A stretch of 64,000 nucleotides of DNA from the NCBI GenBank assembly GCA_011389815.1, contig JAABTP010000002.1, positions 1 to 64,000 of the forward strand. Reading direction: 5' to 3'. The notes beneath the pieces are model-generated. The model was given only the letters and a program-made list of their open reading frames with translations, was not told the DNA's origin and searched no databases. The position numbers and the translations under genes are program-made. Shown piece after piece: positions 1 through 64,000 of the stretch. This stretch comes from Desulfobulbaceae bacterium. GTDB lineage: Bacteria; Desulfobacterota; Desulfobulbia; Desulfobulbales; Desulfobulbaceae. How positions within the stretch are numbered: the stretch's first letter is position 1; the number at the start of each line of letters is the position of its first letter.

Positions 1-582
1 CGGAATAACTTCTTTCTGTGAAGGGTGGACAATAGCTGCACCTACAGCCTGCATGTAGTAGGTAACTTTGCCTGTTTTTTTATTAACCTTCTTCATACAC
101 GCCTCGGAATGAAGCTTATCGGAAGAAAAATACCCGGTACCGTCCAAATTGAGCAGGTAGGCCCCTTGCATGAAAACCATTTGTTCAAGAACCTTACCAC
201 GTTGAAGAGTTCTGAAAGCATCTTTAAATAACGATCTGAGGGCATCGGGAACAAAATCGTCCAGAATGGCACGGATAGAGGTGTCGCAAGGGATACTCTT
301 CATGCCGTAAATACTCATCAAGTTATGCGGAGATTGAAGCCTGCGCTCATCAAAGGATAACAATGAAGGATCCTTGAGAGAAAACATCGCAAATCCGGCC
401 ATGAGAGTGTCTTGCAAGGTGTGTTGTACCTTGCCGGGCCTATGATCTTTAATTTTCCCAAACCCTTCATATACTGTTGAAAACAGAGCATCGGCATTCA
501 GTTGCTTGCGCAGTTTAATTCTTTTTTTACGGTTAACTTCTTTCTCTTTGGCTCTAGCCATAGACTTGATCAGGTTTGCCAT
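1..582 (-). CDS. DDE transposase, N-terminal part (cut by window edge)
   Basis: An open frame runs from an ATG at 582 off the left edge, giving 194 codons with no stop. The N-terminus is very basic, as expected of a DNA-binding region. The middle part contains NLDGTGYFSS, which resembles the first catalytic Asp region of DDE transposases of the IS4/ISNCY type. A good AGGAG-like ribosome site (GAGGAG) lies just before the ATG. The catalytic Glu and C-terminus lie outside the window, so family and integrity cannot be decided. It follows the nucleotidyltransferase gene on the same strand. Confidence 0.75.
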   Translation of the reverse strand, partial: MANLIKSMARAKEKEVNRKKRIKLRKQLNADALFSTVYEGFGKIKDHRPGKVQHTLQDTLMAGFAMFSLKDPSLLSFDERRLQSPHNLMSIYGMKSIPCDTSIRAILDDFVPDALRSLFKDAFRTLQRGKVLEQMVFMQGAYLLNLDGTGYFSSDKLHSEACMKKVNKKTGKVTYYMQAVGAAIVHPSQKEVIP

Positions 583-611
583 AATCTCCTCTTTGCATTT
601 TTTTTGCAGAG

Positions 612-641
612 AGTATTGACCCAAAACGTTTGATATGTCAA
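612..641 (-). promoter_or_regulatory. Candidate promoter of the transposase
   Basis: On the minus strand TTGACA (641-636) and AATACT (617-612) are 18 bases apart, 30 bases upstream of the transposase start. The -35 box overlaps a GTTTGA/TCAAAC inverted repeat. The -10 box is only a 4/6 match, so this is tentative. Confidence 0.3.
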
Positions 642-685
642 ACACGAATAAAAAATGTTTACGAAAATATTTTTGTTCAACTATG

Positions 686-952
686 CTATTTCAGCATTTG
701 AGAGGGGTTCGGGAATTGCTGATTGCGGATCAAATCGACGGGTTTCTTAAAGAGTTCTTCGAGTTCCTCCTTGATATGAACCAGTGTATAGAGGTCTGGA
801 TAGGTTGTTTCGATAATTACGTCGATGTCGCTTTTGTCCGTTGCTTTTCCGGTGGAGTAAGATCCGAATATTCCTATGTTGTTGATGCCGTATTTTTTTG
901 AGTTTTCTTTTTTGTAGTTCGCTAGGATTTCAAGTATTTTTAAATGGTTCAT
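686..952 (-). CDS. MNT-type minimal nucleotidyltransferase
   Basis: This 88-residue protein has the polymerase-beta-like nucleotidyltransferase signature GSYSTGKATDKSDIDVI, with the G-S pair and both metal-binding Asp residues. In related MNT-HEPN modules the enzyme acts as antitoxin by adding nucleotides or AMP to a HEPN RNase toxin. The ending NPSQMLK is about ten residues shorter than usual for the family, whose members end with a conserved basic/Tyr tail. No HEPN gene is next to it: downstream lies a transposase gene and upstream an ATPase-nuclease gene. It may be an orphan whose partner was lost to the insertion. That loss is inference. Confidence 0.8.
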   Translation of the reverse strand: MNHLKILEILANYKKENSKKYGINNIGIFGSYSTGKATDKSDIDVIIETTYPDLYTLVHIKEELEELFKKPVDLIRNQQFPNPSQMLK

Positions 953-1000
953 TATACATGTTTGTAAGCTCCAATGTTTGAGTGTAGCAAGATGGTTTTT

Positions 1001-3097
1001 TTATTTGGGGGAATTTTGCTTGTTATGCTTTATAGCAAGATATGATCTGAGATAAGTATCTAGTCGTTTTTCTAGTTGTTTTTCGGCATAATCAAAGCGC
1101 TGTTTTGTCCTGAGCTTACTGATGCATCGAGATAAGAGCGGAGCTGGTAAGTTGAAAATTAGTGTATCATGATTATGCCAAAATTCTTGAACCCACCCTC
1201 GTTCAGTAGTTGATAACCCTTCGTTTTGAGATCGATTTATGATAATAATAAATTGTCCATAGTGTTTTCCTGAGTAACTTAATGCTTGGCGAAAATTTTC
1301 TATTTTAAGATCCGAAAAATTTTTAATTTCAAAAACCACTTGTCTTGAATTATAGTCTTCTCTAATTCTTCTCCAAAAGCCTTCGGTAGCGCAATTTGTT
1401 GCAATTATATCTCGTCGCTGAACTGCATCACCATTTGCTTTTAATTCAGGGTTTGATAACTTGCCAGGAAATAAAATTTGTATGGCTTGTAATGACCATT
1501 TTTCAAAGGAATGTGAATCTTTATGGCCTTGGCTCATTTGAGGAAGTTTGGATATAATTTGACCTATTCTTTTCGTTCGTAAATCAGATAATTCATCTGT
1601 ATCTGAAGGTTGGTTTTCATCATATACCTGAATTAAAATATTTTCTTCTACCAGTTCAGACTGAATATCTAAAGCTTTCCAGTAACATGGATGTACACAA
1701 CATCTTTGATCAGTTTTGATGGCATCTACTTCGGCGGGGGAACCATCATGACAGAATTGCAACGTCCCGGTAGATGTTTTTTCTAATCCCAGAAATCCAA
1801 CACTATATAAAGCGAAAAAGGCTTCACCGCCAGTTCCTAATAGGGCAAAATCACTTGCTTCTTTGACTTGGTAATCGTTACTCAGGATTTCAAGCTCTAA
1901 ACAATCAATTACCTCTGAATATGTTTGAAAAGCTGGCTTACCTTTAAAGACATTCACCAAAAGACTCAAGCCTGGAAAAACAACTCGGTATTCTTTGAGA
2001 AGATCATTTAAACGGTCTTTTGAAATTTGTTTTGATGACAACTCTACGTCGTCTTTGATGATTCCATATCGTCCGCTTCTTGCAACGTATGTAAATGTGG
2101 TGTTTAGAAGAACAATAATATCTCTTGGCCTATACAAAGTGTAACTCAAGCAACTTTTAAAACCATCTCTATTTTTTAAATCAGTGTGCGCAAATCGATT
2201 CCAAATTTTTATATCATTCTCAATATTTTCTAATTTTAAAGAAACTCTTAGTCTATTTGCAATAAGATGAAGAAGCGACTGGTCATCCCATGCTAATCTA
2301 ATAGTATTTCCTTCAATATGTCTTGAAAAATCATTGTCAAAATAGTTTAATGATCTAAAAATATTGTCTCTTACGAAAAGTAATGTTTGTATTTCAGATT
2401 TTTTGTCAAGAAAGTCTGCCGAGCATGAGGCTAAACCACCTAATACTGCTGTAGCTAGTTCATTTGGGTTCCACCCTTCATCCAACCCATCAAACATGAA
2501 ATATACAGATTTGTTTATTGTTAATAATGAATTATTTATTGACTTTTGTAATTTTTCAATTTTATAGTGAGATGCTATTTCACCTGGTAGATCGATTGGA
2601 TCACCGCAGTTTTTGTGACATCCTTTTATAATTTTATTCGTTTTTTCAAATATACTTAGGTCAGAAAAATCTTGATGTTTTAAACTGTATTCGATAAGAA
2701 AATCGTAATTGTCAGATGAATTAAATTTATAATGATCCTTGATGTTATCTAGCAAGTCGATCAATATTGCAACTCGCCATGCTACTCGTGTTATTGCCCT
2801 GATTTCTTGATATTTTGTCGTAATTTTTTTTAAACACGATTGTAAAGAGAGCTGTTCATATTCTTGTGGAATGTTGCAATAAACATATCCTAATTTGTTT
2901 TTATTCAAGTATTCAGTAACTTTTAAATAGAGTGCGGATTTTCCAGTTCCTCTCCTTCCGACCACAAAATTAAAATCACGAGTATTGACTAATGCTTCAA
3001 AATCATGCGTTTTAATAAAAGCTTTTTCGAGCATTTTACTGTCAATTTCAGCTCTTATTCCGCCAAGTAAATTGCACGATAATTGGTTTTGTGGCAT
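1001..3097 (-). CDS. P-loop ATPase (Sll1717-like) with C-terminal PD-(D/E)XK-like nuclease domain
   Basis: The frame can be opened from a GTG at 3178, but the ATG at 3097 has GAGG at a suitable distance and gives a 698-residue protein. Numbering from the GTG, a Walker A motif GRRGTGKS lies near residue 74 and a Walker B-like MFDGLDEG near 230. The C-terminal part has RRDIIA (Asp near 589) and VVFEIKNF (E-x-K near 614), spaced like a PD-(D/E)XK nuclease core. The layout matches the P-loop ATPases called Sll1717-like, whose role is not established. STAND-like ATPase plus nuclease fusions are common in anti-phage systems, so defence is a reasonable inference. It is AT-rich compared with the nqr and apr genes, which suggests transfer. 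A nucleotidyltransferase gene starts 48 bases downstream on the same strand. Confidence 0.75.
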   Translation of the reverse strand: MPQNQLSCNLLGGIRAEIDSKMLEKAFIKTHDFEALVNTRDFNFVVGRRGTGKSALYLKVTEYLNKNKLGYVYCNIPQEYEQLSLQSCLKKITTKYQEIRAITRVAWRVAILIDLLDNIKDHYKFNSSDNYDFLIEYSLKHQDFSDLSIFEKTNKIIKGCHKNCGDPIDLPGEIASHYKIEKLQKSINNSLLTINKSVYFMFDGLDEGWNPNELATAVLGGLASCSADFLDKKSEIQTLLFVRDNIFRSLNYFDNDFSRHIEGNTIRLAWDDQSLLHLIANRLRVSLKLENIENDIKIWNRFAHTDLKNRDGFKSCLSYTLYRPRDIIVLLNTTFTYVARSGRYGIIKDDVELSSKQISKDRLNDLLKEYRVVFPGLSLLVNVFKGKPAFQTYSEVIDCLELEILSNDYQVKEASDFALLGTGGEAFFALYSVGFLGLEKTSTGTLQFCHDGSPAEVDAIKTDQRCCVHPCYWKALDIQSELVEENILIQVYDENQPSDTDELSDLRTKRIGQIISKLPQMSQGHKDSHSFEKWSLQAIQILFPGKLSNPELKANGDAVQRRDIIATNCATEGFWRRIREDYNSRQVVFEIKNFSDLKIENFRQALSYSGKHYGQFIIIINRSQNEGLSTTERGWVQEFWHNHDTLIFNLPAPLLSRCISKLRTKQRFDYAEKQLEKRLDTYLRSYLAIKHNKQNSPK

Positions 3098-3312
3098 ATT
3101 GCTAAACCTCGTTATGCTTTTATTGGCTGATATTTTTATTAATGAAATAAATTGTGTAAAGTTGTCACTTCTCCTCACACCACCACATTACTCCCTCAAA
3201 CCAAAACAGCAAAGCGAAAAATATTAACTTCCGTTTACAACCGCTCAATACTACAGCGGAAGAAGCAGGGCCGGGCAGGTTCCGTCTGCTGAGGTAAAAG
3301 CTGGATCTTCTT

Positions 3313-3357
3313 GTCCCGGAGGGACATCCGATAATAGCCCCGTGATTTATCGCGGGG
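3313..3357. repeat. Paired palindromic hairpins in the 3098-3559 gap
   Basis: The gap upstream of the ATPase holds no convincing gene. It has two hairpins close together: GTCCC-gga-GGGAC (3313-3325) and CCCCG-t-GAT/ATC-g-CGGGG (3338-3357). They resemble small dispersed palindromic repeats. Short ORFs over 3364-3668 on both strands come from the repeat sequence and are not annotated. Confidence 0.5.
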
Positions 3358-3432
3358 TGGAATTCACGCCATGATCTCGTCGCGTTGGCAGAACAATGTA
3401 GGGCGCAACCCTGCGTGTTCGCACCTGTTTAC

Positions 3433-3458
3433 GGGCAGACACATAGGTCTGCCCCTAC
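3433..3458 (-). repeat. REP-like hairpin with GTAG foot (second class)
   Basis: Read on the minus strand it begins GTAG and continues with the perfect stem GGGCAGAC / GTCTGCCC around a six-base loop. A degenerate relative beginning GTAGGGCGCAACC lies just upstream on the plus strand near 3398. The same GTAGGG opening is found in the palindromes at 9324-9351 and 9389-9414. Confidence 0.5.
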
Positions 3459-3559
3459 GGCGCATGATGCATTCATCATATTGTGACAATCTCAATTTTG
3501 TTCCTTTCGCAAAAACTGGAGATAACGACCAAAGTACCGCTGTTCTGTCGCCCTGTTGA

Positions 3560-3766
3560 TCAACTAACCTGCTTGTTTGACTTGTCTTTACAGGTCGATA
3601 TACCCAGCAACGCATACGGCGGGCACCAGCCGCTCAAACCGGTTGCGATTGGAATTATCCCCAGATAGGCCCATGGGGTTTTCAGCCCCCAGAATGCAAG
3701 GGAAATTATAATAGCACCGACAACGACTCTGACTATGCGCTCAATACCGCCAATATTCCTCTTCAT
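3560..3766 (-). CDS. DUF2892 (YgaP-like) inner-membrane protein
   Basis: This 68-residue protein begins MKRNIGGIERIVRVVVG and has two hydrophobic segments, followed by GWCPPYALLGISTCK. The N-G-x-x-E-R opening and the GWCP-x-Y-x-x-x-G-x-x-T-C ending are hallmarks of DUF2892, a small membrane domain also found fused to rhodanese in YgaP. Its biochemical role is unknown, but it often lies beside sulfur-transfer or redox-stress genes. It is downstream of the rubrerythrin-like gene on the same strand with a 73-base gap, so the two are probably co-transcribed. Confidence 0.85.
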   Translation of the reverse strand: MKRNIGGIERIVRVVVGAIIISLAFWGLKTPWAYLGIIPIATGLSGWCPPYALLGISTCKDKSNKQVS

Positions 3767-3839
3767 GATTTCGTCCCTCTAAGGTTAAATAATTTCAGCT
3801 TCTTTTTAAACCATTATAATCAGCAATAGTTTTCCTCCC

Positions 3840-4334
3840 TTAATATTCATCGAGATGATGCCATTCGGCGTTTTCAAGCCAATTCCCCGGCTCCGGCCGT
3901 GCAACGAATTCGGCGATATTTTTCATGATCCGAAAATGCTTTTCCTCTTCACTCGCAAGACGCAAAAGTATATGTCTCGTTTCTTCCTCACTAGCCTCGG
4001 AGGCCTTATCCGAATAAAACTTCCGGCTCTCCTCCTCAATGACCATCGCTTTCCGGTATGCTTCCAGGTCAGAAACATCAAAGAACAATTCGCCCTTTTC
4101 TTCTTTCATGCTGGTGAAAATATTTTTCACACCATCCAGGATTGTTGTTTCCGTGAGTAGTAAGTTTCCTGCTTTTTCTTGGAGTTTGGCAATCATCTTG
4201 AAATGCTTCGCTTCTTCGTTCGCCAGCATGGTCAGAATCTTCTTAATACCTTTCACTTTGCAATTGTCGGCTAGTTCACGGTAAAATTCCTCACCGTCTT
4301 TCTCCATCTGCATGGCATATTCATAAATATTCAT
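3840..4334 (-). CDS. Rubrerythrin-like ferritin-family di-iron protein
   Basis: The 164-residue protein contains two copies of the ferritin-like half-motif: EEFY...NEEAKH near the N-terminus and EESRKFY...SEEEKH in the second half. These supply the Glu and His ligands of a di-iron site. No C-terminal rubredoxin CxxC domain is present, so it is a short rubrerythrin-like or ferritin-family protein rather than a full rubrerythrin. In anaerobes such proteins reduce peroxide. The start is supported by AAGGAG just upstream. It lies between the desulfoferrodoxin remnant and the DUF2892 gene, forming an oxygen-defence cluster. Confidence 0.88.
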   Translation of the reverse strand: MNIYEYAMQMEKDGEEFYRELADNCKVKGIKKILTMLANEEAKHFKMIAKLQEKAGNLLLTETTILDGVKNIFTSMKEEKGELFFDVSDLEAYRKAMVIEEESRKFYSDKASEASEEETRHILLRLASEEEKHFRIMKNIAEFVARPEPGNWLENAEWHHLDEY

Positions 4335-4406
4335 ACTGCTCCTTTCAGGTATGGTGGTAGCGACAAAACTTTTAACAGCATTGCTTCCAGCAAAAAGTGT
4401 TTTCCT

Positions 4407-4493
4407 TCATCCACGCTGACGATCGCCTTCGTGCAGCATTTCCACAATATTCCCACAGGCTTCACATTTATAAACTTGCATTTTTTTTGTCAT
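4407..4493 (-). pseudogene. Truncated desulfoferrodoxin / desulforedoxin N-terminus (28 codons)
   Basis: On the minus strand an ATG at 4493, preceded by a perfect AGGAGG at ideal spacing, opens a frame of 28 codons reading MTKKMQVYKCEACGNIVEML and ending at a TGA. This matches the start of desulfoferrodoxin (superoxide reductase), including the first C-x2-C pair of its rubredoxin-like iron site. The second Cys-Cys pair and the catalytic domain are missing, and I do not find them in the other frames before the rubrerythrin-like gene. It is probably a decayed superoxide reductase gene whose translation start survives. Translation of a short leader peptide for the next gene is the alternative. 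Confidence 0.7.
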
Positions 4494-4859
4494 GATTGTC
4501 CTCCTGGACTTTTTTGGTGTTATGAATGGCCACCCTGCATGTCTGGATCATTCTGGTGACGACAAGAATGCGTTTGTATTCGTTCATCATCCCCTCTTGT
4601 TGAGGTAAAAAGCAAAAGGCATGCCGGGAAACGAAAATAAACAAAATTTCAGATTAACGCATTGTAAATACGTTTAAAAATTTTCAGCGAAAGAATAAAA
4701 AGCAGGACAACACAAGCTCTGTTGCCTCAACATGTGGTGGCCCCTCATAATATTGAGGGGACTTGAAGTAAACCAATCACTAGTACAGCAACCGCTAAGT
4801 TTTAATAATAACCTTGATAAAAAGGGTCAGAGAAAAATTAAATCCTGCTCCGTAGCAGG
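4494..4859. other. Gene-free stretch with one hairpin
   Basis: I see no supportable gene here. The only clear structure is CCCCTCA-taatat-TGAGGGG (4741-4760), which lacks a T-run on either side. A 100-codon plus-strand ORF over 4732-5034 runs antisense through the decayed nqrM copy and is an artefact. Confidence 0.5.
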
Positions 4860-5035
4860 TCAGCTATCACGATTAGAACTATCTCCTTTACTACAAGCCC
4901 CACAAACTACCCCCCCCACTCCGATGACACATCCCGGTCAACCCATGCGGAGATTTCTGCAATCGCCGCCGACTGAAATTAACACAATTAAGGCAGCAAC
5001 GAGAAGTACAATAAAACTGATCTCTAAGGAATAAT
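4860..5035 (-). pseudogene. Decayed second copy of nqrM
   Basis: Directly after the AAA-ATPase stop the minus strand reads a hydrophobic stretch EISFIVLLVAAL, then, with frame changes, SPHGLTGMCHRSGG and VVCGACSKG. This aligns with the intact nqrM-like gene at 6640-6810 along its length, including the three Cys residues. The start codon is gone. There is a two-base length difference after the membrane helix, and one extra G in a run of eight (4910-4917) breaks the frame before the last Cys pair. It is probably the nqrM of a second, mostly lost nqr operon or a tandem duplicate. Confidence 0.65.
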
Positions 5036-5048
5036 TGGGAGCTGCCCC

Positions 5049-6635
5049 CTAATTTTCTGATTTAATTTCTCTCTCACCACCCCGGTCCGCCGCTCCCGTC
5101 ACAAAATCCGTCAAATTCCGCACCCCCTTGTCAATACCAATCCCAACCATAATAACCTCCCGCCCGTCAGCCGCGAACGGAGCGCAATAGCGTTTTTCTT
5201 TGATTTGCCGCAGGGCCTCCTCAGCGGTTCCCATTTTGAACTCAATAACGTAAATATACTCCTCGTTTTTTATCACCGCATCAGTGGCACCGAAGCTGGA
5301 CTGCACCTCGCAGTCGATCCGAACCCCGAGCATCTTCAGGGTGATATAGATGATCGAATGATAGAATCCCTCGTACGCCTTTACTTTTTCCAGCTGTTTT
5401 GCAGTGATAGAGCTGAACAGGGCCTGCATGGCCTCAAAAAAACGGCGGATATCGTTTATCCGCAAGGCCTCGGTCAGCACCGCGACAATATGCCCCATCT
5501 CTTCGGCAGAGCTGTCAGCGTAGTTTTTCACCATAAAGTCAAGGAACGACTCCTTCACTTCCCGGTTGGGGAAATCCAGCACATAGGTGTTTTCCAGCCG
5601 GTCCCATTGCTTGACGGTCAGATAACCGGTCTGAAACAGAATGGCGGTGGTGTTGAGATTATCGATATCATAAGCGTTAAAGGCATTTTCTTTCACTGGT
5701 TTATTCAACGATTCATTGATCTTTACCCCTGATTCCTTGATATGTTGGATCAGAAAGGTCGGGGTGCCGGTTTCGAACCAGAAGTTTTTAAAGGCCCTTG
5801 AGGAGAGAAGACTCAGGGTCGAATAGGGATTATAAACAAAGGTTTTGCCGTCCCAGGAGTAGCCGTTATACCAAGTCTTGACCTGCTCCATGATCCTGTC
5901 GTCCGTGGTGCCGAAGCAGTCAGCCAGATCCTCAAGATAGGGGTGATAATTGTCCCGAATTTCCTGCTCAGTATAGCCGAGCAAGCCTGCACCGCTTTCT
6001 GAAATACTCAGGTCTCTGAGGTGGTTGAGATCGCTGAAAATCGAGACCCGGCTGAACTTGGAAACACCGGTGAGCAGAAAAAAACGGATATGTTCATCCA
6101 GCCCCTTTACCCCGGCGTATAAGGTTTTGAGAATTTCCCGATTTTCTTCGGCCTGCGGTATGTTTGACGCCTCAAGATAATCAATAATGGGCTTGTCATA
6201 CTCGTCAATCAGGATAACCGTGCCTGATTTTCCCCCCAATGTCGTGATCAGTTCCAGGAATTTCCCTGCATAGGTTTCCGCCTCCAAGCTGACCTTGTGC
6301 TGCTCCGCCGTTCGGAGCAGGTATTGATCCAAGGCCTTTTTCAGGCCCAGTTCCCGGTATTCGACCTGGGTAAAATCTATTTTTATGACCGGATTTTTTT
6401 GCTGCCAATGCCACCTCTCCTCAATCCAACAGCCCTGAAAGACCCTGCGGTTGCCTTCAAACAGCTCTTTAAGCGTATTGATCAGCAGCGATTTGCCGAA
6501 CCGCCGGGGACGGGAAAGAAAATAGTATTTTCCCTCATCTATTAACCTGTGAATATGCTCAGTCTTATCCACATAGATGAAGTTATTATCTATGAATTCT
6601 GATAATGCCTGTATTCCCAAGCCTAATTTTTTCAT
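5049..6635 (-). CDS. AAA-ATPase-like protein with C-terminal PD-(D/E)XK nuclease domain (DUF1703 family)
   Basis: The protein has 528 residues from the ATG at 6635, beginning MKKLGLGIQALSEFIDNN. The family opening FIYVDKTEHIHRLIDEG is followed by a Walker A variant SRPRRFGKSLL and a Walker B VILIDEYDKPI. The C-terminus carries YIYVIEFKMG, the E-x-K of the PDDEXK_9 fold. Such proteins occur in many copies in some bacterial genomes; their function is unknown and they may be mobile nucleases. The start is 5 bases after the nqrM stop, and the gene separates nqrM from its decayed copy. It therefore looks like an insertion at the end of the nqr operon. The frame continues upstream to 6683, but that part overlaps nqrM. 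Confidence 0.85.
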   Translation of the reverse strand: MKKLGLGIQALSEFIDNNFIYVDKTEHIHRLIDEGKYYFLSRPRRFGKSLLINTLKELFEGNRRVFQGCWIEERWHWQQKNPVIKIDFTQVEYRELGLKKALDQYLLRTAEQHKVSLEAETYAGKFLELITTLGGKSGTVILIDEYDKPIIDYLEASNIPQAEENREILKTLYAGVKGLDEHIRFFLLTGVSKFSRVSIFSDLNHLRDLSISESGAGLLGYTEQEIRDNYHPYLEDLADCFGTTDDRIMEQVKTWYNGYSWDGKTFVYNPYSTLSLLSSRAFKNFWFETGTPTFLIQHIKESGVKINESLNKPVKENAFNAYDIDNLNTTAILFQTGYLTVKQWDRLENTYVLDFPNREVKESFLDFMVKNYADSSAEEMGHIVAVLTEALRINDIRRFFEAMQALFSSITAKQLEKVKAYEGFYHSIIYITLKMLGVRIDCEVQSSFGATDAVIKNEEYIYVIEFKMGTAEEALRQIKEKRYCAPFAADGREVIMVGIGIDKGVRNLTDFVTGAADRGGEREIKSEN

Positions 6636-6639
6636 ACGG

Positions 6640-6810
6640 TTAATGCTCTCTCTCACTACACTTCCCACAAACCGCCCCACCACTCTTATGACACATTCCG
6701 GTCAACCCATGCGGCGATTTCCGCTGCCGTCGTTTACTGAAATTAATCAGCAAAGCAGCAACTAAGATAACGACAAAACTAATCCCAACGGTAAGCAAGA
6801 GAATTTTCAT
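6640..6810 (-). CDS. nqrM: NqrM-like small membrane Cys protein, Na+-NQR maturation factor
   Basis: A 56-codon gene starts at an ATG sharing a base with the nqrF stop (TGATG). It encodes one membrane helix (MKILLLTVGISFVVILVAAL), a basic patch, and a Cys-rich tail, MCHKSGGAVCGKCSE, with Cys near 40, 48 and 51. NqrM (DUF539) is a small membrane protein with conserved cysteines, encoded next to nqrF and needed to place the iron centre between NqrD and NqrE. Position, translational coupling, topology and Cys spacing all fit. The protein is a little shorter than typical NqrM, so a different Cys-rich membrane peptide is possible. It overlaps no other real gene. Confidence 0.65.
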   Translation of the reverse strand: MKILLLTVGISFVVILVAALLINFSKRRQRKSPHGLTGMCHKSGGAVCGKCSEREH

Positions 6811-8033
6811 CAGCCCCCGAACTCATCCTTATAGATGTTATCTTCTTCCACTCCCAGATCAATCAGCATCTTGACCAGGGAACGGGTCATCATCGGCGGA
6901 CCGCAGGTGTAGTACTGGATATCCTCGGGTGCCTCGTGATTCTTCAGATATTCTCGGTACAAGACATCATGGACATGGCCCACCGGGCCGGTCCAGTTAT
7001 CCTCCTCCTTGGGCCGGGACAGGCAAAGGTGAAAGGTGAAATTGGGATATTTTTTAGAGAGCGAAGTAAAGTCGTCCAGATACGGCACTTCCAGCAAGGT
7101 ACGGCTGCCGTACCAGTAGGATATCTTGCGGCTGGAATGCCGACCCTTCATCAACTCCAGGATTTGGCTGCGCAGCGGGGCCATGCCTGCGCCAGCACCC
7201 ACATAGATCATCTCCTGTTGGCCTTCGTGGATGTAGAAATCCCCATAAGGGCCGGAGATGGTTACCTCATCGCCCGGTTTCAGGTTAAAGATATATGATG
7301 ATGCCTTGCCCGGAGGATGTGGTTCCTTGCAGCCACCAGGCGGACAGGCGATCTTGACATCCAGTTTGAGCAGGCCCTTTTCTCCAGGATAGTTAGCCAT
7401 GGAATAGGCTCGGGTGATGGGTGTGGTCACCTTGGACTTGTACTGAAAAAGGCGGAACTTTTTCCAGTCTGACAGGAATTTATTTTTAATATCAAAGCCT
7501 TTAAAGGAAAGAGCATGGGGGGGGATATCAATCTGAATATAGCCGCCGGGTCGGAAATTCATTTCCTCGCCCTCTGGCAGCTTGAGCACCAGCTCCTTGA
7601 TAAAGGTGGCGATATTTTCATTGGAAACCACTGTGCATTGCCATTTTCGGGTATCCAGCATCTCCGGCGGTACTTCGATTTCCATGTCTCGTTTCACCTG
7701 GACCTGACAGGCCAGTCGCATGCCCTGTCGTGCTTCCCGTCGGGTGATATACCCTCGCTCAGTGGGCAGTATACTGCCCCCGCCTTTTTTGACCCTGACC
7801 TGGCATTGGCCGCAGCTGCCTCCGCCGCCACAGGCCGAGGAGAGAAAGATCTCTTCATTGGTCAGGGTGGTGAGCAAGCGACTCCCCGGTTTGACCTGGA
7901 GTTCTTTTTTGTCATTAACCATGATGGTGACTTCCCCGCCGGGCTGAAGTTTCTTTTTTGCCAGCACAATCAGGCAGACCAGAAGGAACTGGAGAGCGAG
8001 AAAGGTAAGAACAGCGGCAATAATTTCCTGCAT
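6810..8033 (-). CDS. nqrF: Na+-translocating NADH:quinone reductase subunit F (copy 1)
   Basis: NqrF takes electrons from NADH through FAD and a [2Fe-2S] cluster into the Nqr complex. The 407-residue protein has an N-terminal membrane helix (about 4-25), a plant-type ferredoxin domain with Cys68, Cys74, Cys77 and Cys109, the FAD-binding RAYSMANYP, a pyridine-nucleotide motif [13 protein letters not shown] and the late YTCGPPMM. It ends in FGG like other NqrF proteins. It follows nqrE with a 12-base gap and its stop overlaps the nqrM-like start. A diverged second copy lies at 11548-12771. Confidence 0.97.
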   Translation of the reverse strand: MQEIIAAVLTFLALQFLLVCLIVLAKKKLQPGGEVTIMVNDKKELQVKPGSRLLTTLTNEEIFLSSACGGGGSCGQCQVRVKKGGGSILPTERGYITRREARQGMRLACQVQVKRDMEIEVPPEMLDTRKWQCTVVSNENIATFIKELVLKLPEGEEMNFRPGGYIQIDIPPHALSFKGFDIKNKFLSDWKKFRLFQYKSKVTTPITRAYSMANYPGEKGLLKLDVKIACPPGGCKEPHPPGKASSYIFNLKPGDEVTISGPYGDFYIHEGQQEMIYVGAGAGMAPLRSQILELMKGRHSSRKISYWYGSRTLLEVPYLDDFTSLSKKYPNFTFHLCLSRPKEEDNWTGPVGHVHDVLYREYLKNHEAPEDIQYYTCGPPMMTRSLVKMLIDLGVEEDNIYKDEFGG

Positions 8034-8045
8034 GTCGCAATATCC

Positions 8046-8654
8046 CTAAAATGAAATTCCGGCTAGGCCCATAAAGGCCAGGGCCATCAGGCCGGTAGTA
8101 ATAAAAGTCAGGCCAAGGCCCCTGAGGCCAGCTGGCGGATCAGCATATTCCAGTTTTTCCCGGATCCCTGCCAGGGCAACCACAGCCAGAAGAAAACCGC
8201 CACCGGATCCTATGCCATAAAACACGCTTTCCCTAAAGGTGTATTCCCGTTCCACCATAAAGAGGCTCCCACCCAGGATGGCGCAGTTCACCGTGAGCAG
8301 GGGCAGGAAAATCCCCAGGGTGTAGTACAGGGCAGGGAGGAAGCGATCCAGGACCATTTCCAGGATCTGAACCACCGCAGCAATCACTCCGATATAGATC
8401 AGCAGCCCGAGAAAGGTCAAATCCAGGCCGGGAAAACCGGCCCAGGACAGGGCATCCGGCTTGAGCAGATAATGGTAGATCAGATTATTGATGGGTACGG
8501 TGATGGTCTGGATCAGAAGCACGGCAAAGCCCAAACCGGCAGCAGCATTGATCTGCTTGGAGATCGCCAGAAAGGTACACATCCCCAGAAAAAAGGAGAG
8601 CACCATGTTTTCCATAAACAGGGCGGTAAAGATGATTTCCATATAATGGAGCAT
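8046..8654 (-). CDS. nqrE: Na+-NQR subunit E
   Basis: NqrE is a six-helix membrane subunit that with NqrD holds an iron centre in the membrane core of the sodium pump. The 202-residue protein has the family sequences [19 protein letters not shown] and [14 protein letters not shown], each with the conserved Cys that helps bind the intramembrane iron. The ATG overlaps the last bases of nqrD, implying translational coupling. Length is normal. The decayed tail of a second nqrE at 12785-12990 matches its last third. Confidence 0.96.
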
Positions 8655-9277
8655 TAGTCCTTCTCCTGTTGGTTGGGGTAGATTGTGCGCAGGGCCCAGA
8701 TAATCAGGGCGATGAGGAAAAAGGCCCCAGCAGGCAGGAGCATCAGACCGTTGCCCTGGTACCAGCCGCCGTCTGCAATCAGGGGCAGCACCTCATGGCC
8801 GAAGACCGTGCCGCTGCCCAGGAGTTCCCGGCAAAAGGACACTGTCATCAGGACAAAGCCGTAGCCCATGCCGTTGCCCAGGCCGTCGATAAAGGATTTG
8901 AGCGGGGTGTGGCTCATGGCAAACCCCTCGGCCCGGCCCATCACAATACAGTTGGTGATGATCAGGCCCACATAGACGGAAAGCTGTTTAGCCAGATCAT
9001 AAAAAAAGGCCTTGAGGATCTGGTCTACCAGGATAACCAGGGTGGCGATCACCGTGATCTGGATGCCGATACGCACGGTGTTGGGAATCTGGTGGCGGAT
9101 CAGGCTGATGATCAGGCTGGAAAAGGCCACCACCAGAGAGAGGCAGACAGACATGACCAGGGCTGTGGCCATACTTCCGGTCACTGCCAGGGCCGAGCAG
9201 ATCCCCAGCACCAGCAGGGCAATGGGGTTGCGTTGAAAAAATGGGTTGAAGAAGAGTTCGCTTTTTTTCTCAGGCAT
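8654..9277 (-). CDS. nqrD: Na+-NQR subunit D
   Basis: NqrD pairs with NqrE in the membrane core. From the ATG at 9277 ([14 protein letters not shown]) it has 207 residues, which is normal. The frame is open upstream to 9319, but the added residues do not look like NqrD. Family features are [17 protein letters not shown] and [17 protein letters not shown], again with paired conserved Cys, in a six-helix arrangement. It overlaps nqrE. The 134-base gap from nqrC holds a perfect palindrome. Confidence 0.96.
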
Positions 9278-9323
9278 CGTTGTTGATCCCTTGTTTTTGT
9301 TTCCCCGAAGGTTTTGCAATCCG

Positions 9324-9351
9324 GTAGGGACACGGCATGCCGTGTCCCTAC
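9324..9351. repeat. Perfect 28-bp palindrome between nqrC and nqrD
   Basis: The half-site GTAGGGACACGGCA is followed at once by its exact reverse complement, with no loop. GTAG stands at the foot of each arm, as in REP elements. It lies inside the nqr transcript, so it would form a hairpin between the two coding regions. Confidence 0.85.
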
Positions 9352-9388
9352 GTTATCTTACAACAGACGACGATTTTAGAATAATTAT

Positions 9389-9414
9389 TGGGCAGGCACA
9401 GGAACCTGTCCCTA
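9389..9414 (-). repeat. REP-like hairpin with GTAG foot
   Basis: On the minus strand it begins GTAGGG, then ACAGG-tt-CCTGT as a stem, then CCTGCC. It is the same class as the palindrome at 9324-9351, from which it is separated by about 38 bases. It overlaps the nqrC stop by three bases. Confidence 0.6.
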
Positions 9415-10176
9415 CATTTTGTCAGCTCCCTTATAACGTTCCAAAAAGGGCCCAAATCCATGCTCCCCAAACCAGAAATGCATCAGGTTGTTGACCCCGT
9501 TCATGGTCAGGGTTGCCCCGGAAACACCATCCACCTGATAAGTATTCTTTGCCTGCCCCTTCACGACCTGGATGGCAGGTTCTTCCTGTTGATTATAAAT
9601 TTGTTTGCCCTGCCAACCGGCCTGCCAATCGGGGTTTTCTATCTCGCCGCCCAGGCCCGGAGTTTCTCCGTGCTCGTAAAAGGTTATGCCGATGATGGTG
9701 GAGAGATTCGCTGATAAGGCCACGTATCCGTACAGGGTGGACCAGAGTCCCTTGCCGCGAACAGGCAGGATCACCTTGTCTAGTCGCCCATCTTTTTTCA
9801 CCAGATAGACCAGGGAATATTTTTCCCGGCGACCCAGGCCTGCGATGTCTTCTTCCTTGCTCAGTTTCCTGCTGGTCTCTTCGCTCTGGAGAGAACCGAG
9901 TTGATCAAATTCCGCAGGATTCACCTCCTCCGGTGGAACGAAGCTGCCATCTGCCAGACGAACGACCTTGGTCTCCACCTGCTGAAAGAGTTTCTCCACA
10001 TCACCTGTCCCCTGATAGAGTTCAGCAGCACGGAGTATATTTTTTTTCTGATCCAGTTTGCGGTTGGCTTCCTGTAGCGGCCTGAGTCCCACTGCGGCTC
10101 CGGCAACCAGGACTGAGCAGATCAGGGCCAGAACTATGACGGCACGAAAGGCGCTAGCTGATGTTTCCTTATCCAT
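9412..10176 (-). CDS. nqrC: Na+-NQR subunit C, covalent FMN subunit
   Basis: NqrC carries FMN attached through a phosphoester to a Thr. The 254-residue protein from the ATG at 10176 (MDKETSASAF) has one N-terminal membrane helix (VIVLALICSVLVAGAAVGL) and a large periplasmic domain. That domain ends with GVSGATLTMNGV, the flavinylation site in which the Thr after SGA accepts FMN. The start overlaps the end of nqrB by eight bases. ApbE at 16660-17691 is the likely flavin transferase. The frame extends 22 codons further upstream inside nqrB; the shorter form matches the family. Confidence 0.96.
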   Translation of the reverse strand: MDKETSASAFRAVIVLALICSVLVAGAAVGLRPLQEANRKLDQKKNILRAAELYQGTGDVEKLFQQVETKVVRLADGSFVPPEEVNPAEFDQLGSLQSEETSRKLSKEEDIAGLGRREKYSLVYLVKKDGRLDKVILPVRGKGLWSTLYGYVALSANLSTIIGITFYEHGETPGLGGEIENPDWQAGWQGKQIYNQQEEPAIQVVKGQAKNTYQVDGVSGATLTMNGVNNLMHFWFGEHGFGPFLERYKGADKM

Positions 10177-11383
10177 GCCGGAGCCTCCTCTGTCGAATAT
10201 TGGCCTGAATGACCGGGTAGTCAAAGAGCGGGGAAAAGACATTGCCGAGCAGGATTGCCAGCATAACCCCCTCAGGGTAAGCCGGGTTGATCACCCTAAT
10301 CAGGATGGCCAGAGCACCGATGAAAAAGCCATAGCACCATCGGCCGATATTGGTATGTGGGGCCGTGACTGGATCCGTGGCCATGAAGATAAGGCCGAAG
10401 GCAAAGCCGCCCAGAACCGGGTGCCAGTAAAAGGGCAGGTTGATCAGGGTATTGCCGGATGAAGCTGTGAACTGGAGGAGCAGGGCCAGACTCAGGCCAC
10501 CCAGAAGCATGGAGGCCATGATCCGCCAGGAAGCGATGCCGCAGACCAGCAACAAGGTCGCACCCAGCAGACATGCCACCACCGAGGTCTCACCCATTGA
10601 GCCGGGGATGGTTCCGAGAAAGGCATCTGCCCAGCTGAAGTTGAGCCCGGAAAGGGGTGCGTCAGCCGGGGCCGCAGCTATCTTGGCCAGGGCCGTGGCG
10701 CTGGAAAGCCCGTCCACACCCACCCAGACCGTGTCGCCGCTCATATTGCCGGGGTAGGCAAAAAAGAGAAAGGCCCGTGACACCAAGGCCGGGTTCATGA
10801 AATTTCGTCCTACCCCGCCAAAGACCTCTTTGGCAAAGATGACGCCGAAGCTGATCCCCAAAGCCACCTGCCAGAGGGGTACTGTCGGGGGCAAGGTTAG
10901 GGGAAAGAGGAGGCTGGTAACGAGAAATGCCTCGGAGATTTCATGGCCCCGGATAAGATTAAAGATCATCTCCCAGATTCCGCCTGCCGTCAGGGTCATC
11001 AGGTAGATAGGGAGGAAATAGAGGCTGCCGTGGATGAGATTGGCAAGGAAGTTGTCCGGCGTGCATGCCAGGTTGAGGCTCGCCATGACTGCGCCCCGCC
11101 AACCTGCCGGACTGGTCAGGCCCAGGGCTTGCAGAGCCAGATTGGCCTGGTAGCCGGTGTTCCACATGGCCATGAAGACGCAGGGGAGCAGGGCGATGAC
11201 CACCAGGATCATGATCCGCTTCAGGTCCATTGCATCCCGGACATGGGGCGCAGAGCCGGTGGTATGGCGGCTCCCCATGAGAAAGGAGTCCACTGCGTCA
11301 AAGGCTGGGTACCAGCGTACCAAGCGGCCACCCTTGTTGAAGAGGGGGGCGGTTTTTTGTAAAAGGGTGTTGAGGAGTTTCAT
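10169..11383 (-). CDS. nqrB: Na+-NQR subunit B, covalent FMN and riboflavin subunit
   Basis: NqrB is the large membrane subunit that binds covalent FMN and noncovalent riboflavin and forms the main part of the sodium channel. The protein has 404 residues, with family sequence RHTTGSAPHVRDAMDLKRIM near the N-terminus and about ten membrane helices. The flavinylation site is DGLSSATALA, where the usual Gly of SGAT is Ser. AAGGA lies at good spacing before the ATG. The preceding gene on this strand should be nqrA, but nqrA is 3.9 kb away because of the island 11385-15290. Confidence 0.96.
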   Translation of the reverse strand: MKLLNTLLQKTAPLFNKGGRLVRWYPAFDAVDSFLMGSRHTTGSAPHVRDAMDLKRIMILVVIALLPCVFMAMWNTGYQANLALQALGLTSPAGWRGAVMASLNLACTPDNFLANLIHGSLYFLPIYLMTLTAGGIWEMIFNLIRGHEISEAFLVTSLLFPLTLPPTVPLWQVALGISFGVIFAKEVFGGVGRNFMNPALVSRAFLFFAYPGNMSGDTVWVGVDGLSSATALAKIAAAPADAPLSGLNFSWADAFLGTIPGSMGETSVVACLLGATLLLVCGIASWRIMASMLLGGLSLALLLQFTASSGNTLINLPFYWHPVLGGFAFGLIFMATDPVTAPHTNIGRWCYGFFIGALAILIRVINPAYPEGVMLAILLGNVFSPLFDYPVIQANIRQRRLRHG

Positions 11384-11547
11384 GTCAGGATCCTTGCCAG
11401 ATCAAATCCCTGCTTCTTGGCGATGTGTGAGCTATTTGGTCAGGCTGATTGTGCCGGTATGTCATCGCACTATGATTGTCTCTTCGCTTGAAAACACTAC
11501 AAAGGTGGACCATCGAAAAAACTATTTTTCGAAAACTCAAGTATATA

Positions 11548-12771
11548 TTAACCGCCAAAATCATCATAATGAATGTTATCCTGTTCTACTCCCAGGTCGT
11601 CAAGCATGGCCAGCACTGCTTGGGTCATCATTGGTGGGCCGCACATATAATAATTGATGTCTTCTGGAGTCGGGTGATTTTTAAGATAATTATCAAACAG
11701 TACCTGGTGAATAAAGCCGGAATGGCCTTGCCACTTGTCTTCCGGCAGTGGATCGGAAAGGGCCAAGTGATAGGAAAAGTTATCAAATTCTTTTTGCAGG
11801 GTTTCAAACTCATCTGCATAAAAAACTTCCTTCAGGCTGCGACCGCCGTACCAGAAAGAAACCTTGCGGCTGGTATTACAGGCCTTGAAGAGTTCGAAAA
11901 TATGGCTGCGTAATGGCGCCATACCTGCACCGCCTCCAATATAAATCATTTCAGAGCCGCTGTCTTCAATAAAAAAATCGCCAAAAGGACCGGAGATAAC
12001 AACTTCATCGCCTGCATTTAGGCTGAACATGTATGATGAGGCCTTGCCAGGCGGTATATTGGCTGGTCCCCCTGGCGGTGGAGAGGCAATACGGACATTC
12101 AGCTTAATAATACCTTTTTCGCCAGGATAGTTGGCCATGGAATAGGCTCTGGTAACCGGAGTATGGACATGGGATTCGTACTGGAACATTCTAAATTTGG
12201 TCCAGTCGGACAAAAAACGGTCTTCTATTTGGAAATTGGAATAGGACAGACTATGGGGGGGGACTTCAATCTGGATATAGCCGCCTGGTTTGAAGTTGAC
12301 CTCCTCCCCAGGAGGCAGCTCAAGAACCAACTCTTTGATAAAAGTTGCAACATTCGAATTCGAACGGACTTTGCAGGTCCATTTTTTAGTCTCCAGCATA
12401 TGATCTGGAACAGTAATGGAAAGATCATGCTTTACTTGTACTTGACATGCAAGGCGGGCGCCGTTTCGTGCATCCCGATTATTGATATGGGAGCGTTCCG
12501 TTGGCAGAATGGTCCCGCCCCCTTTGTTCACTTGTATTCTGCATTGGCCGCAAGTGCCGCCTCCACCACAGGCCGAGGGAATGAAGATATCCTGTTGGGC
12601 CAGGGCAGTTTGAAGCTTAGTGCCTGGAGAGGATTGCAGTTTTTTTTGATCGTTTATCAATATAGAGATTTTACCGCTGGGTAAAAGGGACTTTTTCGCT
12701 ACAACAATGAGGGTTACCAGGATGAACTGGATAATAAGGTAGCAGAAAACAGAAATATATATCTCATTCAT
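11548..12771 (-). CDS. Na+-NQR subunit F, second copy
   Basis: This intact 407-residue NqrF paralogue has the same length as copy 1 and keeps every key element: the N-terminal helix, Cys68, Cys74, Cys77 and Cys109 of the [2Fe-2S] site, RAYSMANYP for [16 protein letters not shown] for NADH, CGPPMM, and a C-terminal FGG. It is clearly diverged from copy 1 over its length, so it is not a recent duplicate. Upstream lies a decayed nqrE tail in the normal nqrE-nqrF order. It is probably the sole surviving gene of a second nqr operon. Whether it is expressed or serves as an alternative NADH-input subunit is unknown. Confidence 0.93.
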
Positions 12772-12784
12772 GTGTTCAATCTCT

Positions 12785-12990
12785 CGTGCTAAAAACCGCT
12801 CAGCCCCATAAAGGAAAGGGTATAAGTCCGGCAGTTATGAAGGTTAATCCAAGGCTGCGCAGTGCTGCTGGGTCTGCGTACTCTGTTTTTTCTCGTATGG
12901 CACAGCTAAGGTAACAACAGTGAGAAAAAAACCACCGCCAGCACCAAAGCCGTAGGCTATGCTTTCTGTGAAGGTGTAATCTTGGTTAGA
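12785..12990 (-). pseudogene. Decayed 3' part of a second nqrE
   Basis: Read on the minus strand, DYTFTESIAYGFGAGGGFFL matches the [19 protein letters not shown] region of nqrE copy 1. After a frame change it continues as EKTEYADP, then [11 protein letters not shown] and FMGLSGF. At least two frameshifts are needed, and the first two thirds of the gene are missing. It sits 14 bases before nqrF copy 2, the normal operon position. Upstream of the break lies unrelated sequence with a CCACCGTT/AACGGTGG hairpin (13055-13072). Confidence 0.85.
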
Positions 12991-13127
12991 ACTGTGCCCT
13001 GAAAGGGTTCAACAAAAGCAGTTCAGGGTAACACCGAGAGCATAAAACTGTCGTCCACCGTTAAAACGGTGGGCTATGTTCAACCGGTTCCTCCGGGGCG
13101 GCGGAGAAAAGCGTCCCTGCCTATCCT

Positions 13128-13171
13128 CTTCAATCTTGGTCAAGACATCTCGCAACATCGGCCCGAAGTTC
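13128..13171 (-). pseudogene. Scrap of a second nqrA (last ~15 codons)
   Basis: The minus strand encodes FGPMLRDVLTKIEED, the same peptide that ends the intact nqrA at 15294-16658, with several silent base differences. It is therefore a diverged paralogue fragment, not a fresh target duplication. Its upstream edge coincides with a REP hairpin starting at 13172. Together with the nqrE tail and nqrF copy 2 it marks a second nqr operon. Confidence 0.8.
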
Positions 13172-13257
13172 GTAGGTCTGATTGAGTGCAACGAAATCAG
13201 ACAATGCAGGATTCGGAAAATCAACTGTCCGCTTTCGTTCCACTCAAGCGGACTTCC
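13172..13257. repeat. REPIN: two inverted REP hairpins
   Basis: The plus-strand unit (13172-13202) has the foot GTAG, then the stem GTCTGATT / AATCAGAC around an 11-base loop. The minus-strand unit (13257-13227) has the foot GGAA and the stem GTCCGCTT / AAGCGGAC. They share the loop core GAGTG-AACGA and are separated by 24 bases. Inverted REP pairs of this kind are the mobile unit of RAYT transposases. The same hairpin flanks the RAYT gene at 62142-62644. Confidence 0.8.
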
Positions 13258-13410
13258 TTGGGGCATGGAGGATTGTTTGGATTGTCAGGCATCTCTTGTC
13301 TCCTTCGGTTGAACTTTACGGTTAAAGCAGTCCGTAAGGGTGATGAACGGCACGGGCTGCCGGAATTTCGTCTTGTGCGAGCGGTTTTTCACCTCCGGGG
13401 AGGGGAAGAA

Positions 13411-13492
13411 CCTATCCCTTGGTATGGTTCAGGGTATCCTCGGGTATGCCTCAACCATACCTTGGGTATGCTTCAAGGTATCAAGGGATAGG
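13411..13492. repeat. Structured repeat with GGTATG units
   Basis: A perfect 11-bp inverted repeat CCTATCCCTTG (13411-13421) / CAAGGGATAGG (13482-13492) encloses several irregular copies of GGGTATGCTTC or its complement. One more GGTATGCTTC copy lies just downstream at about 13507. The rest of the 13258-13575 gap holds no supportable gene. Confidence 0.55.
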
Positions 13493-13575
13493 TAAAACCT
13501 ATTGCTTGGTATGCTTCTTCCTATTGACGGAGGGAGTCGTCGTCTGCCGGGAGGGGTTTAAATGTAATTAAACGC

Positions 13576-13836
13576 CTACTCGACCACTAAGTAGATCATT
13601 CCTGTTATCCCTATAGGCAAAGCATCCAAAATAAATCTGCGTCTTTTGACTTTGAAATGATCTTTTCCTAACTTTTTTTCTTCTGCCACTTGAGTTGGGA
13701 TCTGTATTTCATCCCCAGGCAAAGGCATTGGTTGGGAGGTTGGGACAGAAAAATCGAATCCTATATCATTCATTCCATTTTCCGTCGCTACGATGACTTT
13801 TAAGGTATATCTTGGATTTATTTGTGGTTGGTTCAT
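13576..13836 (-). CDS. Small hypothetical protein
   Basis: The frame has 86 codons with AAGGA at good spacing before the ATG, so it looks translated. The product begins MNQPQINPRYTLKVIVATEN, is rich in beta-prone sequence, and ends in a hydrophobic segment, DALPIGITGMIYLVVE. I recognise no family. It lies in the island that interrupts the nqr operon. Confidence 0.55.
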   Translation of the reverse strand: MNQPQINPRYTLKVIVATENGMNDIGFDFSVPTSQPMPLPGDEIQIPTQVAEEKKLGKDHFKVKRRRFILDALPIGITGMIYLVVE

Positions 13837-13989
13837 TTCTTGTTCCTTGCAATTTCAATATTATCCAAACATCATTTTTGTACGGAAACCGCGCTCAATC
13901 CGACTTTGATATGCTTTAACCTATCGCGGGAGAGGAAAAAGGTATACTTGGGTATGTTTTTCGATTCGCAGGGAAGATTCCGTGATTAA

Positions 13990-14373
13990 TTAAGAGAGAA
14001 AAATGGTGTATAAAATTTCATCGTCCTTTAGGACCGTGAAATGACCGTATGGGCTAATGTTGTCATTCATTTTCTGCCATAACCAGCCATCTGAGTCTTG
14101 ATAAATTTTGGCAATATTTGGATAAGAAGCTGAACCGAAAGGATAGTTATCCTCAAGATACCTTTTTAAGTTCAAAACTTTCCATCGTTTTACGATAACA
14201 GGTTTTTGATCCTGAGTAAGGATAATTATTTTCTTTCCGGCAGTTAAAATGAATTCACCCTCAAGATATCTATCTTCTTTCCCTGGCATTACTCTCGCTT
14301 GTCTAGCTCCGTTGGTCATGATTGTCATGGTATAGCGAGTTTTTCCTATTGAGTGATCAATACATTTATCCAT
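13990..14373 (-). CDS. Hypothetical protein
   Basis: The protein has 127 residues and begins MDKCIDHSIGKTRYTMTIMT. It has no membrane segment, no signal peptide and no motif I recognise. The mixed charged and aromatic composition and coherent length favour a real soluble protein, but the ribosome site is weak. It lies between two REP elements in the nqr island and was probably acquired with it. Confidence 0.5.
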   Translation of the reverse strand: MDKCIDHSIGKTRYTMTIMTNGARQARVMPGKEDRYLEGEFILTAGKKIIILTQDQKPVIVKRWKVLNLKRYLEDNYPFGSASYPNIAKIYQDSDGWLWQKMNDNISPYGHFTVLKDDEILYTIFLS

Positions 14374-14407
14374 TTTCTACCTAAATCGTTAAAGTTAATC
14401 CCAGTCC

Positions 14408-14438
14408 GTAGGTCTTATTGAGTGCAACGAAATCAGAC
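14408..14438 (+). repeat. REP hairpin with GTAG foot
   Basis: It has the foot GTAG, then GTCTTATT / AATCAGAC around the same 11-base loop as the unit at 13172; one stem pair is mismatched. It is single, in the same orientation as the 13172 unit and 1,236 bases from it. Confidence 0.75.
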
Positions 14439-14472
14439 AATTCAGCTTACCAGCAGACAGCAACTTCCGTGC

Positions 14473-14778
14473 TCATCTCTCATAAATTATTTCCCCGGCT
14501 TCTATTTCACGCAGGAACGCACCCTTTGCCGCTGCTTTCAGCGGAAGCACATCAACAGGAAGTATCTTGGAAACTTCCCGAACAAGCCTTCGATATTTGA
14601 GAGCAAGAGGGAGATATTTTTTATCGCTGTTCTGGAAGACAGCAATGTCAACATCATTGGGCTGGTCCGAGTGAAGAAAAGACCCGAACAGGACTATTTT
14701 TTGAATTTCTTTTTCGTGGCAGAGCGTATTTCTGATCTGTTCTTTGATGAACTCTTTACGACTTTTGGAAATGCTCAT
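14473..14778 (-). CDS. MNT-type nucleotidyltransferase
   Basis: The 101-residue protein has the nucleotidyltransferase core IVLFGSFLHSDQPNDVDIAV with the G-S pair and both metal-binding Asp residues. It is a minimal polymerase-beta-like enzyme of the kind found in MNT-HEPN toxin-antitoxin pairs. No HEPN-type gene is visible on either side. It is the second orphan MNT gene in the window and is not closely similar to the one at 686-952. The 157-base gap upstream contains only a 30-codon frame whose TGA overlaps this ATG; I do not call it. Confidence 0.8.
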   Translation of the reverse strand: MSISKSRKEFIKEQIRNTLCHEKEIQKIVLFGSFLHSDQPNDVDIAVFQNSDKKYLPLALKYRRLVREVSKILPVDVLPLKAAAKGAFLREIEAGEIIYER

Positions 14779-14935
14779 TGAAATGCCTCTTCATAATGTA
14801 TGAACGCAAGCCTTACCCGTTTCTCTCTTATGGTAATATGCCGAGTAAGCGGCTGCAAGGGGATCATCCTTAATCTTAACTTTCCAACGCCCCGGCATCT
14901 CCGAGCGAAAGCAGACCAGCGCGACTGCCGCTGGA

Positions 14936-15301
14936 TTAAAAGCCAATGCCATAACTATTGACCCATTCATCCACTTTGTTTTCAAAAGAGTCCATTTGTT
15001 TTTGAGTTAATCCCTTTGGGACAAAACCCATAGTTAACCAACTTATGATGTGACTCGTAATAGCAACAATATCTTCTCCGGTTTGCCTTGCAATCTTTTG
15101 AGCACTTTCCTCTATTGTTAACCTGCTGCCATCATTCCAAATTATTTTTTTTGCTTGCAAGTCAATGTCAGCACTCTCAAGAGCTTCATCAACAGCAACC
15201 ATAGCATTGGCTGAGATTTCCGCTGCTATTGCCTCAGTTTCATATAATAATTGGTCTTCAGCTATTGTTATATTTTTCATTTTAGAAGTGGGTCTACCCA
15301 T
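14936..15301 (-). CDS. Hypothetical protein overlapping the nqrA stop
   Basis: From the ATG at 15301 the product has 121 residues beginning MGRPTSKMKNITIAEDQLL; a second ATG at 15280 would give 114. It is mostly helical and acidic, with no recognised motif. Starting at 15301 makes it overlap the end of nqrA by eight bases, suggesting a junction created when the island was inserted right at the nqrA stop. Confidence 0.5.
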   Translation of the reverse strand: MGRPTSKMKNITIAEDQLLYETEAIAAEISANAMVAVDEALESADIDLQAKKIIWNDGSRLTIEESAQKIARQTGEDIVAITSHIISWLTMGFVPKGLTQKQMDSFENKVDEWVNSYGIGF

Positions 15302-16658
15302 CCTCTTCAATCTTCGTTAAGACATCACGCAACATCGGCCCGAAATTATTCTTCCCTGGACAAACAAAACTACACAGGGCCAAATCCTCCTCGATCAGCT
15401 CCAGGCAACCCAAGGCCGCAGCCTTTTCCGTATTGCCGGTGGCAATGGTCTTGAGCAGGGACGTAGCAATCAGGTTCAGCGGCATGACTTGCTCGTATGT
15501 CCCTATAGGCAGGATGGCACGTTTCCCTCCCCAGCTTGCTGTGCTCAAAGGAAATTTATCCCCGTCCTTTTTCGTAAAAGCGGACAGGAAGATAGGGAGG
15601 CTGGAATAACGGTCGCTTCCCAAACGGAGCCAGTTGAACAGGCCGCTCCCGTCTTTTTCCGGCAAGGCGCAGATCTGCTGCTGGTAGCGGCCCAGATAAC
15701 CGTGGACGTTTTTTTCGCCCATCCGATGCCCGTTGAGGATTGAGCCTGCAATCAGGCGGGCACGGGCATCAGCAAGTTCATTCTGGCAAAGCTCCGGGAC
15801 AGAGGCTCCGGCCAAGGTTTTTATTAAACGGGGGCGCTGCATGGACGGCCCTGCGAGGGCGATAACCCGCTCTTCCCACAGCTTCCCTGTACGAAAGAGA
15901 TGACCGATTGCAATCACATCCTGATAACCGATATGCCAGACCTGCTTATCGGAACGAATCGGATCAAGAAGATGGATATGGGTGGAGGCCAGTCCGGCAG
16001 GGTGGGGGCCGGAAAAATGAGCAACCTCAATATTTGGGAGGTCAGCTCTCCGCAGACTTATGTCCTGGGAGCAACAGAGAAAGGTTTTGGTCGTCAGGAA
16101 TTGGAGAACGTTCAGTCCCAATATAAAGTCACTTCGGTACTCGTTGATAATAACTGCCGGATTCGGGGCCAGCGGCTCGGTATCTATGGCTGTGATAAAG
16201 AGGGAAGACGCTTCAGCCTCAGGGGAGGGCACCTTGCCGTAGGGCCGGGTGCGCAGGGCAGTCCATTGCCCGGATTCGATCAGAATATCCTTGATGGTGC
16301 CAGCATCAGGGAATAGTTCAGGAGCAGGGCAGGGCGAGGTAAAGGACAGGCGTTCCTCGCCTTCCAGCTTGATGACCAGGGATTCAAAGCGGCGGCGCGG
16401 CCCCCGGTGGATAGCAATAACTTTACCCGGTGCAGGGGCGGTAAAGCGGACACCTGGATTTTTCTTGTCCGTAAAGAGCAGCTGGCCCCCGGCAACCTGA
16501 TCATCCACTCGTACCTTCATGGTGGGTTTAAGGCCGACATAATCAATGCCGAGCAGGGCGACTTCTGTAACCGGGTTGCCTTTGCCGATGTGCTGCTCTG
16601 GTGCGCCGCTGATGGGGATGTCCAGCCCCTTGCTGAGAGTGAATGTGTTGGAATTCAT
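15294..16658 (-). CDS. nqrA: Na+-NQR subunit A
   Basis: NqrA is the cytoplasmic subunit of the sodium-pumping NADH:quinone reductase. The 454-residue protein has the normal length and family features: SKGLDIPISGAPEQ at the start, GKVIAIHRGPRRRFESLVIK in the N-terminal third, and a C-terminus CSFVCPGKNNFGPMLRDVL that resembles RnfC. It starts immediately after apbE. The next gene should be nqrB, but an island of about 3.9 kb intervenes, so nqrA and nqrBCDEF may depend on read-through or on a separate promoter. Confidence 0.96.
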   Translation of the reverse strand: MNSNTFTLSKGLDIPISGAPEQHIGKGNPVTEVALLGIDYVGLKPTMKVRVDDQVAGGQLLFTDKKNPGVRFTAPAPGKVIAIHRGPRRRFESLVIKLEGEERLSFTSPCPAPELFPDAGTIKDILIESGQWTALRTRPYGKVPSPEAEASSLFITAIDTEPLAPNPAVIINEYRSDFILGLNVLQFLTTKTFLCCSQDISLRRADLPNIEVAHFSGPHPAGLASTHIHLLDPIRSDKQVWHIGYQDVIAIGHLFRTGKLWEERVIALAGPSMQRPRLIKTLAGASVPELCQNELADARARLIAGSILNGHRMGEKNVHGYLGRYQQQICALPEKDGSGLFNWLRLGSDRYSSLPIFLSAFTKKDGDKFPLSTASWGGKRAILPIGTYEQVMPLNLIATSLLKTIATGNTEKAAALGCLELIEEDLALCSFVCPGKNNFGPMLRDVLTKIEEDG

Positions 16659-16659
16659 C

Positions 16660-17691
16660 TTAGCCTGCGAACCCGCCGGTTTTATAGATATTCATATTCT
16701 TGTCAATGAACAACCCTTCACAGGCGGGCATACCTGCCAGCATATCCATGCTGTCCTCCTTGCCGAGAACCATACAGCCGGTGGCTAAGGCATCAGCCAA
16801 GGCGGCATTGGGTGCCGTAATGGTACAGCTTGCCAGTTCGGGTGAGGAAAAACCGGTCTTGGGATTAATGATATGGTGATAGCGCAGGTCCGGGCTGAAG
16901 GGTTGGAAGTAATCCCCTGAAGTTGCCACAGCCATATTATCGCCATTCACTGTAAGGAGGCTCCCCGGCATTTCAGAGCGGGGTTTTCTGATACCGATCC
17001 GCCAAGGTATACCCTGAGGCTTGCTCCCTTTGACCAGTAAGTCACCACCTGCCTCCACCAGTACCTGGTGAAAACCAAAATTTTGCAGGCTGGCAACGCC
17101 CTGATCGACGATGTAGCCCTTACCGATACCGTCCAAGGTGATGCCTGCATGCTCGGAACTTTTGTTGTCCAGTCGGATCTGGTGGGAACTACAATGGAGG
17201 CCTTGATGTCCCATTGATCGGATCAGGCTACGAATACGCTCCGGCTGGCTGAGCAGCTGCTCTCCCTGGTCCTGATACAGGCTCAACAGCGGCAGGATCG
17301 TTATATCAAAAGCACCTGCTGTTTTTTTGTTCACGCTATTCGCCAGCTCAAGTACTGCTTGTAAATCTTTACTTGGTTGAGTCAGCAAACCAGTTCGGTT
17401 GAGAATGCCAATTTCACTCTTCTGTTGATGGCGGGAAAGCTTGCCTTCAAGTTCCTGCATCCGGGCAATGGTGGTTGCCACTGCTGCTTGTGCCTGATCC
17501 TGATCCTGGCTGTACAGGGTGAGGTTGAGCTGAGTGCCCATAAGGAAAAACGACTTCCTGACAGCAACGAGGTCAGGGGAAGCAGAGAAAAACGGAAGAT
17601 AACGAGTGCTCGCTGCCAGACCGGCAAAGGCAGCAATATGGAAAAAGGATCGACGGGTCATGCCTTTTTGCGGGCTTATCGTGTTCTTCAT
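16660..17691 (-). CDS. apbE: FAD:protein FMN transferase ApbE
   Basis: ApbE attaches FMN to a Thr in NqrB and NqrC outside the membrane, using FAD. From the ATG at 17691 there are 343 residues, starting with a twin-arginine-type signal, MTRRSFFHIAAFAGLAAS. Family motifs follow: FFLMGTQLNLTLY, ITLDGIGKGYIVDQGV, VEAGGDLLVKG and MAVATSGDYF. The frame is open to 17823, but the extra residues are not signal-like. An ATG at the MTRR site has AAGG nearby and is another possible start. It is next to nqrA and probably the first gene of the operon. Confidence 0.93.
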   Translation of the reverse strand: MKNTISPQKGMTRRSFFHIAAFAGLAASTRYLPFFSASPDLVAVRKSFFLMGTQLNLTLYSQDQDQAQAAVATTIARMQELEGKLSRHQQKSEIGILNRTGLLTQPSKDLQAVLELANSVNKKTAGAFDITILPLLSLYQDQGEQLLSQPERIRSLIRSMGHQGLHCSSHQIRLDNKSSEHAGITLDGIGKGYIVDQGVASLQNFGFHQVLVEAGGDLLVKGSKPQGIPWRIGIRKPRSEMPGSLLTVNGDNMAVATSGDYFQPFSPDLRYHHIINPKTGFSSPELASCTITAPNAALADALATGCMVLGKEDSMDMLAGMPACEGLFIDKNMNIYKTGGFAG

Positions 17692-18126
17692 GGTATCAAT
17701 CAATGGTGTCCCTGGATGTGGAGGAAGGGAGTTTTTTGTTCCCCAGTAACTGTGCTTATATATACTGTCGAAGAAGGAAACGCAATAAGGGTACAATACG
17801 AGTTCAAGTACAACAAGGTGCAACGAACGAAAAATACTCCATAAGTAAATGAAGTACTAAGTAGCTAAAGACGTACTCCTTTTGTTTCGTCCTGTCAAGG
17901 CTGATTTTTTAGTGTTTGGTTGAGTCAGGAAAATCAGGGTCTGATTGACCCTTGAATGTCAGCAGGGCATTTGCCTAAAAGTCGGTGCAAAATTTATCTG
18001 ACGTATTAATCTCTTTGAGGGATAATTTCTTGATGTAGTTATATTGATAGAATTTTGATAGAATTCATGAATTTTTTTGATAAAAAGAATAACAAGGACT
18101 TGCTGGGTAAGGGGTACGATTTTTTC
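17692..18126. other. Divergent region between apbE and aprB
   Basis: This is the shared upstream region of the nqr operon (leftward) and the apr operon (rightward). No gene is supported. A short inverted repeat AGGGTC-tgatt-GACCCT (17936-17952) may be a protein-binding site. The sequence from 18000 on is AT-rich. Confidence 0.4.
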
Positions 18127-18155
18127 TTGACATTCGGCAAGCAACAAATTATTAA
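18127..18155 (+). promoter_or_regulatory. Candidate promoter of aprBA
   Basis: A consensus -35 TTGACA (18127-18132) is followed after exactly 17 bases by TATTAA (18150-18155). This would give aprB a leader of about 210 bases. The leader contains no obvious ORF with a ribosome site. A strong GAGGAGG precedes the aprB ATG. Confidence 0.5.
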
Positions 18156-18373
18156 GTGACTCACTCATGAGATAATCTGTTGATTACTCCATGAGCAGAA
18201 GTTTGAAATTTTTAGGACGAAATACAAAGATAGTGCCCGTGAAAAAGCACGGTGTACGCAGTCGAGACCTTGATTGTGAGCTGTCTTTTTTTGAATTTGA
18301 TCTTTTGTGATAGATCTTACTGTGGTGGCGGATGGTCGTTGCCATAAAGAAAATCCTATGAGGAGGTAGTTAA

Positions 18374-18799
18374 ATGCCAAGTTATGTAAATCCAGAGAAA
18401 TGTGATGGTTGCAAGGGTGGCGATAAGACCGCTTGTATGTACATCTGCCCCAACGATCTGATGGTGCTGAACACTGAAGAAATGAAGGCATACAATCAGG
18501 AGCCGGATGCATGCTGGGAGTGTTATTCCTGCGTTAAGATCTGTCCCCAGGGTGCTATCGCTGTTCGTGGTTACGATGATTTTATACCAATGGGTGGTCA
18601 GGTTCATCCTATGCGTTCTTCTGATTCCATTATGTGGACCATCAAATTCCGCAATGGCAACATCAAGCGCTTCAAGTTCCCGATTCGGACAACTGCTGAA
18701 GGTTCTGCTAATGAGTACGCCGATACCAAGGGAGATAACTTGGATGACGAGTGCCTGGCTCTTGAAACTGAGCTGAAGACCCCGACCATGGTCGCTTAA
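18374..18799 (+). CDS. aprB: Adenylylsulfate (APS) reductase beta subunit
   Basis: AprB is the electron-transfer subunit of APS reductase, which interconverts adenylylsulfate with sulfite and AMP in the cytoplasm. The 141-residue protein carries two [4Fe-4S] sites: CDGCKGGDKTACMYICP and CWECYSCVKICPQGAI. The second half wraps around AprA in known structures. It precedes aprA by 72 bases, the usual order. The sequence does not tell whether the pathway runs toward sulfate reduction or sulfite oxidation. Confidence 0.98.
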   Translation: MPSYVNPEKCDGCKGGDKTACMYICPNDLMVLNTEEMKAYNQEPDACWECYSCVKICPQGAIAVRGYDDFIPMGGQVHPMRSSDSIMWTIKFRNGNIKRFKFPIRTTAEGSANEYADTKGDNLDDECLALETELKTPTMVA

Positions 18800-18871
18800 C
18801 ACTGAGATACTGAGGCAGTGTTGAGATTAAGAAAGTTATTTCTATTATTTGATATATAAGGAGATTTTAAT

Positions 18872-20887
18872 ATGGCATTACCAAATAAGCCGAAAGGTGA
18901 GCTGGCTGCTATTACCAACCCTGAGATTGTAGAGCATGAAACCGACGTATTGATTGTTGGTGGTGGTATGGGAGCTTGTGGTGCAGCTTTTGAGATCAAA
19001 AAATGGGCGCCTGCTGATCTGAAAATTCAGTTGGTTGATAAGGCTGCTATGGAGCGCTCAGGGGCTGTCGCTCAGGGGCTGTCTGCTATCAACACCTATA
19101 TCGGCGAGAACGAGATTGAGAACTACGTGAAAATGGTTCGTAACGACCTGATGGGCGTTGTTCGTGAAGATCTTATCTATGATCTCGGACGTCACGTTGA
19201 TGAGTCTGTTAAGTTGTTCGAAGAGTGGGGACTGCCCATTTGGAAGAAAGCTGAAGACGGATCAAACCTGGACGGAGCCAAGCCTGCTCCGACTCTGCGT
19301 GAAGGGGGACAGCCTGTACGTACCGGTAAATGGCAGATTATGATCAATGGTGAGTCCTACAAGTGTATCGTTGCTGAAGCAGCAAAGAAAGCTTTGGGCG
19401 AAGAAAACATCATGGAGCGTATTTTTATCGTTAAGATGCTGTTGGACAAAAACAAAGAAAACCACATTGCTGGTGCAGTTGGCTTCTCCAACCGTGAAAA
19501 CAAAGTTTACGTTTTCAAATGTAAAACAGCTATGGTAGCTTGTGGTGGTGCGGTAAACATCTTTCGTCCCCGTTCTACCGGTGAAGGTAAAGGACGTGCA
19601 TGGTACCCAGTATGGAATGCAGGTTCCACCTACACCATGTGTGCGCAGGTTGGTGCTACTCTGACCATGATGGAAAACCGTTTCACCCCGGCTCGATTTA
19701 AAGACGGTTACGGTCCTGTTGGTGCGTGGTTCCTTCTGTTCAAGGCAAAAGTATCCAACGGTAATGGCGAGTTCTACGCAATGGGCGATGCTGCCAAAGA
19801 AGAGCTCAAGCAGTTTATGCCGTACGGTGAGTCTGCTGTTACTCCGACCTGTCTTCGTAACCATCTGATGGTTAACGAGTTTAAAGCAGGACGTGGACCG
19901 GTTTACATGGCTACCGATGTTGCTCTGAACTCCTTCCTGGATGAGGCTCGCGAAGCTGGTAAGACAGAGAAAGAAGTAAAGAAAATCTGGAAACATCTTG
20001 AGTCTGAGGCTTGGGAAGACTTTCTAGATATGTCCATCGGCCAGGCTGGTCTTTGGGCAGGTATGAACATTGAGCCTGAGAAAGTAGGTTCTGAGATCAT
20101 GCCGACTGAACCGTACATGCTCGGATCACATTCCGGTTGCTGCGGTATCTGGACCTCTGGGCCGGATGAAGACTGGGTTCCGACCGTTGATGGTCCCCGT
20201 TCTCACCAGTATAAGTGGGGCTACAACCGTATGACCACTGTTAACGGTCTGTTCACAGCCGGTGATGGTGTTGGTGCTTCTGGTCATAAGTTCTCCTCTG
20301 GTTCACATGCCGAGGGTCGTATTTGTGGTAAGCAGATGGTCAAGTACTGTCGCGACAACGCAGATTTCCAGCCTGAGCTGGCTCAGACTGCACAAGAGTT
20401 GGCCGACGAGATCTATGCTCCGGTTAAGCGTTATCACGAGCATGTTGGTGCCAGCACCGCTGCCGATGTTAACCCCAACTACTGCAAGCCGCACGGCCTG
20501 ATGATGCGTCTGATGAAGGCCACTGACGAGTACGGCGGTGGTGTTGCAACCTACTATATGACCTCTGGTAAGCTCCTCAACATCTGTTTGGACCTCCTCC
20601 GCATGCTGCGTGAAGATGCAGAAAAGATGGCTGCTGGTGACCTGCACGAGCTGATGCGTGCCTGGGAGAACTACCACCGCATCTGGTGTGTTGAAACCCA
20701 TATCCGTCACATTGAGTTCCGTAAAGAGTCCCGTTACCCGGGCTTCTACTACCGTTCAGACTATCCGAGCGTTGATGAAGAGAACTGGAAGGCATTTGTA
20801 AACTCCACCTTTGATCCGAAGACCCAGGAGTGGAAGTGTGAGAAGGTCGAGTGCATCAACGTCGTGGAAACCGATCCGTGGATTTAA
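18872..20887 (+). CDS. aprA: Adenylylsulfate (APS) reductase alpha subunit
   Basis: AprA is the FAD-containing catalytic subunit. The 671-residue length is typical. The dinucleotide-binding motif VLIVGGGMGACGAAFE lies near residue 27 and the conserved DKAAMERSGAVAQGLSAINT follows. AAGGAG precedes the ATG. Codon use is even and strongly biased, as expected of a highly expressed gene. Electrons pass through AprB to or from the Qmo complex encoded next. Confidence 0.98.
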   Translation: MALPNKPKGELAAITNPEIVEHETDVLIVGGGMGACGAAFEIKKWAPADLKIQLVDKAAMERSGAVAQGLSAINTYIGENEIENYVKMVRNDLMGVVREDLIYDLGRHVDESVKLFEEWGLPIWKKAEDGSNLDGAKPAPTLREGGQPVRTGKWQIMINGESYKCIVAEAAKKALGEENIMERIFIVKMLLDKNKENHIAGAVGFSNRENKVYVFKCKTAMVACGGAVNIFRPRSTGEGKGRAWYPVWNAGSTYTMCAQVGATLTMMENRFTPARFKDGYGPVGAWFLLFKAKVSNGNGEFYAMGDAAKEELKQFMPYGESAVTPTCLRNHLMVNEFKAGRGPVYMATDVALNSFLDEAREAGKTEKEVKKIWKHLESEAWEDFLDMSIGQAGLWAGMNIEPEKVGSEIMPTEPYMLGSHSGCCGIWTSGPDEDWVPTVDGPRSHQYKWGYNRMTTVNGLFTAGDGVGASGHKFSSGSHAEGRICGKQMVKYCRDNADFQPELAQTAQELADEIYAPVKRYHEHVGASTAADVNPNYCKPHGLMMRLMKATDEYGGGVATYYMTSGKLLNICLDLLRMLREDAEKMAAGDLHELMRAWENYHRIWCVETHIRHIEFRKESRYPGFYYRSDYPSVDEENWKAFVNSTFDPKTQEWKCEKVECINVVETDPWI

Positions 20888-20997
20888 GGATATCTTAGAT
20901 ACAGGGGCGGTAATATGACGGGCAGGGAGTTTTTTTTTCTGCCCGGTTAGACGCTGTACAGTGTTGTATGCGTTTAATCGTCACCGTCAGTAAGAAT

Positions 20998-21031
20998 CTC
21001 CAGGCCCCGTTTACGAGGTCTGGAGTTTTTT
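20998..21031 (+). terminator. Terminator after aprA
   Basis: The stem CTCCAG-g-CC / GG-t-CTGGAG is followed by six T. Another hairpin, CGGGCAG / CTGCCCG with a T-rich loop, lies just upstream (about 20919-20945). The pair separates aprBA from qmoABC. Confidence 0.75.
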
Positions 21032-21065
21032 ATGTTTTGCAGACAGCAAAGAAGGTTGTTTTTGT

Positions 21066-21094
21066 TTGAACAAAGCAGTATGTTGTTTTATCAT
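21066..21094 (+). promoter_or_regulatory. Candidate promoter of qmoABC
   Basis: TTGAAC (21066-21071) and TATCAT (21089-21094) are spaced by 17 bases, just after the aprA terminator and 65 bases before qmoA. The boxes match 4/6 and 5/6 of the sigma-70 consensus. Confidence 0.45.
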
Positions 21095-21158
21095 GCTTTT
21101 TTGTTGAACCAAGAAATAACCAATTTATCAATACCAGCAGTTTTTATGGAGGTTTGGC

Positions 21159-22412
21159 ATGAGTGATGCTACGAAAACTGGTGCGGTACTGGTCGTTGGC
21201 GGCGGCATCAGCGGTTTGACCGCTGCGCTGGAAGCTGCGGAGGTAGGTAATGATGTCTATATTATCGAGAAAAATCCGTACTTCGGCGGTCGTGTGGCCC
21301 AGCTGAATCAGTATTTCCCAAAACTTTGTCCCCCCACCTGCGGCTTAGAAATTAATTTCAAGCGGGTAAAGAACAATCGAAAAATTCGTCCCTACACCAT
21401 GACCACGGTTAAATCCGTGTCTGGCGGGCCGGGTAACTACGAGGTGGAGCTGGAGACCGCACCCCGTTATGTTAACTCCAACTGCACTGCCTGCGGTGAT
21501 TGTGCTGAGGTCTGCACCGACGAGATCGACAATGCCTTCAACTTTGGCATGAACAAGACCAAGGCTATTTATCTGCCCCATGAAATGGCCTTCCCACGTC
21601 GTTATGTGCTGGATATTGATTCCTGTTCTCCTGATTCTCTGGAAGCCATTCGAGGTGCCTGTAAATATAATGCTATTGATACTGAGATGGCAACAGAGAC
21701 CTTTACCCTGAATGTTAGCTCTATAGTCTGGGCAACTGGCTGGAATCCGTATGATCGGACAAAGCTGGAAAACCTGAAGCCTGAGTCCTCTCCTGCTATT
21801 ATCTCTAACATGATGATGGAGCGGATGGCTGCACCCAATGGGCCAACTGGTGGAAAGATTGTACGCCCTGGTGATGATAAAGAGATTGAGTCTATCGCCT
21901 TTGTTCAGTGTGCTGGTTCCCGTGATGAGAATCATCTGGAGTACTGTTCTTATATCTGTTGCATGGCGACGTTCAAGCAGATGACCTATGTGTGCGAACG
22001 TTACCCTGATGCCAAGATTTATGTGTTCTATATTGATCTGCGTACTCCAGGAAAATATGAGCATTTCCGTGAGCAGCTCAGAACCTATGAAAATGCTGAG
22101 TTTATCAAAGGGAAAGTGGCTGATATCATAGCCGAGGATGACGGCGGTGTAACCGTTGTGGCAGAGGATGCAGTGGGCGGCGGTAAGGTGCAGCAAAAGG
22201 TTGATATGTGTGTCCTGGCTACAGGCATGCAGCCTGCTCTTGGAGAGCAAGGCAAGTCTCTTGGGCTGAATATGGATAACAATGGTTTTGTTGTTTCCGA
22301 GCCGGACAAGGGCATGATCGCTGCTGGTTGCGCCAAGTCAGCATCTGATGTGTACACCAGTACACAGTCTGCTACTGCCGCAGCTCTCAAAGCAATCCAG
22401 AACGCACAGTAG
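21159..22412 (+). CDS. qmoA: Quinone-modifying oxidoreductase subunit QmoA
   Basis: QmoA is an HdrA-like flavoprotein of the Qmo complex, which links the membrane quinone pool to APS reductase. The 417-residue protein starts with the FAD motif VLVVGGGISGLTAALEAAE and has the HdrA signature KLCPPTCGLEINFKR. A Cys group, CTACGDCAEVC, may hold an iron-sulfur cluster. GGAGG precedes the ATG. The stop is 10 bases before qmoB. Confidence 0.97.
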   Translation: MSDATKTGAVLVVGGGISGLTAALEAAEVGNDVYIIEKNPYFGGRVAQLNQYFPKLCPPTCGLEINFKRVKNNRKIRPYTMTTVKSVSGGPGNYEVELETAPRYVNSNCTACGDCAEVCTDEIDNAFNFGMNKTKAIYLPHEMAFPRRYVLDIDSCSPDSLEAIRGACKYNAIDTEMATETFTLNVSSIVWATGWNPYDRTKLENLKPESSPAIISNMMMERMAAPNGPTGGKIVRPGDDKEIESIAFVQCAGSRDENHLEYCSYICCMATFKQMTYVCERYPDAKIYVFYIDLRTPGKYEHFREQLRTYENAEFIKGKVADIIAEDDGGVTVVAEDAVGGGKVQQKVDMCVLATGMQPALGEQGKSLGLNMDNNGFVVSEPDKGMIAAGCAKSASDVYTSTQSATAAALKAIQNAQ

Positions 22413-22422
22413 GAGGAAAGCA

Positions 22423-24678
22423 ATGGATAAAGTATATGGTGCGTATCTTTGCACAGGGTGCAGTATCGGTGACGTTCTTGATGTTGATGGTCTGAAAGAG
22501 GCTGCTTCAGAAAACGGCATGGAGATGCAGGAGCATGCCTGCCTCTGCGGTGAAGAAGGTCAGGCCCTGATCAAGAAAGATATAGAAGAAAAAGGTGTCA
22601 ACACGGTTGTGGTCTGCGCCTGTTCACCTCGGGTGATGCAGGATACCTTTGATTATGGTGACGGAACCATCACGGTTCGCGGTAATCTGCGCGAGCATGT
22701 GGCCTGGACAGCGCAACCTGAAGACAAGGACGATGAGGAAGCAGCTGAATACCTTCAGGAAGCAGGTGAGGACTATGTCCGCATGGCTGTGGTTCGTGCC
22801 CAGAAAGGGACCGTGCCTGAACCTTATAAGATGGAGCAAATCACCAAGAGTATTCTGGTGATGGGCGGTGGTATTGCTGGCTTGACTGCTGCTACTGAGG
22901 CTGCCAAGGCTGGTTATGACGTAACCATCATTGAAAAGACCGATAAGTTGGGTGGCAAGGCCTTGGGGTGGCGTAAGATGTTTCCGACTGCTTATCCCTA
23001 CTCCGAGCTTGAGCAGCCCAATATTGAGCAGATGATCGCTACGGTCACCAGCAACGATAAAATTACGATTAAAACAGAAACTGAAGTTGCTCGTATCAGC
23101 GGTGCTCCTGGTGAATTCCGGGTGACTCTGAAACCTGCTGGCACTGAAAGCGAATGGGATGCGCCGGAAAAGGTTGGGGTTGATGAACGGGATCTGATTG
23201 AAAAAGGGGAGATGGAAGACCCTAATAAAGGCCTCAAAGTCTACACAGAGACCAATCCTGATGCGGAATTGGTCGGTGCTGTTGTGCTGGCTACAGGTTG
23301 GCGTCCTGCTGATGTTTCTGAGTATGAACATCTTGGTCATGGTACCCTGAATAATGTGGTCACCAATGCCGAGTTTGAAAAACTGGCCAAGGAAGGAAAG
23401 GTGCCTGCCAAGGTTGCTTTTATACAGAGTCCGGGCAGCACGGATAATGACCGTGATTTTCCCTATTGTAACTCTGTTACTTCTATGGTTGCTCTCAAGC
23501 AGGCCCAGTATGTATGTGATGATAACGGCGACAATGCCCAAGCATATATCCTGTATCAGCATATGCGCACACCGGGCAATACCGAGCTCTTCTACAAGGG
23601 AATGCAGCAGCGTGATGGCGTGTTCATGACCAAGGCCACGGTCACGCAAGTAGAGGAAGCTGGTGGCAGTCTGAAGGTTACTGCCGAGAACACCCTGCTG
23701 GGCGAGAATCTGGAGCTTGAAGTGGATATGGTGGTACTGGCCGCTGGTATGGTGCCCACTACTGTAGATGAATCCACCATTAATTTGGCCTATCGTCAGG
23801 GGCCTGGTTTTCTGGATCTGGATCTTTTTGATGGTTATGCAGATTCTCATTTTATCTGCTTCCCCTATGAAACCCGCCGGACCGGTGTTTACGCCTGTGG
23901 TGGTGTTCGTAAAGCAGAAACCATGGAAGAGACCATTGATGATGCCACTGGTGCAGCACTCAAGGCCATCCAGTGTATTGAGTCTGCTGACCGTGGTGTA
24001 GCGGTTCATCCACGTTCCGGTGATTTGACCTATCCTGATTTCTTTTTCCAACGTTGTACTCAGTGTAAACGCTGTACTGAGGAATGTCCTTTTGGTGCTC
24101 TGGATGATGATGCCAAGGGAACGCCGTTGCCCAACCCGACCCGTTGTCGACGTTGTGGTACCTGTATGGGAGCCTGCCCTGAGCGCATTATTGGTTTTGC
24201 TGATTATAACATTGATATGATCGGTTCTATGGTCAAGACTATTGAAGTGCCGGATGATGACGAGGATAAGCTCCGAATCGCTGTCTTTGTCTGCGAGAAT
24301 GACGCCTATCCAGCCATTGATATGTCTGGTATGCGCCATAATAAGATGAACACCTTGGTTCGTTTTATTCCGGTTCGTTGCCTGGGTTCAGTGAACATGG
24401 TCTGGATTAAAGATGCCATGTCTTCTGGTATGGACGGAGTCCTGCTGCTCGGCTGTCGTTACGGTGATGATTACCAATGCCATTTTGTCAAAGGTTCTGA
24501 GATTGCCAGCAAGCGTATGGAGAACATCGGTGAAACCCTGGGTAGCTTGGGGCTTGAACCGGAACGCTGTGCTGTGGAACAGATCGCTATCTCTGACTAC
24601 GATAAGATTCCAGGAATCCTTGATGAGTTTGTAGAGTCGATTGTTGAGATGGGGCCGAATCCGTTCAAGGGCTTCTAG
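22423..24678 (+). CDS. qmoB: Quinone-modifying oxidoreductase subunit QmoB
   Basis: The frame opens at 22348, but the start at 22423 (MDKVYGAYLCTGCSIGDV) follows AGGAGG and gives 751 residues. The order is an N-terminal Cys-containing region, an HdrA-like FAD domain with MGGGIAGLTAATEAAKAGYD, two [4Fe-4S] motifs CTQCKRCTEECPFGAL and CRRCGTCMGACPERII, and an MvhD/HdrD-like C-terminus with FIPVRCLGSVNM and LLLGCRYGD. QmoA and QmoB are believed to carry electrons between QmoC and AprAB, possibly with flavin-based bifurcation or confurcation. Confidence 0.97.
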   Translation: MDKVYGAYLCTGCSIGDVLDVDGLKEAASENGMEMQEHACLCGEEGQALIKKDIEEKGVNTVVVCACSPRVMQDTFDYGDGTITVRGNLREHVAWTAQPEDKDDEEAAEYLQEAGEDYVRMAVVRAQKGTVPEPYKMEQITKSILVMGGGIAGLTAATEAAKAGYDVTIIEKTDKLGGKALGWRKMFPTAYPYSELEQPNIEQMIATVTSNDKITIKTETEVARISGAPGEFRVTLKPAGTESEWDAPEKVGVDERDLIEKGEMEDPNKGLKVYTETNPDAELVGAVVLATGWRPADVSEYEHLGHGTLNNVVTNAEFEKLAKEGKVPAKVAFIQSPGSTDNDRDFPYCNSVTSMVALKQAQYVCDDNGDNAQAYILYQHMRTPGNTELFYKGMQQRDGVFMTKATVTQVEEAGGSLKVTAENTLLGENLELEVDMVVLAAGMVPTTVDESTINLAYRQGPGFLDLDLFDGYADSHFICFPYETRRTGVYACGGVRKAETMEETIDDATGAALKAIQCIESADRGVAVHPRSGDLTYPDFFFQRCTQCKRCTEECPFGALDDDAKGTPLPNPTRCRRCGTCMGACPERIIGFADYNIDMIGSMVKTIEVPDDDEDKLRIAVFVCENDAYPAIDMSGMRHNKMNTLVRFIPVRCLGSVNMVWIKDAMSSGMDGVLLLGCRYGDDYQCHFVKGSEIASKRMENIGETLGSLGLEPERCAVEQIAISDYDKIPGILDEFVESIVEMGPNPFKGF

Positions 24679-24696
24679 CCTCTCTGTTGTGTCGAA

Positions 24697-24742
24697 TTCG
24701 TGTTCGCCAGAATGTGTTTGGATGTATTCGGGCGAATACGGA
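24697..24742 (+). promoter_or_regulatory. Alternative hairpins between qmoB and qmoC
   Basis: TTCGTGTTCGCC (24697-24708) can pair with GGCGAATACGGA (24731-24742) with two mismatches. The right arm also lies in the perfect inverted repeat GTATTCG-gg-CGAATAC (24724-24739). The two folds exclude each other. A role in processing or in setting QmoC level is inference. Confidence 0.4.
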
Positions 24743-24803
24743 TCAGGTGTAAAAAAATCATTATTTCGACATATTGAAAAAGCTTTCAGGACAGGAGGAG
24801 AAA

Positions 24804-26051
24804 ATGTCTATGAACGTACAACCAGATATTGAATTTATTAAGGACATGAAGGAGGCCGGGGGAGATACCCTGAAAAAATGCTTCCAATGTGCCACCTGCT
24901 CAGTGGTCTGTCCTCTTTCAACCGATGAAAATCCTTTTCCCCGTCAGCAGATGATTTACTCGCAATGGGGGCTTAAGGATAAATTGATCGGTGACCCGAA
25001 CACCTTGCTCTGTCACCATTGTGGTGATTGTACAACCCATTGCCCACGCGGTGCCAAGCCTGGCGATGTCATGGGGGCAATCCGGGCCTATGCCTATAAA
25101 TTTTACGGTTGGCCTGCGCCACTGGCTAACTTGGCTTCATCTGGAAAGAATTTACCCTTGCTTGTTGCTATACCGGCCTTGGTTGTCTTCCTGGTCTGGC
25201 TGATTTCCGGTGCAAATGTCCTTTCCCATGAAGATTTTCTCCATGCCGGGTATACGAATTTCTTTGGAGAAGGATATATGACTATTTTTGGTTTCAAGCT
25301 CCTGACCTGGAATGTCACGTTTATCAACTCTATCATGATTCCTACAGCTGCTTTAGCTGCTTTTGCCTCCTTTAAGGGGGTGACTGCTCTATGGAAGAAA
25401 ATGAGTGATAACACAGGGGTTGGTGAAGCCCTGTACCGTCCTTCTGTTCCTCAGTTTGTTAAAGAGTTTCTCTGGCCTTCTCTTGTTGAGATAGTTCAGC
25501 ATGAGCGCTTTAAAAAATGTGAGACTAATGAGGAGCGCATCCGTGGTCACCAGCCATTGATGTGGGCTTTTATCGCTCTGTTTTTCGTTACTATCTACTC
25601 TTTGATATCTCAGGATGTTTTAGGGCGTTTTATACCTTCTCTGCATGGTCCTATGGCCATGTGGAACCCTGTCAAAATAGTTGCTAATGTTGCAGCTGTT
25701 GCCATGATTGTTGGTATTGTAATTCTCTGGAAAAACCGGAACCAGATGGTTGAGGATAATCAGGGTGGGAATACCTTTTATGATTGGTTTCTGATCTGGA
25801 TGATTGCCGGAGTTGGTGTGACCGGTTTAGGTGCTGAGGTTCTTCGTCTAATCGGTGTGGTGAAGTTGGGGTATTTGGTATATTACCTGCACTTGTTGGG
25901 GTATTTGGTATATTACCTGCACTTGGTTTCTGTTATGATGCTTTTCCTCTATATGCCGTATACCAAGTTCGCGCATTTGATCTACAGAACCTGTGCCATG
26001 ACCTTTGAACGGTACAGAGATTCTGCTTATGTGAAAAATCCTGTAAAATAA
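24804..26051 (+). CDS. qmoC: Quinone-modifying oxidoreductase subunit QmoC (with internal duplication)
   Basis: QmoC fuses an HdrC-like iron-sulfur domain to an HdrE-like membrane cytochrome b domain and exchanges electrons with menaquinone. The start at 24804 follows AGGAGG; the product has 415 residues. Two [4Fe-4S] motifs, CFQCATCSVVCPL and CHHCGDCTTHCPRGAKPGD, are near the N-terminus, followed by about six membrane helices. Near the end LGYLVYYLHL occurs twice in tandem, because 30 bases are repeated exactly. This adds ten residues and a second His to a helix that in relatives has one copy. Whether the longer helix still folds is unclear. Confidence 0.95.
   Translation: MSMNVQPDIEFIKDMKEAGGDTLKKCFQCATCSVVCPLSTDENPFPRQQMIYSQWGLKDKLIGDPNTLLCHHCGDCTTHCPRGAKPGDVMGAIRAYAYKFYGWPAPLANLASSGKNLPLLVAIPALVVFLVWLISGANVLSHEDFLHAGYTNFFGEGYMTIFGFKLLTWNVTFINSIMIPTAALAAFASFKGVTALWKKMSDNTGVGEALYRPSVPQFVKEFLWPSLVEIVQHERFKKCETNEERIRGHQPLMWAFIALFFVTIYSLISQDVLGRFIPSLHGPMAMWNPVKIVANVAAVAMIVGIVILWKNRNQMVEDNQGGNTFYDWFLIWMIAGVGVTGLGAEVLRLIGVVKLGYLVYYLHLLGYLVYYLHLVSVMMLFLYMPYTKFAHLIYRTCAMTFERYRDSAYVKNPVK
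25865..25924 (+). repeat. Perfect 30-bp tandem duplication inside qmoC
   Basis: Two identical 30-base units, each starting GTTGGGGTATTT and ending CTGCACTT, stand side by side (25865-25894 and 25895-25924). The reading frame is kept. Absence of any silent difference points to a very recent event, or an assembly artefact. Confidence 0.97.
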
Positions 26052-26100
26052 AGGGTAAGTTGCGGAGCAAATACGAGCTATTACCATTGTTTTTATTAAA

Positions 26101-26126
26101 CCAGACTTTAAAAGTCTGGTTTTTTT
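26101..26126 (+). terminator. Terminator of the qmo operon
   Basis: CCAGACTT-taa-AAGTCTGG is followed by seven T, 50 bases after the qmoC stop. Confidence 0.9.
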
Positions 26127-26145
26127 ATTTAAGGAGAAAAAAAGC

Positions 26146-26174
26146 TTGCAAGAGAATTTATCCTGCTGTATGAT
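26146..26174 (+). promoter_or_regulatory. Promoter of the tRNA-tufB operon
   Basis: TTGCAA (26146-26151), 17 bases, then TATGAT (26169-26174), followed by the GC-rich GCGCTGC around the expected start point. Such GC-rich discriminators are typical of stable-RNA promoters under stringent control. Confidence 0.6.
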
Positions 26175-26193
26175 GCGCTGCACAAAATGTAGT

Positions 26194-26269
<76 letters not shown>

Positions 26270-26338
26270 GAGATCGAAAAGCAGTGGAGAGTTGTTGAGT
26301 TGTTGAGGTTCAACAGTTGTCCTGTGTTTTTCGAGTTT

Positions 26339-26423
26339 GGAGGGGTTCCCGAGTGGTCAAAGGGAACAGACTGTAAATCTGTCGGCAGCGCCTTCGGAGG
26401 TTCAAATCCTCCCCCCTCCACCA
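26339..26423 (+). tRNA. tRNA-Tyr (anticodon GTA)
   Basis: An 85-base class II tRNA with acceptor GGAGGGG / CCCCTCC, anticodon loop CTGTAAA, a long variable arm and encoded CCA. It corresponds to tyrU in the E. coli tufB operon. Confidence 0.97.
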
Positions 26424-26483
26424 GTTAAGACTACGTAACAGGCATGCGCATGTAATGCGCTGCCTGTTCTTTTTTGTGCATGT

Positions 26484-26559
26484 GCGGGAATAGCTCAATT
26501 GGTAGAGCATCAGCCTTCCAAGCTGAGGGTTGCGAGTTCGAGTCTCGTTTCCCGCTCCA
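26484..26559 (+). tRNA. tRNA-Gly (anticodon TCC)
   Basis: A 76-base cloverleaf with acceptor GCGGGAA / TTCCCGC, anticodon loop CTTCCAA and encoded CCA. It corresponds to glyT in the E. coli tufB operon. Confidence 0.97.
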
Positions 26560-26587
26560 TGTGTTTTTTTGAAGTGTACTTTGAAGT

Positions 26588-26662
26588 GCCCACGTAACTC
26601 AGTGGTAGAGTACCTCCTTGGTAAGGAGGAAGTCACCGGTTCAAGTCCGGTCGTGGGCTCCA
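26588..26662 (+). tRNA. tRNA-Thr (anticodon GGT)
   Basis: A 75-base cloverleaf with acceptor GCCCACG / CGTGGGC, anticodon loop TTGGTAA and encoded CCA. It corresponds to thrT, the last tRNA before tufB in E. coli. Confidence 0.97.
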
Positions 26663-26725
26663 GGATTGCCGATAAGAAGTGATAGTCGGTAGAGTGAAGG
26701 AAAATTTGTCTGGGGAGACATAATA

Positions 26726-27916
26726 ATGGCAAAAGAGAAGTTTGAGCGGACGAAGCCGCATGTCAATGTTGGAACCATTGGTCATGTTGATCATGGTAAG
26801 ACTACCCTGACAGCGGCTATCACACGAGTGCTGGCAACCAAAGGGCAGGCTGATTTTACAGATTTTAGTGCTATTGATAAGGCACCGGAAGAAAAAGAGC
26901 GTGGAATAACCATTGCAACCGCTCATGTTGAATATGAGAGCACAGGGCGTCATTATGCCCATGTAGATTGTCCTGGTCATGCCGATTATATCAAGAACAT
27001 GATTACCGGTGCTGCTCAGATGGACGGCGCAATTCTTGTTGTAGCTGCTACTGATGGTCCTATGCCGCAGACTCGTGAGCATATCCTGCTGGCGCGTCAG
27101 GTAGGTGTTCCGGCTATTGTAGTTTTTCTGAATAAATGCGATCAGGTTGATGATGAAGAGTTGATTGAGTTGGTTGAGATGGAGCTTCGTGAGTTGCTTG
27201 ATAACTATGAGTTTTCTGGTGACGATACCCCGATTATTCAAGGTTCTGCGCTGGAGGCTCTGGAGCACCCTGAAGATGAAGGAAAGGCCAAGTGTATCTG
27301 GGATCTGATTGAAGCTGTTGATACCTGGATTCCGCAGCCTGAGCGTGATGTTGATAAGCCCTTTCTGATGCCGGTTGAGGATGTGTTCTCTATCTCCGGT
27401 CGTGGTACTGTTGCAACCGGTCGTGTGGAGAGTGGTATAGTTAAGGTGGGTGATGAGATAGAAATCGTCGGTATTCGCGAAACACAGAAGACCACCATTA
27501 CCGGGGTTGAGATGTTTCGTAAGCTTCTTGATGAGGGACAGGCTGGCGATAACATCGGAGCTTTGCTGCGCGGAACCAAGCGTGAAGAGATCATTCGTGG
27601 ACAGGTATTGGCAAAGCCAGGTTCTATCACCCCGCATAAGAAGTTTAAAGCAGAGTGCTATATTCTGACCAAGGAAGAGGGTGGGCGTCATACCCCGTTT
27701 TTTAACGGTTATCGGCCCCAGTTTTATTTCCGTACCACTGACGTAACAGGCGTTTGTACGCTTGAAGAAGGTGTGGAGATGGTTATGCCTGGCGATAATA
27801 TTCATATCACGGGAGAATTGATAACACCTATAGCTATGCAGGAAGGACTTCGCTTCGCTATTCGTGAGGGTGGGCGTACTGTTGGAGCTGGCGTGATCAG
27901 CGAAATTATTGAGTAA
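26726..27916 (+). CDS. tuf: Elongation factor Tu (copy 1, tRNA-linked)
   Basis: EF-Tu brings aminoacyl-tRNA to the ribosome using GTP. The 396-residue protein has the GTPase motifs [19 protein letters not shown] and NKCD. It is downstream of four tRNAs exactly as tufB is in E. coli. The encoded protein is identical to the copy at 43414-44604. At DNA level the two differ in codon 2 and in the last 31 codons, all silent; I saw no differences in between. Large antisense ORFs over both genes are shadows. Confidence 0.98.
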
Positions 27917-27960
27917 TATTCTGAACAGATTTTTCTGAACAGAATCTGCTTGAAGAATGT

Positions 27961-27992
27961 GACTCCGGTTTGACCTTGTGGTCGCCGGAGTC
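27961..27992 (+). terminator. Strong hairpin between tuf and rpmG
   Basis: GACTCCGG-ttt-GACC-ttgt-GGTC-g-CCGGAGTC forms a long, nearly perfect stem 45 bases after the tuf stop. It is not followed by a T-run, so partial termination or RNA processing is more likely than full termination. Confidence 0.55.
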
Positions 27993-28012
27993 TATATATC
28001 AGGGGGGTTGGT

Positions 28013-28162
28013 ATGCGGGATATAATTACGCTTGCCTGTATGGAGTGTAAGCAGAGAAATTACACGACAACAAAAAATAAAAGAACAATACCTCACAAAC
28101 TTGAGCTGAAGAAATACTGCCCTTTTTGCAGGACACATACTCCGCATAAAGAAACAAAGTAG
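28013..28162 (+). CDS. rpmG: Ribosomal protein L33 (bL33)
   Basis: A 49-residue gene preceded by AGGGGGG at good spacing. The sequence [20 protein letters not shown] and the later [15 protein letters not shown] give the two C-x2-C pairs of the zinc-binding form of L33, a large-subunit protein near the exit site. It lies between tuf and trpT-secE-nusG, a common bacterial order. Confidence 0.96.
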
Positions 28163-28217
28163 TTTTACAGTAAAGTAAGGTAGGTTACGCAGATAGAATT
28201 CGAGGCGAGTGTTGCGC

Positions 28218-28294
28218 AGGCCAGTAGCTCTAATTGGTAGAGCATCGGACTCCAAATCCGAGGGCTGGGGGTTCGAGTCCCTCCTGGCCTGCCA
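28218..28294 (+). tRNA. tRNA-Trp (anticodon CCA)
   Basis: A 77-base cloverleaf with acceptor AGGCCAG / CTGGCCT, anticodon loop CTCCAAA, T-arm GGGTTCGAGTCCC and encoded CCA, between rpmG and secE, a frequent position for trpT. Confidence 0.97.
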
Positions 28295-28323
28295 TTTTTT
28301 TTTCTGCTGGGTGCTGGAAGGAA

Positions 28324-28593
28324 ATGACAAGTAAAAAAAAGAAAAATAATGTACAGGGTGGTTCAAAGGGGAAAGATGCAGGTAATAATGCGTCATCTTT
28401 TGTGCTGGCTCCGGGAAACATTCGTCTTTTTTATCATGAGGTTGTTGTAGAATTTAAAAAAATTGTCTGGCCTGACCGGAAGGTAACTTTGGGTTTGTCA
28501 GGGTTTGTCATTTTATTGACAGTACTGCTTTCCGTGTATTTGGGTGCTGTGGATTTGATTCTTGGGAAGTTGGTAGGGCTGGTTCTCCAATAG
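28324..28593 (+). CDS. secE: Preprotein translocase subunit SecE
   Basis: The 89-residue product has a Lys-rich N-terminus, the amphipathic segment FYHEVVVEFKKIVWPDRK with the conserved W-P, and one C-terminal membrane helix. SecE clamps the SecY channel. The frame is open upstream through the tRNA, but the ATG at 28324 has AAGGA. It precedes nusG by 7 bases. Confidence 0.95.
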   Translation: MTSKKKKNNVQGGSKGKDAGNNASSFVLAPGNIRLFYHEVVVEFKKIVWPDRKVTLGLSGFVILLTVLLSVYLGAVDLILGKLVGLVLQ

Positions 28594-28600
28594 GCGTATT

Positions 28601-29164
28601 ATGGCAAAGAAATGGTATATAGTGCATACCCATACCGGTTTTGAGGTAAAGGTCAAAGCTACGCTTGAGGATAATATCAGGCAGGCTGCTCAGGAAGAAT
28701 GCTTTGGAGATATCCTGGTTCCCACTGAACAGGTGGTGGAGATGGTTAAAGGGGAGCGAAAAACTTCGGAGCGCAAATTTTTTCCTGGCTATATACTGGT
28801 GCAGATGGAAATGAATGAACATTCCTGGCACACGGTTATGGAAACCCAGCGTGTTACCGGCTTTGTTGGTGTGAATAGTGGACAGAGCGCAGCTGCTGGT
28901 GAGGTCTATAAGCAAATACCTGCGTTGACAGATCAGGAAGCGAATAAAATTATCATGCGCATTGAAGAAGGCGCAGAAAAGCCTATTCCAAAGGTTGTTT
29001 TTGAGGTGGGAGATGTTGTTCGTGTTACTGAAGGGCCTTTTGCGAATTTTGAAGGGACAGTTGATGAGGTCTTTCCTGATAAAGGCAGAGTCCGGGTCTT
29101 GGTTTCGATTTTTGGGCGTTCAACTCCGGTTGAGCTTGAGTATATGCAGGTAAGCAATAATTAA
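28601..29164 (+). CDS. nusG: Transcription antitermination factor NusG
   Basis: NusG binds RNA polymerase and links it to Rho or to the leading ribosome. The 187-residue protein has the NGN domain ([20 protein letters not shown] ... [11 protein letters not shown]) and a C-terminal KOW domain with [19 protein letters not shown]. It lies between secE and rplK as usual. Confidence 0.98.
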
Positions 29165-29196
29165 AAACTCCAGGTGGGTTCATGGAGGAGTGAATA

Positions 29197-29622
29197 ATGG
29201 CAAAAAAAATTCAATCATACATAAAGCTGCAAATACCGGCTGGAAAGGCCAATCCGTCACCTCCTGTTGGGCCGGCATTAGGGCAGCATGGTGTGAATAT
29301 CATGGATTTCTGTAAGACCTTTAACGCAAAGACCCAATCAGAAGGTGATATGATTATTCCAGTTGTTATTACAGTGTTTAACGATCGTTCATTCACTTTT
29401 ATTACAAAGACTCCGCCTGCATCTGTGCTTCTCTTTAAGGCAGCTGGCTTGCAGAAAGGCTCAAGTAATCCGAAAAAAGATCGTGTTGCTGAGTTAGGCA
29501 GAGATAAAATCAAAGAAATTGCCGAGATTAAAATGCCGGATTTGAACGCATATGATATTGAGCAGGCAATGAAGATTGTAGAGGGAACAGCACGGAGTTG
29601 TGGGATTACAGTGCTTGACTGA
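29197..29622 (+). CDS. rplK: Ribosomal protein L11 (uL11)
   Basis: L11 is part of the GTPase-associated centre and is needed for RelA activation. The 141-residue protein has the Pro-rich helix signature [20 protein letters not shown] and the C-terminal RNA-binding domain with [15 protein letters not shown] precedes the ATG. Confidence 0.98.
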
Positions 29623-29811
29623 TGCGTTTGTAATTTTTTCCTCTCATTGGAGATGAAGAAAGAAGAAGGTACTTGGCTGACGCAAAAAAACAGTCTGCAC
29701 TTTTTGACAATATATTTTATAAAACAGTTTTATTTTTCGTTTGTACCACGCTTGCTTACTTGAGAGGGCAGAGTTTCTCAAAAGAGTGTGGGAGACAAAT
29801 AGAGGTTGATT

Positions 29812-30519
29812 ATGCCGAAACATGGTAAGCAGTACCGAAAAGCAGCTGAAGGGATTGATAGAGAAACGCTGTATTCTTTGGAAGAAGCAGTAAGCCTTTT
29901 GCTGGCAAAGAACTGTGCTAAATTTGATGAGTCTGTTGATGTAGCTGTACGTTTGGGTATTGACCCGCGTCATGCTGATCAGATGGTTCGCTCCTCAGTT
30001 ATTTTGCCCCATGGCACAGGAAAGGAAGTACGTGTCCTGGTTTTTGCCAAGGGTGAGAAAGAGGCGGAAGCACTGGCCGCAGGTGCTGATTATGCTGGCT
30101 CTGACGAGTTGGTGGAAAAAATTAAAGAAGGTTGGCTGGAGTTTGACAAAACAATAGCTACTCCTGATATGATGGGTGAGGTTGGTAAGATTGGTCGTGT
30201 TCTAGGGCCAAGAAACCTTATGCCTAATGCAAAACTTGGCTCAGTGACCTTTGATGTTGAGCGTGTTGTTCAGGAGACCAAAAAAGGTAAAGTAGATTTT
30301 AAGTCTGATAAGGCAGGTGTTATTCACGCCTTGGTCGGTAAACGTTCATTTGGTACTGAAAATTTGGTAGCAAATATTGCCCATTTTGTTGATAAGCTCA
30401 TTCAGCTGAAGCCCTCAACCAGTAAGGGGGTCTATCTTCGATCAATAAGCCTGTCAAGCACCATGGGGCCCAGTGTTAAGGTTGATCCTTTGCAGGTTCG
30501 CTCCTTAATCAAAGCCTGA
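29812..30519 (+). CDS. rplA: Ribosomal protein L1 (uL1)
   Basis: L1 forms the mobile stalk that assists E-site tRNA release, and represses its own operon in many bacteria. From the ATG at 29812 (MPKHGKQYRKA) it has 235 residues. The RNA-binding stretch is present, with GKIGRVLGPRNLMPNAKLGS. The 189-base gap after rplK is longer than usual and AT-rich; it may contain a weak promoter or an L1 target, neither of which I can define. Confidence 0.97.
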   Translation: MPKHGKQYRKAAEGIDRETLYSLEEAVSLLLAKNCAKFDESVDVAVRLGIDPRHADQMVRSSVILPHGTGKEVRVLVFAKGEKEAEALAAGADYAGSDELVEKIKEGWLEFDKTIATPDMMGEVGKIGRVLGPRNLMPNAKLGSVTFDVERVVQETKKGKVDFKSDKAGVIHALVGKRSFGTENLVANIAHFVDKLIQLKPSTSKGVYLRSISLSSTMGPSVKVDPLQVRSLIKA

Positions 30520-30825
30520 TAGTTTTTTTACCCATCTTTTTTAGGATCATCGGCTACAAGCTAAGGTGGACTGAAAAATGGGTTAAGATGTGTATGTAGC
30601 GAAAAAATATTTCGTTATACGAGTTGAGAGTAGAATAGTTTTATAGCTTGGGAAGGTCAGAGACAGCAGGTACGTTCTGTTTAATAATCATTAGGTTGCC
30701 AGCCGAGACCAGTGAGTTCCATTCAATCTGAAGATCTTTATTTCAGTTTGAAACGAATTAATAACATAATTTCATTTCTGTTGTTCTGTGACAATCCCGT
30801 GCCTAATTTCCAGGAGGTGTAACAG
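30520..30825 (+). promoter_or_regulatory. Probable rplJ leader (L10-L12 autoregulation region)
   Basis: This 306-base gap has no gene. In many bacteria the rplJL leader binds the L10-L12 complex to repress translation. Here ACCCAT near 30530 can pair with ATGGGT near 30580, and further AT-rich sequence follows before a strong AGGAGGTG. Assignment rests on position, not on a matched consensus. Confidence 0.45.
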
Positions 30826-31344
30826 TTGAATCGCGAAAATAAGGCGAAAAAGGTAGATGAACTGAAGGATACCTTTGCCAGAGCCAAGTTCGCAGTAGTA
30901 GCTGATTACCGCGGATTAAAAGTAAAAGAACTTGAGCAACTTCGTGTTACCTTGCGTGAGCAGGGTGGGCAGATTCAGGTTGCCAAAAACACCCTTCTTA
31001 AACTGGCTGTACAGGATACAGATTTTGAAGGGTTAAAGCAGGACTTCGCCGGTACAACGGCGGTAGCATTCAGTTTTGACGATCCTGTGGGATCAGCTAA
31101 AGCCTTAGCTGATTTTACAAAGGAAAATGAATCCTTGGTTGTCCGTTCAGCAATGTTTGAAGGAAAAACATTAAGCTCTGACGACGTGGTTGCTCTGTCA
31201 AAACTGCCCACTAAAGATCAGTTGCTTGGTCAGTTATGTAGTGTGCTCAACGCAGTACCGACAAAACTTGTCCGTACCCTGAATGCTGCACCGAGTAATT
31301 TGGTCTACGCCCTGCAGGCGATAAAAGATCAGAAAGAGAATTAA
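30826..31344 (+). CDS. rplJ: Ribosomal protein L10 (uL10)
   Basis: L10 anchors the L7/L12 stalk. The protein has 172 residues and starts with a TTG codon, supported by AGGAGGTG at good distance. Family features are VADYRGLKVKELEQLRVTLR and QIQVAKNTLLKLA. The C-terminal helix binds L12 dimers. Use of TTG may help keep L10 low relative to L12. Confidence 0.97.
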   Translation: MNRENKAKKVDELKDTFARAKFAVVADYRGLKVKELEQLRVTLREQGGQIQVAKNTLLKLAVQDTDFEGLKQDFAGTTAVAFSFDDPVGSAKALADFTKENESLVVRSAMFEGKTLSSDDVVALSKLPTKDQLLGQLCSVLNAVPTKLVRTLNAAPSNLVYALQAIKDQKEN

Positions 31345-31371
31345 GTTATTTAATATCCGGAGGAATGAAAG

Positions 31372-31755
31372 ATGTCTGAAGCTATTGATCAGGTAGTAGA
31401 GTTAGTAGAAAAAATGTCACTTCTTGAGGTTGCTGAACTGGTTTCAGCACTGGAAGAGAAGTTTGGAGTTTCCGCAGCAGCTCCTGTTGCTATGGCAGCA
31501 ATGCCTGGTGCTGGTGATGATGCAGGTGAAGGAGCAGCTGAAAAGACCGAGTTTGACGCTGTCCTGACTGCTGCAGGTGACCAGAAAATTAAAGTCATCA
31601 AAGAGGTTCGTGGAATCACTGCTCTTGGACTGAAAGAGGCAAAAGCCTTGGTAGAGGGCGTACCTGCTCCGATCAAAGAAGGTGTGAGCAAGGAAGAAGC
31701 TGAAGAGATCAAAGAAAAGATTGCAGCTGTAGGTGGTACTGTGGAAGTCAAATAA
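31372..31755 (+). CDS. rplL: Ribosomal protein L7/L12 (bL12)
   Basis: The protein has 127 residues: an N-terminal dimerisation domain, an Ala/Gly-rich hinge (about 36-55) and a C-terminal factor-binding domain with [20 protein letters not shown]. It recruits translation GTPases. GGAGG precedes the ATG, 28 bases after rplJ. Confidence 0.98.
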
Positions 31756-31809
31756 ACAGACAGCTTCAGCTGTTTATGGCTGAGAGTATTTGTCAGTCAG
31801 GATGTTTTT

Positions 31810-31846
31810 AGTAACGCTATGGGGGGAGGTCCCTCGTGGCGTTACT
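31810..31846 (+). promoter_or_regulatory. Hairpin between rplL and rpoB
   Basis: AGTAACGC (31810-31817) pairs with GCGTTACT (31839-31846), with an inner GGGG / CCC pairing. In E. coli the same intergenic position carries an attenuator and an RNase III site that lower polymerase expression relative to L12. A similar role is inference. Confidence 0.55.
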
Positions 31847-31965
31847 GCGTTTGTGGACCGGCCAGCGATAAAAATTGTATCCAATAAAGAATAAGGAGAA
31901 CACTTGGGTGCATTCCAACTCGCTGTTAAAACTCAACTTCGCAGATTGTATTAAAGAGGGGATCA

Positions 31966-34900
31966 ATGAATAGAGTACGCAAGGGATTTGCCAAAACACG
32001 CAAGCTTGTAGAACCACCGCATCTTATTGCTATGCAGCGGCATTCCTATGACCGTTTTCTCCAGATGAATGTTGATCCGTCTCAACGAGAAGAAATCGGA
32101 CTGCAAGGTATTTTTAAAAACATTTTTCCAATAAGCGATTTTAACGGCCTCTGCACCCTGGAGTTTGTCAGCTATTCATTTGGAGAGCAGAAATATACGG
32201 TTTCTGAATGTATTGAGCGTGGAATGACCTATGAGGTTCCTGTTAAAATTACTGTCCGGTTGATCACCTTTGAGATTGACGAAGAAACTGGTGTCCAGAC
32301 TGTTCGTGACATTAAGGAGCAGGAAGTATTCCTTGGTGCGCTCCCTTTGATGACTGATGACGGTGTCTTTATAATAAACGGAACAGAGCGTGTTATTGTT
32401 AACCAGTTGCAGCGTTCGCCAGGACTTTTTTATACCCATGATAATGGAAAGTCCCATATTTCAAATAAGCGCTTGTACTCTGCCCGGATTATTCCGGTGC
32501 GGGGGTCTTGGCTTGATTTTGAGTTTGACATAAAAGATATTCTCCATGTCCGTATTGACAGAAGGCGTAAACTTCCGGTAACGACCTTGCTCAAGGCACT
32601 GGGGTACTCTGATGAGGAATTGCTTAGGGAGTTTTATCCTGTTGATACCATCCAGATCAACGATAACAGCTTTAGTATTCTTTTTCAGCCAGAGACCTTT
32701 ATTGGTCAGCGTCTGACCACGGATTTGGTTAATCCGACAGACGGAGAGATCCTGGGCAAGCAAGGAAGAAAAGTTTCCAAGGCCCTGGCAAAAAGGATTG
32801 TGAAGGCCGGAGTGGAGACCATTGCAATTGCTCCAGAAGAGGTTCTGGAAAGGGTATTAGTTGCTGATATTGTTCATCCTGAGTCGGGAGAGGTTATAGC
32901 AAAATGTAATGATCTGTTGACCGAGGAATTGATAGAAAAGTTTCAGGAGAGTAAGATCAGCAGTATTGAAGTTCTTTTTATAGATAATGTTAATATTTCT
33001 GAGTCGTTTAGAAAGACCTTAGCTGTTGATAAGGTACAGGATGGTGACCAGGCCCTGATTGAAATCTACAGGCGTCTTCGCCCTTCCAGTCCCCCCACTG
33101 TCGAGATTGCTCAGGAGTTTTTTAATAAGCTTTTTTATGATCCAGCCACTTATGACCTTTCTGTTGTTGGACGTTATAAGATTAATTCCAAACTGGGTCT
33201 TGATATTCCCATTGAGCATCGCACCCTGACCAAAGAGGATATTATCCTCAGTGTGAAGCATTTGGTTCGTCTCAAGGACGAACTGCGGGAAGGTGATGAT
33301 ATTGATCATCTGGGCAATCGCCGGGTGCGCACTGTGGGTGAGCTTTGCGAGAATCAGTACAGAATGGGTCTGGTTCGCATGGAGCGGGCAATCAAGGAGA
33401 GGATGAACCTTCAGGAAGTTGAAACCCTGATGCCTCATGACCTGGTGAATCCCAAGCCAGTGACTTCGGCAGTCAAAGAATTTTTTGCCACTTCTCAGCT
33501 TTCCCAGTTTATGGATCAAACCAACCCTCTTTCCGAGGTAACCCATAAACGACGTCTTTCTGCCTTGGGACCTGGTGGTCTGACCCGGGAGCGGGCTGGT
33601 TTTGAAGTCCGTGACGTTCACCCTACCCATTACGGACGTATTTGTCCGGTTGAGACTCCGGAAGGTCCGAATATTGGACTTATTGTCTCATTGGCAACCT
33701 ATGCCAAAGTAAATACCTATGGTTTTATAGAAGCCCCGTATCGTATTGTTCGGGACCGTAAGGTTTTGGACGAGATCAAGGATTTTACAGCTCTTCAGGA
33801 GCAGGGAAATGTTGTTGCTCCGGCCAATATCATTCTTAATGAAGATGGAAATATTATTGATGACACCTTGATTGCCCGTATGGACGGCGAGGTTGTTACA
33901 GTTTCTGTTGATGACGTTACAGCTATGGATGTTGCCCCCAATCAGCTGGTTTCGGTTGCAGCCTCCTTGATTCCTTTTTTGGAAAATGATGATGCGAACA
34001 GGGCCCTGATGGGGTCCAACATGCAGCGTCAGGCTGTGCCACTTTTGAAGCCTGCTTCTCCCCTTGTGGGAACTGGGGTAGAGAAAAATCTGGCACAGGA
34101 TTCAGGTGCTTGTTTGCTGGCTGGCGGTGACGGGGTTGTTGAAGAGGTTGATGCCAATCGGGTCATGATTCGTTACGATGAACCAGGAACTGATGGTTTT
34201 GATACCGGAATCGGGGTTTATCATCTTTCAAAGTATAAGAAAACCAACCAAAATACCTGCTTTAATCAGAAACCGTTGATTCTGCCAGGTATGCGGGTGA
34301 AAAAAGGTGATGTGTTGGCTGATGGCCCTTCAACCGAGATGGGCGAGCTTGCTCTGGGAAAAAATGTAACCATTGCCTTTATGCCGTGGCGTGGCTATAA
34401 CTTTGAGGATTCTATTCTGATTAATGAGCGGCTGCTCAAAGAGGATACCTTTACCTCTGTCCATATAGAAATTTTTGATGTGGTGGCCCGTGACACCAAA
34501 TTGGGGAAAGAGGAGATCACTCGCGATATCCCGAATATTGGTGATGATGCCCTGCGCAATCTTGATGAGTCAGGCATTATTCGTATTGGTGCTGGTATCC
34601 ACGCAGGCGATATGCTGGTTGGGAAAGTAACGCCCAAGGGCGAAACAATGCTCTCTCCAGAAGAAAAGCTTCTTCGGGCGATTTTTGGTGAAAAAGCAGG
34701 GGATGTGAAAGATACTTCGCTACGAGTACCACCCGGAGTGGAGGGCGTGGTTATTGATGCCAAGGTCTTTTCCCGTAAAGGGGTGGATAAAGACGAACGC
34801 ACCTTGATGATTGAGGAGCAGGAGGTCAATCGCCTGAACCGGGATATGGAAGATGAACTCGGCAGTCTGAAAAATGGGGTTCGGAGAAAGCTCTGCGATT

Positions 34901-36054
34901 TGATGGTCAACCGGACTGCTAAAAAGGATATTCTTGACAGCGAAGGAAATGTCATTCTTCCCCTTGGCAAAAAGCTGACTGAAGAAAGCTTGGATGTGGT
35001 GGAGTTTGAGCAGTTGCGCAGTCTAGATTTCTCAGAGAGGGCCAAATACGAGGACGAACTTGAGGATGTATTTATTAACTACTCTCGTCAGGCCCAGGCT
35101 GTCCGCGAACGCTATGAAGGAATTGTTGCCCGAATGGAAAAAGGCGATGACCTTCCTCCAGGTGTGGTCAAGATGGTGAAAATCTATGTGGCAACCAAGC
35201 GTAAGCTGGCTGTGGGCGATAAGATGGCTGGACGGCATGGTAACAAAGGTGTTGTTTCCAGATTACTCCCTGAAGAGGATATGCCTTTCTTTCAGGATGG
35301 AACGACTGTTGATGTGGTTTTGAATCCGTTGGGTGTTCCCTCGCGAATGAATGTAGGTCAGGTGCTTGAATGTCATCTGGGGTTTGCTGCCAAGCGTTTG
35401 GGCGAGCAGGTCCAGAAGCTGGCTACGGCTGCGGAGATTGAGCCGCTCAAAGAACGTCTCCAGGCAGTGTATTCTGAAGAGGAATATAAAGAAATTACCA
35501 ATGGCCTGAGTGATGATGAGCTGATCGACAAGATGCGTAAGTATGGTCACGGTATTCATGTGGCTACTCCGGTCTTTGATGGAGCTACTGAAGCTGAGAT
35601 CCGCAACATGCTTATTCAGGCTGGTGTGGACGAGGTTGGTCAGTCCACCTTGTATGACGGTCTTACTGGGGATAAATTTGATAATAAGGTGACAGTCGGT
35701 ACTATGTACATGCTCAAGCTGCACCATTTGGTTGATAATAAGATCCATGCCCGATCCACAGGGCCGTATTCGCTGGTAACCCAGCAGCCCTTGGGCGGTA
35801 AGGCTCAATTTGGTGGACAGCGACTGGGAGAGATGGAAGTCTGGGCCATGGAGTCCTATGGAGCAGCCTATACCTTGAAGGAATTCCTGACCGTCAAATC
35901 CGATGATGTTGAAGGAAGAACCTCAATGTATGAGAAGATTGTTAAGGGGAATAATTTCCTTGATGCCGGATTGCCTGAATCCTTCCATGTTTTAGTGAAG
36001 GAATTAAAAGGGCTTTGTCTGGATGTTGAGTTGTTATCGTCAACCGATCAATAA
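31966..36054 (+). CDS. rpoB: RNA polymerase subunit beta
   Basis: The protein has 1362 residues, normal for the group. It has the rifampicin-region sequence [19 protein letters not shown], then [33 protein letters not shown], and the C-terminal [20 protein letters not shown]. The rifampicin region looks wild type. The start is 210 bases after rplL and has AAGAGGGG upstream. Confidence 0.99.
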
Positions 36055-36211
36055 CATTAAAGATCGTATTAATGATCGTACAGACAAGTCAGGCAAATAC
36101 AGGCGCATAGGTACGAACCATCAAAACTGTGCAGCCGAGCATTTATAGAACATGATTTTAGTAGCAGGGATATAGAAACTGCTACAGCATTAACAGGGGA
36201 GGGTAATCTTC

Positions 36212-40267
<4,056 letters not shown>

Positions 40268-40284
40268 ATATGTGTTTTTTAGTC

Positions 40285-40315
40285 TTGACTCTCCTGGTTA
40301 AAGATGATATATAAT
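40285..40315 (+). promoter_or_regulatory. Candidate promoter of the str operon
   Basis: TTGACT (40285-40290) is followed by an extended TATATAAT; TATATA at 40308 gives a 17-base spacer and TATAAT at 40310 a 19-base one. It lies in the 108-base gap between rpoC and rpsL. Confidence 0.5.
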
Positions 40316-40375
40316 CTGCCTATTGCTTTTTGTGCAGATAGGTAGTGTACAAATTATTGAAAAGGTAAAGGAAAG

Positions 40376-40747
40376 ATGCCTACTATTAATCAGCTCGTTA
40401 GAAAAAGAAGGAAGAAGCAGGTCAAGCGTTCTGATACGCCTGCGTTGCAGAACTGTCCGCAGAGGCGTGGTGTCTGTGTCCGTGTTTATACAACGACCCC
40501 TAAGAAACCAAATTCGGCTTTGCGTAAGGTTGCAAGGGTAAGGTTGACAAACGGGATTGAAGTTACCTCGTACATACCTGGGATAGGGCATAATTTGCAG
40601 GAGCACTCCGTTGTTTTGGTTCGTGGTGGCCGTGTGAAGGATTTGCCTGGTGTTCGTTATCACATTGTGCGCGGTACGTTGGATGCGTTGGGTGTGAGTG
40701 ATCGTAAACAGGGCCGGTCTAAGTATGGCGCAAAGCGTCCTAAATAA
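40376..40747 (+). CDS. rpsL: Ribosomal protein S12 (uS12)
   Basis: S12 is a decoding-centre protein. The 123-residue sequence has [14 protein letters not shown] at the start and the conserved [18 protein letters not shown], in which the Lys residues linked to streptomycin resistance in other species are unchanged. Length is typical. Confidence 0.98.
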
Positions 40748-40780
40748 CTTAAATAGTGATACTGATCGGGGTGTAAGGCT

Positions 40781-41254
40781 ATGCCGAGAAAGAAGTTGCA
40801 AAGCAAGCGTGCTGTTGAAGCTGATCCGAAATATAATTCTGTTTTGGTGTCCAGGTTTACAAATGGCCTGATGCTGAATGGGAAAAAGACTTTAGCCCGC
40901 CGTATGTTTTATGATGCGATGGCTATTGTAGAGGAGAAGCTTTCCGAGGAAGAACCTTTGGCTGTTTTCGAGGCAGCTATGGAAAATGTTCGTCCCAGAG
41001 TTGAGGTGAAGAGTCGTCGGGTTGGTGGTGCAACCTATCAGGTTCCTGTTGAGGTTCGTCCTGACCGTCGTAATGCCTTGGCTATACGTTGGGTTATCGG
41101 TTTTGCGAAAAGTCGTTCCGGTCGTTCTATGGCTGATAAGCTCGCTGCTGAATTGGTTGATGCCTATAATAAGAGAGGCGCATCCGTAAAGAAGCGTGAT
41201 GATACCCATAAAATGGCTGAGGCAAATAAAGCCTTTGCTCATTATCGCTGGTAG
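40781..41254 (+). CDS. rpsG: Ribosomal protein S7 (uS7)
   Basis: S7 nucleates assembly of the 30S head. The 157-residue protein has VSRFTNGLMLNGKKTLARR, VGGATYQVPVEVRPDRRNAL and the C-terminal HKMAEANKAFAHYRW. It is 33 bases after rpsL and 57 before fusA. Confidence 0.98.
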   Translation: MPRKKLQSKRAVEADPKYNSVLVSRFTNGLMLNGKKTLARRMFYDAMAIVEEKLSEEEPLAVFEAAMENVRPRVEVKSRRVGGATYQVPVEVRPDRRNALAIRWVIGFAKSRSGRSMADKLAAELVDAYNKRGASVKKRDDTHKMAEANKAFAHYRW

Positions 41255-41311
41255 CGTCTGTTTCTCTTTTGGCTGAGTAGGTAAGCTAAGAAAAAACATG
41301 TAGGGTGACCA

Positions 41312-43390
41312 GTGGCTGATAGTGGCGCGTTATCCCGTGTGCGTAATATTGGGGTAATGGCCCATATAGACGCGGGAAAGACAACAACAACAGAGCGGAT
41401 CCTTTATTATTCGGGTCGCTCTCATAAAATAGGCGAAGTTCATAATGGCACAGCTGTTATGGACTGGATGGAGCAGGAACAGGAGCGCGGAATAACTATT
41501 ACGTCCGCTGCTACAACCTGCAAGTGGGCTGGCTGTCGGGTTAATATTGTAGATACTCCAGGTCATGTCGATTTTACCGTAGAAGTTGAGCGGTGCCTGC
41601 GAGTGCTGGACGGTGTAGTGGCTGTGTTTTGTGCGGTTGGTGGTGTTGAACCCCAATCGGAAACGGTTTGGCGGCAAGCAGATCGTTATAGTATACCACG
41701 CATCGCTTTTATAAATAAAATGGACCGTGTTGGCGCAGATTTTGACAAGGTGGTTGCAGAGATAGAAGAGTCTCTAGCAGCTGATCCTGTTGTTCTTGCC
41801 CTGCCATACGGTAGTGAAGAGACTTTTTCTGGGACTATCGACCTTATAGAGCAGAAGCTTTATCGGTATAATGAAGATGACAAAGGTGGAACAGTTCATG
41901 AAGAAGAGATTCCTGATGATATAAGAAGCACATCTTCGGCCGCCCGTATGAGGCTCCTCGAGAAGTTGGCCGACTTCGATGAGGGGATCATGGAAAAATA
42001 TCTGGATGAGCAAGAGATCTCTCCCGGTGAGATTCGCAAGGCGTTGCGAGATGCAGTGATCGCCTTGCAATTGGTTCCAGTGCTATGTGGCTCTGCCTTC
42101 AAGAATAAAGGCATACAGCCATTGCTTGATGCAGTTGTCTGGTACCTGCCCTCACCCGTAGATGTCCCCCAGGTTGAGGGGGAGGACAAGAACGGTGCGC
42201 CGCTTGTCCGCAAACTGGAGCGGAGTGAAAAATTTTGTGGCTTGGTTTTTAAGCTGCAATCAGACCCTTTTATTGGCAATCTAGCTTTCATCAGAGTCTA
42301 TTCTGGTGAGCTGAAGGTCGGTGATAAGGTCTTTAATCCGTTGAAGCGGAAACAAGAAAAGATCGCAAAATTAATTAAGCTTCATGCCAATAAGCGTGAA
42401 GAGGTTCAAGTGATTGGTGCCGGTGATATTGGTGCTGTTGTTGGGTTGAAATTCACGATGACAGGTGATACCCTTTGTTCGGCTGGCGACTATATCGTTT
42501 TGGATACCATGGAATTTCCTGAGCCGGTTATTGGCGTTGCTATTGAAGCACGTAGTAAGGCTGATGAAGCCAAGCTAGCTGAAAGTCTTGAGAAGATAGC
42601 CTGTGAAGATCCCAGCTTTCGCATAACCCTGAATGAAGATACGGGTCAGCAGATTATTTCTGGAATGGGTGAACTTCATTTAGAAATAATTGTTGATCGC
42701 TTGATCAAAGAGTTTAAGGTTTCCGCCAATGTGGGAACCCCACAGGTTGCCTATAAAGAGACAATTACTTGCGAGGCTTCAGGGGAAGGTCGTTTTGAGA
42801 CCCAAGGCGGAGCAAAAGAACAGTACGGAGATGTTATTCTTGCGTTAAAACCATCAGAACGGGGATCCGGTTTGCAGTTCATCAGTTGCGTTGATGAGAG
42901 ACAGATTCCAAAAGAGTTTCTTGCAGCCGTTGAAAAAGGCGTTCGTGATTCCTTTGATTCCGGCCCATTGATTGGCTACCCTCTTACTGATGTGGAGGTA
43001 CAGCTTGTTGATGGTTCCTATGATGAGGAGAACTCTACAGAGATGGCCTTTGGGGTTGCGGCTACCTTGGCATGCAGAGAAGCAGTAGCAAAGGCAGAGC
43101 CAGTTCTTCTTGAGCCTGTTATGGCTGTTGAAGTAGTGACCCCGGATGAGAATCTGGGCGATGTAATTAATGATTTAAACAAAAAAGGTGCTCAGGTTGA
43201 TGGGGTTGCAGCGGAAAGAAACGTACAGGTAGTGAAAGCAAGTGTGCCGCTTTGTAAGATGTTCGGTTATTCAACAAGTCTACGCTCAGCAACACAGGGA
43301 AGAGCAACCTTCAGTATGCAGTTTAAGGCATTTTCAGAGGTTCCGGCAAAACAGGCCGAGGCCATTATACATAAGATTCGAGGCGTTTGA
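41312..43390 (+). CDS. fusA: Elongation factor G
   Basis: EF-G drives translocation. The 692-residue protein starts with GTG (AGGGTGACCA upstream). The GTPase motifs are [24 protein letters not shown] and [10 protein letters not shown]; domains II to V follow with [14 protein letters not shown]. It is followed after 23 bases by the second tuf. Confidence 0.98.
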
Positions 43391-43413
43391 TTTAAGAGCA
43401 AGAGGTAAGGCAG

Positions 43414-44604
43414 ATGGCTAAAGAGAAGTTTGAGCGGACGAAGCCGCATGTCAATGTTGGAACCATTGGTCATGTTGATCATGGTAAGACTACCCTGACA
43501 GCGGCTATCACACGAGTGCTGGCAACCAAAGGGCAGGCTGATTTTACAGATTTTAGTGCTATTGATAAGGCACCGGAAGAAAAAGAGCGTGGAATAACCA
43601 TTGCAACCGCTCATGTTGAATATGAGAGCACAGGGCGTCATTATGCCCATGTAGATTGTCCTGGTCATGCCGATTATATCAAGAACATGATTACCGGTGC
43701 TGCTCAGATGGACGGCGCAATTCTTGTTGTAGCTGCTACTGATGGTCCTATGCCGCAGACTCGTGAGCATATCCTGCTGGCGCGTCAGGTAGGTGTTCCG
43801 GCTATTGTAGTTTTTCTGAATAAATGCGATCAGGTTGATGATGAAGAGTTGATTGAGTTGGTTGAGATGGAGCTTCGTGAGTTGCTTGATAACTATGAGT
43901 TTTCTGGTGACGATACCCCGATTATTCAAGGTTCTGCGCTGGAGGCTCTGGAGCACCCTGAAGATGAAGGAAAGGCCAAGTGTATCTGGGATCTGATTGA
44001 AGCTGTTGATACCTGGATTCCGCAGCCTGAGCGTGATGTTGATAAGCCCTTTCTGATGCCGGTTGAGGATGTGTTCTCTATCTCCGGTCGTGGTACTGTT
44101 GCAACCGGTCGTGTGGAGAGTGGTATAGTTAAGGTGGGTGATGAGATAGAAATCGTCGGTATTCGCGAAACACAGAAGACCACCATTACCGGGGTTGAGA
44201 TGTTTCGTAAGCTTCTTGATGAGGGACAGGCTGGCGATAACATCGGAGCTTTGCTGCGCGGAACCAAGCGTGAAGAGATCATTCGTGGACAGGTATTGGC
44301 AAAGCCAGGTTCTATCACCCCGCATAAGAAGTTTAAAGCAGAGTGCTATATTCTGACCAAGGAAGAGGGTGGGCGTCATACCCCGTTTTTTAACGGTTAT
44401 CGGCCCCAGTTTTATTTCCGTACCACTGACGTAACAGGCGTTTGTACGCTTGAAGAAGGTGTGGAGATGGTTATGCCTGGCGATAATATTCATATCACGG
44501 GAGAATTGATAACGCCTATAGCTATGCAGGAAGGACTTCGTTTCGCTATCCGTGAAGGCGGTCGTACAGTAGGTGCTGGCGTGATCAGCGAAATTATTGA
44601 GTAA
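43414..44604 (+). CDS. tuf: Elongation factor Tu (copy 2, str operon)
   Basis: This 396-residue protein is identical to the copy at 26726-27916. It sits after fusA and before rpsJ, the classic tufA position. The first silent difference from copy 1 in the 3' part is at 44514, and several more follow. The stretch 43420-44513 appears identical to the other copy, as expected from gene conversion. Confidence 0.98.
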
Positions 44605-44613
44605 GAGGAAAAC

Positions 44614-44928
44614 ATGATCCCCACAGATAAAATTCGCATCAGGCTGAAAGGGTATGATTATAAGTTACTTGATCAGTCAACTCGTGAAATAGTAGAAACA
44701 GCCAGAAGAACCGGTGCAACAGTTGCCGGTCCGATTCCGTTACCTACAAGTATCAATAAGTATACAGTATTACGATCACCACATGTGGACAAGAAGTCAC
44801 GTGAGCAGTTTGAGATGCGAACTCACCGGCGGTTGCTTGATATTCTTGAGCCGACCCAGCAGACAATAGATTCATTAATGAAGCTTCAGCTGTCAGCCGG
44901 TGTTGATGTGGAGATCAAGCTGCCGTAG
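44614..44928 (+). CDS. rpsJ: Ribosomal protein S10 (uS10)
   Basis: The 104-residue protein is the first of the S10 operon and also acts as NusE in antitermination. It has [20 protein letters not shown], the loop VAGPIPLPT and [18 protein letters not shown]. It follows tuf after 9 bases, so S10 genes are probably read together with the str operon. Confidence 0.98.
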
Positions 44929-45004
44929 CCACTCTTTGTTACAACGTGCCAAAGATCAGATCAGCGTGAATCGCTTTGAATAGAGTTAGCATACAGGTAA
45001 ACAA

Positions 45005-45637
45005 ATGCCGAATACAAATGGAATACTGGGGCGGAAAGTTGGAATGACCCGAGTCTATAATGAAATGGGACGGTCAATTTCTGTTACCGTGATAGAAGCT
45101 GGCCCCTGTAAGGTATTGCAGAAAAAAACTGTGGGTAAGGAAGGCTATAATGCCATCCAAGTCGGTTTTTTGGAGAAAAAAGAGTCCAGATTGAACAAAC
45201 CCGAAGCCGGACATTTTAAGCGATCAGGTGGAGCCGGGTACTATCACATCCGGGAATTTCGCGTAACTGAGCCGGACACCTATGAGATCGGTCAGGAGAT
45301 CACTTTGGCTGAGGTTGTAAAGATAGGAGATCGTATCAATATTACCGGGAAGACAAAAGGGCGTGGCTATCAGGGTGTTATGAAACGATACGGCTTCGGA
45401 GGTGGTAAAGCCTCTCATGGTTCTGGTTTTTCTAGGGCTCCTGGTTCAATTGGTTGTAGTGCATATCCTGGACGCGTGCTCAAGGGAAAGAAGCTGCCGG
45501 GACACATGGGGACTGATAAAAAAACAGTAAAAAACCTGACAGTAGTTGATGTTCGTGAAGATGAGAACATCCTGCTGGTTCAAGGTGCGGTCCCCGGCGC
45601 TAAAAACGGTTTGGTCAGCATTTATACCAAGGCCTAA
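45005..45637 (+). CDS. rplC: Ribosomal protein L3 (uL3)
   Basis: The 210-residue protein begins MPNTNGILGRKVGMTRVYNE and has the long loop around FGGGKASHGSGFSRAPGSIG that reaches toward the peptidyl-transferase centre, then KKLPGHMGTDKKTVKNLTVV. It nucleates 50S assembly. Confidence 0.98.
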   Translation: MPNTNGILGRKVGMTRVYNEMGRSISVTVIEAGPCKVLQKKTVGKEGYNAIQVGFLEKKESRLNKPEAGHFKRSGGAGYYHIREFRVTEPDTYEIGQEITLAEVVKIGDRINITGKTKGRGYQGVMKRYGFGGGKASHGSGFSRAPGSIGCSAYPGRVLKGKKLPGHMGTDKKTVKNLTVVDVREDENILLVQGAVPGAKNGLVSIYTKA

Positions 45638-45666
45638 GTGCTTAAGGTGTCTGCAAGGAGATACTC

Positions 45667-46290
45667 ATGTCAGTTTGTGATGTAGTGAATACCTCGGCTG
45701 AAAAGGTCGCGGAAATTGAAGTAAACGATAATTTGTTCGGTGTCGAGGTCGATACAGGAATACTCCATGAGGTAGTCTGTATGCAGCGTGCCAATAGACG
45801 CCGGGGAACCGCCTCGACAAAGACCAGAGGAGAAGTTCGCGGTGGTGGTGCCAAGCCGTGGCGACAGAAAGGTACAGGCAGGGCCAGGGCAGGAAGTAAT
45901 AATTCTCCGATATGGCGTGGAGGTGGAACCACCTTTGGTCCTAAGCCGAGAGATTACAAATACTCATTGCCGAAAAAGGTTCGTCGATTAGCTCTCAGGA
46001 TGGCTCTTTCTGCCCGTATGGGTGAAGGTAATGTGGTTATCCTTGATAAGTTTGCAATGGATGCACCCAAAACGAAGAAATTCGTCAATGTCATGAAAAA
46101 CTTTGATTTTGACCAATGTCTTATTGTGACTGATGACGAGAGTCAAAATCTTCAGCTTTCTGTACGCAATGCAGTGGGGTATAAGACCTTACCTGTTGCC
46201 GGACTGAATGTGTATGATATTTTAAAATATCCGAAATTGATGGTAATCCAGTCAAGTCTGGAACAGCTTGAAACGAGGCTGATGGTATGA
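45667..46290 (+). CDS. rplD: Ribosomal protein L4 (uL4)
   Basis: The 207-residue protein has the conserved exit-tunnel loop region TRGEVRGGGAKPWRQKGTGR followed by ARAGSNNSPIWRGGGTTFGP. L4 represses its own operon in E. coli; whether that holds here cannot be seen. The end overlaps rplW by four bases (ATGA). Confidence 0.98.
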   Translation: MSVCDVVNTSAEKVAEIEVNDNLFGVEVDTGILHEVVCMQRANRRRGTASTKTRGEVRGGGAKPWRQKGTGRARAGSNNSPIWRGGGTTFGPKPRDYKYSLPKKVRRLALRMALSARMGEGNVVILDKFAMDAPKTKKFVNVMKNFDFDQCLIVTDDESQNLQLSVRNAVGYKTLPVAGLNVYDILKYPKLMVIQSSLEQLETRLMV

Positions 46291-46577
46291 AAGAACTCCA
46301 TAGTATAGTGAAGAGCCCTTGTTTGACCGAAAAATCCAGTCGTCTGCAGGAAGATGACGGAACAATTGTTGTCAAAGTTGATCCAAGAGCAAATAAAATA
46401 GAGATTGGTCAGGCAATTGAGCAATTATTTGATGTGAAAGTAGCTGCTGTCAGAACCTCTATGGTGCGCGGTAAGAAAAAAAGGGTTGGGCTGAAATCTG
46501 TCGGAAGAACCAGTGACTGGAAAAAGGCTTACATCACTTTGTCTGAAGGTGAAATTGATTTTCTTGCTGAGCTGTAG
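46287..46577 (+). CDS. rplW: Ribosomal protein L23 (uL23)
   Basis: The 96-residue protein has KSPCLTEKSSRLQ at the N-terminus, KVDPRANKIEIGQAIEQLF and VRGKKKRVG. L23 lies at the tunnel exit and docks SRP and trigger factor. It is translationally coupled to rplD. Confidence 0.97.
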   Translation: MKELHSIVKSPCLTEKSSRLQEDDGTIVVKVDPRANKIEIGQAIEQLFDVKVAAVRTSMVRGKKKRVGLKSVGRTSDWKKAYITLSEGEIDFLAEL

Positions 46578-46641
46578 GTAGACCGAATCCTTTTTATTTT
46601 GGACGAGTAAGACTGTAAAGCTTTAGATAACGGAAGGAAAA

Positions 46642-47478
46642 ATGGCAATTAAGACCCATAAACCGACATCACCGGGCAAAAGACATCATGTATCGATTCT
46701 GCAGTCCGATCTCTCTGATAAAGGACCGGAAAAAAGCCTTCTTGCGCCTTTGAAAAAATCCGGTGGTAGAAATAACTATGGAAGGATCACCTCAAGGCAT
46801 AGAGGCGGCGGCTGTAAGCGCCGGTACCGCATCATTGATTGGAAACGCAATAAGACTGATATAGCGGCCAAGGTTACAACAATTGAATACGATCCGAATA
46901 GATCTGCAAATATTGCACTTTTAACCTATACGGACGGTGAAAAGTCGTATATATTGGCTCCAGCCGGAATTCAGGTTGGTGATCTTTTGATGGCAGGCAG
47001 TGAAGCGGACATCAAGCCGGGTAACTACATGCCAATGAGTAGCATCCCTTTGGGTACCATTATTCATAATGTCGAGATGAAAATCGGCAAAGGTGCGCAG
47101 ATGGTTCGCTCTGCCGGGGCCGCAGCACAGCTCATGGCAAAAGAAGGTGATTATGTTCTTGTGAAACTGCCTTCAGGTGAAGTTCGTAAATTTAACAAGC
47201 AATGTCGAGCCTGCATCGGTGCTGTAGGAAACTCAGAGCACGGAAGCCAGAAACTCGGTAAAGCTGGACGTTCCCGGTGGAAAGGACGGCGGCCTTCAGT
47301 TCGCGGCGTGGCAATGAATCCCATTGATCATCCTATGGGAGGTGGTGAAGGAAAGAGTTCTGGTGGACGACATCCATGTACCCCTTGGGGGATGCCGACC
47401 AAGGGCTTTAAGACTCGGAAGCGTAAAGGTTCTGATCGCGATATCGTGACCAAGCGCAACGTAACCAAGCGCAAGTAA
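46642..47478 (+). CDS. rplB: Ribosomal protein L2 (uL2)
   Basis: The 278-residue protein begins [15 protein letters not shown] and carries [19 protein letters not shown] and the C-terminal [18 protein letters not shown] with the conserved His close to the peptidyl-transferase centre. GGAAGG precedes the ATG. Confidence 0.98.
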
Positions 47479-47495
47479 ATCAGGAGAATTTTACA

Positions 47496-47771
47496 ATGCC
47501 ACGTTCAATTAAAAAAGGTCCTTTTATTGATGAGCACCTGTTGAAAAAGGTGGAACAGACCCAGGAGTCCGGGTCTCGTAAAGTCATTAAAACATGGTCC
47601 AGACGCTCAGACATCATTCCAGATATGGTGGGGCTTACCTTTGCTGTTCATAATGGCAAGAAATTTATTCCGGTGTATGTTTCGGAGAATATGGTCGGCC
47701 ATAAGCTCGGCGAGTTTTCTCCTACCAGAACCTATTACGGTCATGCAGCAGACAGAAAAGGCAAGCGATAG
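47496..47771 (+). CDS. rpsS: Ribosomal protein S19 (uS19)
   Basis: The 91-residue protein has [39 protein letters not shown] and [20 protein letters not shown], all typical. The gap to rplV is unusually long at 140 bases and holds two hairpins. Confidence 0.98.
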
Positions 47772-47808
47772 AAGCAGCTTGTAATTATCTGCTCCGAATA
47801 ACACCTAT

Positions 47809-47884
47809 CCTCCTCTTGAGGGGAGGGGTAAATAAACATGAAAGTTGAGTCGGGCAACTCTGAGGAGTTACCCGTTGCTTTCAT
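47809..47884 (+). promoter_or_regulatory. Two hairpins with a mini-ORF between rpsS and rplV
   Basis: The first hairpin is CCTCCTC-ttga-GGGGAGG (47809-47826, one wobble). The second (47838-47884) pairs ATGAAAG with CTTTCAT and, inside, GGG-c-AACTC with GAGTT-a-CCC. A 16-codon frame starts with the ATG of that stem and ends at 47888. These genes are normally nearly adjacent, so this is an insertion or a local control element. Confidence 0.55.
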
Positions 47885-47911
47885 TTGACGATTACGATCA
47901 GGAGTCAGACG

Positions 47912-48244
47912 ATGGAAACGAAAGCCGTCGCTAAATATATACGAATATCTCCGCAAAAGGCGAGGCTTGTTGCTGATGTTGTGCGGGGCAAAGATGTTGA
48001 TACTGCGCTCACCACCCTGCGGTTTATGCCGAAAAAGGCAGCAAGAATTATCAGTAAGGTGCTGGGATCCGCAGTTGCGAATGCTGAGCAGGCTGAAACC
48101 ATTGATGTGGATACCCTCTATATAAAAGAGATTCAGATCAATGGGGGACCGATGCTGAAAAGGTTTCGACCCCGTGCTATGGGAAGGGCCACCAGAATAT
48201 TGAAACGGACCAGCCACATTACGGTGGTTGTTGATGAGGCCTAA
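47912..48244 (+). CDS. rplV: Ribosomal protein L22 (uL22)
   Basis: From the ATG at 47912 ([20 protein letters not shown]) there are 110 residues, the usual length; the open frame extends further back into the hairpin. The tunnel-loop region is [27 protein letters not shown] lies upstream. Confidence 0.97.
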
Positions 48245-48300
48245 TTTAGGGCCGCTCTTGAGTCTTTGAGATTAACTGTATAGGGAAACGGAGGGATACC

Positions 48301-48948
48301 TTGGGACAGAAAGTCAATCCCATAGGACTGCGGCTCAACATTACCAGAACATGGGATTCGATCTGGTACGCTGATAAAGAATATGCCGCCAACCTGTATC
48401 AGGATCAACAGATACGGAAGTATCTGAAGAAAAAATTGTACCATGCTGGAATTGCACGTATTGTTATTGAGCGTACCGGTGAAAAGGTACGGGTGAAGTT
48501 GCATACAGCACGTCCGGGTATAGTTATTGGTAAGAAAGGGGCTGAGATTGAAAATCTAAAGTGCGACCTTGAGCAGAAGTTTGGCCGGGAGTGCATGGTT
48601 GACATTCAGGAAGTACGCCGCCCTGAAGCTGATGCACAGCTTGTTGCTGAAAGCATTGCTACCCAGTTGGAGCGCCGTATTGCCTTTCGAAGGGCTATGA
48701 AGAAGTCTATAAGCTCAGCCCTTCGTTTTGGAGTAAAAGGAATCAAAATTTCTTGCGCTGGTCGTCTTGGCGGAGCTGAAATGTCCAGAACAGAGTGGTT
48801 TAAAGAAGGGCGTGTGCCCTTGCACACACTTCGTGCGGATATTGATTACGGTACTGCTGAAGCCAGTACAACGTATGGAATAATCGGTGTAAAAGTGTGG
48901 ATCTTTAAAGGCGAAGTATTAGCAGAGAGTGAAATATCTCAGGACTAA
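48301..48948 (+). CDS. rpsC: Ribosomal protein S3 (uS3)
   Basis: The protein has 215 residues and starts with TTG after CGGAGGG. Features are [20 protein letters not shown], the KH motif [13 protein letters not shown] and [21 protein letters not shown]3 is at the mRNA entry with helicase activity. Confidence 0.98.
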
Positions 48949-48984
48949 TCAGTGCAGAGATAATATCGAACAGGTGTTATAAAA

Positions 48985-49401
48985 ATGTTAAGTCCACGCA
49001 AGGTAAAACATAGAAAACAGCATAAGGGCAGAATGCGGGGAGAAGCACAGCGCGGATCTCAGATAGCATTTGGCGATTATGCGTTAAAGGCTGTAGGTTG
49101 CGGTCGCATGACTGCTCAGCAGATTGAATCCGCGCGTATTGCGATTAACCGTAAAGTTAAGCGTGGTGGTAAGATGTGGATTCGGGTTTTTCCGGCAAAA
49201 TCAATTACCAAGAAACCTGCTGAAACCCGTATGGGTAAAGGTAAAGGTTCTCCTGAGTATTGGGTATCTGTTATTCAGCCTGGAAAAATCCTTTACGAGC
49301 TGAAAGGTGTTCCTGAGAATGTTGCAAAAGAAGCTCTGATGCTGGCTGGCTATAAGCTGCCGTTTCCCACCAAGGTTATTATAAGGAGAGACAGCGTATG
49401 A
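48985..49401 (+). CDS. rplP: Ribosomal protein L16 (uL16)
   Basis: The 138-residue protein has [19 protein letters not shown] and [20 protein letters not shown] with the loop that contacts A-site tRNA. It overlaps rpmC by four bases. Confidence 0.98.
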
Positions 49402-49589
49402 AGGCAAGTGAATTACGTCAGATGACTGGCGCGGAGCTGAACAAGAAAGAGCTTGATCTCCGTGAAGATCTCTTCAAGCTCCAGTTTCAACATAAGATCA
49501 GATCTTTGGAGAATCCAGCTCGATTGCGTCAGATTCGTAAAGATATTGCACGGGTACAGACCATCTTGACTGAACAGGCACAGGCGTAA
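49398..49589 (+). CDS. rpmC: Ribosomal protein L29 (uL29)
   Basis: A 63-residue two-helix protein, [20 protein letters not shown] ... [20 protein letters not shown], at the tunnel exit. Its ATG overlaps the rplP stop, so the two are translated together. Confidence 0.97.
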
Positions 49590-49625
49590 GGGCCTGTCAG
49601 AATAATTACAGCATTGGATCATAAG

Positions 49626-49886
49626 ATGACTGAAGAGCACAGGCCTAAAAAGACACAGTTAGGTTATGTAAAAAGTAACAGCATGGATAAAACGATCGTC
49701 GTTCTTGTTGAGCGAAAGATCCGTCATAAACTGTACGGGAAATATATTCGTCGTCATGTGAAATATATGGCCCATGATGCAGTGAATGAATGTCAAGTTG
49801 GAGATACTGTACTTATAGAAGAATGCCGTCCGCTTTCAAAGAATAAGCGCTGGTTTGTTAAACAAGTTGTCCAACGCGCTGTTTAA
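49626..49886 (+). CDS. rpsQ: Ribosomal protein S17 (uS17)
   Basis: The ATG at 49626 gives 86 residues ([20 protein letters not shown]). A TTG four codons earlier is also possible; neither has a strong ribosome site. Family features are [20 protein letters not shown] and [18 protein letters not shown]. Confidence 0.96.
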
Positions 49887-49944
49887 GGGATGACAGCTTT
49901 AAGGGATCTTCTCTTTGACAGGAACGATTTAATCAGGTGATACC

Positions 49945-50313
49945 ATGATTCAGACAGAAACACTGCTGAATGTCGCAGACAACTCTGGAGCCAAGAAGGT
50001 ACTCTGTATCAGAGTGCTGGGCGGGAGTAAGCGTCGCTATGCGAGTATCGGCGATGTCATAGTAGTAACAGTAAAGGAAGCTATACCGCATGCTAAGGTC
50101 AAGAAGGGTGATGTACTTGATGCAGTTGTCGTGCGGACATCCAAGGCGATCAGCCGTCCAGAGGATACCACTGTTCGCTTTGATGATAATGCGGCAGTTT
50201 TGCTTTCAGGAAGCGGTGATCCGATAGGAACACGTATTTTCGGCCCGATTGCCCGTGAATTACGGTCACTTGGATTTATGAAGATTATATCGCTTGCACC
50301 GGAAGTACTGTAG
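49945..50313 (+). CDS. rplN: Ribosomal protein L14 (uL14)
   Basis: The 122-residue protein has [40 protein letters not shown] and [15 protein letters not shown]. Standard length and place. Confidence 0.98.
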
Positions 50314-50354
50314 AGAGACGCTTACTGATGCACATTACGACACGAGGTAGGAAG

Positions 50355-50693
50355 ATGCGGCAGGGACAGACAAGTTTACTGATAAATGACCAGGTAGAGG
50401 TAATTACTGGTAAAGATAAAGGTCGGGTTGGTAAAATACTAAAAATTGACAGAGCAGCTCATCAAGCGGTTGTTGAACGCATCAATATGATCACAAAACA
50501 TCAAAAGCCTGCTGGTGAACAGCAACCAGGCGAGATCATTAACCGTGAGGCTTCCATTCACATTTCAAATCTTATGCTTGTCTGCCCTGAATGCGCAAAA
50601 ACAGTGCGAATCGGTAAGAAGATTCTTGAGGATGGAGTGAAGGTTCGGATGTGTAAGAGCTGTGGTGCTACCCTGGAAAAATCCACGAAGTAA
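50355..50693 (+). CDS. rplX: Ribosomal protein L24 (uL24)
   Basis: The frame is open from an ATG at 50328, but the ATG at 50355 follows AGGTAGGA and gives the usual start [20 protein letters not shown]; 112 residues. The KOW motif is [16 protein letters not shown]. The C-terminus contains [10 protein letters not shown] and [10 protein letters not shown], a four-Cys zinc form. Confidence 0.95.
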
Positions 50694-50729
50694 GTAATCT
50701 GCTGCTGATTACGGAACGGAGAAAATGAT

Positions 50730-51290
50730 ATGGGGACAATGAAAGAACGGTACGAGAGTGAGTGTAAACCACAGCTCCAGGAAAAGTTCGGCTATTCAAA
50801 TGCGTTAGAAGTACCCAAGGTTGAGAAAATAGTTCTCAATATGGGATTGGGTGAAGCTGTCCAGAACCCAAAGATTGTTGAGAAAGCTGCTCATGAATTA
50901 ACATTGATTGCCGGGCAAAAGGCGGTAGTCACGAGAGCCAGAAAATCCATTGCTACCTTCAAATTACGTGAAGGAATGCCCATTGGGGCTCGTGTTACCC
51001 TGCGCCGGGAGAAAATGTACGATTTTTTGTCAAAGCTTATCAATATTGCTCTTCCACGGGTTCGGGATTTTTGCGGAATATCTCCCAAGGGATTTGATGG
51101 CAATGGTAATTACTCTATGGGTATTAAAGAGCATATCATCTTCCCAGAGGTCGATTACGATAAGATTGACAAGATCAGAGGCTTGAACATTTCTTTTGTT
51201 ACCAATGCCAAGACTGATGAAGAGGGACGTACCTTGCTGAAGACGCTGGGTATGCCGTTTAAAGAACAAAAAAGCAGCACTGACCAATAA
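50730..51290 (+). CDS. rplE: Ribosomal protein L5 (uL5)
   Basis: The 186-residue protein has [36 protein letters not shown] and the P-site loop region [20 protein letters not shown]. It binds 5S rRNA. Confidence 0.98.
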
Positions 51291-51316
51291 GGGTTATACA
51301 CAGCAGGGAGCATTCA

Positions 51317-51502
51317 ATGGCAAAAAAATCACTGATTGCCAAAGCGGGCCGTAAACCGAAATTTAAGGTGCGCTCATATAATCGATGTCAATTGTGCGGG
51401 CGTCCACGGGCGTACCTGAGAAAGTTTGGTTGTTGCAGACTGTGCTTTCGTAAGCTTGCGTCCGAAGGAAAGGTTACCGGTGTCACAAAATCAAGTTGGT
51501 AA
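51317..51502 (+). CDS. rpsN: Ribosomal protein S14, zinc-binding short form (uS14)
   Basis: The 61-residue protein has [20 protein letters not shown], whose two C-x2-C pairs bind zinc in the short form of S14. Position between rplE and rpsH is standard. Confidence 0.98.
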
Positions 51503-51552
51503 TCCGGGCAATGAAATTTTCACAAACGACTATTTAACAGAGGTGTACGTAG

Positions 51553-51951
51553 ATGTCTATGAGTGATCCGTTGGCGGATTTTCTAACACGTATTAGAAAT
51601 GGTATTCAAGCCAACTTTACATCGGTTGATATCCCCTTGTCTAAGCTGAAGGTCAGAGTAGCTGATGTCCTGAAAAAAGAAGGATATATTGTTGATTATC
51701 ATGTTGATGAGCAGGGTGTGCAGGGTACCTTGACGATAGATCTAAAATACGGTCCGAATAACGAGAAGGTAATAACCGGTATTCGCAGGGCATCCAGACC
51801 AGGTCTTCGTCAATATAAAAAGAGTGATGCAATTCCTCAGGTTATAACTGGTTTGGGCATCGCAATTTTATCGACATCTCACGGAGTGATCTCTGATCGT
51901 GAAGCAAGGAAGCTGAACGTGGGTGGTGAGCTTCTCTGTGAAGTCTGGTAA
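51553..51951 (+). CDS. rpsH: Ribosomal protein S8 (uS8)
   Basis: The 132-residue protein has MSDPLADFLTRIRNGIQANF and the C-terminal STSHGVISDREARKLNVGGE. S8 represses the spc operon in E. coli through an rplE-site; I did not identify such a site. Confidence 0.98.
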   Translation: MSMSDPLADFLTRIRNGIQANFTSVDIPLSKLKVRVADVLKKEGYIVDYHVDEQGVQGTLTIDLKYGPNNEKVITGIRRASRPGLRQYKKSDAIPQVITGLGIAILSTSHGVISDREARKLNVGGELLCEVW

Positions 51952-51977
51952 CTGCTCTTTGTTCAGGAGGAACAAGT

Positions 51978-52517
51978 ATGTCACGAATTGGAAAAGAGCC
52001 TATCACGCTTCCCAGTGGAGTGAAGGTTGAAATTGAAGGAACCCATGTCAAGGTTTCAGGTGCAAAAGGTGCTCTTGAGCGGGATTGTCGACCCGAAATT
52101 GAGATAGAGCAGAAAGATGGTCAGATTTTTTTCAAACCCAAAGGAAACAGCAAGCGAGTCCGTTCATTTTGGGGTATGACCCGTACCTTGGTACGGAATA
52201 TGGTACTGGGTGTTGAGCAGGGATTTGAGAAGAAACTGGTTGTTGAAGGAGTAGGATACCGTGTAAATGTAGCTGGCAAAACACTGACGTTAAGTGTTGG
52301 CTATTCGAATCCGGTTGAATTTCCTTTGCCAGAAGGCATCGCTGCTGATGTTGATAAAAATAATCAGATTACGCTTACCGGTATTGATAAAGAATTGGTT
52401 GGTCAGACAGCTGCCAAGATCAGAGATATACGCAAACCTGAGCCCTATAAAGGAAAAGGTATACGCTATATTGATGAGCACATTGTGCGCAAAGTCGGTA
52501 AGGCCGGAGCAAAATAG
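51978..52517 (+). CDS. rplF: Ribosomal protein L6 (uL6)
   Basis: The 179-residue protein has MSRIGKEPITLPSGVKVEIE and the C-terminal signature PEPYKGKGIRYIDEHIVRKV. CAGGAGG precedes the ATG. Confidence 0.98.
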   Translation: MSRIGKEPITLPSGVKVEIEGTHVKVSGAKGALERDCRPEIEIEQKDGQIFFKPKGNSKRVRSFWGMTRTLVRNMVLGVEQGFEKKLVVEGVGYRVNVAGKTLTLSVGYSNPVEFPLPEGIAADVDKNNQITLTGIDKELVGQTAAKIRDIRKPEPYKGKGIRYIDEHIVRKVGKAGAK

Positions 52518-52542
52518 TTAAGGATCAGGTGAAATAACCATC

Positions 52543-52908
52543 ATGGCAAAGCAAAGTGATAAGTTATCAGCTCGCTCAAAACGTATTCGAAGAATTCGTA
52601 AGAAGGTTACCGGTACTCAAGAGCGCCCGAGAATGTGCGTTTTTCGGAGCAATAGACATATTTATGTGCAAATAATTGATGATACCACACAGAAAACCTT
52701 GGTATCAATGTCATCGGATGATAAGTCCTTTGACGGATCCGACATAAAAGGCAAAAAAGAAAAAGCAGCCAAGGTCGGAGAGATTATTGCGCAACAGGCT
52801 CTAGAGGCTGGAATAAAGAAGGTTGTTTTTGATCGTGGTGGTAACTTATATCATGGTCGGGTAAAAGCCCTTTCAGAAGGGGCACGCAAGGGCGGTTTAG
52901 TACTCTAA
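52543..52908 (+). CDS. rplR: Ribosomal protein L18 (uL18)
   Basis: The 121-residue protein has [35 protein letters not shown] and [20 protein letters not shown]. It binds 5S rRNA together with L5. Confidence 0.98.
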
Positions 52909-52975
52909 CCTGCCGGGTGTATTCACATATTTTTTTAAATATTTCAGGTAATGGAAATTCCATTGGGGGTGCTAC

Positions 52976-53488
52976 TTGGCTGATTATAAGCGTGCCAAAG
53001 AAGGCAATCAGGACGAATTTATTGAGAAGATAGTCTATATTAACCGCGTTGCTAAGGTTGTCAAAGGTGGACGTCGGTTTAGCTTCAGTGCAATAGTTGT
53101 TGTCGGTGATGGACAGGGAAAGGTCGGTTACGGACTGGGAAAGGCAAATCAGGTGCCAGAGGCTATTCGAAAAGGTGTTGATAAGGCACGAAAGGATATG
53201 CAGAGAGTCGCATTGACTGATGTGTCCATTCCGCATTACATAGATGGAAAAAGCAATTCTGGTAAGGTTATGCTGAAACCGGCTTCTGACGGTACCGGAC
53301 TTATTGCAGGTGGTGCTGTGCGAGCCGTACTTGAGGCTGCTGGTGTGCAGAATATTCTGACAAAATGTTTGGGCTCTAATAATCCTCACAATTTGGTGAA
53401 GGCAACTCTGAACGGATTGCGAAGATTGCGTTCAGCCGATGAGGTAGCAGCATTGCGTGGTCTAAGCGTTGATGAGCTTACGAGCTAG
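52976..53488 (+). CDS. rpsE: Ribosomal protein S5 (uS5)
   Basis: The 170-residue protein starts with TTG after TGGGGGTG. It has [40 protein letters not shown] and GIV-like [20 protein letters not shown]. The spectinomycin loop looks normal. Confidence 0.97.
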
Positions 53489-53567
53489 AGATGATTTGGC
53501 TGATGTGACCCAGCCGTTACATCAATAATGAGTCAATAAAGAGTTGTGACAAACGTTGGATGTAATT

Positions 53568-53747
53568 ATGAGTGATACAGTGACAATAACCCAGGTAAAG
53601 AGCGGCATTGGGAGTACCCGGAAAATTCGCGCAACTTTAGTTGGCTTGGGACTGACAAAAATGCATAAGACTATCACCAGGAAGAACACTCCTGAACTCA
53701 GGGGAATGATTCAAAAAGTTCAACACCTGATAAAGGTTGAGGAGTAG
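53568..53747 (+). CDS. rpmD: Ribosomal protein L30 (uL30)
   Basis: The 59-residue product from the ATG at 53568 (MSDTVTITQVKSGIGSTRKI) has the family GLTKMHKTITRKNTPELRGM. A TTG at 53556 is an alternative start. Confidence 0.95.
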   Translation: MSDTVTITQVKSGIGSTRKIRATLVGLGLTKMHKTITRKNTPELRGMIQKVQHLIKVEE

Positions 53748-53750
53748 AAC

Positions 53751-54191
53751 ATGCTGACCTTGAATAATCTTTCTCCCAATAAGGGAGCCCGTAAAGCAAA
53801 GAAGAGAGTCGGTCGTGGACCGGGAAGTGGTCTCGGAAAAACTGCCGGGCGTGGTCATAAAGGTGCTCGCTCTCGCTCGGGGTACACTGCTAAACCAGGT
53901 TTTGAAGGCGGTCAGATGCCTTTGCACAGGCGTTTGCCGAAACGTGGCTTCACAAATACCTTTAAGACCAGCTATAAGATTATTTCTTTATCTGACCTGG
54001 AGAGCTTTGATGATGGTGCCACTGTTGATCGTCAGGCATTACTTGATGCCGGTCTGATTACCCAGCGTGACAGCTTTGTCAAAGTTCTTGCCAATGGTGA
54101 GATCTCTAAAAAAGTACAGGTCGAAGTTGATAAAGTCAGCCGAAGTGCCCAGGAAAAGATTATTGCGGCAGGCGGCACAGTAAAGGAATAA
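53751..54191 (+). CDS. rplO: Ribosomal protein L15 (uL15)
   Basis: The 146-residue protein has the Gly/Arg-rich extension [37 protein letters not shown] and a globular C-terminus. It starts 3 bases after rpmD. Confidence 0.98.
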
Positions 54192-54194
54192 GAT

Positions 54195-55499
54195 ATGAGC
54201 GGTCTTGCCAGTGCAGCAAATATACCGGAGTTGCGAAAAAGAGTGGTTTTCACTCTTTTAATGCTGTTGGTATATCGTATGGGCGTTCAGATACCAACCC
54301 CTGGTATCAATGGAGACGCTCTTACAGCTTTCTTTGAGCAGTACTCAGGCACCCTGTTTGGCATGTTTAACATGTTTTCCGGTGGTGCTCTTGAGAATTT
54401 CTCTGTTTTTGCTCTGGGGATTATGCCCTATATTTCGGCCTCAATTATTATTCAGCTTCTGACTGTGGTTATCCCTCAGTTAGAAGAGCTGAAAAAAGAG
54501 GGAGAGGCAGGTCGGCGCAAGATCACCCAGTATACACGTTACGGCACAGTAGGACTGGCTCTGATTCAGGGCTTTTTTATAGCATCTGGTTTGGAGGCTA
54601 TGACTGGACCTTCCGGCGTACCCATTGTGATTGCCGGTGGTCTCCAATTTAAACTGATGACGGTACTTACCCTGACAGCTGGTACCTCATTTATCATGTG
54701 GCTCGGTGAACAGATGACTGAGCGCGGCATTGGTAACGGCATTTCGCTGATTATCTATGCTGGTATTATTGCCCGAATGCCAGCGGCCATTGGCAAATCC
54801 ATCCAGATGGTCAGTTCCGGGGATATTCCGATTATCATAGTGCCGGTTATGCTTGCTATGATGTTTGGAGTAATTGCTGTGATAGTCTACTTTGAGACAG
54901 CTCAGCGAAGAATTCCCATTCAGTATGCAAAGCGGGTTGTGGGAAGAAAGGTCTATGGTGGTCAGGCATCTCATTTGCCGTTGAAAATTAATATCTCTGG
55001 TGTTATACCGCCTATCTTTGCTTCTTCTATCATGATGTTTCCGGCAACCATCGGAACCTTTATCCAGATAGAGTGGATCCAGAAGGCATCAGCGTCACTT
55101 TCTCCAGGAACTGTATATTACTATATTCTCTACGTGGCAATGATCATCTTTTTCTGCTTTTTTTATACAGCAGTGACCTTTAATCCTGATGAGGTTGCAG
55201 AGAATTTGAAAAAGAACGGTGGCTTTGTTCCCGGTATCAGGCCAGGTAAGAAATCAGCTGAGTTTATTGATAAGGTTCTCACCCGGATAACAGTTGTTGG
55301 TGCTCTTTATTTAGCCATTGTCTGTGTGCTGCCAACCATTTTGGTGAGTAATTTTAATGTGCCCTTTTATTTTGGTGGAACTGCTCTCCTGATTGTTGTT
55401 GGTGTGGCCATTGACACTATCTCGAAAATTGAATCACACTTAGTTATGCGTAATTACGAGGGGTTCATGAAGGCCGGTAATGTTAAAGGCAGGCGTTGA
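54195..55499 (+). CDS. secY: Preprotein translocase subunit SecY
   Basis: The 434-residue, ten-helix channel has the plug-region sequence YRMGVQIPTPGINGDAL, SIIIQLLTVVIPQLEEL and FNPDEVAENLKKNGGFVPGI. It is coupled to rplO (3-base gap). adk, often next, is absent; map follows directly. Confidence 0.98.
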   Translation: MSGLASAANIPELRKRVVFTLLMLLVYRMGVQIPTPGINGDALTAFFEQYSGTLFGMFNMFSGGALENFSVFALGIMPYISASIIIQLLTVVIPQLEELKKEGEAGRRKITQYTRYGTVGLALIQGFFIASGLEAMTGPSGVPIVIAGGLQFKLMTVLTLTAGTSFIMWLGEQMTERGIGNGISLIIYAGIIARMPAAIGKSIQMVSSGDIPIIIVPVMLAMMFGVIAVIVYFETAQRRIPIQYAKRVVGRKVYGGQASHLPLKINISGVIPPIFASSIMMFPATIGTFIQIEWIQKASASLSPGTVYYYILYVAMIIFFCFFYTAVTFNPDEVAENLKKNGGFVPGIRPGKKSAEFIDKVLTRITVVGALYLAIVCVLPTILVSNFNVPFYFGGTALLIVVGVAIDTISKIESHLVMRNYEGFMKAGNVKGRR

Positions 55500-55506
55500 G
55501 ACTTGA

Positions 55507-56289
55507 GTGGCAGCTGATAGCGAGAAAAGTATTATTGTAAAAACCTCAGCAGAGATTGAGGTCATGCGTCAGGCAAATAGTATAGTTGCTGGCGTCCTGG
55601 AAATGTTGCAAAAAGAAATGCACCCAGGACTGACAACCCGTCAGATGGATCGTTGGGCGCATGAATATTGTCGGGACCACGGCGGAAAACCCGCCTTTCT
55701 CGGATATCGAGGTTTTCCTGCCAGCTTATGCGTTTCTATCAACGAGCAGATTGTTCACGGCATCCCTTCCAAAAAAGTGAAGGTTCGTGATGGTGATATA
55801 GTTTCAGTTGATTTTGGTGTGATCTATAATGGTTTTTATGGTGATTCAGCAATCACCATCCCTGTGGGTAAACTCACTGCTCCTAAAGAACGGCTTCTGC
55901 GGGTTACCCGTGAGGCTTTGGAACGAGGCATTAAACAGGTACGTATTGGCAATAGAATAGCTGATATCTCTGCTGCAATTCAAAAGCATGCAGAAAAAAA
56001 TGGCTATTCTGTAGTTCGTCAATTTGTTGGTCATGGGATAGGGGCAAATTTACATGAAGCCCCTGAAGTTCCTAACTACACCCAGGATCAACCATCACCT
56101 CGAATTATAGAAGGAATGGTCTTGGCTATTGAACCGATGATAAATATCGGGACAGCTAAAGTGAAGGTTTTCAAAGACGGCTGGACAGTGATTACAGCTG
56201 ACCGAAAACCTTCAGCTCATTTTGAACACTCAGTTGCAGCGACATTGGAAGGACCGCTTGTTTTGAGCAGAAGAAAAGAAGAATTGTAG
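55507..56289 (+). CDS. map: Methionine aminopeptidase, type I
   Basis: Map removes the initiator Met from nascent proteins. The 260-residue protein starts with GTG 7 bases after secY. The metal ligands are visible in VSVDFGVIYNGFYGDSA (two Asp), FVGHGIGANLHEAPEV (His), AIEPMINIG (Glu) and HFEHSVAATLEGP (Glu of the late His-Glu region). Confidence 0.97.
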   Translation: MAADSEKSIIVKTSAEIEVMRQANSIVAGVLEMLQKEMHPGLTTRQMDRWAHEYCRDHGGKPAFLGYRGFPASLCVSINEQIVHGIPSKKVKVRDGDIVSVDFGVIYNGFYGDSAITIPVGKLTAPKERLLRVTREALERGIKQVRIGNRIADISAAIQKHAEKNGYSVVRQFVGHGIGANLHEAPEVPNYTQDQPSPRIIEGMVLAIEPMINIGTAKVKVFKDGWTVITADRKPSAHFEHSVAATLEGPLVLSRRKEEL

Positions 56290-56330
56290 AGGTTCTATCA
56301 AGGCTTCTGAGAAGATGCGGTTATTTCATT

Positions 56331-56355
56331 GAACCCCTATGTGGGTTCTTTTTTT
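56331..56355 (+). terminator. Terminator after map
   Basis: GAACCC-ctatgt-GGGTTC followed by seven T, 41 bases after map. It separates the spc genes from infA-rpmJ and the alpha operon. Confidence 0.8.
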
Positions 56356-56377
56356 ATGCAATTCGAGTGAAAATTGG

Positions 56378-56405
56378 TTGTAAAAAAAACTTTTTTATAT
56401 ATAAT
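56378..56405 (+). promoter_or_regulatory. Candidate promoter of infA and the alpha operon
   Basis: TTGTAA (56378-56383), 16 bases, then a perfect TATAAT (56400-56405) in a very AT-rich stretch just after the map terminator. Confidence 0.5.
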
Positions 56406-56445
56406 AACCTTTTTTTATTTTTTGAAATAAAACTGGATGGGAACC

Positions 56446-56685
56446 ATGGCCAAAGAAGAAGCCATTGAAGTTGAAGGAACTATAATTGAGCCCTTACCCA
56501 ATGCGATGTTTCGGGTTGAACTTGATAACGGGCATAAGGTTCTGGCGCATATTTCGGGGAAGATGCGCATGCATTACATTAAAATTTTGCCGGGTGATAA
56601 AGTGACTGTTGAATTGTCGCCCTATGACCTGACAAGAGGGCGTGTTACTTTCCGTTCTAAAGGCAGCGGTAAAGGAAAGCGTTGA
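56446..56685 (+). CDS. infA: Translation initiation factor IF-1
   Basis: From the ATG at 56446 ([19 protein letters not shown]) it has 79 residues, a little longer than usual because of a basic tail KGSGKGKR. The OB-fold features [20 protein letters not shown] and [18 protein letters not shown] are present. An ATG three codons earlier is less likely. Confidence 0.96.
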
Positions 56686-56713
56686 ACCAAACAAGTCAGC
56701 AAGGAACAGAGAA

Positions 56714-56827
56714 ATGAAAGTACGATCATCTGTTAAAAAAATGTGCAGCGATTGCAAGGTCCTTAAGCGTAAGGGTTTAGTTCGGGTAAAATGCAAGAAT
56801 TCAAAGCATAAGCAGCGTCAGGGATAA
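56714..56827 (+). CDS. rpmJ: Ribosomal protein L36 (bL36)
   Basis: A 37-residue protein, [20 protein letters not shown] and then [17 protein letters not shown]. Cys11, Cys14, Cys27 and His32 make the zinc site, so it is the zinc-binding form. It is 28 bases after infA. Confidence 0.97.
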
Positions 56828-56860
56828 CCTGCATAATGTACTTTTTTAAGGAGTAGAGTT

Positions 56861-57229
56861 TTGGCAAGATTGTCAGGTGTAGATTTACCGCGCAATAAGC
56901 ATATGGACAGGGCACTTACCTATATTTATGGTATAGGCCTTTCAACCGCACGCGCTATTTTGGATAAGGCTGATTTACCGTATCAGATGAATTCTGATGA
57001 TCTGAGCGGTGATGATGTAACGCGTATCAGGAAGATCATTGAGACAGATTATGTCGTTGAGGGTGATCGCCGGCGTGAAGTGGCTATGGATATTAAACGT
57101 CTTATTGATCTCGGTACCTACCGGGGACGACGTCATCGTATGAGCCTCCCTTGCCGTGGGCAGCGGACAAAGAATAATGCACGGACCCGTAAAGGCCCGA
57201 AGCGTGGCGCAGCAGTGCGTAAGAAATAA
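56861..57229 (+). CDS. rpsM: Ribosomal protein S13 (uS13)
   Basis: The 122-residue protein starts with TTG after AAGGAG. It has ARLSGVDLPRNKHMDRALTY, YRGRRHRMSLPCRGQRTKNN and a basic tail that reaches the P-site tRNA. Confidence 0.97.
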   Translation: MARLSGVDLPRNKHMDRALTYIYGIGLSTARAILDKADLPYQMNSDDLSGDDVTRIRKIIETDYVVEGDRRREVAMDIKRLIDLGTYRGRRHRMSLPCRGQRTKNNARTRKGPKRGAAVRKK

Positions 57230-57297
57230 GAAGAAAGTCAATACGCTTTTACTGTCGGTGAAAGTGCTATTCAGAGACGGAGCTATACGGAGCAGAT

Positions 57298-57696
57298 ATG
57301 GCGAAAGCGAAAAAAGGCGCAGTGCGAACAAAGCGTCGGGAAAAGAAAAATGTTCCTGAAGGAATTATTTTTATTTATTCTACCTTTAATAACACCGTGA
57401 TTACAATTTCTGATAAGTTGGGCAATGTTGTGTCATGGTCCAGTGCTGGTGTTATTGGTTTTAAGGGGTCTCGTAAATCCACCCCTTTTGCTGCTCAGAA
57501 TGCGTTGAGTGATGCGGTGGCCAAGGCAAAAGAAAATGGCCTGCGCAGGGTTGAAATCCGTGTGAAAGGACCTGGGCCAGGTCGTGAGGCTGCCCTTCGT
57601 GCTCTGACAGGGTCTGATCTGGAAGTTTCAAAGATCGTTGATGTAACACCGATACCGCATAACGGCTGTAAACCCCCTAAACGAAGAAGGGTTTAA
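57298..57696 (+). CDS. rpsK: Ribosomal protein S11 (uS11)
   Basis: The 132-residue protein has [18 protein letters not shown], the family [15 protein letters not shown] and the C-terminal [18 protein letters not shown]. Confidence 0.98.
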
Positions 57697-57701
57697 GTCG
57701 T

Positions 57702-57721
57702 CAGCTGGTTGAGCTGTTTTT
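57702..57721 (+). promoter_or_regulatory. Weak hairpin with T-run between rpsK and rpsD
   Basis: CAGCT-ggttg-AGCTG followed by five T just after rpsK. A second possible stem, CAGTCT / AGACTG, lies at about 57735-57760. In other bacteria S4 represses translation from nearby sites, so this gap may hold an S4 target; that is inference. Confidence 0.35.
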
Positions 57722-57802
57722 GTACGGTCGTTGCCAGTCTTGAAAATCGAATTGAGACTGACCGCAGCGTAAAACCGATACCGATAATTGATGGAGGAAT
57801 AA

Positions 57803-58432
57803 GTGGCCAGATATACAGGAGCTTCCTGCCGATCGTGCAGACGGGAAAATCTTAAATTGTTTTTGAAGGGCGAACGATGCTACTCGGATAAATGCTCGTT
57901 TGAGCGACGTGCCTATGCACCGGGACAGCACGGACAGAATCGTTTTCGTAAGGTTTCTGACTATGCCCTGCAGCTGCGTGAGAAGCAGAAAGTGAAGCAC
58001 ATGTATGGAATGTTTGAAAAGCAATTCCGCCGCTACTTTTACCTGGCTGATAAGGCCAAAGGTGTTACCGGTCTGAATTTACTCTCCATGTTAGAGCGTC
58101 GGCTGGATAATGTGATCTATCGTCTGGGCTTTGCTGGTTCCAGGGATCAGGCGCGCCAGTTTGTTCGTCATAACCACTTTCAGGTTAACGGTAAAAAAGT
58201 AAATATCCCATCCTATCAGGTGAAACCGGGTGATGTTATCACACTGAAGGAGAAAAGTCGTAAGAACACATTTGTTGTAGAGAACCTTGAAGGCGTTGCG
58301 CGCCGTGGTGTACCCAGTTGGCTGGAACTGGACAAAGGCAATTTTCAGGGGACAGTGAAGGCTATGCCTAATCGGGACGAAATAACCATGCCGATTAATG
58401 AACAGCTAATAGTCGAGCTGTACTCCAAGTAA
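57803..58432 (+). CDS. rpsD: Ribosomal protein S4, zinc-binding form (uS4)
   Basis: The 209-residue protein starts with GTG after GGAGG. Cys9, Cys12, Cys26 and Cys31 form an N-terminal zinc site. The S4 RNA-binding domain contains [20 protein letters not shown] and [20 protein letters not shown]. Confidence 0.98.
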
Positions 58433-58450
58433 TACAAGGTCAGGTATTTC

Positions 58451-59497
58451 ATGGAACAGGAAATTCGGGATGATAATCCCTTTTACAGGAACTGGCATGA
58501 CCTTGTTACTCCAGAACGTATGGAGGTTACCAGGGACAGCCATACAGACAGGTATGGCAAGTTCATCTGCCAGCCTTTAGAACGCGGTTTTGCAGCAACG
58601 ATCGGAAATGCTCTGCGCAGGATACTTCTCTCCTCTATCAGAGGTGCTGCTATTACCTCGGTTCGGATTGAGGGAGCTGATCATGAGTTTACCACAATTG
58701 ACGGAGTACACGAAGACGTCGCTGATATTATACTGAATCTGAAGCAGGTTCAGCTGAAACTCAACTCGCCGGAAACCCGAACTGTCATCATAGAAAAAAA
58801 TGAAACCGGTGTGGTAACAGCTGGTGATATTGATGGCGGTGAAAAGGTTGTGGTGATGAATCCGGAACAGCCGATTTGTACGGTAACTGGAGAGAATACC
58901 ACCTTTCGGGCTGAACTTGAGGTCCAGTGGGGCAAGGGCTATGTGCCTGCTGAGTGGAATAAAAAAGATAATCGTCCCATTGGGGTGATTCCTATTGATG
59001 CTGCTTTTTCACCGGTTCGCCGTATCCAGTATGTAGTCAGTCAGGCCCGTGTTGGGCAACGGACAGATTATGATCGTCTGACATTGGAAATCGAAACCGA
59101 TGGATCTGTTCTGCCAGAGAATGCGCTTGCCTATGCAGCCAAGATTCTCAAGGAGCAGATGACCATCTTTGTTAACTTCAATGAGCAGGAAGCAGTAGCT
59201 CCAGAGAACATTGATGGCGATGGTGATGGACAGGATTTTCCCGATTTTCTTGATAAAAATGTTGAAGATCTAGAGCTGTCAGTCCGTTCTGCAAACTGTC
59301 TGAAGAACGCCAATATACAGTATATCGGTCAATTGGTACAAAAAACTGACGCTGAAATGCTGAAAACGAAAAACTTTGGTCGAAAATCACTCAATGAGAT
59401 AAAAGCACTCCTCCAACAGCATGAGCTTACCCTGAATATGTCCCATGAGGGCTGGGTTCCGCCCTGTGAACGAGAGGACGCTGATAGTGAAGGGTAG
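58451..59497 (+). CDS. rpoA: RNA polymerase subunit alpha
   Basis: The 348-residue protein has the dimerisation domain (FAATIGNALRRILLSSIRGA) and the C-terminal domain ending with FGRKSLNEIKALLQQHEL. A short acidic linker, DGDGDGQDFPDF, joins the domains. It is slightly longer than usual, with an extra tail after the last helix. Confidence 0.98.
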   Translation: MEQEIRDDNPFYRNWHDLVTPERMEVTRDSHTDRYGKFICQPLERGFAATIGNALRRILLSSIRGAAITSVRIEGADHEFTTIDGVHEDVADIILNLKQVQLKLNSPETRTVIIEKNETGVVTAGDIDGGEKVVVMNPEQPICTVTGENTTFRAELEVQWGKGYVPAEWNKKDNRPIGVIPIDAAFSPVRRIQYVVSQARVGQRTDYDRLTLEIETDGSVLPENALAYAAKILKEQMTIFVNFNEQEAVAPENIDGDGDGQDFPDFLDKNVEDLELSVRSANCLKNANIQYIGQLVQKTDAEMLKTKNFGRKSLNEIKALLQQHELTLNMSHEGWVPPCEREDADSEG

Positions 59498-59555
59498 AAA
59501 TAAACTCTTTCGCCGTGATCAGACAACGTGATTTGCCGATTTTGAGGATAGAATA

Positions 59556-59927
59556 ATGAGACATAAAAAAGCCGGTAGAAAATTGAATAGGACTGCGTCA
59601 CATCGTTCAGCAATGATGCGGAATATCGTGACCTCGTTGCTTGAGCATGAGCGAATTTCCACAACTCTACCTAAGGCCAAAGAGGCCCGTCGTGTTGCTG
59701 AAAAGATGATTACCTTGGGTAAGCGTGGTGATTTGCATGCCCGGCGACAGGCAATGGCTTTTATCCGCTCAAAGGATATTGTTGCTAAACTTTTTGATGA
59801 ACTCAGTGAGGAGTATGCAGACCGTCAGGGAGGGTATACACGCATCATTCGTACAGGCGTTCGTCCTGGTGATGCTGCTCCCATGGCAATCATTGAGTTG
59901 GTTGGCTATGAGGAATCAACAGTTTAA
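59556..59927 (+). CDS. rplQ: Ribosomal protein L17 (bL17)
   Basis: The 123-residue protein has [40 protein letters not shown] and [20 protein letters not shown]. Last gene of the ribosomal block. Confidence 0.98.
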
Positions 59928-60008
59928 GAAGCTGCGGAATAATTCTCATTAAAGACGGTAGAGAGTACCGTTCTGTACTGAAACGAACAGAAGCAGAGAA
60001 GGTTTAAG

Positions 60009-60043
60009 AGCCGGTATGATTTTCATCATACCGGCTTTTTTTT
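60009..60043 (+). terminator. Terminator of the alpha operon
   Basis: An 11-bp perfect stem AGCCGGTATGA / TCATACCGGCT with a six-base loop and a run of eight T. Confidence 0.95.
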
Positions 60044-60127
60044 ATGAAAGTACCGAGGCCTCCTTGGAGTTATCCGGTTAACTTTCATGTTTTGTTCTCC
60101 TTTTCTCAAGGGGGAGGGAGAGTGTTT

Positions 60128-60901
60128 ATGGAGAACCGTATGACCAGTGAAAAAAGCACAGAAACAGAGCCTGAAAACCACACCATTCCATTACAAGGCG
60201 ATAAGGCATCCTTCCAGTTTCGTTGTCATCCAGGAGTGAGTTGTTATCTCAATTGCTGCCATAAACTGGAGCTGCGTCTCTACCCCTATGATATTCTGTG
60301 TTTGAAAGAGAAGCTCGGCTGTAGCTCCGGGGAGTTCCTTGAGCGGTACACACGCTTAGGGCTTGGGTCTCATCCTTACTTTCCGGCTGTTATGCTGAAT
60401 ATGGTGGAGAGCAATGATGCTCCTTGTCCCTTTCTAAACGATGCAGGTTGCTCTGTGTATGTTGATCGTCCTTCAGCCTGTCGCACTTATCCGCTGGAGC
60501 GCGGGGTTGAAAAAGCCGGGCCAAACGCACCACTGAAAAGCCATTATTCGGTTGTCCATCATTCTTATTGCAAGGGGCATGAAGAGGAGAACAGCTACAC
60601 GGTGCGCCAATGGAAACGTGAGCAGCGTCTGGACTCCTTTAACCTGATAAATGATCTCTGGGCTGAGGTAGATGCCTTTTTTGCCAGCGATCCTTGGATG
60701 GGTGAGGGGCATGCAGGACCACGCCAGCAATTAGCCTTTATGGTCTGTTATAATATTGATGCCTTTCGTGCCTATTGTAATGAGAATCAGCTGACCAAGC
60801 ACCTCAAGGTCAACCGTGAGCTGCGAAGACGGATCGAACGGGATGATGCGGAGCTGTTGAAGTTTGGTTTTGATTGGTTGCGGCAAGTTTTGAAAACATG
60901 A
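60128..60901 (+). CDS. YkgJ-family cysteine-cluster protein
   Basis: From the ATG at 60128, preceded by GGAGGGAGAG, the product has 257 residues. The cluster CHPGVSCYLNCCHKLELRLY and the later CPFLNDAGCSVYVDRPSACR match the YkgJ/FliB-like family, whose Cys residues bind zinc or an iron-sulfur cluster. Some relatives are linked to flagellin lysine methylation, but no flagellar genes are nearby and the role here is unknown. The protein looks cytoplasmic. It has its own terminator and stands alone. Confidence 0.88.
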   Translation: MENRMTSEKSTETEPENHTIPLQGDKASFQFRCHPGVSCYLNCCHKLELRLYPYDILCLKEKLGCSSGEFLERYTRLGLGSHPYFPAVMLNMVESNDAPCPFLNDAGCSVYVDRPSACRTYPLERGVEKAGPNAPLKSHYSVVHHSYCKGHEEENSYTVRQWKREQRLDSFNLINDLWAEVDAFFASDPWMGEGHAGPRQQLAFMVCYNIDAFRAYCNENQLTKHLKVNRELRRRIERDDAELLKFGFDWLRQVLKT

Positions 60902-60911
60902 TAGGTGCTGT

Positions 60912-60941
60912 GGGCGAATCTCTGGGTTCGCCCCTTTTTTT
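60912..60941 (+). terminator. Terminator after the YkgJ gene
   Basis: GGGCGAA-tctctggg-TTCGCCC, then C and seven T, 11 bases after the stop. Confidence 0.85.
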
Positions 60942-61036
60942 GTTTACCCACCTTGGGTTCCGTGCTACTTGTTTACTTGGCTTGAATGAATATGGGGAGA
61001 ATGAAAGCGGACAGAATTTACTGAAGGTGAAAAGAC

Positions 61037-62025
61037 ATGAAAAAAGTTGCCTCATTGAAGTATGGCGTGGTGTTTAAGAAGGCCTTCTGTGACCCGGAAA
61101 TCTTTATGGCATTTGTTCAGGATATGCAGCGATTCCCGGTTTGAATGAACTTAACAAGCTGAAATAATGAAAACAAGACTGGAAAAAGTTTACGAAAGAC
61201 ATTTCTGTCATACTGATTTTAAGAAATTAGCCGTTTTCGATCTTTTCTTACGAGATCAGTATTTTGCAAAAAGCTTTCGCAATCTATTTTTTACCGTTTT
61301 TAACCATTACAAGATGTTAAGGTGTTTTGGGTCGGGAATAGCTGCAGGATATGCTGGGCTTGGCTATCACGATTGAGCATGTCGAAACCGAGAAAGAATT
61401 TGATCCGCCCATAGGATATGTCAAACCCCGCTTTGATCTCTTTGCGGAAGATATAAGCCATCGTGTCATCGTTGATATTCAACATGCCCGTACCACAGAT
61501 CATTATGATCGGTTTCTCTATTATCATTGCGTGGCCCTTCTTGAACAGATTTCCAGCTCTGCGAATTATCGCCCGGATTTGAAGGTGTTTACCGTAGTGG
61601 TGCTCACATCAGGTGATCGGCACCGTACGCCTATATCTGTAACAGATTTTGACCCTCACGACCTTGTTGGTCGGCCTTTGGGGGAAATTCCTCATAAAAT
61701 TATTTATCTTTGTCCTAAATATGTGTCCAAGGACACCCCGCAGCCGTATCGGGAGTGGTTAGAGGCAATCAATGATACATTGGATGAAGAGGTTGATGAA
61801 TCCATGTATCATCGTGCTGAAATTCAGAAGCTGTTCGCGACTATTCAGAGTGACCATATTTCCCCGGAAGAGCGGGCTCGGATGATTGAAGAGTATCACC
61901 AGGAGGAGTTGCAGGAGGTTGCGGTTGAGGAGGGAAAGCGAACTATTGCCTTTGCCCTGTTGCAGCAGGGGGTAGCTGTTGAGGTTATTGCTAAGGCTAC
62001 TGGGTTGTCGGTTGGGGGAGCTTGA
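61037..62025 (+). pseudogene. Rpn-like PD-(D/E)XK nuclease gene interrupted by a MITE
   Basis: The first 30 codons (MKKVASLKYGVVFKKAFCDP) start at 61037 after AAGGTG. The rest resumes at 61345 with QDMLGLAITIEHVETEKEF. It contains FDLFAEDISHRVIVDIQHAR, the core of the PDDEXK_2 / Rpn-type transposase-like nucleases, and an acidic coiled tail. Between them lies a 218-bp element plus one copy of a 9-bp direct repeat. Removing 227 bases joins the halves in one frame of 253 codons. The gene is therefore broken by a recent insertion. An ATG at 61351 could still give a shortened protein lacking the first ~32 residues. Confidence 0.85.
61127..61344. mobile_element. 218-bp MITE with terminal inverted repeats and 9-bp target duplication
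   Basis: The ends read CAGCGATTCCCG (61127-61138) and, inverted, CAGCTATTCCCG (61344-61333), with one mismatch. CAGGATATG flanks both sides (61118-61126 and 61345-61353). The inside has a short open frame from 61167 (MKTRLEKVYERHFCHTDFKK) that may be a remnant of the parent transposase. Without a transposase of its own it must be moved in trans. Confidence 0.85.
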
Positions 62026-62065
62026 GGAGATTCGGGGACGGGAAGGGGAGGTATAATAGTTCCAG

Positions 62066-62096
62066 GTAGGTCTGCTTGAGTGCAGCGAAAGCGGAC
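62066..62096 (+). repeat. REP hairpin upstream of the RAYT gene
   Basis: Foot GTAG, then GTCTGCTT / AAGCGGAC (one G-T pair) around an 11-base loop, 46 bases before the RAYT start. Confidence 0.85.
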
Positions 62097-62141
62097 ATGT
62101 CTTTCTCGGGAAAAAGGAAAACTCTACTTGTGACGGTGAGC

Positions 62142-62644
62142 CATGCAATACCGACGTGCAAGAGTACAAGGAGGAACCTATTTTTTCACAGTCGTTACCC
62201 ATGAGCGCCAACAAGATACTGACTGCTGATGAAAATATCGAAATATTGCGGGCCGGATTTCAATATGTGATGCAGAATCATCCCTTCGGCATAGATGCTC
62301 ATGTCATCCTGCCGGACCATCTTCATTTTATTTGGACATTACCAGATGGAGATCGCGATTTTTCAACGAGGTGGCGCTTGATTAAGAGCTACTTCACCCG
62401 GAATTTTGATGCGGGATATTCACCATGGCAAAAGAAGTTTTGGGAGCATCTTATTCGAGATGAAAGGGATCTGATGAATCATGTTGAGTATATTCATTAT
62501 AACCCGGTTAAGCATGGCTTGGTTCAATCACCTGTTGACTGGCCTTTTTCGAGTATTCATCGTTACATCCTTGATGGATTGTATGGCCCGAATTGGGGCA
62601 GGTCGGAACCGGTGTTGTTGGATGACAGGCTTGGAAGTGAATAA
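62142..62644 (+). pseudogene. REP-associated tyrosine transposase (RAYT), frameshifted
   Basis: The natural start is the ATG at 62142, MQYRRARVQGGTYFFTVVTH, the usual RAYT opening. After ERQQ the frame breaks near 62211-62217 by a one-base change and stops at 62226. The other frame continues ILTADENIEILRAGF through DAHVILPDHLHFIWTLPDGD to HVEYIHYNPVKHGLV. The His-x-His-like metal motif HLHF and the catalytic Tyr region are intact. RAYTs are single-strand transposases of the IS200-like (Y1) type that move REP hairpins. REPs flank this gene in inverted orientation. Unless the frameshift is a sequencing error or is bypassed, this copy is inactive. Confidence 0.85.
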
Positions 62645-62677
62645 GCGGAGTTGAATGCATTCAACATTGTTGGAATT

Positions 62678-62708
62678 GTCTGATTTCGTTGCACTCAATC
62701 AGACCTAC
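62678..62708 (-). repeat. REP hairpin downstream of the RAYT gene
   Basis: On the minus strand: GTAG, then GTCTGATT / AATCAGAC around the same loop, 34 bases after the RAYT stop and inverted relative to the upstream copy. Its sequence is almost the same as the unit at 13172-13202. A 14-bp palindrome TTGAATGCATTCAA lies just before it. Confidence 0.85.
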
Positions 62709-62733
62709 TATTGCATGAAACAGAGAGGAACTT

Positions 62734-64000
62734 ATGGAATGGTTTGCTAATGCGTTGCAATGGCTTATCGACAATAAAGCATGGGAATGGATCTTCAGCG
62801 GCATTGGAATTACTTCAAGTTCAGCTATCATTTCGATAACAGTGGCTTGTTTGTTAAGGAAGAGAAACTCCCCATCGCCGCACGAAGACATCTCCGCCTG
62901 CCCACCCAACCTCCGCCGTGATTTACTCAGGCGCTTCCGTGAAGATCTGACCACTCGCCTTGCCTCCCTGCTGGATGAACGCGATCCTCTGAATCTGGAC
63001 AAGATGCTATCGCCACAGGAAGTCTCGCATCCCCATTCCCTGCGGGATATTCTGTATGAGCAGGAGGGTGATGCTCCTCAGTTGACAGGTCAAAGCGTTA
63101 TTGAAATTTTCAATCAGCCGGATACCCGTCAGCGGCTCGCCATTCTGGGGAAGCCGGGAAGTGGCAAGACCTTTTCCCTTTTAGAACTGTTTGACCATCT
63201 GTTGCAGCTGGCCGAAGAGGATAAAAATAAACCGTTGCCGGTGATTTTTGAATGCTCCGAATGGGACGGTCAGGAGCTTGTTCCTTGGATGGCTGGCCAG
63301 ATAAATAAATATGTAACAAAGGAGTTGGCCCATCAGCTTGTGCAAGATAGGGTTATCTTCCCACTCTTTGACGGATTGGATGAGCTGTCGCAAACTCGAC
63401 AGGAAGAGTTTGTTCGAGTCTTCAACGCCTTTCAGCCGGGGCGTTCTTTGGTACTCTGTTGCAGAGTTAAAGAGTATCGGCACTTACAAGAAAAGGTAGC
63501 ATTGAATCATGCTATCATTCTTCAGGATATCTCAGCAAAGAAGCTGGAGGGGTATCTCAAGCGTTTGCAACTATATAGTTTGTGGGATCTCTTGCAGCAG
63601 TTACGAAAAGAAGGAGATGAGGGCTGTTTGTTTGAACTCGCTCGTCGTCCTCTTTTTCTCGGGATTATATTGACACTGGAACAGGAGAAGAAGTTGAGCC
63701 AAGATGCTGAGTTGCAGAGCGGGAGGGATGCGGAAGACCGTTTATGGCAGCTTTACCTGAATTATTATTTAAAGGAGAGTTTGCCTGATAGAGTGGCCTC
63801 AGCTGATAGTTACGGGAAAAAATATACGAAAGAGCAGACGCTACACTGGCTGGGTTGTTTGGCAAGACACATGAACGCAGCGAAGAAAATAGAGTTGCGG
63901 ATTGAGGAATTGCAGCCAACTATGTTGCACGAATATTTGCGATTCTGCATAAGCTATGGGGTAGCTGTTGGGTGGGCTGGAGGTATGCTTTTCGGGCTGG
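62734..64000 (+). CDS. Membrane-anchored NACHT-domain NTPase (cut by window edge)
   Basis: The frame opens at an ATG with GAGAGGAA upstream and runs off the right edge after 422 codons. Residues about 18-41 are a membrane helix (WIFSGIGITSSSAIISITVA). Walker A ILGKPGSGKT lies near 138-147 and Walker B PLFDGLDEL near 210-218. The Gly after the first Asp and the DE pair are typical of NACHT/STAND NTPases. The last visible residues, GVAVGWAGGMLFGL, look like the start of a further Gly-rich membrane region. Some bacterial NACHT proteins protect against phage; this one has no visible effector yet, and the C-terminal sensor is outside the window. It stands directly beside the RAYT-REP unit. Confidence 0.85.
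   Translation, partial: MEWFANALQWLIDNKAWEWIFSGIGITSSSAIISITVACLLRKRNSPSPHEDISACPPNLRRDLLRRFREDLTTRLASLLDERDPLNLDKMLSPQEVSHPHSLRDILYEQEGDAPQLTGQSVIEIFNQPDTRQRLAILGKPGSGKTFSLLELFDHLLQLAEEDKNKPLPVIFECSEWDGQELVPWMAGQINKYVTKELAHQLVQDRVIFPLFDGLDELSQTRQEEFVRVFNAFQPGRSLVLCCRVKEYRHLQEKVALNHAIILQDISAKKLEGYLKRLQLYSLWDLLQQLRKEGDEGCLFELARRPLFLGIILTLEQEKKLSQDAELQSGRDAEDRLWQLYLNYYLKESLPDRVASADSYGKKYTKEQTLHWLGCLARHMNAAKKIELRIEELQPTMLHEYLRFCISYGVAVGWAGGMLFGL

What the first reader, a model, noticed from the sequence alone, without database searches (positions are those of the whole stretch)
61118..61353. MITE insertion whose removal restores the host gene
A 218-bp element with 12-bp inverted ends and a perfect 9-bp target duplication splits an Rpn-like nuclease gene. 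Excising the element and one repeat gives a single 253-codon frame. This pins the boundaries precisely and shows the insertion is recent. Its parent transposase is not in the window.
Basis: seen in the sequence. Interest (0 to 1): 0.6.

Follow-up and report, generated by a model that had tools for sequence, protein, structure and literature searches.

The report
Small transposon splitting a nuclease gene
A 218-base piece of mobile DNA that carries no gene of its own has recently landed in a nuclease-like gene of a bacterium; it is one of several copies of a small jumping-element family that probably borrows its enzyme from a larger relative, an ordinary kind of event with an unusually well-conserved element design.

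Summary
Confirmed. Window 61127-61344 is a 218-bp gene-free element with imperfect terminal repeats (CAGCGATTCCCG/CAGCTATTCCCG, 11 of 12 match) and a perfect 9-bp target duplication (CAGGATATG). Joining the flanks gives one 253-codon Rpn/PD-(D/E)XK-like frame. The same genome holds five intact copies (0-1 differences), each with a different perfect 9-bp duplication, and a sixth split copy. A homologue (85% protein identity) has the target once, uninterrupted. So it is a young MITE insertion. This is the likeliest enzyme source in trans, but not the strict parent, because its subterminal sequence differs. Beyond the claim, the element belongs to an older family of near-constant size (214-218 bp), also in a congeneric species and in Desulforhopalus vacuolatus. 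Both ends repeat over ~95 bp, with a TTACGAAA-like box at 62-64 and a [TC]GAT box near 87, in 10 of 10 ends. The related insertion sequences carry the reverse complement at 55-58, at their 5' end only. Known kind, new family; modest interest.

The parts
61037..61126 (+). 5' part of the interrupted Rpn/PD-(D/E)XK-like gene (30 codons, ending in the left TSD copy)
   Evidence: joined protein matches PF12784 over residues 13-209, E 1.8e-7
61118..61126 (+). left target-site duplication CAGGATATG
61127..61344 (+). 218-bp MITE, no transposase
   Evidence: 5 intact copies in the genome with 0-1 differences
61127..61138 (+). left terminal inverted repeat CAGCGATTCCCG
61142..61144 (+). premature stop (TGA) brought in by the element
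61190..61197 (+). left conserved box TTACGAAA, position 64 from the end
61214..61217 (+). left second box TGAT, position 88
61255..61258 (-). right second box TGAT, position 87
61275..61282 (-). right conserved box TTGCGAAA, position 63 from the end
61333..61344 (-). right terminal inverted repeat CAGCTATTCCCG
61345..61353 (+). right target-site duplication CAGGATATG
61354..62025 (+). 3' part of the interrupted Rpn-like gene, including stop
1..721 (-). 5' end and N-terminal transposase part of a related insertion sequence (end CAGCAATTCCCG, 9-bp TSD ATTGCGGAT shared with contig C12)

Best explanation
The feature is a non-autonomous miniature transposon (MITE) that inserted recently into an Rpn-like nuclease gene by a 9-bp staggered cut, and inactivated or truncated it. 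It carries no transposase. It was most likely moved in trans by the transposase of a multi-copy insertion sequence of the same genome, whose ends begin with the same CAGCNATTCCCG and which also makes 9-bp duplications. Shown: boundaries, TSDs, copies, host frame, presence of that insertion sequence. Inferred: trans-mobilisation by it, and loss of the gene product's function.
For: Perfect TSD and 253-codon joined frame. Five intact copies with 0-1 differences, each with its own perfect 9-bp TSD, and a sixth copy split across contig ends with TSD ATATCCCTT. Uninterrupted homologue in G005 with a single CAGGATATG, 87% DNA identity over 327 gapless bases. A second copy's site (C12) is uninterrupted in G002 and G005, 77% over 282 gapless bases. 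Own-genome insertion sequence with CAGCAATTCCCG ends and TSD ATTGCGGAT. All 8 loci of CAGC-type relatives in which both ends were found have 9-bp TSDs. Desulforhopalus vacuolatus holds both a complete 1,757-bp insertion sequence (456 aa, TSD TTGTTCTGT) and 216-217-bp MITEs with 9-bp TSDs.
Against: Inside the terminal 12-13 bp the MITE is not convincingly like the insertion sequence's ends: a profile of the insertion-sequence ends did not recognise the MITE ends above shuffles; pairwise sums were weak (own 5' end 12 of 300 shuffles as good, the nine other 5' ends 5 to 150 of 300). The conserved subterminal box is inverted relative to the insertion sequence. No strict parent was found. The own insertion sequence is only partly assembled. 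Transposition was not observed.
Confidence: 0.8

Rival explanations
1. The MITE is moved by an autonomous parent not seen here, with ~95-bp ends like its own, and the window's insertion sequence only resembles it at the tips.
For: Subterminal sequence and box orientation differ from the known insertion sequence; the MITE-end pattern was found in 3 of 257 genomes of the order, in copies without a transposase of their own where traced.
Against: No such parent turned up in 8 genomes of the genus with a model of the MITE ends nor in D. vacuolatus. The one MITE end next to a transposase-like frame proved to be another insertion sequence nested in a MITE: its other matches start near position 86.
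Confidence: 0.2
2. The element is moved by the REP-associated tyrosine (RAYT) transposase whose gene lies just downstream (62143-62644).
For: Its position; NF047646 match E 8.8e-45.
Against: Perfect 9-bp TSDs and CAG/CTG ends fit a DDE-type element (recalled knowledge: HUH enzymes leave no TSD); the RAYT frame is broken by a frameshift.
Confidence: 0.02
3. The 218 bp is a structured RNA gene or a domesticated regulatory insert that gives the shortened downstream frame (224 aa, ATG at 61351) a new start.
For: Folds better than shuffles, z -3.1; the ATG lies in the right TSD copy.
Against: Folding follows from the inverted repeats; the covariation term is unfavourable (+3.64; 8 of 63 pairs change on both sides); no Rfam match reaches its gathering score; the one promoter-like site is as many as chance gives.
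Confidence: 0.04

Closest known systems
MITEs of bacteria (IS-derived non-autonomous elements)
   Same: Size 50-500 bp, terminal inverted repeats, target duplications, no transposase, several copies (definition as in PMC10969869, passages seen)
   Different: Near-constant length (214-218 bp) between two bacterial families at 52-55% identity, and ~95-bp degenerate inverted ends with two fixed boxes
Insertion sequences with CAGCNATTCCCG ends and a ~456-aa transposase (one distant relative annotated 'ISNCY family')
   Same: First 12 bp of the ends and 9-bp TSD
   Different: 1.75-1.9 kb with a transposase; box TTTCGTAA at 55-58 of the 5' end only, in the opposite orientation
IS4 family, subgroup IS4Sa (Table 1 of PMC2266710, passage seen)
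   Same: CA ends, TSD 8-10 bp, similar size
   Different: No Pfam or NCBIfam transposase model matched above cut-off; Y of the YREK motif not seen by eye
Rpn / PDDEXK_2 genes (the interrupted host gene)
   Same: Host gene matches PF12784 above its cut-off
   Different: Nothing unusual; other Rpn-like genes remain in the genome

Membership tests
MITE | Short (50-500 bp), no transposase | tested here: met
   218 bp; the longest listed frame that starts inside is 69 codons and runs out into the flank
MITE | Terminal inverted repeats | tested here: met
   11 of 12 terminal positions; degenerate repeat to ~95 bp
MITE | Target-site duplication | tested here: met
   5 of 5 intact copies and the split copy have a perfect, different 9-bp TSD
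MITE | Several dispersed copies | tested here: met
   5 intact + 1 split copy
MITE | Mobilised in trans by an autonomous element with the same ends | tested here: inconclusive
   Same 12-bp end pattern and TSD length in an insertion sequence of the same genome; subterminal regions not alike; no experiment
ISNCY-type / unclassified insertion sequence (the candidate mobiliser) | Match to a named, curated family | tested here: inconclusive
   1 of 13 plasmid records with a relative carries the name ISNCY, at 30% identity; no Pfam, NCBIfam or PHROGs model above cut-off
IS4 family | YREK motif and 8-13-bp TSD | tested here: inconclusive
   TSD 9 bp; in the 456-aa protein R-x3-E is present but no Y at the expected place by eye; not aligned formally
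REP/RAYT element | No target duplication | tested here: not met
   Perfect 9-bp TSDs; the feature itself is recalled knowledge

The most novel reading that the evidence does not exclude
The element is not a simple deletion product of a living insertion sequence but an old, self-standing MITE lineage under constraint for length and for two transposase-binding boxes per end (near 63 and 87). It has doubled and inverted the box that its host transposons carry at one end only, which may make it a better substrate than the transposon itself. It has persisted in at least two families of the order.
Probability: 0.3. Interest if true: 0.5.

Novelty: new member of a known kind. Interest (0 to 1): 0.3.

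Why it matters
It fixes the ends, target duplication and likely enzyme source of an apparently undescribed MITE family and gives a clear case of gene interruption. If the box arrangement is functional, the family offers a compact substrate for asking how a non-autonomous element competes with its own transposon.

Tried and rejected
Looked for the strict parent: end pattern in the own genome, MITE-length pattern in 8 genomes of the genus, sequence-only model of MITE ends in the same 8 and in D. vacuolatus and Ca. Desulfobulbus rimicarensis, box pattern in 257 genomes of the order. None gave an autonomous element with MITE-like ends. A MITE end beside a transposase-like frame in D. vacuolatus contig C100 looked like the parent but is another insertion sequence nested in a MITE. 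C75/C181, at first a possible parent, is read as a MITE copy split by another element whose end also interrupts an insertion-sequence copy in C34; that element's family was not tested.

Rejected: RAYT as mobiliser, RNA gene, promoter role (see rivals). The test that insertion-sequence ends recognise MITE ends failed and is counted against the link. In one search the divergent left end of the 385-bp element was left out of the MITE-end set (5 of 6 ends used). Search of plasmid records with the MITE DNA: no match; of phage records with the transposase: no match. Literature: searches listed no paper on this element; PMC10926707, PMC10969869, PMC2266710 and PMC10132070 were seen as passages only, the others as search listings.

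Full report
Window 61127-61344 is a 218-bp insert flanked by CAGGATATG on both sides. Its ends agree in 11 of the first 12 bases. The frame opened at 61037 stops after five codons of the insert; without the insert and one duplication it runs for 253 codons and matches PDDEXK_2 (PF12784, E 1.8e-7, above its cut-off). The own genome has 9 stretches that match this protein at E <= 1e-10, two of them the halves of this gene, so Rpn-like genes are redundant there.

It is one of a family. The own genome holds 5 intact copies (contigs C157, C102, C168, C182, C12) with 0-1 differences over 218 bp; each has a different perfect 9-bp duplication. A sixth copy is split over contig ends C75 and C181, sharing duplication ATATCCCTT. 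After joining flanks, 4 of these 6 sites lie in frames with a Pfam match: Rpn-like, methyltransferase (C102), LRR-Roc (C182) and a CopG-type protein (C12); C168 gives a 161-codon frame without a match, and C75/C181 no long frame. A second gene-free element of 385 bp with 9-bp duplication ATAACGCTA lies in C222.

Empty sites: in G005 (same genus) the best Rpn homologue (85% protein identity) carries the target once and uninterrupted, in a gapless 327-base alignment at 87%. Its neighbouring genes differ, so it is a homologous gene rather than a proven same locus. The C12 site is uninterrupted in G002 and G005 (77% of 282 bases, gapless). No second genome of the same species appeared in these searches.

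The transposase source. The own genome has 40 hits of CAGCNATTCCCG against 1 for the reversed control. Many are contig ends inside a multi-copy insertion sequence. One 5' end with the N-terminal transposase part is at window 1-721, and the opposite end on contig C12 shares the 9-bp duplication ATTGCGGAT. A C-terminal part is on C162. Complete relatives exist in Desulforhopalus vacuolatus DSM 9700 (1,757 bp, 456 aa) and other genomes. In one search I scanned 42 loci: 8 CAGC-type loci gave both ends and a 9-bp duplication (8 of 8); 9 distinct loci of a more distant type gave 9 bp (5 loci) or 10 bp (4 loci); one locus repeated an earlier one, 2 gave a spurious self-match, 22 gave nothing. One plasmid-borne relative out of 13 is annotated ISNCY; no family model fits above cut-off, and no solved structure matches.

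The link between MITE and insertion sequence rests on the terminal 12 bases and the duplication length. Inside, they differ: all 10 insertion-sequence 5' ends tested carry TTTCGTAA (or a one-base variant) at 55-58, none of 8 3' ends does, and the 5 MITE ends tested carry the reverse complement (or a near variant) at 62-64. A profile of insertion-sequence ends did not pick the MITE ends above shuffles. A model of MITE ends did list the own insertion-sequence 5' end at 9 places, E 0.001-0.002, while its 3' ends were not listed at E <= 0.1; part of that score is the terminal repeat. I therefore hold trans-mobilisation likely but not shown.

An older family. A 217-bp copy with duplication ATACTCTTT is in G004, same genus (67% identical in the five-element alignment), and a decayed copy in G002. 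The box pattern occurs in 3 of 257 genomes of the order; the third, G151, belongs to another family and gives the same coordinates and scores as the genome that holds the named D. vacuolatus DSM 9700 locus. There, copies of 217 and 216 bp have perfect 9-bp duplications, and a 214-bp copy has a decayed one. A model built without D. vacuolatus sequences finds its copies at up to 54.5 bits, against about 21 bits for the insertion-sequence end. Over 5 elements, all 10 ends carry a TTACGAAA-like box at 62-64 (6 exact, 4 with one or two changes) and a [TC]GAT box near 87. Identity between own and D. vacuolatus copies is only 52-55%, so length and boxes outlast the rest. The near-palindrome is not evidence for RNA: the covariation term is unfavourable and no Rfam match reaches its gathering score.

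Verdict: an ordinary kind of event, correctly read by the first stage, in a MITE family that was not found described in the searches made (open-licence papers only).

Noticed in passing
window 1-721 (-): Partial insertion sequence at the contig end with the same CAGC.ATTCCCG end and 9-bp duplication length as the MITE; its partner end is on contig C12, so C12 and C157 are probably neighbours.
   Followed up: yes
window 62143-62644 (+): REP-associated tyrosine transposase (NF047646) whose frame is broken after 28 codons: probably a pseudogene.
   Followed up: partly
L061 (G000 C222:7734-8118): 385-bp gene-free element with related ends and 9-bp duplication ATAACGCTA; one end shares the 95-bp MITE pattern, the other has diverged.
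   Followed up: partly
L021/L065 (C34) and L007/L066 (C181): An element starting GTAACCGTTCA interrupts both an insertion-sequence copy and a MITE copy at contig ends; IS66-like by recall, family not tested.
   Followed up: no
L202, L205-L218 (D. vacuolatus): Multi-copy insertion sequence (protein start MTTIPKVLTERIDDF) nested in a MITE copy at C100; no Pfam match for the 38-aa piece.
   Followed up: partly
L075, L082, L085 (G000 C190:62409-64858): Three full-length Rpn-like genes in tandem in the own genome.
   Followed up: no

What the first reader, a model, noticed from the sequence alone, without database searches (positions are those of the whole stretch)
62066..62708. RAYT gene framed by inverted GTAG-REP hairpins
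The gene encodes a REP-associated tyrosine transposase, and REPs with the classic GTAG foot lie on both sides. The same hairpin recurs at 13172, 13227 and 14408 in the nqr island. This identifies the mobiliser of those repeats. The copy has one frameshift near 62211, so it may have just died.
Basis: partly seen in the sequence, partly recalled or inferred. Interest (0 to 1): 0.65.

Follow-up and report, generated by a model that had tools for sequence, protein, structure and literature searches.

The report
Broken REP-transposase gene between its REPs
A small transposase gene, now frame-broken, sits between two inverted copies of a short hairpin repeat that is scattered through its host genome and sister species; this is a known kind of arrangement (a "REPtron"), and it is the only one found attached to this repeat family in the genus.

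Summary
A REP-associated tyrosine transposase (RAYT) gene lies at 62143-62644 (NCBIfam NF047646, 152 bits; solved relative 4ER8, E. coli TnpA_REP, 1.7e-37). It is framed by two inverted 31-bp GTAG hairpins at 62066-62096 (+) and 62678-62708 (-). The same hairpin lies at 13172 (+), 13227 (-, foot decayed) and 14408 (+). The reading frame changes once, between about 62206 and 62220. The hairpin is a real REP family: 34 copies in this 4.0-Mb genome, 0 for a reversed-pattern control, compensatory change in the stem, and many copies paired as ~79-bp REPINs.

"This identifies the mobiliser" is only partly supported. All seven genus-mates carry the same REPs (12-61 copies, similar density), yet none of their RAYT loci examined is framed by them. 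The window copy is the only RAYT found attached to this family in eight genomes, and is best read as the remnant of the family's mobiliser. The frameshift fits decay, but sequencing error is not excluded. RAYTs framed by inverted GTAG REPs, including pseudogenised ones, are published, so this is a new member of a known kind. Interest is low to moderate.

The parts
62066..62096 (+). Left REP, pyrimidine (B) stem type, GTAG foot outermost; 46 bp before the RAYT start codon
   Evidence: 0 mismatches to the IUPAC family pattern; covariance model 51.8 bits; 8-bp stem in single-stranded DNA folding
62143..62644 (+). RAYT gene with one frame change between about 62206 and 62220; first ~24 codons in one frame, the rest in another, stop 62642-62644
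   Evidence: NF047646 152 bits, N-terminal part in the other frame, alignment with 7 intact relatives, 4ER8 E 1.7e-37
62678..62708 (-). Right REP, purine (A) stem type, inverted; 33 bp after the RAYT stop
   Evidence: 0 mismatches; covariance model 54.9 bits; folding z-score -4.1 for this sequence
13172..13202 (+). REP, A type; left half of a REPIN
   Evidence: identical to the right RAYT-flanking REP; 54.9 bits
13227..13257 (-). REP, B type, decayed foot; right half of the same REPIN (86 bp in all, 24-bp spacer)
   Evidence: profile score 36.9, paired with 13172; counterpart REPIN in genus-mates G003 and G005
14408..14438 (+). Single REP, A type
   Evidence: 1 mismatch; 49.5 bits

Best explanation
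This is a REPtron: a single-copy RAYT gene held between two inverted cognate REPs. Working model: the RAYT, an HUH/tyrosine single-strand endonuclease, recognises the GTAG-tagged hairpin in single-stranded DNA, cleaves at the foot, and copies or moves paired REPs (REPINs) to new sites. That made the REPs of this genome and, through an ancestral copy, those of its genus. The cassette has the polarity of a REPIN (B-type REP on one side, inverted A-type on the other), so REPINs are plausibly its internally deleted, gene-less derivatives. The window gene is now broken by one frame change that detaches the N-terminal part. No genus-mate RAYT examined is attached to this REP family, so the family is probably a stranded population, decaying or mobilised by another RAYT. 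Shown: gene identity, inverted REPs, genome-wide family, hairpin covariation, REPIN pairing, uniqueness of the association in the sampled genus. Inferred: recognition, cleavage and copying by this lineage; origin of REPINs; loss in relatives; that the frame change is biological.
For: RAYT family match and solved relative. Inverted REPs 46 and 33 bp from the gene. 34 REPs in the genome, reversed-pattern control 0. Stem covariation: pair 10/26 is 111 of 124 paired against a shuffle mean of 55; score 0.229 against 0.121, 0/500 shuffles. All 20 sampled REPINs join one purine-type and one pyrimidine-type REP, the same polarity as the cassette. In 77 RAYT loci from other genomes GTAG hairpins flank both sides in 51, with 25-fold higher density near the gene than far from it. 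G111 holds an intact relative framed by its own REP, which recurs in that genome. Known RAYT biology: PMC2817692, PMC3733652, PMC3686654, PMC8049555.
Against: REP density in genus-mates without this attached RAYT is similar or higher. The nearest RAYT relatives by sequence (G075, G009, G018) lack this REP altogether, having their own types. No empty site or transposition event was demonstrated. Derivation of REPIN spacers from the cassette ends has only weak, post hoc support (0.0075).
Confidence: 0.8

Rival explanations
1. The gene is intact in the living organism and the frame change is a sequencing or assembly error; the cassette is an ordinary, active REPtron.
For: Only one frame change in about 160 codons; HUH and tyrosine motifs kept; codon positions against the closest relative differ 0.25/0.20/0.53, as under purifying selection for most of its history. 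The genome is a 233-contig draft.
Against: The upstream Rpn-type gene is also broken, by an inserted element with copies elsewhere in the genome, so the neighbourhood does contain real gene decay.
Confidence: 0.35
2. The REPs of the genus are moved in trans by another RAYT that is not flanked by this REP, and the window gene was merely captured between two REPs of that population or is a minor player.
For: All seven genus-mates have REPs but no attached RAYT among the loci examined; RAYTs without any GTAG REP within 350 bp exist in G003 and G006 (L025, L027).
Against: RAYT and flanking REP types track each other across lineages; capture between two correctly oriented REPs of opposite type, each within 50 bp of the gene, is improbable. 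L025/L027-type genes were found only in G003 and G006.
Confidence: 0.15
3. Chance: the gene and the hairpins are unrelated neighbours, the hairpins being, for example, transcription terminators.
For: Both REPs lie between genes, where terminators also lie.
Against: Conserved GTAG foot and loop, a family at about 8.5 copies per Mb, and two inverted copies within 50 bp of a RAYT; the same layout in 51 of 77 RAYT loci elsewhere.
Confidence: 0.02

Closest known systems
RAYT genes flanked by two inverted REPs / REPtrons (PMC2817692; PMC3733652)
   Same: Tyrosine-HUH transposase gene, NPVKxG motif, two inverted GTAG-footed REPs, REPs scattered through the genome, lineage-specific REP stems
   Different: Frame-broken copy; a host group for which a word search of those two papers found no mention (Desulfo-); only tens of REPs per genome
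E. coli TnpA_REP (4ER8) and its REPs
   Same: Solved relative covering nearly the whole open part (E 1.7e-37); shares the short form of the variable loop; paired REPs of two stem types
   Different: Different REP stem and loop; about half the residues differ
REPINs (PMC3116915, PMC8049555)
   Same: Two inverted REPs with a short spacer, gene-less, scattered; singlets present as well
   Different: Spacer mostly 17 bp; fixed pairing of one purine-type with one pyrimidine-type stem
Pseudogenised RAYTs and left-behind REP classes in Pseudomonas and Stenotrophomonas (PMC3686654)
   Same: Frameshifted RAYT genes and REP classes outliving their RAYT are described there
   Different: Here REPs in relatives without the attached RAYT are as numerous as in the genome that holds it

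Membership tests
RAYT | Sequence match to the curated RAYT family | tested here: met
   NF047646 152 bits, cut-off 80
RAYT | HUH motif and nucleophilic tyrosine next to NP(L/V)(R/K)xG | tested here: met
   DHLH and EYIHYNPVKHG, invariant in the alignment; motif as given in PMC2817692
RAYT | Conserved N-terminal threonine in the same reading frame | tested here: not met
   GGTYFFTVVT is present in the DNA but in a different frame from the catalytic part; the gene is a broken member
[quoted passage not shown]
   62066-62096 (+) and 62678-62708 (-)
RAYT / REPtron | Transposase gene itself single-copy in the genome | tested here: met
   No other match over the family cut-off in the genome
GTAG REP | GTAG foot followed by a palindromic stem under pairing constraint | tested here: met
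   Foot and stem; covariation; one stem pair (8/28) is often mismatched
GTAG REP | Many copies scattered in the genome | tested here: met
   34 by covariance model, 23 by pattern with control 0; fewer than the >100 usual in gammaproteobacteria
REPIN | Two inverted REPs with a short spacer, dispersed | tested here: met
   20 sampled pairs, mostly 17-bp spacer
RAYT | Binds and cleaves its REP and moves REPINs | not testable with these tools
   Needs protein and DNA assays

The most novel reading that the evidence does not exclude
A genus-wide REPIN population persists without an attached cognate RAYT in seven of eight genomes, kept up in trans by an unattached RAYT lineage (such as the REP-free RAYTs at L025/L027) or by host processes alone.
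Probability: 0.12. Interest if true: 0.45.

Novelty: new member of a known kind. Interest (0 to 1): 0.25.

Why it matters
It adds a host genus to the RAYT/REP system and gives a natural comparison for an open question: do REPIN populations decay once their cognate RAYT breaks or is lost? Eight genomes share one REP family, and only one still holds an attached, broken RAYT.

Tried and rejected
Pfam Y1_Tnp is too weak for this gene (13 bits) and does not list it in the genome; NCBIfam does. Other Y1-type genes of this genome (C110, C190, C233) were considered as mobilisers: C233 has no REP of this family in the fetched 3.5 kb; C110 and C190 were not examined further. The transposase at G003:C100, with a REPIN of this family in its upstream region, looked like a cognate but is a divergent type with other GTAG-tagged hairpins closer to it. 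No clean empty site for the cassette was found: relatives of the upstream Rpn gene sit in different contexts. Derivation of REPIN spacers from the cassette ends gave only weak, post hoc support. One look-up failed on a too-short search term. No structure prediction was run, because a solved relative sufficed.

Full report
OBSERVATION. The region reads as described. At 62066 a 31-bp GTAG hairpin (GTAGGTCTGCTTGAGTGCAGCGAAAGCGGAC) precedes a gene whose ATG is at 62143 and whose stop ends at 62644; an inverted hairpin of the same family (GTAGGTCTGATTGAGTGCAACGAAATCAGAC) lies at 62678-62708. A family pattern with up to 3 mismatches finds four copies in the window, against none in 100 shuffles; a core pattern adds the copy at 13227. 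The 13172/13227 pair is a REPIN with a decayed right foot; 14408 is a single REP.

THE GENE. The open part (62156-62641) matches NCBIfam NF047646, REP-associated tyrosine transposase, at 152 bits (cut-off 80), from model position 22 on; Pfam Y1_Tnp is sub-threshold. The N-terminal 24 residues (MQYRRARVQGGTYFFTVVTHERQQ, read from the sequence) are in another frame; a genome search with the same model shows positions 1-39 at 62146-62262 with two TGA inside. So the frame changes once, between about 62206 and 62220. DHLH, the EYIHYNPVKHG motif and other invariant residues of eight aligned RAYTs are kept. The only solved relative found is 4ER8, E. coli TnpA_REP. The N-terminal threonine that Nunvar et al. 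give as RAYT-specific (PMC2817692) is in the detached part, so the gene as assembled is probably not functional (inference).

THE REPEAT FAMILY. In the own genome (4.0 Mb, 233 contigs) the IUPAC pattern gives 23 copies and its reversed control 0; a covariance model built from 40 REPs gives 34 at E<=0.01. Among 124 distinct REPs of the genus, the stem pair 10/26, left free by the search pattern, takes A-T 50, C-G 50, T-A 5 and G-C 1, with 111 of 124 paired against a shuffle mean of 55; the pair 8/28 is often mismatched. In the 40-row alignment the covariation score is 0.229 against 0.121 (0/500 shuffles) and falls when the partner is slid. Single-stranded DNA folding gives the 8-bp stem in both RAYT-flanking REPs. 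The 20 sampled pairs (some of them orthologous, so not all independent) always join one purine-type and one pyrimidine-type stem, mostly with a 17-bp spacer. The RAYT cassette has the same polarity: pyrimidine type before the gene, purine type after it.

GENERALITY. In 77 RAYT loci from a scan of public genomes, GTAG hairpins lie close on both sides in 51; density is 4.5 per kb near the gene and 0.18 per kb far from it. Each lineage has its own stem; many close relatives of this RAYT share the loop plan GAG...CGA. A tree places the window gene in a ten-row group (81/93) mostly of RAYTs from other genera of its order and family, while the genus-mates' RAYTs in the tree fall in other clades.

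DOES IT IDENTIFY THE MOBILISER? The same REPs occur in all seven genus-mates: 14, 41, 31, 26, 12, 61 and 33 copies in G001-G007, against 34 here. Their stronger RAYT hits are other lineages. A profile scan of the fetched RAYT loci finds high-scoring REPs of this family in the genus only at the window gene. Some weaker RAYT-like hits of the genus were not fetched; for them only the coordinates were compared. One adjacency appeared (G003:C100), and that gene is a divergent type with other GTAG-tagged hairpins closer to it. Outside the genus, G020, G033 and G034 carry similar REPs (20, 16 and 6 copies), and G111 carries 14 copies of a related REP, three of which frame its own intact RAYT. The window RAYT's nearest relatives (G075, G009, G018) have none of this REP but have their own, which fits RAYT-REP co-divergence. 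The REPIN at 13172 has counterparts in G003 and G005, so that copy predates this species.

LITERATURE. The layout is published: RAYTs flanked by two inverted REPs (PMC2817692), REPtrons and repeat-specific REPtrons (PMC3733652), pseudogenised RAYTs and REP classes left behind after RAYT loss (PMC3686654), and REPINs as non-autonomous elements duplicated by single-copy RAYTs (PMC8049555).

VERDICT. A real, frame-broken REPtron: a new member of a known kind. The point worth keeping is that it is the only RAYT found attached to a REP family shared by eight members of the genus, which makes the genus a natural test of what happens to REPs when their RAYT is lost.

Noticed in passing
window 61118-61350: A roughly 222-bp element with terminal inverted repeats (AGCGATTCCCGG.../...CGGGAATAGCT) and a 9-bp direct repeat AGGATATGC interrupts the Rpn/PDDEXK_2-type gene; the homologous gene in G005 (L223) has a single AGGATATGC. 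Copies 98-100% identical lie on contigs C102, C168, C182 and C12 and a partial one on C75: a MITE-like element.
   Followed up: partly
window 61351-62025: The Rpn-type gene upstream of the cassette also seems to change frame near 62010 compared with relatives L226/L231, besides being interrupted by the element above.
   Followed up: partly
window 62734-64000: A NACHT-domain NTPase gene starts 26 bp after the right REP and runs off the window; its defence role, if any, was not examined.
   Followed up: no
G000:C157:64940 (+), L237 4941: Another B-type REP of the family just beyond the window's end.
   Followed up: no
window 13172-14475 against L115 and L126: In G005 the REPIN is followed almost at once by the sequence that in the window comes only after 14463; in the window about 1.2 kb and a second REP lie between, as if the segment had been inserted or lost between REPs.
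   Followed up: partly
L113, L114, L234: A divergent Y1-type transposase group (MPYNP(D/E)IHxRRSIRL...) in genus-mates has its own GTAG-tagged hairpins nearby, different from RAYT REPs.
   Followed up: no
L025 (G003) and L027 (G006): Intact full-length RAYTs of one clade with no GTAG REP found within 350 bp, candidates for acting in trans.
   Followed up: no
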